Shown piece by piece: positions 1-26,029 of a DNA stretch of 26,029 nucleotides. The notes under the pieces were generated by a model. That model made no database searches. It had not been told where the DNA came from and saw nothing but the letters and a program-made list of their open reading frames with translations. Every line of letters starts with the position of its first letter. Position 1 is the first letter of the stretch. The stretch spans positions 1 through 26,029 of IMG/VR virus record IMGVR_UViG_3300025849_000188; one strand, 5' to 3'. The position numbers and the translations under genes were made by a program. The stretch is from a virus.

Positions 1-236
1 CTTCCTGGATAGATGAGGTAGTCGTTAGTCATGTCTACGCGATCACACGCCATTTCATAAAGATCATCTTCATGTACTCCTGGATTTTCTTCAGGTAAAA
101 TTTCACTCATGTAGTAGTCAATCTCCTCTTCACGAAGGTGATCTGAATCTTCTTGAGCAGCGTTTTCAATCCAGGCATACATGTCGTCTTCATTTGGCTT
201 ACCATTAAATTCGTGTTCAATTACAACTGCACCCAT
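1..236 (-). CDS. Acidic hypothetical protein, 3' end outside window
   Basis: The reading frame opens at an ATG at 236 and stays open to the window edge, giving 78 complete codons. AAGGAG lies 7 nt upstream of the ATG, so the start is well supported. The product is very acidic (many Asp/Glu, for example NEDDMYAWIENAAQEDSD) and has no motif I recognise. It sits 24 nt downstream of the AAA+ ATPase gene and is probably cotranscribed with it. MoxR-like ATPases are often paired with a partner protein such as a VWA-domain protein. Whether this gene encodes such a partner cannot be judged from the visible part. Confidence 0.75.
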   Translation of the reverse strand, partial: MGAVVIEHEFNGKPNEDDMYAWIENAAQEDSDHLREEEIDYYMSEILPEENPGVHEDDLYEMACDRVDMTNDYLIYPG

Positions 237-260
237 TGGTACTCTCCTTTTGATTTAAGA

Positions 261-1280
261 TTAAAATAGTAGTTCTTTGCCTTCTGTCATAATCCAATCA
301 CGTAGAGATTTCTCTTTACGTAGTTCTGGAAAACGTGAGCCCATGTCTTTGACACAGAACACAGCAAATTCTTTGTTGATAAGGCGGTTTACATAAGTAA
401 GAATCGCACCTACATTTTCTTTGTTTGCACGTGCTGATAGAGCAGAAGTTAGTGCAAAGAGGAGGGCAGGATCTTCAGGGATCTCGCCATCTTCTGGATT
501 ATCGATGATGCCATCAGGGTCAGGCATCTTGTGGTATAGGTCGCAGTAACCTTTAAAGTCAGTTGCTGCAGCTTCGCCGATAGTGCCTTTAATGGTTTCG
601 AATTCAGTGAAGCCTTCAAGACCCATTCCAAGAATAGTATTGACACGCATCCAGCTACGAGGAGAGGGACAAGCATCAGCGCCAGCATCGAACTTCGCAA
701 TGAAGTCAGGACGGTAACGCATCATACCTGTAATACGTTCGTCAGCACCTTGACCGTTAAAGAATTCAACAACATCATCCATGTTTACTTCTACTTCAAC
801 AAATAGAAGGCGGTCACGAAGGTGTGTAGGCATTACACTAGTACCGGCACGGTTAGCAGTCTTGTTACCTGCAGCAACAATCTGCCAGCCATCACCTAGC
901 TTGTGTTCGCCAATGCAACGCTCGTTAGTCAACTGAGCCATAAGGTTCTGTGACATAACAACAGCTTGAGGTAGTTCGTCTAGGAAGAGAATACCTTCGC
1001 CTTCTTCAGGAAGCCAGTTAGGACGTGCACGTACATATGAATCATCTTTCAAGTAAACTAGACCTGCTAGCTCGCCTGGGTCGTACTGACCTACGATTAC
1101 TTCACGACACTCTACACCGAGATCTTCGGCAGCTTGACGGACAATGGCGGTCTTACCAAGACCTGGATCGCCTACGAGGTAGACGTTTAGTAGTTCTGAA
1201 GCCTTAGCACCTTCTGCATATAGTTCACGGTTAGTGTTAAATGCACGTACAATTACTTCTTTAGCTTGTGTGAGTTTCAT
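261..1280 (-). CDS. MoxR-like AAA+ ATPase
   Basis: This 339-residue protein has the core of a AAA+ ATPase. Walker A is GDPGLGKT at residues 37-44, Walker B is ILFLDE at 97-102, a sensor-1-like Asn follows in AAGN near 139, and a likely arginine finger is in LRDRLL near 154-159. The spacing and the helix after Walker B resemble the MoxR/CbbQ group, whose members remodel partner proteins, often together with a VWA protein. The C-terminal third (from about residue 190) is a helical region I do not recognise. The start has AAAGGA 9 nt upstream and overlaps the end of the deaminase gene by 20 nt. In a phage this could act on host or replication complexes; the substrate is unknown. Confidence 0.88.
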   Translation of the reverse strand: MKLTQAKEVIVRAFNTNRELYAEGAKASELLNVYLVGDPGLGKTAIVRQAAEDLGVECREVIVGQYDPGELAGLVYLKDDSYVRARPNWLPEEGEGILFLDELPQAVVMSQNLMAQLTNERCIGEHKLGDGWQIVAAGNKTANRAGTSVMPTHLRDRLLFVEVEVNMDDVVEFFNGQGADERITGMMRYRPDFIAKFDAGADACPSPRSWMRVNTILGMGLEGFTEFETIKGTIGEAAATDFKGYCDLYHKMPDPDGIIDNPEDGEIPEDPALLFALTSALSARANKENVGAILTYVNRLINKEFAVFCVKDMGSRFPELRKEKSLRDWIMTEGKELLF

Positions 1281-1656
1281 TTTCTATATCCTTTGTATAA
1301 TGTATTACTTGGATACCAAAGTCTTCAATAGCACTCTGGCACCCGTTACAGGGTTTGCACATACCTTCTACGAGGCATGTTTTATCTTTATCTTTCCATT
1401 TCCAACGAGATACATATAGTTGCATGCCCTCCAGAGAATCGTGTCTCCGAAGGGCTTTGCGTATAGCATCAATCTCAGCGTGGAGATAGATCTGCCCATC
1501 TCTTCCATATAGTTTTTGGAGAGGGTGGGACTTGGTTGAGTTATACCCAATGGAGACAAGCTTGTTACGATGCACCAGCACCGCAGCAATCTTTACTGTT
1601 CCATAGCCGGGCGCTTTAAGTGCTTCTTGCGAAGCTCGTTCAATCCATTTATTCAT
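1261..1656 (-). CDS. Cytidine/deoxycytidylate deaminase-like zinc enzyme
   Basis: The 131-residue product has the two zinc-binding motifs of the cytidine deaminase superfamily: HAE at residues 59-61, with the catalytic Glu, and PCNGC at 102-106. An extra Cys at 100 precedes the second motif. The N-terminal strand AAVLVHRNKLVSIGYN matches the usual first core strand. Phage members are typically dCMP deaminases that feed dUMP to thymidylate synthesis. However, free nucleoside or other nucleotide substrates are possible, and no thymidylate synthase is visible here. The ATG overlaps the end of the preceding 53-aa gene, and the gene end overlaps the ATPase start, so the three genes look translationally coupled. 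Confidence 0.82.
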   Translation of the reverse strand: MNKWIERASQEALKAPGYGTVKIAAVLVHRNKLVSIGYNSTKSHPLQKLYGRDGQIYLHAEIDAIRKALRRHDSLEGMQLYVSRWKWKDKDKTCLVEGMCKPCNGCQSAIEDFGIQVIHYTKDIENETHTS

Positions 1657-1810
1657 TTGTAGTTTTATGTTGGTGTTTCTCTATACCTTCTTGGTATCCT
1701 TCGTTAAAGGCTTCAACCATTTCATCTTTACTACCAACCATAATACCTACAGTACATGTAGCAAAAGGTAAGAGAGCTAAAATAATAATAATTCGAGTTA
1801 AGGTTTTCAT
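1649..1810 (-). CDS. Small membrane-anchored protein (53 aa)
   Basis: A 53-codon gene begins at an ATG that overlaps the TGA of the preceding 45-aa gene (ATGA). It ends 8 nt inside the deaminase gene. Residues 5-24 (TRIIIILALLPFATCTVGIM) form a hydrophobic segment after a basic start, so the protein is probably an inner-membrane protein or is exported. The Cys at 19 follows F-A-T, which is a poor lipobox. The rest is polar and His/Glu-rich. Its function is unknown; the gene is supported by its overlaps and by the segment's membrane character. Confidence 0.65.
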   Translation of the reverse strand: MKTLTRIIIILALLPFATCTVGIMVGSKDEMVEAFNEGYQEGIEKHQHKTTNE

Positions 1811-1944
1811 CTTTTAATTCCTTTATAAATTTCAGGGTGTTTAATTTTAAGCCACTCAAGGAAAGATGTACCGGCGAGTACACGCCCATACATACAATCC
1901 TCAAGGTGCTCAATTCTTAGTTCTTCCTCTTTAGTGTACGTCAT
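1807..1944 (-). CDS. Small hypothetical protein (45 aa)
   Basis: This 45-codon frame starts inside the last codons of the DNA polymerase gene and ends in an ATGA overlap with the next small gene, an arrangement typical of translational coupling. The product is charged and predicted helical (KEEELRIEHLEDCMYGRVLA, then a WLKIKHPEIY motif). No strong independent Shine-Dalgarno site is seen. A longer in-frame ATG lies at 2010, deep inside the polymerase gene, and was rejected. The function is unknown. Confidence 0.6.
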   Translation of the reverse strand: MTYTKEEELRIEHLEDCMYGRVLAGTSFLEWLKIKHPEIYKGIKR

Positions 1945-3838
1945 ACCAGTTATTACCGATTTGACCGTCACCATCAAGGATATCGCAGTCATAAATTTTG
2001 GCAGCATCACGAAATGCTCTTACCATAATTTCTTGTACTTCTTCAGCTTGATTTGCAGGACATTCTACTTCGAATTCATCGTGATAGAAGATAAGAGGAG
2101 AAACATCTAAGTTCTTCTCTTCGAATTCTTTCATAGCCTGTGCTACAGCAGCCTTACAAGTCAAGGCTTCAAAGCTTTGTAGTAGGTAGTTAAGAGCCTT
2201 GTGAGAGCTATCGCAGTAGATCTTACGACCATCGAGAGCAGGAATCCAAGCTTTACCTGGAGTACGGCTATCTGTTTTGTGATAGATTTCATTTAGCTTT
2301 TCGTTTAGTTCTTTCAAGCCTGGAATAGCTTTAGTAAAGTCAGCACGTTTTTGCTTACCTACTGTTTTATTCCGTGAACCTGTTAGGATAAGCCCTAGCT
2401 TTTCAAAGCCAGCACCGAACAAGAAGGCATACAAGAATGGTTTCGCTGTTGAGCGATCACATCCAAGTGCATCAGCATTTCGTTGGTGAACATCACCGTC
2501 AATTACTTCAGCTGTATAGTCTTCATTCTTTAGGTAGTGGCAGAAAGCTCGCATCTGGTTACCTGAGGAGTCGGCGCCTACAATTACGTTACCTTCTTCA
2601 CAAATGAAGAGTTCACGCATAGCACGACCCCATGTAGCTCCTGCACCAGGGACGTTTACGATGCCGCTGTGGCGAGCGCGGCCAGTAGGAGTAGCGATAG
2701 TAAAGCACCCTCCATGCAGCTTTTGGTTTTCGTCGAGATTCTCGATCCATCCCCTGAGGATACCAAAGCGAGAGCGAGTAGTATAATAATAATCAATAAG
2801 CTTTCCATCAGTTCCTAGCTTTCCTAGGGATTCAGAACAAAGCTTTGGAGAGATCTTTACGAACTCGCCTCCAATTCGTTTCCAGTTCCAGTCTAGAGGT
2901 TCCCAGCCGATACTATCGAGCCAGTCTTTAACGCTATCCATGTTGCCAAGGTTAGCTTTAATAATTTCTACACGGGAGTGTGGACCCCATATTGTACGTT
3001 TATGAAGAGCGTCTTCTTGATCAAGCTTATGCCACTTAGCAATATGCATTGGATACTTACCGTTCTTCAAGAATTCAACTTCTTTAGGACCGGTTTTATC
3101 TACTGGCTTAACGATGTAACCGAGTTTAGGTTCAATACGCTTTTCAATCTTTTCCATAATCTTACGCATACGCTCATAGAGCATTTCAGCGCGAGGTTTG
3201 TTTAGCTTCCAGCCTGAAAGTTCAGCTTCAGCACAGAATTTAGCTACATCGTGTTCGATACGAAGAGAGGTAGCAATTAAGGGCTTTTGAGCTTTGTAGG
3301 CACGGAATTCTTTCATGAGATATTGATAAACTTTAACGTTCAATTCTACGTCTCTGACGCAGTAAGGGAGCATCTCGTCATCCCATTGGGCAAAGGCCTT
3401 ACCTTTACCATACTTCTCTTCCATACGTTTAGCGAAGTCATCTTTAGGATACTGGAACGCATCGCCCCATGTAGCTAGATTATGACGACCGTTACGGAAG
3501 CGCTTATAGTTCAATGTCTGTGATAAGAGCATTGTATCTACGATAGTTACCGTATTAGGCGGCACCCATCCAGTGATTTTCTTTAATGCAGGAAAGTCAT
3601 ACCCGACAACATTGTGTCCGGATAGCATCTTTGCATTATTGAGGAAGTTTCTAAATTCATCGAGAGGCTTACCCTCTTTAGCGTGGTCACTGAAAATGTG
3701 CTGCTCACCCGTATGTACGTCGATGGCCACTACACAGTATACTTTACTGATTTCTGATTTATTACCGTCTTTAAACAGCAAGCCATCAGCTTCAATATCG
3801 AATACGTAGTGACCTTTACTTGTAGGTGTATCAGTCAT
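1931..3838 (-). CDS. T7-like family A DNA polymerase with 3'-5' exonuclease
   Basis: This is the replicative phage DNA polymerase, 635 residues compared with 704 in T7 gp5. The exonuclease domain has DIE (D14, E16), an Asp near 81 and YCVRD (Y159, D163). Polymerase motif A is DSSGNQMR at 423-430. Motif B has R462, K466 and Y470. Motif C is HDE at 586-588. T7 Y526 (E. coli F762) is Tyr here, T7 Y530 is Phe474, and the usual motif A Glu (T7 E480, the steric gate) is Gln428. The segment between exo and palm is short, so the T7 thioredoxin-binding loop is probably absent or reduced. AAGGAAA precedes the ATG at 3838. The 59-aa gene ends 10 nt upstream. Confidence 0.96.
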   Translation of the reverse strand: MTDTPTSKGHYVFDIEADGLLFKDGNKSEISKVYCVVAIDVHTGEQHIFSDHAKEGKPLDEFRNFLNNAKMLSGHNVVGYDFPALKKITGWVPPNTVTIVDTMLLSQTLNYKRFRNGRHNLATWGDAFQYPKDDFAKRMEEKYGKGKAFAQWDDEMLPYCVRDVELNVKVYQYLMKEFRAYKAQKPLIATSLRIEHDVAKFCAEAELSGWKLNKPRAEMLYERMRKIMEKIEKRIEPKLGYIVKPVDKTGPKEVEFLKNGKYPMHIAKWHKLDQEDALHKRTIWGPHSRVEIIKANLGNMDSVKDWLDSIGWEPLDWNWKRIGGEFVKISPKLCSESLGKLGTDGKLIDYYYTTRSRFGILRGWIENLDENQKLHGGCFTIATPTGRARHSGIVNVPGAGATWGRAMRELFICEEGNVIVGADSSGNQMRAFCHYLKNEDYTAEVIDGDVHQRNADALGCDRSTAKPFLYAFLFGAGFEKLGLILTGSRNKTVGKQKRADFTKAIPGLKELNEKLNEIYHKTDSRTPGKAWIPALDGRKIYCDSSHKALNYLLQSFEALTCKAAVAQAMKEFEEKNLDVSPLIFYHDEFEVECPANQAEEVQEIMVRAFRDAAKIYDCDILDGDGQIGNNWYDVH

Positions 3839-3848
3839 TTAATTTTCC

Positions 3849-4028
3849 TTATTTAAAGTTTTTATCCTTAACTTCGTCACGAGTAGCTTGAGTAGCCTGT
3901 GACACTACAACCATAGCGTCTTGAGCCATCATAATAGCTGTGCGAATAGTCATGTTAGGATTTGTTTCTTTGATACGTGTGTAGTAATATTCTGCTACTT
4001 TACGTAGTACTTTAGTTTCAAATTTCAT
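3849..4028 (-). CDS. Small hypothetical protein (59 aa)
   Basis: A 59-codon frame begins in a TAATG overlap with the upstream 129-aa gene and stops 10 nt before the DNA polymerase ATG. The product starts MKFETKVLRKVAEYYYTRIK and is predicted mostly helical, with a middle run of Met/Ala/Val (IMMAQDAMVVVSQAT). It resembles nothing I recognise. Its position suggests coexpression with the polymerase. Confidence 0.72.
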   Translation of the reverse strand: MKFETKVLRKVAEYYYTRIKETNPNMTIRTAIMMAQDAMVVVSQATQATRDEVKDKNFK

Positions 4029-4417
4029 TAGTATAGTTTCTCTCTTTTAGTTTTGATATAGACAAAGCCGTGTCTACCTGCTAGGATACCCCTTGAGTTA
4101 TTAGGAGTGATAAATGATATCTTCCAGTAAGGAGCACCATCAGGGTAGCCAGGATAACCGCTTGCTCTACCGATCAGTAGCCGAAGCCACAAGAATCGAT
4201 AAATACGACCTTCAAGAACAGAAGGTAAGCCGTAGGAGTTAATCATAGTGCCTACAACAGCACCATCCCTCATTAAAACACCTGAAAAGTAATTGTCTGT
4301 GTTTTCAATCCATTCTTGGGAGTTATGATAAAAGAAGTGTTTTACGTAGGAGTCAGTTAGCCTTGTGGCGTGGTGTCTACGTCCCATCCCAAGTAGGGCG
4401 AGTAGGTTATTAAGCAT
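4028..4417 (-). CDS. Hypothetical phage protein (129 aa)
   Basis: The 129-residue product has no recognised domain. The N-terminus is short and hydrophobic (MLNNLLALLGMG), followed by RRHH. A middle stretch contains IYRFLWLRLLIG, and the C-terminus is basic. AAGGA lies 8 nt before the ATG. The gene overlaps the next one by TAATG and follows the DUF3310 gene by 9 nt. It could be membrane-associated, but this is uncertain. Confidence 0.7.
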   Translation of the reverse strand: MLNNLLALLGMGRRHHATRLTDSYVKHFFYHNSQEWIENTDNYFSGVLMRDGAVVGTMINSYGLPSVLEGRIYRFLWLRLLIGRASGYPGYPDGAPYWKISFITPNNSRGILAGRHGFVYIKTKREKLY

Positions 4418-4426
4418 AGTATATCC

Positions 4427-4837
4427 TTATTTAATTTTAGGACCGTTTTCTAAGTATTCACGAAGACGAGAGGCGTACCATTCGATCTTCTTTGCATCTT
4501 GTACGATGTCATCTTTAGCACCCAAGCGAAATGAGTATTTAAAGATTTGACCGAGAAGATGGGCTGTAGGGCCGTCGTGACCTTGTAGTGCATGCTCCAT
4601 AATATCCATATACTGAATATCTCCAGGCATGATTTGGTAATGCTTAGGGTTGATAATAGCGTCCTGCGCTTCATCTGACATGTCACTAAAGTCACCGTGA
4701 AAATCAGGTTCACAGTCACTTGGCAAGTCTTCAGGATAATGCCCGTAGTTGTTACGGTAATTTATAGCATCACCTATAGTCATGTTTCGTTGTGCGCTGT
4801 GAGACCAGAATTCTGAATGTTTTTCATTTTCTTTCAT
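4427..4837 (-). CDS. DUF3310-family phage protein
   Basis: The C-terminal half (from about residue 60) shows the pattern I associate with DUF3310, a small domain common in phage replication regions. It has NPKHYQ at 63-68, a central helix with LGQIFKYSFRLGAKDD, and then DAKKIEWYASRLREYL. The family is sometimes labelled as a nucleotide-kinase-like protein in annotations, but its biochemical role is not established. The first 60 residues are acidic and not recognised. The gene starts 4 nt after the upstream stop. Confidence 0.8.
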   Translation of the reverse strand: MKENEKHSEFWSHSAQRNMTIGDAINYRNNYGHYPEDLPSDCEPDFHGDFSDMSDEAQDAIINPKHYQIMPGDIQYMDIMEHALQGHDGPTAHLLGQIFKYSFRLGAKDDIVQDAKKIEWYASRLREYLENGPKIK

Positions 4838-4841
4838 TTGT

Positions 4842-5336
4842 TTAGCACTTTCTATCTAGTTGTAATTTATCTAAGTTGTCTTTAATAAAATCAAGATACT
4901 TATGTAGCTCATTAAATAGCTCTGAGTTTACGCTAAGTTCTTTGTTTACTAGTCCTCGGCACGAGGTAATACCCATGTTAATTGAGTTGAAACGATGTAG
5001 AGTGTTATCTACAGGCTTCATTCCAAAGTCGTGAGCGTCTTCAAGGACATGCCGGTTAGCAATCTTTTCGGCATCATAAAGACGCTTCATTGTTTGCTCA
5101 TAGGATTCATGTCGCATAGAGTTTGCATAATCTGTTTGAGAAGTAAAGTCCATAGCATTAGCCTCAAGCTCTTCGGCGGTCTTAACAGTTACCTGCATAC
5201 CTACACCAAAGTTAATGTCGCATGAGTGAAAGCTAGGGGATTCAAAAGCAATATTTAAAGCCTCATCTAGATCATTAGTATGGTGGGGATACATGCCATC
5301 ATCGTTAAGCATCCATAGCTGATAGCGTACAAACAT
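4842..5336 (-). CDS. Hypothetical phage protein (164 aa)
   Basis: This 164-residue protein starts in a TAATG overlap with the preceding 48-aa gene. It opens with MFVRYQLWMLNDDGMYPHHT, and acidic, predicted helical segments fill the C-terminal half. No known motif is visible. The short N-terminal beta-like stretch followed by helices could be a small regulatory or adaptor fold; that is speculation. Confidence 0.72.
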   Translation of the reverse strand: MFVRYQLWMLNDDGMYPHHTNDLDEALNIAFESPSFHSCDINFGVGMQVTVKTAEELEANAMDFTSQTDYANSMRHESYEQTMKRLYDAEKIANRHVLEDAHDFGMKPVDNTLHRFNSINMGITSCRGLVNKELSVNSELFNELHKYLDFIKDNLDKLQLDRKC

Positions 5337-5482
5337 TACAGTACCTCTCCATCGTAGCTCTTTTGAGCGAGCTTTAAGGCTTCTGCCATAGATACTTTAG
5401 CAGCAGAGTTGTTCTGAAGTTTAATAGCATAACGGCGTTTCTGACGTGTGGTTAGTTCTTTCCATGTAGCTGTTGGTTTCAT
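5336..5482 (-). CDS. Small basic protein (48 aa)
   Basis: I chose the ATG at 5482, giving MKPTATWKELTTRQKRRYAI, because GAAGGA lies just upstream and the start falls right after the stop of the preceding gene (TAAGATG). The longer frame starting at 5563 would run inside that gene. The 48-residue product is rich in Lys/Arg in its first half and predicted helical, so it might bind nucleic acid; this is inference only. Confidence 0.68.
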   Translation of the reverse strand: MKPTATWKELTTRQKRRYAIKLQNNSAAKVSMAEALKLAQKSYDGEVL

Positions 5483-5483
5483 C

Positions 5484-5756
5484 TTAGTATCCTTCTTCGT
5501 TTGCTTGGGAGAGGTAAACCTCACCGTTCTCTTTAAGTTTAATATCTTCGTAAGGGGCTGCAATTCGACGATAGAATTCTAGTTTAGCACCTTCGAGAGC
5601 ACCGACAATATCATTTACTTGGGCATAGCGACCGCCATGCTCCATGAAGTAATCATCGATAATAGTTGTAAGCAAGTAGTTTAGTTCACCTGCATTAGCT
5701 GGGATCTTTTGTTCGTAGTGTAGATCTTCACGGTCATCTTGGTTAATGTATGGCAT
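5484..5756 (-). CDS. Conserved phage protein, DUF6899-like
   Basis: The 90-residue product has the strongly conserved phrase VNDIVGALEGAKLEFYRR followed by PYEDIKLKENGEVY, and an upstream GELNYLLTTII. I recognise this from a widespread family of short phage proteins (DUF6899 from memory; the number should be checked). No biochemical role is known to me. It starts in a TAATG overlap with the preceding gene and is part of the replication-region operon. Confidence 0.78.
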   Translation of the reverse strand: MPYINQDDREDLHYEQKIPANAGELNYLLTTIIDDYFMEHGGRYAQVNDIVGALEGAKLEFYRRIAAPYEDIKLKENGEVYLSQANEEGY

Positions 5757-6049
5757 TATTTGCGTTCCTTGTACTCTTTACGAAGGTGCGCCATAGCTAC
5801 TAGGGCTACATCACCTTGTAGTTGTGGATAGTCTGTAATCAATGCTTCGTAGGCCTCTGTTGCAGTCATATCACGAACGATTACGGGTGATTCTTTCTCA
5901 CCAGCAGTGTTGCGTTCATTAATGTACTTGACTCGCATTAGGTTTTTCATAAGTAGCAAGTCAGAAAAGAAAAGGTCTTTCTTTTGCTTTTCGTTTAGTT
6001 CACGTTGGCCAAAGTCATTTAGTTTAAATTTTGCATCGAAATTTTTCAT
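5756..6049 (-). CDS. Hypothetical phage protein (97 aa)
   Basis: The 97-residue, Lys/Glu-rich product is predicted helical (NEKQKKDLFFSDLLLMKNLM) and has no known motif. AGGAAA lies about 9 nt before the ATG. It is followed directly by the DUF6899-like gene through a TAATG overlap and preceded by a 30-nt gap after the deoxyribosyltransferase-like gene. Confidence 0.7.
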   Translation of the reverse strand: MKNFDAKFKLNDFGQRELNEKQKKDLFFSDLLLMKNLMRVKYINERNTAGEKESPVIVRDMTATEAYEALITDYPQLQGDVALVAMAHLRKEYKERK

Positions 6050-6079
6050 AGTATAGTTTCCTATTTAAAAGGGTTATGG

Positions 6080-6514
6080 TTAAATGTCGTAGTAGTTTTC
6101 AACTGCATCAATGCAGTCTTCTAGGGTGTGATGAATTTCAGTTCCATAGAATTCAAGGAAGGGGTGTTTAATGTCATCTTCATTAGTCCAGATGATAATA
6201 ATTTTATTTTTGGTGTGAGCGTGAGCAATTTCACTCATGCTACCCCAGCGCATACCAGGTTGATCTAAGCGCATATCGGCTAAGATAACGGTGGAGTGTG
6301 CAATGTCTTGTAGATCCATTTTGACTACACGATTAATAGCATTGCGGTCCATAGTTCCACCGTGAAATGCTACTCGACGTGTTGGGTCAAGTGTTTCGAT
6401 TTCGTAGTTAGCAAGCGCTTCAGTTGCCTGTTGGCGCCAGCCTTTCATTTGTTCAGCAGCATAGCCTTCCATGCCACCACACAAGTATACATAGTCATTT
6501 TTCTTTGTCATCAT
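6080..6514 (-). CDS. Nucleoside 2-deoxyribosyltransferase-like protein
   Basis: The 144-residue product opens with a beta strand and glycine turn (YVYLCGGMEGY, residues 8-18), then GWRQQATEAL and LDPTRR. It later has MDLQDIAHSTVILADM and RWGSMSEIAHAH, in which Glu95 sits where the catalytic Glu of the family is found. This layout matches phage nucleoside 2-deoxyribosyltransferase-like proteins, which cleave or exchange the base on deoxynucleosides or nucleotides. Together with the deaminase it suggests nucleotide-pool editing. Two adjacent ATGs (6514, 6511) could serve as start. Confidence 0.78.
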   Translation of the reverse strand: MMTKKNDYVYLCGGMEGYAAEQMKGWRQQATEALANYEIETLDPTRRVAFHGGTMDRNAINRVVKMDLQDIAHSTVILADMRLDQPGMRWGSMSEIAHAHTKNKIIIIWTNEDDIKHPFLEFYGTEIHHTLEDCIDAVENYYDI

Positions 6515-6532
6515 TCGTCTCTTTGTTTGTGG

Positions 6533-6730
6533 TTATCGTAGTGCCTTTCGGCAGTTAATTTCTGCGTCTTTTAATAGTGTTTTGGAAGCAGAAGGAAAAG
6601 CAAGCTCAACTTGTTCTATACAAGCTGTTACTCGATCTTCATAAGTGTAGTTGTCCCAAGCCTCTTCACCTACTACGTAAGCAAGCAGAGACATAACAGA
6701 GGATACCATAAGTGCGACTATTCCTGGCAT
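6533..6730 (-). CDS. Small membrane or exported protein (65 aa)
   Basis: The 65-residue product begins with a hydrophobic stretch (MPGIVALMVSSVMSLLAYVV), suggesting a membrane anchor or signal sequence. A polar region with two Cys follows. Its ATG overlaps the end of the 81-aa membrane protein gene by 13 nt, and AAAAGG lies about 10 nt upstream. The pair of overlapping small membrane genes recalls holin/spanin-type layouts, but no lysis motif is visible. Confidence 0.65.
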   Translation of the reverse strand: MPGIVALMVSSVMSLLAYVVGEEAWDNYTYEDRVTACIEQVELAFPSASKTLLKDAEINCRKALR

Positions 6731-6963
6731 AGTGTAAATACCTTTTCTTTAATTATTTGTGCAAAACAATCTTCGCTTAACTCCATTACAGAGGAATTTG
6801 AAGGTGTTTCTTTCTTTAAGTTAGTTACAAAGTCTACACCGAAATAAGCAATAAAGGCAAACACCAGTGCTATTTCGAATATAATCAAAGCCTTTGCTAT
6901 GTCAAATAGCGCACTTGCATATAGTTTGAATTTAGAGGGTAGGGTGGGCTTGTCTTGTGTCAT
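6718..6963 (-). CDS. Small single-span membrane protein (81 aa)
   Basis: The 81-residue product has one long hydrophobic helix at about residues 20-46 (DIAKALIIFEIALVFAFIAY and beyond), with a Lys-containing N-terminus and an acidic C-terminus. The ATG lies within the last part of the 36-aa gene. The gene overlaps the next one by 13 nt. The function is unknown; an inner-membrane location is likely. Confidence 0.68.
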   Translation of the reverse strand: MTQDKPTLPSKFKLYASALFDIAKALIIFEIALVFAFIAYFGVDFVTNLKKETPSNSSVMELSEDCFAQIIKEKVFTLCQE

Positions 6964-7042
6964 AGTCTATGTTTCCATAATATTCTATGCGCACGAGATT
7001 ACCGACTACTGCCCCTTGATTCACTGCATCATTTCTTTTCAT
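6932..7042 (-). CDS. Very small hypothetical protein (36 aa)
   Basis: A 36-codon frame begins in a TAATG overlap with the 94-aa gene and runs 32 nt into the next gene. It reads MKRNDAVNQGAVVGNLVRIE and then an acidic, Tyr-rich tail. ACGGAA lies just upstream. It is supported only by the start/stop overlap and by filling an otherwise empty 78-nt gap, so confidence is moderate. Confidence 0.5.
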   Translation of the reverse strand: MKRNDAVNQGAVVGNLVRIEYYGNIDYDTRQAHPTL

Positions 7043-7326
7043 TATTTATTCCGTTCAACTGTATTAGTACATAGACGAAGCCATGCTTTCTTTAGCATAT
7101 CATTTTGCCATAAAGAAATTAGGTTGTTGACATCGTCTGTATATTCTGGGATATCGTTGTAAGTGTTGACAGCGATACCGTTGTCTAAGAAGAGCTCGTC
7201 AAAGTCTTGAGCAAACCCTTCGTAAACATACTCCATTTCATTTTCCATTGCCTCTACGAGTGTACTTACATCTGGGTTAGCAGCTTCAAGTTCGTCGTAC
7301 AGGTCAAGCATAAGGTTTAATTGCAT
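7042..7326 (-). CDS. Acidic hypothetical protein (94 aa)
   Basis: The 94-residue product is strongly acidic and predicted helical (DLYDELEAANPDVSTLVEAM and onward), with a basic C-terminus. It overlaps the upstream gene by 10 nt. No known motif was seen. Small acidic phage proteins of this type can be host-protein inhibitors or DNA mimics, but nothing here proves that. Confidence 0.68.
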   Translation of the reverse strand: MQLNLMLDLYDELEAANPDVSTLVEAMENEMEYVYEGFAQDFDELFLDNGIAVNTYNDIPEYTDDVNNLISLWQNDMLKKAWLRLCTNTVERNK

Positions 7327-7757
7327 AAGAGATCTCGCTTAAATTCATAATAGTTGTGATAACCTTCTACAGCATCTGCAGCCTTGTATTCATCAGGCAT
7401 ACACTGTGGAGGGTCTTGGAAGTCTATCATAGGGATGTTCTTAGGTAGTAACTTTAGGGTATCAGCGTGGTCAGAAATAGTCTTGTGAGTCTTTCCTGTT
7501 TTAGCTGTATACTCCTCACCTAAAGCCATCATAAGTTCATAAACATAGCCGTAGTTCAAAGCACCTTCACGAACCCATACAGCAGAAGGATGATTAGTGT
7601 GAGTCTTCTTGTAAGGGCCACTACCATCGCCATCGAGGACGTGGTGAGCAGTACTTAAAAGTTGAGCAGACTCTAGAATCATTTTAACTGTGTGCTTGGG
7701 CCATATGTGCATTGAAGCGGCTTCTTCGGGGTCTCTTGATAAATAAAATATGTTCAT
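7317..7757 (-). CDS. Conserved phage protein of unknown function (146 aa)
   Basis: The product opens MNIFYLSRDPEEAASMHIWP and then KHTVKMILESAQLLSTAHHV, followed by NHPSAVWVREG and a late MPDEYK. I recognise this arrangement from a family of conserved phage proteins (HxxKM-type helix, then NHPS, then PDEYK), found in various large and small phages. No established activity is known to me. The conserved His, Lys and Asp/Glu residues would suit an enzyme or metal site. TGAGGT lies about 5 nt before the ATG. A hairpin occupies the 55-nt gap upstream. Confidence 0.7.
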   Translation of the reverse strand: MNIFYLSRDPEEAASMHIWPKHTVKMILESAQLLSTAHHVLDGDGSGPYKKTHTNHPSAVWVREGALNYGYVYELMMALGEEYTAKTGKTHKTISDHADTLKLLPKNIPMIDFQDPPQCMPDEYKAADAVEGYHNYYEFKRDLLCN

Positions 7758-7774
7758 AATTACCTCAATTATGT

Positions 7775-7804
7775 GCCCCTACAAGAACTCAATCCTGTAG
7801 GGGC
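7775..7804 (-). promoter_or_regulatory. Intergenic hairpin between two replication-region genes
   Basis: Between the 59-aa gene and the 146-aa gene the minus strand reads GCCCCTACA, a 12-nt loop, then TGTAGGGGC: a perfect 9-bp stem. No U-tract follows, so it is a poor intrinsic terminator. A processing site or an mRNA-stabilising hairpin is more likely. It lies about 20 nt upstream of the 146-aa gene's ATG. Confidence 0.55.
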
Positions 7805-7812
7805 GGTATAAA

Positions 7813-7992
7813 TTATAGTAGTGTAATAGCTTGAAGTTCCTGTTCGGTACATTCAAATACTTTTACACCGTTTGAATAAAACTGATAGACACCGTCTTCG
7901 ACAGAGCCTTTATCACCTTCTATTCGTTGAAGCATAGTTTGGTCATCCCTTGTATACTTCAAAAGCCAGGTAAACCGACTAGAAGAGGTCAT
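7813..7992 (-). CDS. Small hypothetical protein (59 aa)
   Basis: I chose the ATG at 7992, which overlaps the last codons of the SSB gene (the SSB stop TAG lies inside this frame). This gives MTSSSRFTWLLKYTRDDQTM and a total of 59 residues. A second possible start is the ATG at 7935, with AAGGG upstream. The C-terminal half (VYQFYSNGVKVFECTEQELQ) looks like a small beta-hairpin plus helix. The function is unknown; coupling to the SSB gene is likely. Confidence 0.62.
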   Translation of the reverse strand: MTSSSRFTWLLKYTRDDQTMLQRIEGDKGSVEDGVYQFYSNGVKVFECTEQELQAITLL

Positions 7993-8488
7993 CTTCGTCA
8001 ACGTTGTTATCACCGAAAGAATCAGAGGCTGTAACAACTTCTGTTTCAGTTAGCTCAAAGTCATCGTCACGTGGAGCAGCTTCGTATAGCTTGTGTGTAG
8101 TAATCTGTACAGCCATTAGCATTGAAGCAACACCTTGGCGACCGCCTACATCGTAGTCATACTGGTATACACGTACGTTACCGACAGAACCGTGACCGAT
8201 AGTGTCTGGATCAATCTCTTTGAGTTGACCGTTAACTACTTTAACTGGATCTACTGGAGTTCCATCACGTTTCTTTGATTTCTTTTTAACAGTACATTTA
8301 AAGAAGGTGTTACCGTCTTTGTCTTCGTCTTTCTTGACGTTTAGGTTGGCATCTTTCCACTCTTGAGCGGTAGCTTTGTCGTGTGTACGGATTTGAATTT
8401 CCCAAGTAGGTTGATCTTTATCGAAAGTATCGTTTGGTTTACTTGGATTTAGTCGTGCCCACCATAGTTCTGCGTTTTTAATAATCAT
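7979..8488 (-). CDS. Single-stranded DNA-binding protein, T7 gp2.5-like
   Basis: The product (169 aa from the ATG at 8488) has a beta-rich body with many Lys and aromatic residues and an acidic C-terminal tail ending DEDDLF. This tail is the hallmark of phage and bacterial SSBs, which use an acidic tail with a terminal Phe to contact partner replication proteins. The mid-part (NGQLKEIDPDTIGHGSVGNV and a following YQYDY) fits the oligonucleotide-binding fold of gp2.5-like proteins. AAAGGAA sits 9 nt upstream of this ATG; a start at 8509 with AGGAC is also possible and would add 7 residues. It would coat ssDNA and stimulate the polymerase encoded downstream. Confidence 0.8.
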   Translation of the reverse strand: MIIKNAELWWARLNPSKPNDTFDKDQPTWEIQIRTHDKATAQEWKDANLNVKKDEDKDGNTFFKCTVKKKSKKRDGTPVDPVKVVNGQLKEIDPDTIGHGSVGNVRVYQYDYDVGGRQGVASMLMAVQITTHKLYEAAPRDDDFELTETEVVTASDSFGDNNVDEDDLF

Positions 8489-8513
8489 AATATTTGTTCC
8501 TTTTGTCATATTG

Positions 8514-8535
8514 TCCTACCTCATTTCGAGTAGGA
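8514..8535 (-). promoter_or_regulatory. Hairpin in the RNA polymerase-SSB intergenic region
   Basis: On the minus strand TCCTA-CTC, the loop GAAAT, GAG, one bulged G and TAGGA form an 8-bp stem with a single bulge. It lies just upstream of the SSB gene. No U-tract follows. It may be a processing or stabilising element. Its 3' part overlaps the Shine-Dalgarno site of the alternative SSB start at 8509, so folding could influence start choice. Confidence 0.45.
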
Positions 8536-8549
8536 TTCAGGTTGGTTTA

Positions 8550-8603
8550 ATTAGTTCCCTAAGATTTTCGGCGTAAATACCTCAAGAGAAATTAGGGGTT
8601 AAT
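8550..8603 (-). promoter_or_regulatory. Inverted repeat downstream of the RNA polymerase gene
   Basis: The minus strand has ATTAACCCCTAA, a 29-nt loop and TTAGGGAACTAAT, which pair over 12 bp with one bulged base and G-U pairs. It begins 11 nt after the RNA polymerase stop codon. Together with the neighbouring hairpin it fills the 126-nt gap before the SSB gene, where no gene is seen. In T7 the corresponding gap holds a terminator/processing site and promoters; the same role is plausible here. No copy of the 20-bp promoter-like repeat lies here. Confidence 0.45.
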
Positions 8604-8614
8604 GTAGATTTTGT

Positions 8615-11272
8615 TTATGAAAATGCAAACTCGTTTTCGAGAATAGCATCTACTTCTAGGTTACCAAGAGGGACATCAATGTCTTCTACTTGGAGTTCTT
8701 TCTTAAGATGTTCTAGAGGTTCTGATGAGTATAAGTCAACAAAGCAGTCTCTAACATACTTAAATAGGTTTTGCATATCAGTTGGATGACTACCGAATGA
8801 GTCGTGAACAGTAATAAGGTTAAAGCCGTTATCGCTGCACTTCATTTGAGTCATAGCCAAGTGAGCTGCATCGAGTGAGTGAATAACATTAGGAGAAGCA
8901 CCTTGGGCTTGTTTGCCTTTGATAATCTCTGGATACTCAATTACTCGTGTTCTTAGTTGTAGTCTGTCTTTACGATTAAGACCACCTTTGTCAAGTTCGT
9001 TATTATCGCCGTAGTGAGCATTGATTTTATCTCTACGACCTTGCATGTAATATTGTGATACAGGGAAGCCTGTTCCAGGTACACGCCATTGTAATACTTC
9101 ACCTCTTGATTCAGCACGATTACCGGCTTCCTCAAAGAGCTTAAGCATAGCCATAGGACGAGGAATAGCAACTTCACAGCCTGCATAAACCTTACGACCC
9201 ATATAAGCGCCCCACTTGTGTTCTAGTTCAAGTAGTAGCTCAATGTCATGTTTACGAGCATCTTTAATTTGTTGCTCGCCTAAGCCGTACTCAGTACCGC
9301 CGTATGGAAGTGTCATTACATTACGCTTAACAATCTTACGCTGTTCTTTCTTGTCTGTAATACGCATCCAGAAGACTTCTGAAATAACGGAATCAGCTTT
9401 CTCAAACAAAGCCCGATTATCTCTTTCTAGGTACTTAGAAATGTCTTTAACAGACTTTTTAAAGTAATCACGACCTACAGTGTTCATCCAGTTCATTGTA
9501 AGCTTATTTTTACGAATACGAGAGACGAGCTTGTTCGCCTTGTCTTCTTCCATAGTAAGCATAGCAAGAGGTACACGACCTTCAAGACGAGCCTTAGGTG
9601 CTGTCCGAAGTTTCAAGTGATAGAGCCGAGTAGTGATTCTATCAATCTCTGTTTCATCTTTCTTTTCTCGTTTACGTAGCGTATCAAGTTGAGATGTAAG
9701 AGAGGTAATCTCTGCTTTTAGTGCAAGGATATCCTCAATGTACTTGTTAGCAGCTACTTGTTGGTCAGCTGTTACATTAGCATTAAACTGTTTCCATACA
9801 GATTCAGCTACATAGGCATAGAGATCGCCGGCTACTTCATCACGTTCAGCTATAGTATCATCCATAAAGTTAGGTGTACGAGTTACATTAACTTGTTCGC
9901 CTGTATCCTCATCACGAGTAATAGCAGCTAGATGTTGACAGCCGTTGTTAGTACCGTCGATATACACTACAAACCCTGTTTCATATTCGAAAGGGTTAGT
10001 TAGAGTGTGAGCGTTGTAAATCTCCATAATAGTAGAGATGAACTGCCAAGGCTTATCTGCTGACATCCACCCTTTGTTATTAAAGGGATCGCCAGCCCAC
10101 TCAAGCCATGTATCAAGGTTCTTCTCTGCAAAGCTTACACGCTCATACAAAGCAATCTTATCGGTCTTTGCACCATCTTCTCTACCAGAGTTACCGGCCC
10201 AGTTATTAGCAGCATTAAGCAGAAGCCACTGATAGCCGTCTTTACCTAAAGGTTTTTGTTCTGCAGTGAGCAATAAGCCTTTTGCAGCATCTGTACCTTG
10301 TTCGTGCAGGTAGGCGGTTGCTGGATACTTACGACCACGGAAATCATAGTAATAAAGATGATAGAAAGCATTATCAGCAGGTATGGTAGCCTCATTGATT
10401 TCTCCTTTATCGTCTACAAGGTCTTGACCAGGGATATCACCCATAACCTTAGCTGTATGTAGAACAGAGGTTGCTTCACGTAGCTTACTTTCTTTAGCCT
10501 GAGGATTTGTCATCTCCCAGATATCACCGAAAGCGTCTTGTTCAGTACGTAAGGCCCACTCGAATAGTTCTGCTACATCCCAGTTAACTTTCCAGCCGAT
10601 CTTTTGAGACTGATTAACAGCATTAAAAAGAGTCGGGAAGTCTTCAGGGTTTAGGCTTTTGAGTATGTCTTGGTCGTTTGTTTTGATTAGCTTGAAGCCT
10701 GCATTCATAGACCCGTGCCAATCGTTATATGGTTCCTTTTGAGGATACTTATTACTTTCCTTAACGGGAATAGTCTCACGTAAACTTGTGAGCTTCCTAT
10801 CATCCTTAGAGAGGATAAAGTAATCGCTGTGTCCTTCTTTGTTTTTACCTCTAGTTTCGATACGCTCAACTAATCCTAACAATTCGAAGGAGTATAGAAT
10901 ATGCGCACCCATCTGTAAGGCGATAGATGTGTTTGTTGCAGTCTTGTAGATTGCTCGATGGTTACCTTGTAGGTATCCGTACCTCGTACGAGCTTTCTTT
11001 GCAAATGGCTGGCCAATCTTAAGTATGAGATCGCCCATGCGCACCTTATCTTCGCTATCTTTGTGGCCTTCACGGGTGTAAACGTAAACGCATTCAATAG
11101 CTCTGTTTAGTAGCTTGTCTAAGTCTTGTTGAGTTCTAGTAGCTAGCAGAATAAACTTACCTACTTGCTTTAGACCGTTTTCATAAGCTGGTTCTCGGCG
11201 ATGGCCGAAAGCCTCGAGCATAGCTCTCTTACGAATACTTACACCAAGCTCATGTCGAAGCTTTTTACTCAT
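8615..11272 (-). CDS. T7-type single-subunit RNA polymerase
   Basis: The start at 11272 has AAGGAG about 10 nt upstream and an ATGAGTAA overlap with the preceding gene, giving 885 residues (T7 gp1 is 883). Motif A is YIDGTNNGCQHLAA with D439. Motif B has R645, K649 and Y657 in RKIVKRNVMTLPYGG, matching T7 R627/K631/Y639. Motif C is VHDSFG with D824. The C-terminus ends EFAFS, like the T7 FAFA foot. Compared with T7, D439 lies about 98 residues earlier (shorter N-terminal region), while the motif A-B spacing is 210 instead of 94. The extra part is a charged, heptad-like segment around residues 508-565. The enzyme would transcribe phage genes from its own promoters. Confidence 0.97.
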   Translation of the reverse strand: MSKKLRHELGVSIRKRAMLEAFGHRREPAYENGLKQVGKFILLATRTQQDLDKLLNRAIECVYVYTREGHKDSEDKVRMGDLILKIGQPFAKKARTRYGYLQGNHRAIYKTATNTSIALQMGAHILYSFELLGLVERIETRGKNKEGHSDYFILSKDDRKLTSLRETIPVKESNKYPQKEPYNDWHGSMNAGFKLIKTNDQDILKSLNPEDFPTLFNAVNQSQKIGWKVNWDVAELFEWALRTEQDAFGDIWEMTNPQAKESKLREATSVLHTAKVMGDIPGQDLVDDKGEINEATIPADNAFYHLYYYDFRGRKYPATAYLHEQGTDAAKGLLLTAEQKPLGKDGYQWLLLNAANNWAGNSGREDGAKTDKIALYERVSFAEKNLDTWLEWAGDPFNNKGWMSADKPWQFISTIMEIYNAHTLTNPFEYETGFVVYIDGTNNGCQHLAAITRDEDTGEQVNVTRTPNFMDDTIAERDEVAGDLYAYVAESVWKQFNANVTADQQVAANKYIEDILALKAEITSLTSQLDTLRKREKKDETEIDRITTRLYHLKLRTAPKARLEGRVPLAMLTMEEDKANKLVSRIRKNKLTMNWMNTVGRDYFKKSVKDISKYLERDNRALFEKADSVISEVFWMRITDKKEQRKIVKRNVMTLPYGGTEYGLGEQQIKDARKHDIELLLELEHKWGAYMGRKVYAGCEVAIPRPMAMLKLFEEAGNRAESRGEVLQWRVPGTGFPVSQYYMQGRRDKINAHYGDNNELDKGGLNRKDRLQLRTRVIEYPEIIKGKQAQGASPNVIHSLDAAHLAMTQMKCSDNGFNLITVHDSFGSHPTDMQNLFKYVRDCFVDLYSSEPLEHLKKELQVEDIDVPLGNLEVDAILENEFAFS

Positions 11273-11672
11273 CCTCGTTGTCTCCTTTAGGTGCATTTTC
11301 AGACCAGTCTTTTAGCATTTCGTGAAATACTTGTACTGCTTCATCATCTGTCCTAAAGGGAGGAGTTAGACCCATAGCATCGACTTCCTTGTTAGTAAGC
11401 GGACGTTCTTTTCGCTCACCTTCAGGAACCGGTACAGAAACAACTTCTCGGACTTGCTTGACTGGCTTGTGGCCGGCTCTGATAAAGTCTACAATAAAGT
11501 TAATGTCAGCATTACCATCTTTGTACTTAACTACAATGAAGTCATCCTGCTTATTTCCGTATGCCATAGTATTCCATAAAGCCATAGCAGCCTTATGTGT
11601 TTTTCTCATATTAACCATTTCAGGTTCTCGACCTAGTTTGATAATACGAAATTCGATTTTTGGTTTACTCAT
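11265..11672 (-). CDS. Hypothetical protein upstream of RNA polymerase (135 aa)
   Basis: I chose the ATG at 11672 because GGGGGAAA stands just upstream. The frame is open to another ATG at 11684. The 135-residue product is charged, with a beta-like start (KIEFRIIKLGREPEMVNMR), a central KYKDGNADINFIVDFIRAGH stretch and an acidic tail. It overlaps the polymerase gene by 8 nt (ATGAGTAA), so the two are translationally coupled. Its function is unknown; a role in early takeover or in modulating the polymerase is possible from context alone. Confidence 0.72.
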   Translation of the reverse strand: MSKPKIEFRIIKLGREPEMVNMRKTHKAAMALWNTMAYGNKQDDFIVVKYKDGNADINFIVDFIRAGHKPVKQVREVVSVPVPEGERKERPLTNKEVDAMGLTPPFRTDDEAVQVFHEMLKDWSENAPKGDNEDE

Positions 11673-11724
11673 AGTTTCCCCCATCTGGGTACGTGACTAC
11701 TGCCACGCTATTTTGAGTTGATTG

Positions 11725-11774
11725 AAAAAAAAAATTGGGAGTTGAATGCCCCCTGACGTCACCTTTTTACTCCC
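11725..11774 (-). terminator. Possible alternative terminator hairpin with U10 tract
   Basis: On the minus strand GGGAGT (11774-11769) can pair with ACTCCC (11742-11737), followed at once by AA and ten T residues (11734-11725). This has the form of an intrinsic terminator, though with a weak 6-bp stem and a 26-nt loop that contains the palindrome TGACGTCA. The same GGGAGT is also the start of the 3' arm of the much longer stem at 11746-11858, so the two folds compete. Confidence 0.45.
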
Positions 11775-11858
11775 TATACAGGGATACTCTAATATCTACT
11801 GAAACAGTAAATAAAAGAACACTCCCGAAGGAGGTAAAAAAGTGACGCCAGGGGGCAT
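11746..11858 (-). promoter_or_regulatory. Long (about 29-bp) RNA stem in the RNA polymerase leader
   Basis: The minus strand has arms at 11858-11830 (ATGCCCCCTGGCGTCAC, T6, ACCTCC) and 11774-11746 that pair over 29 positions with three G-U pairs and one mismatch. The three wobbles pair only as minus-strand RNA (they are A-C on the other strand), so the sequence is kept as an RNA fold in the direction of transcription. The 55-nt interior contains a CTCC-TTCG-GGAG mini-hairpin, ACTG-TTT-CAGT and TCCCT-GTAT-AGGGA. It could be an RNase III site, as in T7 early mRNA, or a regulatory switch for RNA polymerase expression. No gene lies in 11673-11867. Confidence 0.75.
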
Positions 11859-11867
11859 CGGGATCAC

Positions 11868-12008
11868 TTAAGAAGCAATCCCATATTTATCAAAAAGATC
11901 CTCAGCTTGAGCTGTAGGATAAGCGCCTTCATTAGAAGGTGCAGGTGTTTCCTCAGTAAGAGGGTTACGTGTGTGTACAACGCCGTTATTATCAATAAAA
12001 TAGTTCAT
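11868..12008 (-). CDS. Small hypothetical protein (46 aa)
   Basis: A 46-codon gene with GGAG 7 nt before its ATG (GGAGAAAACTGATG). It reads MNYFIDNNGVVHTRNPLTEE, then a Pro/Ala/Glu-rich part and a C-terminal EDLFDKYGIAS. Soluble and acidic, it has no recognised motif. It is the last gene of the small-gene cassette before the structured leader of the RNA polymerase operon. Confidence 0.72.
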   Translation of the reverse strand: MNYFIDNNGVVHTRNPLTEETPAPSNEGAYPTAQAEDLFDKYGIAS

Positions 12009-12032
12009 CAGTTTTCTCCAAGTTTAAATAGA

Positions 12033-12212
12033 TTAAGATTTGATTTCGATTTTTACGCATTCATATTTAACAGAATAACCTTGTGATTCAGAGGTCATTT
12101 GTTTTGCTGATTTCCAAACATTACATTCAGATTGAGTCAAATAGTTACCCTCAACAATAGGTTGAGCGAGTGTATTCCAAACAGAAAGTAATATAAAGGT
12201 TGTTTTAATCAT
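12033..12212 (-). CDS. Small exported protein (59 aa)
   Basis: A 59-codon gene. The N-terminus MIKTTFILLSVWNTLA looks like a signal peptide, leaving a mature part of about 43 residues with two Cys (C30 and C51) that could form a disulphide in the periplasm. The Shine-Dalgarno site is weak (GTGAGA). The start is 10 nt after the stop of the 54-aa membrane protein gene. No family is recognised. Confidence 0.65.
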   Translation of the reverse strand: MIKTTFILLSVWNTLAQPIVEGNYLTQSECNVWKSAKQMTSESQGYSVKYECVKIEIKS

Positions 12213-12221
12213 AATAGTATC

Positions 12222-12386
12222 TCACATAAAGTGCAGCAATTCAGCTGCAATAAAAATAATGCTACCTGCCATTAGGCTGATAGCTATTTGTTGCCATATA
12301 TCTTTAACGTTGATAGCTAAAAATCCTAAGGCTATACTAATAATAATCAGTACATAAAAGACGTGCATATAGTGGAATTCTTCCAT
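12222..12386 (-). CDS. Small two-span membrane protein (54 aa)
   Basis: This 54-residue product has two hydrophobic helices: residues 8-25 (HVFYVLIIISIALGFLAI) and 33-51 (IAISLMAGSIIFIAAELLH), joined by a short polar loop NVKDIWQQ. It starts one base after the stop of the coiled-coil gene (TAAGATG), with AAAGG upstream. Two-span small proteins include class II holins, but its place near early genes argues equally for a host-envelope effector. Confidence 0.72.
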   Translation of the reverse strand: MEEFHYMHVFYVLIIISIALGFLAINVKDIWQQIAISLMAGSIIFIAAELLHFM

Positions 12387-12387
12387 C

Positions 12388-12600
12388 TTATAGAGCCTTT
12401 AACTGGGTTACATAAGTCATTTTAGACTCATTTAGCTTTGTGATTTCTTTGTAAAGCATATCACGGTTTTTATAAGCAATGCGCTTTTCAGCACCATTAG
12501 TGCTTTTAATTGCATTATCATACTCTTTAATCTTTTCAAACTTATTAAAAATTTCTACTTTAAGAGCTTTAATAGCCTTGTAATATTGTCCTTTAGTCAT
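12388..12600 (-). CDS. Small coiled-coil protein (70 aa)
   Basis: The 70-residue product is highly charged, rich in Lys/Glu, and predicted helical almost throughout (MTKGQYYKAIKALKVEIFNK and beyond), with hydrophobic residues at heptad-like spacing. AAGGAG lies about 11 nt before the ATG. It follows the 25-aa microprotein gene and is tightly linked to the next gene. The function is unknown. Confidence 0.75.
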   Translation of the reverse strand: MTKGQYYKAIKALKVEIFNKFEKIKEYDNAIKSTNGAEKRIAYKNRDMLYKEITKLNESKMTYVTQLKAL

Positions 12601-12628
12601 AATAACTTCTCTCCTTTATAAGTATAGA

Positions 12629-12706
12629 TTAAGCAAAATAAACCATTTGAAGATACACGAGGGCAGCTACAAATGAAATTAATACAAATTTAAATGTTTC
12701 AGACAT
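12629..12706 (-). CDS. Membrane microprotein (25 aa)
   Basis: A 25-codon gene with an excellent Shine-Dalgarno site (AAAGGAG, 6 nt before ATG). The product is MSETFKFVLISFVAALVYLQ plus MVYFA: one hydrophobic helix with almost no soluble part. It is the first gene downstream of hammerhead ribozyme 1, so it would be the first gene on the downstream cleavage product. Confidence 0.72.
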   Translation of the reverse strand: MSETFKFVLISFVAALVYLQMVYFA

Positions 12707-12738
12707 AAATGTCTCCTTTACAAAAGGTTGAATAAGAC

Positions 12739-12797
12739 CTATCTCATCAGTGCCGGTAGGTCAGTTCCGACAGACCCTCCGTAGAGGGTTTCGATAG
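12739..12797 (-). ncRNA. Type II hammerhead ribozyme, copy 1
   Basis: On the minus strand, 5' to 3': stem II 5' side CTATC (12797-12793), GAAA (12792-12789), stem III CCCTC-TACG-GAGGG (12788-12775), U16.1 and C17 (12774-12773), stem I TGTCGG, a 10-nt loop, CCGGCA (12772-12751), the core CTGATGA (12750-12744), and stem II 3' side GATAG (12743-12739). All invariant core bases are present, A15.1 pairs with U16.1, and the cleavage triplet is GTC, so cleavage is expected between 12773 and 12772. Stems I and III are closed by loops and stem II is open, which defines type II. The element starts at the base after the TAA of the upstream 69-aa gene. Confidence 0.93.
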
Positions 12798-13007
12798 TTA
12801 ACACATTTCCCAGATATTGCTCTCGTTTGTTACAACGAGTTGATAACCAGGATCGGTTTGAAAAAGCTCACACTTAGTTGTGTAAGTACCTTCACCATCT
12901 CCATCGTGATCTTCTCCAATTTGAAGTTCTTCTCGTTCCATGTATTCCATGACCTCGATAATGTTTTCAAATTGAATAGTCTCGACTTCTTTAGTATATA
13001 CACTCAT
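12798..13007 (-). CDS. Acidic hypothetical protein (69 aa)
   Basis: I chose the ATG at 13007 (GAGGTG 5 nt upstream), giving MSVYTKEVETIQFENIIEVM and 69 residues; the longer frame to 13019 adds only MRCI. It is strongly acidic, with a central EDHDGDGEGT stretch that might bind a cation, and ends in EMC. Its TAA stop abuts hammerhead ribozyme 1. The function is unknown. Confidence 0.72.
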   Translation of the reverse strand: MSVYTKEVETIQFENIIEVMEYMEREELQIGEDHDGDGEGTYTTKCELFQTDPGYQLVVTNESNIWEMC

Positions 13008-13015
13008 GATACACC

Positions 13016-13273
13016 TCAATCGTTAGAGTGTTTTTTCCAAGACTTACGCATTTTATTGCAGTCTCGAATACCAACATCCATGCATACTTCAAACATAGTT
13101 TTAGTAGCATGAAACTTACCACGAATTTCCATCATAGTCATTTCATGGTGCCACATCAGAAAACCAGCATTGAAAACCGCTGCAATAAGCAACGCATAAC
13201 TTTGCCATACGATTAACCGAATTGGTGAAATAATCCGCGCATATACCCGTTTATTTTTCTTGCGTTTTGCCAT
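13016..13273 (-). CDS. Small basic membrane protein (85 aa)
   Basis: The second of two tandem ATGs (13276, 13273) is preferred, with GGAG 7 nt upstream. The 85-residue product starts MAKRKKNKR, then has one hydrophobic helix (about residues 17-39, SPIRLIVWQSYALLIAAVFN onward), and ends in a basic region with two Cys. A type II membrane orientation, with the basic N-terminus inside, is likely. It overlaps the preceding 42-aa gene by 23 nt. Confidence 0.7.
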   Translation of the reverse strand: MAKRKKNKRVYARIISPIRLIVWQSYALLIAAVFNAGFLMWHHEMTMMEIRGKFHATKTMFEVCMDVGIRDCNKMRKSWKKHSND

Positions 13274-13379
13274 CATTTAGCTCCACATATTTATAATTGT
13301 AATTCATAAAACGATCCCATGCTTTTTGCTCAAGCGGAGATCGCTTTGGTTTAAATAAATTTTTAATAAATGCAAACAT
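13251..13379 (-). CDS. Small hypothetical protein (42 aa)
   Basis: A 42-codon gene with AAAGGTG about 5 nt before the ATG. It reads MFAFIKNLFKPKRSPLEQKA and continues to NYKYVELNDGKTQEK. The N-terminal amphipathic FAFIKNLFKPK could touch the membrane. Its end overlaps the start of the next gene by 23 nt. No motif is recognised. Confidence 0.65.
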   Translation of the reverse strand: MFAFIKNLFKPKRSPLEQKAWDRFMNYNYKYVELNDGKTQEK

Positions 13380-13388
13380 ATCACACCT

Positions 13389-13679
13389 TTAAAATTTGAA
13401 CGAAACTTCAACCTTTCGCTCTTCTATAATTTTTGCTACAGTAAGAAATGTAGCAGTTCGATTAAGAGTTTCTTCTGAGAAATTTCTTTTCAGGTAGCTC
13501 TTAACTTTACGCTTAGTCCAATCTTCATCGTAGACTTCACGTTCTAGTACTGGACCCGTGTACTCGTAGTTTACAGGTTCAGCTTTTGCATAAGATGCTG
13601 ACATAAATATCAACATTACAATTAAAATGCCACAAAGACGATTAAGAAACTTTGAGGCGTATTCAACAAAATTTTCCAT
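13389..13679 (-). CDS. Small exported protein (96 aa)
   Basis: The ATG at 13679 is preferred (GAAGGAT upstream, just after the stop of the preceding gene); the longer frame to 13718 would run inside that gene. Residues 18-33 (CGILIVMLIFMSASYA) plus KA form a signal-peptide-like segment with a likely cleavage after AKA. The mature part of about 62 residues is basic and helical. It is probably periplasmic; the function is unknown. Confidence 0.7.
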   Translation of the reverse strand: MENFVEYASKFLNRLCGILIVMLIFMSASYAKAEPVNYEYTGPVLEREVYDEDWTKRKVKSYLKRNFSEETLNRTATFLTVAKIIEERKVEVSFKF

Positions 13680-13686
13680 TCTTAAA

Positions 13687-13824
13687 TTATCCTTCGTTAA
13701 TAGTTTTTTGCTGACCATCTTTCATAGTAACATAAAATACTGTTTGACCTTGTTCGGTAACAGTAAGTGTGAAACCTTTGATGTAGCCTTGACGACGAAG
13801 TTCGTTTAAAATTTGAATGCTCAT
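13687..13824 (-). CDS. Small hypothetical protein (45 aa)
   Basis: A 45-codon gene with AAAGGAG 7 nt before its ATG. The product begins MSIQILNELRRQGYIKGFTL, followed by beta-hairpin-like VTEQGQTVFYVTMKDGQ and a short tail. The helix-then-hairpin layout could be a tiny winged-helix-like fold, which is speculative. It is the second gene after the first small promoter-like repeat. Confidence 0.7.
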   Translation of the reverse strand: MSIQILNELRRQGYIKGFTLTVTEQGQTVFYVTMKDGQQKTINEG

Positions 13825-13852
13825 TTTGAGTCTCCTTTAAGAGGGTGTAAAG

Positions 13853-13915
13853 TTAAATATTGTGAATTATCGTTAAGATAAACCACATAATCATTATGGA
13901 ATTGAAAGTAGCCAT
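13853..13915 (-). CDS. Membrane microprotein (20 aa)
   Basis: A 20-codon gene reading MATFNSIMIMWFILTIIHNI, almost entirely one hydrophobic helix. AAAGGAG lies 6 nt before the ATG, and the promoter-like repeat at 13930-13949 is just 14 nt upstream. The strong ribosome site placed right behind a promoter-like element is the main argument that it is translated. Confidence 0.62.
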   Translation of the reverse strand: MATFNSIMIMWFILTIIHNI

Positions 13916-13929
13916 TGTAACTCCTTTAG

Positions 13930-13949
13930 GTTATTCCATATAAGAAAGG
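13930..13949 (-). promoter_or_regulatory. Promoter-like 20-bp repeat, copy A
   Basis: The minus strand reads CCTTTCTTATATGGAATAAC, identical over 20 bases to copy B at 14415-14434 and found nowhere else intact in the window. Both copies are intergenic and precede a ribosome site. The TATATGGA part resembles the TATAGGGA initiation region of T7-class promoters. No convincing sigma-70 -35 box lies 17 nt upstream of TATATG. Initiation near GGAATAAC would leave a leader of only about 20 nt before the 20-aa gene. Phage polymerase promoter is the preferred reading; a host promoter or an operator is possible. Confidence 0.6.
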
Positions 13950-13973
13950 TAATTTTCCCATCTTTTTTCTAGC

Positions 13974-14034
13974 CTATCTCATCAGTGTTGGGAGGCAAGT
14001 TCCAACAGACTCCCCGTAGGGAGTTTCGAATTAG
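13974..14034 (-). ncRNA. Type II hammerhead ribozyme, copy 2
   Basis: On the minus strand: stem II 5' side CTAATTC (14034-14028), GAAA (14027-14024), stem III CTCCC-TACG-GGGAG (14023-14010), TC (14009-14008), stem I TGTTGG, a 10-nt loop, CCAACA (14007-13986), CTGATGA (13985-13979) and GATAG (13978-13974). The GTC triplet predicts cleavage between 14008 and 14007. Relative to copy 1, stem III has two paired changes and stem I has one C-G to U-A change plus one G-U to U-A, all keeping pairing. Stem II is weaker: GA/TC, a two-base bulge, then TAG/CTA. The TAA stop codon (14033-14031) of the upstream gene is inside this stem. Confidence 0.9.
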
Positions 14035-14378
14035 TATCCTTTAGAAAAACAATAAATCTTAACTCCTGCATAACCACCAGCAATAACGCCAGCAGCAACA
14101 ATAGCCGTAATAAAAGTAGGGTCAAGAACAATAAATGCACCACCAGCTGTTACGCCAGTTGCAATTGCCCAGGCACCAGCAGATATCCCAATACCAGCAA
14201 TAGTAACGCTACCAGCAGTAAAAGCACCAGTTGCCATACCAGCAATAAAAGTTGAATACTTGCTTTCAGAAAGTTCACAAATTTCAATTACAGGATTTTT
14301 AGATGGCGTAGCATAAGCATTAGAGGTAAGAGTAAGGGTCATGGTGATAGTCATAAATAATGCAATAACAAATTTCAT
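14031..14378 (-). CDS. Exported glycine-rich membrane protein (115 aa)
   Basis: The ATG at 14378 is preferred, with GGAG 7 nt upstream; the longer frame to 14630 would cross a terminator and a promoter-like element. Residues 1-23 (MKFVIALFMTITMTLTLTSN then AYA) are a clear signal peptide. The mature part has a Cys-containing start and then long Gly/Ala-rich hydrophobic segments (GMATGAFTAGSVTIAGIGIS and more), which suggest glycine-zipper membrane helices. It is the first gene after the late/early boundary and is followed at once by ribozyme 2. An envelope-acting role, such as exclusion or pore formation, is possible but unproven. Confidence 0.72.
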   Translation of the reverse strand: MKFVIALFMTITMTLTLTSNAYATPSKNPVIEICELSESKYSTFIAGMATGAFTAGSVTIAGIGISAGAWAIATGVTAGGAFIVLDPTFITAIVAAGVIAGGYAGVKIYCFSKGY

Positions 14379-14414
14379 TTTAAATCTCCAAAAAATATTT
14401 AGGTTAACATTAGC

Positions 14415-14434
14415 GTTATTCCATATAAGAAAGG
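14415..14434 (-). promoter_or_regulatory. Promoter-like 20-bp repeat, copy B
   Basis: This is identical to copy A (13930-13949). It lies about 38 nt downstream of the terminator at 14472-14504 and 36 nt before the ATG at 14378. Just upstream, ACAAAAA and TTTTTGT around AGTGGGG form a small hairpin; the A6 run and TGGG segment upstream are loosely shared with copy A. The terminator-then-promoter order suits the start of a new transcription unit. Confidence 0.6.
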
Positions 14435-14471
14435 ACAAAAACCCCACTTTTTTGTGCCCTATTTCCTTAAT

Positions 14472-14504
14472 AAAATACCCCCAATCTCCGAAGAGACCAG
14501 GGGT
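14472..14504 (-). terminator. UUCG-tetraloop intrinsic terminator
   Basis: On the minus strand ACCCCTGGTCTC, TTCG, GAGATTGGGGGT form a 12-bp stem (three G-U pairs) closed by the very stable C(UUCG)G tetraloop, followed by ATTTTA. It is 13 nt after the stop codon of the last gene of the structural block. It would end late transcripts, in the manner of T7 T-phi. The wobble pairs and the UUCG exist only on the minus-strand RNA. Confidence 0.88.
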
Positions 14505-14517
14505 AAAATACTGTGAG

Positions 14518-14820
14518 CTACCACTTGACCTTGTTGGCCCAGTATGCAGCTGACATTTTGCCTTTAGCGATGTTAGGTGCGTGTCGAGCTTTGAAGTTCT
14601 TACGCTTACGCTTGGTTGCGGCAGAGTCACTCGCTTTAGGTTTACCGGCTGTCTTAGCGCCTTGTGAACCGAAGCGGATCGTCTTTACTTTGTCACCAAC
14701 CTTAGCAACAACAATGTGTGACTTAGTTGCGTGACCAGGTGTACGTTTAGGCTTGTTGTAGCCTGATACACCAGCACTTGTTAGACGTGAGTCTTTCTTT
14801 GTGCCTTTAGTTTTCGCCAT
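14518..14820 (-). CDS. Basic hypothetical protein (100 aa)
   Basis: The ATG at 14820 is preferred (AGGAG 6 nt upstream), giving a 100-residue, very basic protein: MAKTKGTKKDSRLTSAGVSG, then KPKRTPGHATKSH, a short beta-like core (SHIVVAKVGDKVKTIRFGSQ), and a Lys/Arg-rich tail ending MSAAYWANKVKW. I have seen similar basic proteins in phage and bacterial genomes without a known role. It could bind DNA or RNA, or be a minor virion protein. It overlaps the preceding gene by 14 nt and ends 13 nt before the terminator. Confidence 0.75.
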   Translation of the reverse strand: MAKTKGTKKDSRLTSAGVSGYNKPKRTPGHATKSHIVVAKVGDKVKTIRFGSQGAKTAGKPKASDSAATKRKRKNFKARHAPNIAKGKMSAAYWANKVKW

Positions 14821-15397
14821 TGTTATCTCCTGTATCTGTGTTATCTTCATGTTTATCTATAAGAAAGACGTGCATATTATCAGGTACAAGGAGACGCCAC
14901 CGCGAGTCACCAAAGACTTCATCTAGTGTGTAGACTTCAGGGCGCTCGAAGTATTGGCGACCGTCCCAGCTGTTTCCCCAAGTGTTTGCAACAGCAAGGG
15001 CTGCAGGACTGGTTGGGTGATGAATAGCCATAACTCTGTCATAGCCATCAGCGTCACACCACTCTCGTGCTATTTTTTGGAAGTCTTCGGAGTACCACCA
15101 AGAGCGGGATCCACTTTCGCTAACCCCGTAAGTTGGCTGTCTGTACCAGGCCCACTTTTCGACTTTACCTTCGAACTTTATATCTAACGAGGTAAGTGCG
15201 CCGCAGCCAACTAGATATCCGTCTAGCTCGTAACGGTGAATGAAAGTGTCTTCTTGTTCGAGAGTTTCCCAAAGAGTCTCTCGCATATTTTCACCAAGAC
15301 GCTGACGCTCAACTGAAAGGTAGCTGTAGGCTTCATCGTAAAGGCGGTCAAACTCAGTGCGGGTCACTAGGTCATCTTTATTGATAATAAGTGCCAT
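14807..15397 (-). CDS. Hypothetical protein, possibly GNAT-like (196 aa)
   Basis: The 196-residue protein starts in a TAATG overlap with the tail-tip-like gene. The layout (an N-terminal helical part, a YLVGCGALTSLDI strand region, then KWAWYRQPTYGVSESGSRSW and EDFQKIAREWCDADGYDRVM) loosely recalls phage-encoded GNAT-type acetyltransferases that sit next to tail-fibre genes. The classical acetyl-CoA loop is not obvious, so this is tentative. The C-terminus is acidic and low-complexity (EDNTDTGDNNGEN). Confidence 0.6.
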   Translation of the reverse strand: MALIINKDDLVTRTEFDRLYDEAYSYLSVERQRLGENMRETLWETLEQEDTFIHRYELDGYLVGCGALTSLDIKFEGKVEKWAWYRQPTYGVSESGSRSWWYSEDFQKIAREWCDADGYDRVMAIHHPTSPAALAVANTWGNSWDGRQYFERPEVYTLDEVFGDSRWRLLVPDNMHVFLIDKHEDNTDTGDNNGEN

Positions 15398-15852
15398 TAG
15401 CTGTTCCTCCCACCGTAGAAGTCGGACATGCTTATTGTCCCGCTGCTAGGTACGTTTGTATTGACTGAGATAGTGGACGCGGCAACACGGCGGCGTATTC
15501 GATAATACGATTTTGTTTCCTGACTTTTACCACTGCCAGTAGTAACCGTTTGCCACAGTGTACCGACCTCGTAGTTATAACCACCCGCAGTAATAACTTG
15601 ACCGGCACCTGTGTAGAAGATAGTAGAAACAACCACTCCGCTATATTTCCAATCTGTGGCACCAAGGAGACCGACGACGACGGTGTTGCTGGTAGTACCA
15701 ACGAAGCTTGACCAGCTTCCAGCGGCCTGACTGACCGTAGTCGGGACATAAGTACCACCTCGGTAGTACTCAGTAATGAGGATAGGCTGGGAGCCACCAT
15801 ACTCCGCTTGGATATCTGCGAAGCTAATAGGGCCTGAAGTTTGTAGTGCCAT
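15397..15852 (-). CDS. Small tail-tip/fibre-associated protein (151 aa)
   Basis: The product opens MALQTSGPISFADIQAEYGG, followed by a short tract ending EYYRGGTYVP, and ends SSGTISMSDFYGG. This pair of N- and C-terminal phrases is characteristic of small structural proteins found beside phage tail-fibre genes. The middle is a Val/Thr/Gly-rich beta domain. GGAG precedes the ATG. It lies directly after a chaperone-tipped fibre gene, so a role at the fibre or tail tip is likely. Confidence 0.72.
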   Translation of the reverse strand: MALQTSGPISFADIQAEYGGSQPILITEYYRGGTYVPTTVSQAAGSWSSFVGTTSNTVVVGLLGATDWKYSGVVVSTIFYTGAGQVITAGGYNYEVGTLWQTVTTGSGKSQETKSYYRIRRRVAASTISVNTNVPSSGTISMSDFYGGRNS

Positions 15853-15853
15853 T

Positions 15854-17194
15854 TTACTCTCCTAGTTTCTTTTCGAGTTCTTCTACTTTAGAAGAAAGCT
15901 CTTTTACTGCTTCAACAAGCAATCCAATTACTTGATCATACTGCACAGTTTTATACGTTTCACCTTCTTCGCCGTGGAATACAGGCTTGTCTTCAATAAC
16001 AGCTGAAGGCAAAACCTTCTCTACGTCTTGAGCAATCAGGCCAGCCGACTTACGGTCATCCTTGAGGTAGGTAAAGGTGCAGCCATTAAGCTGCTGCACT
16101 TTGGTTACTGCGTTATCAATCGGTGCAATGTCCTTCTTGAGGCGAATGTCTGAAACGGTTGTGGAGTATGCGACTACGTTGCCATCGACGTGGAGGTCTC
16201 CGTCCGTTTCAAGTCTCATCCGTTCAGTTTGAGTTCCCGTAGCAGAGTTATAAAATGATAAATAACTTGAGTTGTTTGCAGCAGCACTGCTGCCACGTAT
16301 CATTGACAGGGTTGAATCAACATTGTTCCCAAAGTGAATTGCGCCAAGATTATCAGTGGTGTTGTTATTATTAACTTGCAAATACAACTCTGCACCATTG
16401 GAGTTTGTGTCTCCAGTCAAATGAAGCAACCCATCTGGATTTGACTCGCCAATGCCGACCCGATTATTCGTGCTGTCAACATACAGCGTGTCAGTATCAA
16501 CAGTCAGGTCGCTAGTCATAGTTACGTTACCGCTAAAGGTACCACCACTAGCAGCTGATACGAAATCAGTTGGAAGTGTTGGAGTGCCTGTTAGGTCAGC
16601 ATAAGCACCGCTAAATAGTGAGGTATTCCCCGCAAGAGCAGTTGTAGCAGTTGTGCCGATTGCAAGAGCATCAGTAATACCGTAACCAGAAATGGTTGTT
16701 GGTTTACCTGTTAGAGATGCAAATGATTGAGCTGGAACTGAGGTAAGATAAGAACCTAAGTCGCTAATTTGACTTTCAGTAATAGTAATATCACCTTCGT
16801 GAGCTGTTACATCACCTGAAGTTACTGTATAGCTTGTAAGGTAGCTCGGATCACTTGAAGGAACCCAAGAAGGAGTTACGTCAGCATTAGTAGCAACGGT
16901 GTCAAGTTTAGTACCATCGGCAGCTACATCACGGCTATCTACTGTACCTGATAGTGTAATTGATCCAGTAACATTAATGTTACCTGTTCCAGTAATATCT
17001 GAGCTGTTTAGATCTAAATCACCACCAAGTTGAGGTGTTGTATCGCCAACAATATCACTTATGCCACCAGAAGCATCTTGGAAAGAGAAGCTACCAGAAC
17101 CATCGGTAGTAAGGACTTGACCATTGGTACCGTCTGTAATACCCTCAAGGTCAGTGAGGTCATTAAGATGAGAGAGATCTGTTGCCTTACTCAT
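15854..17194 (-). CDS. Tail fibre with C-terminal Peptidase_S74 chaperone (446 aa)
   Basis: The N-terminal half is a fibre shaft rich in Thr/Ser/Gly/Asp with GYGITDAL and DLTGTPTLPTDF modules. The C-terminus (from residue 348) is an S74 intramolecular chaperone: SDIRLKKD, then SAGLIAQDVEKVLP, then a coiled coil ELSSKVEELEKKL. S74 domains fold the trimeric fibre and then cut themselves off, with the Ser of SD and following Lys residues in the active site. A 51-bp stretch is identical to one in the neighbouring fibre gene. The gene overlaps the upstream fibre gene by 8 nt (ATGAGTAA). Confidence 0.88.
   Translation of the reverse strand: MSKATDLSHLNDLTDLEGITDGTNGQVLTTDGSGSFSFQDASGGISDIVGDTTPQLGGDLDLNSSDITGTGNINVTGSITLSGTVDSRDVAADGTKLDTVATNADVTPSWVPSSDPSYLTSYTVTSGDVTAHEGDITITESQISDLGSYLTSVPAQSFASLTGKPTTISGYGITDALAIGTTATTALAGNTSLFSGAYADLTGTPTLPTDFVSAASGGTFSGNVTMTSDLTVDTDTLYVDSTNNRVGIGESNPDGLLHLTGDTNSNGAELYLQVNNNNTTDNLGAIHFGNNVDSTLSMIRGSSAAANNSSYLSFYNSATGTQTERMRLETDGDLHVDGNVVAYSTTVSDIRLKKDIAPIDNAVTKVQQLNGCTFTYLKDDRKSAGLIAQDVEKVLPSAVIEDKPVFHGEEGETYKTVQYDQVIGLLVEAVKELSSKVEELEKKLGE
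16524..16574. repeat. 51-bp perfect direct repeat, copy 1
   Basis: This stretch inside the 446-aa fibre gene is identical to 17998-18048 in the 613-aa fibre gene and encodes the shared PTDFVSAASGGTFSGNV module. The flanks stay similar but have substitutions. It indicates recent exchange or gene conversion between the two fibre genes. Confidence 0.9.
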
Positions 17195-19028
17195 TGTTAT
17201 TCTCCAATGTTTCTAGACGCTGAAGTATATCAGCATTTTGTGTTTCGAGTGTTTCGATTTTGGTCATTGCTTCCTGCAAGGCTTTGATAGCCATCCAAGT
17301 AACTTGTTGCTCAACAACCCCAAGCTTAGTAGTGCTGTCGTCAATCTTAAACGACTTGATAAGGTCAGGATGATTTACTTGAACCTCTTGAGCGATAACG
17401 CCCAACTGCTTTGGGTCTGCGTCATCTTCAAAGTTATAATGAAACTCTTTAAGAGCAAAGCCTTTTACATCATCCCAAACACTTGCGGCAGCAGTAATGT
17501 TTTTCTTCTCGGTCTGGTCAGACAAGTTAACGTTATTGCTGGAATAGTTGGCAATACCGCCATTGCCTTTAACATAAAACTCATAACGGTTTTGTGAAGT
17601 ATCGTAATTGTGAAAGCTGTCACTGCCGTTTGTAGTTGAAAAGATTTGCCCGTTTGATTTTAGCATACTGCCCACGTCGCCAACAGTAGTGCTATTTTTT
17701 GCAACCAGCACATTCCCGGTGGTGTCGATGCGCATACGTTCTGCGGCATTTACATGAAACAACATAGCGTTGTCGCCGTGAAGATATTGAATTTCTCCAA
17801 CATCGCTATCATCTGTATCGCCAAATTCTAAACGTGAATTACCAGTATTAGAAGCTAAAAGCTGAATATTTGGAGAGCCAGTGCCATCACCGATTGATAA
17901 TTCTCTAGCTGGCGAACTCGTGCCAATGCCGACTCGGTCATTCGTGCTGTCAACGTGCAGGGTGTTGGTGTCGACAGTCAGGTCGCCAGTCATAGCTACG
18001 TTACCGCTAAAGGTACCACCACTAGCAGCTGATACGAAATCAGTTGGAATAGTAGGTTTATTAGTTAGGTCATTATAATCTAAGTTTGATAAGTTATGAT
18101 TAGTAAAAGCAATAACATTTACTTCATCATTGAGTTCTAGACCAGAAGTGAAAATAATACTTGTACCACTCGTAGCAGTATAGTCTGTACCATCTTCATA
18201 TACGATACCGTTAACTGTAACAATAATCATACCTGTAGAGTAAGACAAGGCGTTAGTATTATCGTCATTACCAGAAAATGAGGTTTGATTAGCAGTTGCA
18301 GTATAGTTATAAGTTGTCATAGTAGAAGCACTATCGTACCAATCGTAATCAGTACCATTCCAACGAAGCAAAGAGTTAGCTCCTGCAGCTGATTGATTAA
18401 GGTGTGTGTCTACTGTTGTGTTAAATGAAGCAGTTGTTGCTTGATTTGAAGAGTTACCGATAAAGATATTACCATCATTTAGGTTAGGAGTAGCATTAGT
18501 ACGTCCTGCGCCTGTAACCATGATACTGCCGTTAGAGGCATGTACCTTTAACACTTTACCGATATTTTGAATTAGTGCACCTTCGCCTGAAGGTACGGTT
18601 GTTGTTAGAGTGCCGGAAGCACCCACATATAAGGTATCTCCTTCGCTAAAGGAAGAAGTGTTTAGACCGTTAATTTTACCAATAAGAACTGCATAGCCTT
18701 CGCCTTCATCAGCAAGTGTGCTTGTAATAATACCTAGAGCAGGCATTGTAGAGGCAGAAGTGTTTGAGGCAGCTTGGACTTCAGCAGAATTGCCTGCTGT
18801 GCCAGATTGATAAACAACGGTACCAACGCTTAGTGAACCACCGGATACGTTTTTCACAGGCTCTTTAATAGCATCTGTAATAGAGAGTTCGATAATATTA
18901 CCGGAACCATCTTTAGTATATAAGGCAGCATCAGGGAAGTTGATTGCAAGTTCACCTGTTTCGATATCTGCAGCGTCTGGAGCGTTACCAGCTACGCTTG
19001 ATCGTTTGTGTTTCATTGTAGTTGTCAT
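17187..19028 (-). CDS. Tail fibre with C-terminal Peptidase_S74 chaperone (613 aa)
   Basis: The ATG at 19028 (GGAG 12 nt upstream; a second ATG follows at 19016) is preferred to the longer frame to 19145, which would run into the end of the previous gene. The N-terminus has the KHKRSSVAGNAPDAADIETG and ALYTKDGSG phrases, paralogous to the start of the 485-aa fibre. A beta-rich shaft with DLTNKPTIPTDF modules follows. The C-terminus (from residue 502) is an S74 chaperone: SDQTEKKN, LGVIAQEV and a terminal coiled coil. The chaperone differs clearly from that of the 446-aa neighbour, so each is likely to form its own trimer. Confidence 0.87.
   Translation of the reverse strand: MTTTMKHKRSSVAGNAPDAADIETGELAINFPDAALYTKDGSGNIIELSITDAIKEPVKNVSGGSLSVGTVVYQSGTAGNSAEVQAASNTSASTMPALGIITSTLADEGEGYAVLIGKINGLNTSSFSEGDTLYVGASGTLTTTVPSGEGALIQNIGKVLKVHASNGSIMVTGAGRTNATPNLNDGNIFIGNSSNQATTASFNTTVDTHLNQSAAGANSLLRWNGTDYDWYDSASTMTTYNYTATANQTSFSGNDDNTNALSYSTGMIIVTVNGIVYEDGTDYTATSGTSIIFTSGLELNDEVNVIAFTNHNLSNLDYNDLTNKPTIPTDFVSAASGGTFSGNVAMTGDLTVDTNTLHVDSTNDRVGIGTSSPARELSIGDGTGSPNIQLLASNTGNSRLEFGDTDDSDVGEIQYLHGDNAMLFHVNAAERMRIDTTGNVLVAKNSTTVGDVGSMLKSNGQIFSTTNGSDSFHNYDTSQNRYEFYVKGNGGIANYSSNNVNLSDQTEKKNITAAASVWDDVKGFALKEFHYNFEDDADPKQLGVIAQEVQVNHPDLIKSFKIDDSTTKLGVVEQQVTWMAIKALQEAMTKIETLETQNADILQRLETLENNNE
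17998..18048. repeat. 51-bp perfect direct repeat, copy 2
   Basis: Identical to 16524-16574; see copy 1. It lies in the 613-aa fibre gene in the same reading frame and orientation. Confidence 0.9.
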
Positions 19029-19052
19029 ATGACTAATTCTCCAAGAATGGAA

Positions 19053-19077
19053 GGGGTGACTTATATGAAGCCACCCC
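19053..19077 (-). promoter_or_regulatory. Strong hairpin between two fibre genes
   Basis: The minus strand reads GGGGTGGCTT, the loop CATAT, AAGTCACCCC: a 10-bp stem with one G-U pair, then TTCCATTCTT. The hairpin lies 10 nt after the stop of the 485-aa fibre gene and 24 nt before the next ATG. The following T-content is modest. It may be a partial terminator that reduces expression of downstream fibres, or an mRNA-stabilising structure. Confidence 0.6.
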
Positions 19078-19087
19078 TCATTTTCAT

Positions 19088-20545
19088 TTAGAATGTACCA
19101 CCGTCTAGTACGACATTCTGTAGCTCTTCGCCACCGAGGTCCCACTTGTCGTCAGTTTCATTCCATTTAAATACTACATTAGCAGCTGTACCACGCTCAA
19201 CTTCGATGCCAGCATCCTGTGAAGGAGTTCCGGTTTCATCAGAGTTAAGAACGATGATAGCATCACCAATTTCAACTGTATTTGAATTAACGGTTGTAGT
19301 TGTACCGTTAACAGTTAGGTTACCAGCAACAACGACTTCACCAGTGTTGGCTCCGTCATTTGTTGGGTCAAGGGTAATTGTACCACCAGCATGTGAAACA
19401 ATAGCAGTTTCAACATCACTTGAAGTTACCTTAGCAAAGGTTACGTCTGAGGTAGTAGCAACATCTTGACCGATAGCAACTTCACCAGAAGTTACAGTTA
19501 CACCTGTACCACCAGTAATGTGTGCTTGTACTTCAGCAGCACTTGGGCCAGTGTATGTAAATACGCCAGTTCCGCTATCGTATGATAGAGAACCGTCACC
19601 ACCAGCGTCAGTAACGCTAACGTGGGCACGTGCGTCAGCAGCACTCGGACCAGTGTATGTGAATACGCCTGTGCCTGAGTCATACGCTAGAGAACCGTCA
19701 CCACCAGCGTCAGTAACGCTAACGTGGGCACGAGCTTCAGCAGCAGAAGGGCCAGTGTAAGTGATTACGCCGGTTGTGCTGTTGTAAGCAAGTGATCCGT
19801 CACCACCAGCGTCTGTGACACTGATAGCAGCACGGGCACGTGCGTCTGTGAAGTATAGGTTAGTTGGTGTAGTTGAAGCTTCAGAAATGCTATCTAGATC
19901 GAATTCAGTGAAATCGATTGAGATATCACCAGTAGTAAGATCGATACCTGTACCACCTGTGAAGTGAGCACGAGTTTCAGTAGCTGAAGGACCTGTGTAA
20001 GTGAATGCACCTGTACCTGAATCATAAGAGAATGACCCGTCGCCACCTGCATCAGTAGCACTTACTTCGCTACGGATTTCTGTTGAAGTAACACGGTCAA
20101 AAGTGAAAACGCCATTAGCATAGCTAAGGTCGCCATAACCAGTTCCTGTGTTAGCAGCTGAGAAAAGAGCTTCAGCATCTGTCTCAAAAGAAGAGTTAAC
20201 AAACTCAGTACCATCATACTTGACGTAATCGCCAGTAGTTAGTGAAGTAAAGTTTGTGTCTTCAAGAGCGTTTAGTGTCTGATAGCCAGCGGAAGCAAAA
20301 GAGGTTCCGTTGTAGGCTTTCAGTAGGTTGTTAGCGGTATCATACCAGATATCGCCTTCAACTGGGTTTGATGGTGCTGTAGCATCAACATAAGCCGCAT
20401 CGAGGCGAATGATGGCTCCAGAACCGTCTTTGGTGTAGATTTTACGGTCTACGAGGTTGACCGCGAGTTCACCGGCTTCTACATCACCCGTAGCTGGGAG
20501 ATTACCGGCAGTAGTCGACTTCTTGAGTAGAATTTTGGTTGCCAT
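19088..20545 (-). CDS. Repeat-containing tail fibre/structural protein (485 aa)
   Basis: The N-terminal 50 residues (ILLKKSTTAGNLPATGDVEA, then IYTKDGSGAIIRL) form a domain shared with the 613-aa fibre and common at the start of phage fibre proteins. Residues 234-335 hold three consecutive 34-residue repeats built on SVTDAGGDGSLAYDSGTG and FTYTGPSAA; a diverged fourth copy lies upstream. The C-terminus ends LDGGTF, like the INGGSF end of the preceding small protein. GGAGG precedes the ATG in a TAATG overlap. It is probably a trimeric, beta-rich shaft. Confidence 0.82.
   Translation of the reverse strand: MATKILLKKSTTAGNLPATGDVEAGELAVNLVDRKIYTKDGSGAIIRLDAAYVDATAPSNPVEGDIWYDTANNLLKAYNGTSFASAGYQTLNALEDTNFTSLTTGDYVKYDGTEFVNSSFETDAEALFSAANTGTGYGDLSYANGVFTFDRVTSTEIRSEVSATDAGGDGSFSYDSGTGAFTYTGPSATETRAHFTGGTGIDLTTGDISIDFTEFDLDSISEASTTPTNLYFTDARARAAISVTDAGGDGSLAYNSTTGVITYTGPSAAEARAHVSVTDAGGDGSLAYDSGTGVFTYTGPSAADARAHVSVTDAGGDGSLSYDSGTGVFTYTGPSAAEVQAHITGGTGVTVTSGEVAIGQDVATTSDVTFAKVTSSDVETAIVSHAGGTITLDPTNDGANTGEVVVAGNLTVNGTTTTVNSNTVEIGDAIIVLNSDETGTPSQDAGIEVERGTAANVVFKWNETDDKWDLGGEELQNVVLDGGTF
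19541..19846 (-). repeat. Three tandem 102-bp repeats in a fibre gene
   Basis: Units at 19541-19642, 19643-19744 and 19745-19846 are exactly in phase and very similar at DNA level, each coding for 34 residues around VTDAGGDGS and YTGPSAA. A diverged unit lies at about 19984-20080, separated by unrelated sequence. Unit number could change by slippage or recombination and so alter fibre length. Confidence 0.9.
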
Positions 20546-20919
20546 TAGAATGAGCCTCCATTGATTGATGTGTCTGGGTTATCCAGAGTTGTTGTTGCGG
20601 TATACTTTGCATTACTTGTTTGATAAACAAGAAGAGCACCGTTAGATTTATTAGTGTTGTCTATATCTAAAACTTTAGAAGTAGTTAATTGATGATTCTC
20701 CCATTTCGAAGTATCTTCTTCATAAATAAGAATGTCTCCGTCTTGGGCTGAGCCAATTGCAGTATCGGTAATACCACTCATAGACATTTTAACAGGTGAC
20801 TGATCGAGAGTCGCCTTAATGTCTTTTTGACTGATATTTACCTTAGATGAACAAGAAGCGGATTTAAGGCTAGCTTTAATGCTGCCTCCTGAATTTGCAC
20901 TTACTTTTACTGTTGACAT
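20545..20919 (-). CDS. Small structural-type protein (124 aa)
   Basis: The 124-residue product starts MSTVKVSANSGGSIKASLKS and is Ser/Thr/Lys-rich. Its middle includes AQDGDILIYEEDTSKWEN, a phrase like those in phage fibre shafts (DGDIL-Y-....-W), and it ends with INGGSF. The ending matches that of the 485-aa fibre, suggesting a shared assembly or trimer-end motif. GAGGT lies about 7 nt before the ATG. It is likely a small virion protein between two large fibre genes. Confidence 0.7.
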   Translation of the reverse strand: MSTVKVSANSGGSIKASLKSASCSSKVNISQKDIKATLDQSPVKMSMSGITDTAIGSAQDGDILIYEEDTSKWENHQLTTSKVLDIDNTNKSNGALLVYQTSNAKYTATTTLDNPDTSINGGSF

Positions 20920-20928
20920 AATCTACCT

Positions 20929-23900
20929 CTACAATCCTGGAATCGAAACAGTTTCGATGTCGTTAGATACCATGTTATTTAGTTGTAGCTTAGTATAGGT
21001 CTGGTCTGAAGGGTAAACTTCATTTCTTATACCATTAGCATAAGAGTCAGAAGAACCATCGCCCATTAACCACACTTGAGTAGCACCATAAGTATTAGAT
21101 GCGTAAGGGTTCCAAGTTGTTTGACTTACAGCGCTACTGATTCTGTGAATCTCGTCCTGTTTGTAATTACTTATCCACTTCTTTGGGTCAGTAATAATCA
21201 GCTTAATTTCATCGTCATTAGGCATAGTTTGGTTATACTTTAGTGTAGTCATAACTGTAGCCGCCACTTTACCGTGGAAGTTTCTGTTATTACCACGACC
21301 AGCAATAGTAAAGTCACCGCCAATCTGTCTGTCCATTCTAGCACCACTACCTGTCCACTGGTTAGCTACACTTTTGTTTGTACCTACAGAAGCAAAGCTA
21401 TCACTAGAACTCATTACACGAATATCAAACGCACCTGCTAAGTTAGCTGTTGTGGCATCTGAAGCGCTATAACGTTGTCCTTTGTGAGCAATGTAAATAC
21501 CATACCATTGACTAGTACTCATGCTACTAAGAATCTTACACTCGTTATAACCAACGCCCTCTTGACCCCAATGGAACCAAAGATTACGGAGGCTGTCTGT
21601 ACGTAGGAAGATGTTATCATTCCCTGTACTTGCTCCTTCGCCCATATTCCAGATGTGTTGATTACTGCTGTTTCCATCAGTTTTAAACACTATCGATGTA
21701 GCCCAAGGTCTTGCATCAAAGGAGTCTGATGTTTTGTTGCTGTCAGTAGTATGAGCGGGAACCGTGGTTCCTGTATAACTCATTTTCGTTGGCATATAAG
21801 AGCTTTGAGCGCCTACTTGTGTTAGGTGTTCATTAGAACCACTAAAGTCTAAAGCCTTAGTCCAGTTTGTTAAGTTGTTTGAAACAACAGGGTTGTCATA
21901 GTGAGCAATGCCTGTGTCTGTTACATCTACGGTAGTTTCACGAGCCGCAATTATTACTTGCTCATCTCCTACACCTGCGTTTTGACTAACGCTATAGAAA
22001 ACTGGAGTAGCCATTGTAGCACCTGTACCTGCAGTTGCAGTAGCACTTATAAGCTTACCTGAACCCGGAGCATCGTGGAATAACACTAAGTCACGGTTAA
22101 AAGTACCGCTACCATAACTTGTAATGCCACCGCCGCCTGTTACGACTTTACTACCATTACTCTCTCTGTGAAGTCTGAAGCCTAGCTTCATGTCCTCATC
22201 TTGCCAGCCATATCCTTGTGCTGAACCAGCTTGAAGGTTAGCATTGTCGGCTACGAAGCCAATAAAGACAGCGTATTGTGAACTACCTGTAGTACCCATG
22301 CTGTTAAATATACCTTCAACAAAAGCCGCTGAGAACACAACTCGTTTACCTTGAGCTGTTGTATCATCATATGTCATCACACTGTCATCATCTAGTGTGT
22401 TAGCATCAACCATTGCACCTGAGTTTGATACGTGTGTCCAACTGCTTAATGAAGGAGCCGGTGCGTCTAGGTTAGTTACTGTAATATCAAAATCACTACT
22501 TGTAGAACCATAAGAATTAGTCCTTGTAACAGTTACGGTAAAGACTTGACTTGGGGTAACATCGTTTGTTCCTGCTACTTCAGGAGAAGTACCTACGATA
22601 TTAGTCCCTGAAAGACTTAAGCCTGAAGGTAGACCTGAAACAGAAGTAGTAAATGACATACCTGTAGGAGCAACTTGATAGTTAACTGCTGTGTTTTCGT
22701 CTACTGTTAAATCAGTAATTGTAAAGGCTGATGGAGCGTAGTTAGCATCCGGACCTGTAGAAATAACATTATAAGTTATATCTGCTGTGTTGCTTGGTGC
22801 TGAACTTCCTGCATGAGTTCCACCTGTTGAAGGCATATACCATGTTTGTGAAGTAGGTGTCTCATCTGCAAACACATGTGCCATGTTCGTACCTGAACCA
22901 CCGTTGTTAATGTCTGCTTGGTTAGCCTCTGCTTCTGTTTCGAATAAAGGATAATAGAAGTCACCATCTGGAGATTCAATGTAGTAGTAAGTCATTACTG
23001 GACCGGTGTATAGTTCTTTAGAAGTAATGTGTGTAGAACAAACTGCACCTTCATTCTTCAAGAATACTACTAGGCTATACTCTTCATTAGCTGTTACGAG
23101 GGCTGAACGAACAATTACTTGCCATTCTGCTGCTTCTTGATCATAGTGAGAGATAAACAAACGACCATCTTCGTCAATACCAGCACGATACTCATCAGAG
23201 CGTTGTGGGTTAAAGAACATTCCGTTTTCAATCACAGCACCATAAGGTGAGTGCTCATAAGTAGCGTTAGGCTTAAGACGAACAGCAAGGTCCATGTCTT
23301 CACCTGTTAGAGTGTTGTCTTCTAGAGCAGCTACAGAAATTTCTGAAGTCAGCATTAAGCCAATCATCATCTTTTTCAGAGGGTCATTTCCTGAGTTATC
23401 AAACTGGAAGAACTCTCCGTTTTCTGACACAGGGTTTGATGTTGTAAAGAAGCCATCGTTAAACTCTGAACCAGTGTTAGTCCCTTTAGTAGCTTCGTTA
23501 GCATTGATAGTTACATCACCAAAGGTAGATACTGAAGTTGTGTGGTTAGTGTAAGTGTTAGAGATAAATCTATCATCTGCACCAGTACCTACAGGAGTAA
23601 CTGTAAATAAACCGTTAAGAGCGTTTACTACAGGTACAAGCTGTTGTGCTTGTGTTTGACCACCAAAGGTAACGTTAGCTTTACGAACAAACCGCATAAG
23701 GTCTGAGCCATTGTCTACATTTTCTTTAATAGTAATTGTACCGTCTGCTTCGCCAACTGCTTTAATAGAGTTTACAGGATAAGAATGTCCTGTAGAAGCT
23801 AGAATAGTAGTGTTAGTAGCATCACGTTGGAAATCCACAGCATCTGTAGCACCAAATTCAATAATACCAATAGCTGTAGCGTTAGCTTGCTCAGTAATAT

Positions 23901-24150
23901 AGTCTGCACACTCTTGAGCAGTATTAAAGGCTGTACCTAGTGCTGTGCGAAACTCTGTGAAAGGAACTGCAAAGAATTCATAAACAGGGCTATCTGAGTC
24001 AGTTGTACGAACTGTGTTTAGTACGTTAATACGAGTATTATCTGTTTCATTAACTTCACCTGATAGGCAGTTGTTCCAGTAAGCTGGCTGCGAAGAACCT
24101 TGAAAGGTAATAGCGTTAGCATTTTCATTACGTTGAATACGAATAGACAT
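20929..24150 (-). CDS. Large tail adhesin with Ig-like domain (1073 aa)
   Basis: This 1073-residue protein begins with MSIRIQRNENANAITFQGSS, not like a signal peptide. A beta-rich, Asp/Asn-rich N-terminal part is followed at about residues 470-570 by a putative Ig-like (He_PIG-type) domain with FTITDLTVDENTAV, GLPSGLSLSG and FTVTVTRTNSYGS. The C-terminal half has Trp/Gly-rich blocks (HIWNMGEGASTGNDN, RQIGGDFTIAGRGNNRNFHG) resembling a lectin-like or concanavalin-like jelly roll. It is probably a receptor-binding or virion surface protein. GGGAGG precedes the ATG. Confidence 0.78.
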   Translation of the reverse strand: MSIRIQRNENANAITFQGSSQPAYWNNCLSGEVNETDNTRINVLNTVRTTDSDSPVYEFFAVPFTEFRTALGTAFNTAQECADYITEQANATAIGIIEFGATDAVDFQRDATNTTILASTGHSYPVNSIKAVGEADGTITIKENVDNGSDLMRFVRKANVTFGGQTQAQQLVPVVNALNGLFTVTPVGTGADDRFISNTYTNHTTSVSTFGDVTINANEATKGTNTGSEFNDGFFTTSNPVSENGEFFQFDNSGNDPLKKMMIGLMLTSEISVAALEDNTLTGEDMDLAVRLKPNATYEHSPYGAVIENGMFFNPQRSDEYRAGIDEDGRLFISHYDQEAAEWQVIVRSALVTANEEYSLVVFLKNEGAVCSTHITSKELYTGPVMTYYYIESPDGDFYYPLFETEAEANQADINNGGSGTNMAHVFADETPTSQTWYMPSTGGTHAGSSAPSNTADITYNVISTGPDANYAPSAFTITDLTVDENTAVNYQVAPTGMSFTTSVSGLPSGLSLSGTNIVGTSPEVAGTNDVTPSQVFTVTVTRTNSYGSTSSDFDITVTNLDAPAPSLSSWTHVSNSGAMVDANTLDDDSVMTYDDTTAQGKRVVFSAAFVEGIFNSMGTTGSSQYAVFIGFVADNANLQAGSAQGYGWQDEDMKLGFRLHRESNGSKVVTGGGGITSYGSGTFNRDLVLFHDAPGSGKLISATATAGTGATMATPVFYSVSQNAGVGDEQVIIAARETTVDVTDTGIAHYDNPVVSNNLTNWTKALDFSGSNEHLTQVGAQSSYMPTKMSYTGTTVPAHTTDSNKTSDSFDARPWATSIVFKTDGNSSNQHIWNMGEGASTGNDNIFLRTDSLRNLWFHWGQEGVGYNECKILSSMSTSQWYGIYIAHKGQRYSASDATTANLAGAFDIRVMSSSDSFASVGTNKSVANQWTGSGARMDRQIGGDFTIAGRGNNRNFHGKVAATVMTTLKYNQTMPNDDEIKLIITDPKKWISNYKQDEIHRISSAVSQTTWNPYASNTYGATQVWLMGDGSSDSYANGIRNEVYPSDQTYTKLQLNNMVSNDIETVSIPGL

Positions 24151-24153
24151 AAA

Positions 24154-25965
24154 TTACCTCCCTACGGTAAATAGTGTTGTTAGTGGTTGAACAAATACTG
24201 GCTGGTCAGCACGGATGGCTGGTAGAGCACGAGCATTAACATCTTCAGCAGATGCCAGATAAGCACTAATCATTGGACGGTTCAAAAAGGTTTCACCTGT
24301 TGTACCTGCACCATAGAACAATGGTTCGCCTGTTAGAGCAAAGGTAAAGGTGACGTTATCAGAAGCGTCACGAGTTGCCCAAATAAGACCAACCTCAACA
24401 GTTGTGTTTGCGAACTGTGGTGTTAAGTTAAAATCGAAACGGAACTGGGTAAAGTTACCTACGTCTAGTTCAGACATATCGTAAGAGCCAGTAGCCGCAT
24501 TATAAATTAGGCCAGATGTTGATGCTGCATTGTAAGCAGTGTTATCAGCAAAATCAAACATGCTTGTTACGCCAGCTGGCATGTAAGCACCTGAGAAAAG
24601 ACCTACGCCTTGATAGGCAGTAGTACCTGCGTGTGGAGCTTCGTTAGCATCAGCGCTATCACCCCAATAAGGAGTGTCGTTAGCAATTTGACGAGTTGAG
24701 TCGAAGCCGAAGCGTAACCAAGCATTAGAATCAACCATTGCTTGAGTGTATTCAACATCGTTACCAATATCTGATATACCGGCGCTACCTGACACACGGT
24801 CAGTAAATCCACCCGTAAACTCGTAACCACCAGTAGCTTTATCAGCTTCTGCTTTAGTTCCAAGGTCTGCACCATTAAATTGAACACGAGTGCCACTACG
24901 GCTAATTGGGTATTCAACAAGGTTGTTTGGGTCTGTATCATCGACAAACTTAATGCTGTTATCGCTAACATAAATGTCACGAATTTTCTTTTCAGCACTA
25001 CCAATATCATAGGTGTCGTTTGTATCTGGAATGATACTTGTGTCTAGGTTACCATTAAGGTAAGTAGCAACATCTGAATCATCATAAGTTGTAGCAGCAA
25101 CAGCCCATGCATAGTCTGCACCGTCCCAAGTTAGGACTTGACCAGTTGTAGCTGTGCTTTGGTTAAGATGGTTATTAACGTCTGTGTCTGTGTAAGTTGT
25201 AGCACTAGCAGCCCATGCATAGTCTGAGCCATCCCATGTAAGGAATTCGCCTGTGGTTGCTGTGCTTTGGTTAAGGTGTGCGTCTACGTCTGAATTAGCG
25301 TAAGGCACTGGAGTATTAGTTAGGTCGTTATAGTCACCTGATGTAGCAACAGTAGCTAAAGTTGGTGCATTTGTTAAATCGGCATAATCACCGCTAAATG
25401 CATCAGTAATACCATAGCCAGCGATTGTTGTAGGCTTGGCTGTAATATTATCAAAAGCAACTGTTACTGGAATTGGAGACACAGGCGGATCGCCTACATC
25501 ACCTGTAGAAATAGCACCATAACGAATTACAATTAGTACACGAATCGACAAAATAGTAGGGTTTGAGTCACCACTTTGAATTCGGATTGTACCAACTACG
25601 AAAGGAACATCTGTGTTTGTGTCAAACGGCACTGAACCAGCGTATAGGTTAGTTGGGAGGTAAAGCCGAAGCTTACCATCAACAGGGGAACCTACTGCAC
25701 TGATAAGGGTGCTGCGATCTTCAACAGTTGCTCCGGAATCAAGTGTTAGGTTTGCTAGGGTGAATGAGCTACCACGAGTAGCTGGTGTGATATCACCTGT
25801 AGCTGTAGTTGTATCAAACTCATAAGAGTAGCCAGTAAGGTCTAGAGCACCACCTTCCGAATCGGTAAGGTCGATGTCCCAGTTTCTTGCTGAACCATTT
25901 ACAAGCTGAGTGCAGACTACATCATCTGCTCCTCCTGCAAATGCAGAAATATTTGAGATTCTCAT
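24154..25965 (-). CDS. Tail fibre/structural protein (603 aa)
   Basis: The N-terminal region (to about residue 150) is a beta-rich domain (ARNWDIDLTDSEGG, LDLTGYSYEFD) that looks like a fibre attachment domain. Next come GYGITDAF and repeated modules DVDAHLNQSTATTGEFLTWD and DVNNHLNQSTATTGQVLTWD, related to a segment in the 613-aa fibre. The C-terminal third describes a folded domain of unknown type. AGGAC lies about 8 nt before the ATG at 25965. The frame stays open upstream to the window edge, so a longer protein cannot be excluded, but the ribosome site supports this start. Confidence 0.78.
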   Translation of the reverse strand: MRISNISAFAGGADDVVCTQLVNGSARNWDIDLTDSEGGALDLTGYSYEFDTTTATGDITPATRGSSFTLANLTLDSGATVEDRSTLISAVGSPVDGKLRLYLPTNLYAGSVPFDTNTDVPFVVGTIRIQSGDSNPTILSIRVLIVIRYGAISTGDVGDPPVSPIPVTVAFDNITAKPTTIAGYGITDAFSGDYADLTNAPTLATVATSGDYNDLTNTPVPYANSDVDAHLNQSTATTGEFLTWDGSDYAWAASATTYTDTDVNNHLNQSTATTGQVLTWDGADYAWAVAATTYDDSDVATYLNGNLDTSIIPDTNDTYDIGSAEKKIRDIYVSDNSIKFVDDTDPNNLVEYPISRSGTRVQFNGADLGTKAEADKATGGYEFTGGFTDRVSGSAGISDIGNDVEYTQAMVDSNAWLRFGFDSTRQIANDTPYWGDSADANEAPHAGTTAYQGVGLFSGAYMPAGVTSMFDFADNTAYNAASTSGLIYNAATGSYDMSELDVGNFTQFRFDFNLTPQFANTTVEVGLIWATRDASDNVTFTFALTGEPLFYGAGTTGETFLNRPMISAYLASAEDVNARALPAIRADQPVFVQPLTTLFTVGR

Positions 25966-25980
25966 TTTGATATGTCCTAT

Positions 25981-26008
25981 GGGATCTGTATCCCGTACTG
26001 TAGTACGG
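25981..26008 (-). promoter_or_regulatory. Overlapping hairpins upstream of the first fibre gene
   Basis: The minus strand carries CCGTAC-TACA-GTACGG (26008-25993) and GGGAT-ACAG-ATCCC (25994-25981). The two stems share two bases, so they compete. No U-tract follows. They lie 16 nt upstream of the ATG at 25965 and could be a leader structure, processing signal or leftover terminator of a gene outside the window. Confidence 0.4.
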
Positions 26009-26029
26009 TTTGTTTGAGTTAAAAGGGTG

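Follow-up and report, generated by a model that had tools for sequence, protein, structure and literature searches.

The small-gene operon upstream of the RNA polymerase gene in IMG/VR record IMGVR_UViG_3300025849_000188 (26,029 bases, all of which were analysed and are referred to here as the window) contains two type II hammerhead ribozymes, copy 1 (12736–12797) and copy 2 (13971–14030). Both are on the minus strand, and each sits between a TAA stop codon and the ribosome-binding site of the next gene. From sequence comparisons we propose, with a probability of roughly 0.8, that both elements are self-cleaving intercistronic mRNA processing sites.

Genes on the minus strand run from tail fibre-like genes through the small-gene operon to a single-subunit phage RNA polymerase gene (8615–11296), and then to those coding for DNA-binding proteins, a DNA polymerase, a dCMP deaminase, and an ATPase; no tRNA or tmRNA was found in the window. 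The operon proteins have no confident family match in Pfam or PHROGs. The TAA directly before copy 1 (12798–12800) ends a 69-aa ORF (12798–13007) and that directly before copy 2 (14031–14033) ends a 115-aa ORF (14031–14378), with 5 nt and 3 nt, respectively, between the stop codon and G12. Hand-read ORFs follow on the same strand, one of 24 aa after copy 1 (12632–12706, ATG at 12706, ribosome-binding site AAAGGAG at 12713–12719) and one of 20 aa after copy 2 (13853–13915, ATG at 13915, AAAGGAG at 13921–13927), and about six small ORFs (20, 45, 96, 42, 86, and 69 aa; 12798–13915) lie between the two predicted cleavage sites.

Hairpins mark both edges of the operon, also on the minus strand. At the upstream edge there is an intrinsic-terminator-like hairpin (14476–14505) with 13 pairs, a TTCG loop, and a T-rich tail, and at the downstream edge, before the RNA polymerase gene, a very long hairpin is followed by a T run (11745–11859). 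The latter is 115 nt long and nearly unbroken, with 30-nt arms that are 87% complementary (-71 kcal/mol, z -10.4). A search of annotated phages gave no match to it, and its role might be that of a terminator, an RNase III site, or a structured RNA. A 20-mer, CCTTTCTTATATGGAATAAC, is present in identical form just after copy 2 (13930–13949) and upstream of the 115-aa ORF (14415–14434). These are its only occurrences in the window, both in operon leaders and embedded in a 51-nt repeat (76%), and it is a candidate phage promoter or leader element, perhaps one that the phage polymerase uses as its promoter; none of the loci retrieved from other records contains its 15-base core, CTTATATGGAATAAC. 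The operon gives no support to a sigma-70 reading, since shuffled sequences contain more promoter-like matches than it does.

Read directly, the minus strand from 12800 to 12730 is UAA CUAUC GAAA C CCUC UACG GAGG GUC UGUCGG AACUGACCUA CCGGCA CUGAUGA GAUAGGUC, and the element order GAAA, stem III, GUC, stem I, CUGAUGA is that of the type II form. The preliminary description had placed a hammerhead at 12739–12797 on this strand with a complete core, a 6-bp stem I that includes one G-U pair, a stem III, and a 10-nt loop I, and direct reading bears out all of these. Stem I (UGUCGG/CCGGCA) and its loop occupy 12751–12772, stem III is CCCUC(UACG)GAGGG (12774–12789), with five pairs plus the A15.1-U16.1 pair and a UACG tetraloop, and the CUGAUGA core is at 12744–12750. 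The cleavage triplet GUC has C17 at 12773, and the predicted cut falls between this and the following base, 12772. In both copies the invariant core (CUGAUGA, GAAA, A15.1-U16.1, H17) is intact, loops close stems I and III, and stem II is open.

The strands of stem II in copy 1 are CUAUC and GAUAG, the latter 3' of CUGAUGA, and form 3–5 pairs. Stem II had been described as open, which is right, and as 5 bp long, which is not retained: three pairs plus a pseudoknot, the form of the class, is more likely, because the 5-pair version takes a base that the pseudoknot needs. This loop I–tail pseudoknot, a tertiary contact already known from the majority of type II hammerheads and absent from the earlier account, joins loop bases 12762–12759 to tail bases 12739–12736, and the motif therefore extends to 12736. 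The fold of lowest energy for copy 1 has no stem II; instead, the tail pairs with the 3' part of the core. Two further descriptions are to be dropped: the label 'early' for the upstream gene is not supported, and type II is not the rarest topology, since Perreault et al. (2011) report that its frequency in bacteria is on a par with that of types I and III (PMC3088659).

Copy 2, which the earlier account lacked, is 82% identical to copy 1 over 57 nt and has its predicted cut between 14008 (C17) and 14007. Between the two copies 4 of 19 pairs are changed on both sides with pairing kept, one pair has a one-sided change with pairing kept, and two pairs are lost; there is a single unpaired difference from GAAA to the CUGAUGA core. 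The pseudoknot has four of the class pairs in copy 1 and three in copy 2, and includes one compensatory A-U to G-C change. Stem II is weaker in copy 2, with two pairs and a U-U mismatch; lacking a third pair there and also one pair of the pseudoknot, copy 2 may be slow to cleave.

A GC-rich stem III hairpin with a UACG loop soon after a stop codon is also what a non-catalytic structured 3' end or a weak terminator resembling a hammerhead might look like. We regard this as very improbable, as no T run follows the hammerhead copies, neither copy was called as a terminator although terminator-like sites nearby were, and termination does not need the invariant core bases.

The pattern CGAAAC-N-GTC-N-CTGATGA matches twice in the window and never in 100 dinucleotide shuffles. 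The check suggested in the preliminary description, a comparison with the Rfam type II covariance model, gave a mixed outcome: RF02276 matches copy 1 with 33.7 bits and copy 2 with 33.4 bits (E 0.002), but these do not reach the gathering score of 37, a threshold set in curation and not a property of the structure. Pattern scans of IMG/VR that required at least four pairs in stems I and III and at least two in stem II gave, among the matches listed, 444 distinct type II hammerheads from viral contigs, and 40 of the matches listed, the window's two included, have identical dimensions and align without gaps. A covariance model built from 38 type II hammerheads of other phages, with the window copies excluded, gives 68.7 bits for copy 1 (E 4.6e-16) and 72.4 bits for copy 2, and nowhere else in the window scores above 14.3 bits.

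In the 40-sequence alignment, 95.9% of pair cells are standard, pseudoknot included, and two-sided changes occupy 193 cells, compared to a shuffled mean of 50; when the partners are slid by 1–3 columns, pairing falls to 30–41%. Loop–tail covariation in 115 non-redundant members that have a 22-nt stem I region, among the matches listed, places 12x7, 11x8, and 13x6 as the top three pairs and 14x5 fifth; Perreault et al. report that this pseudoknot is critical for the speed of cleavage (PMC3088659). Core, stems, covariation, the score in the held-out model, and the second copy, together with the like placement of hundreds of phage hammerheads described below, uphold the earlier assignment of a sense-oriented type II hammerhead immediately behind a stop codon, and make the predicted self-cleavage of the polycistronic mRNA at 12773/12772 its best-supported function; the identity of the element is near certain.

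Type II hammerheads in phages, their clusters flanking genes, and the idea that they cut phage transcripts into smaller mRNAs were described by Perreault et al. (2011; PMC3088659). The window copies share with this class (RF02276) the core, the open stem II, the closed stems I and III, the pseudoknot, and the gene-flanking clustering in a phage, and differ in lying 3–4 bits under the Rfam cut-off and, in copy 2, in the shorter pseudoknot and stem II. Among annotated phages copy 1 has only weak short matches. A hammerhead of Roseobacter phage CRP-7 (MK613349, about 566–636) is 81% identical to copy 2 over 51 nt, has 71.5 bits in the phage model, and likewise follows a reading frame, a 49-codon ORF ending in TAG just before the core; it differs in belonging to another phage with a MoxR ATPase gene nearby, in its GCC/GGC stem II, and in that the upstream ORF is unannotated. 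The tandem hammerheads of A. tumefaciens, A. caulinodans, and C. scindens (PMC3088659, Fig. 3) are similar in that a single polycistronic RNA contains several ribozymes, arranged around individual genes or small gene blocks, but the genes are unrelated, and cleavage is demonstrated there and predicted in the window.

The nearest annotated relatives of the RNA polymerase are in the Naomviridae, phages DSS3_VP1 and DSS3_PM1, at 34–35% identity. These have similar gene content and direction around the RNA polymerase, dCMP deaminase, and DNA polymerase genes, and the same kinds of genes downstream, with the dCMP deaminase and DNA polymerase genes in the opposite relative order to that in the window; neither gives a match to the Rfam type II model. 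A single-sequence polymerase query found no close relatives, and an alignment-based query gave 80 loci. In 50 contigs with polymerase relatives there is no match to the Rfam type I, Rfam type II, or phage models, which is weak evidence of absence. Our own descriptor finds two convincing type I hammerheads among the polymerase-relative loci, in L511 and L528; its type II candidates there were rejected, having short stems or lacking a proper stem II. The L511 example (2395–2442, plus strand), whose phage encodes a related RNA polymerase, has a complete type I core and a 6-pair stem I, and lies just past a tRNA-Thr gene (2316–2391), separated from its CCA end by a few bases; this hammerhead is absent from the Rfam gathering list. 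The L528 example (7988–8042, plus strand) is between two genes upstream of the related RNA polymerase gene, and a 59-codon upstream ORF terminates in the UGA of the ribozyme core.

This sporadic occurrence among polymerase relatives, the two similar copies within one genome, and the weakened stem II of copy 2 are in keeping with degenerate or silent relics, inherited hammerheads without a present role that were duplicated within the phage. Relics are expected to lose core bases, however, and here the cores are intact and the copies have diverged with compensation, so we consider this improbable.

The ribozyme type is already known, and the new part is its placement. When reading frames of 30 codons or more are counted and stop positions are assigned by a simple ORF rule, 352 of 441 type II hammerheads (80%) among the matches listed start 0–10 nt beyond a sense stop codon; for random positions the figure is 5.6%, and for the antisense side 10%. 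If the minimum is raised to 60 codons, 72% of the matches listed still do so, against 2.5% at random. The gap from stop to core peaks at 2–6 nt, and a ribosome-binding site and start follow within 60 nt in 77% of cases (median 27 nt), compared to 14.5% for random positions, both among the type II matches listed. Of the 75 listed matches with a 2-nt gap, 58 have TAG as the stop, versus 24% of background stops; this excess arises because the AG of the stop is the ribozyme consensus at that place, and the stop's own G therefore forms a stem II pair. None of the 74 loci with at least two copies, among the matches listed, has them on both strands, and the median spacing is 514 nt. A separate scan gave 86 testable type I hammerheads among the matches listed, with the stop before stem I in 34, within stem I in 16, and formed by the core's own UGA in 21.

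Annotated genomes offer specific examples. The last base of Urza CDS 73, like that of Puginator CDS 78, is also the first base of a hammerhead match, RcSimone-Hastad CDS 60 overlaps its match by two bases, two bases separate gene end and match in YPCBV-1, and Roseobacter phage CRP-212 has two stop-adjoining hammerhead sites between annotated genes. There are exceptions, several of them in Streptomyces phages and Dulem virus 39, in which the hammerhead is 12–23 nt after a stop or has none nearby. We note that the Streptomyces phages Puginator, Urza, and Triumph have five to seven type II model matches within approximately 4–5 kb (seven in 5 kb in Puginator and five in 4 kb in Triumph), many of them intergenic, and that these hammerheads are not among the annotated features shown. 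In IMGVR_UViG_3300001336_000098 two type II hammerheads are above the Rfam cut-off, with 42.7 and 38.9 bits; the one at locus L123 follows a TAG stop and has the UACG stem III loop seen in copy 1.

The rule of stop codon, ribozyme, and ribosome-binding site is common to types I and II and suggests a role, and could in part come from the lack of space in compact genomes. We found no report of the stop-codon rule in the open-access literature searched, so priority is not established; the words 'stop codon' are absent from the text of PMC3088659.

The closeness of stop and core allows a second, rather doubtful reading, in which the ribozyme is gated by translation. A terminating ribosome would cover the stem II strand and the GAAA core, and cutting would occur only if the upstream gene were untranslated, such that the ribozyme would sense translation of that gene and sever the downstream genes accordingly. 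Given the size of a terminating ribosome's footprint, the 2–6 nt gap seen in most of the matches listed puts the core inside it, and both the TAG preference at gap 2 and the use of the type I core's UGA as the stop are consistent with such coupling. A related and equally tentative suggestion is that phage hammerheads are general intercistronic punctuation, with the stop codon part of the element, either as a UAG that supplies a stem II base or, in type I, as the UGA of the core, and with cutting coupled to termination of upstream translation. The same spacing is expected if the ribozyme merely fills the gap between stop and ribosome-binding site, however, and a single-subunit phage polymerase can outrun ribosomes, so that cutting may precede translation.

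As processing sites, the two elements would act as follows. On minus-strand transcription of the operon each RNA would fold into stems I–III with the loop I–tail pseudoknot and cut once, at 14008/14007 and at 12773/12772. The upstream message would keep its whole reading frame and stop codon and end about 25 nt beyond, just past the stem III UACG hairpin, which in copy 1 would form its 3' end; standard hammerhead chemistry predicts a 2',3'-cyclic phosphate there. The downstream message would carry a 5'-OH where it begins, at the stem I hairpin, and retain its ribosome-binding site, and the approximately 1.23-kb block of six small ORFs would be released as a separate mRNA. The phage would probably gain in that the stability and expression of each gene block could be set independently of its neighbours, with no need of a host nuclease. 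In phage T7, cuts at intercistronic RNase III sites leave hairpin-ended mRNAs and require host RNase III; the window RNA would be alike in its intercistronic cuts and hairpin ends, and unlike in cutting itself.

Two ribozymes in the same orientation flanking about 1.23 kb have a geometry that also permits two cleavages and a ligation to give a circular or excised RNA from the 14007–12773 block. This is most unlikely, as Perreault et al. sought products of this kind, whether spliced or circular, from tandem phage hammerheads without detecting any (PMC3088659). For the processing role there are precedents in the same study: tandem sets of phage hammerheads from three bacteria were shown to cleave in vitro and one of these sets to do so in E. 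coli as well, and a transcript 5' end in HF1/HF2 is within 3 nt of a hammerhead site (PMC3088659).

A 2017 review treats the role of prokaryotic and phage hammerheads as an open question (PMC6155905). With the rule of stop codon, ribozyme, and ribosome-binding site, the question of role becomes a direct RNA-end mapping experiment, and the rule is shared by isolates that can be grown, including Streptomyces phages, Rhodobacter phage RcSimone-Hastad, and Roseobacter phages CRP-7 and CRP-212. It also provides a practical route to annotating mRNA units in phage genomes.
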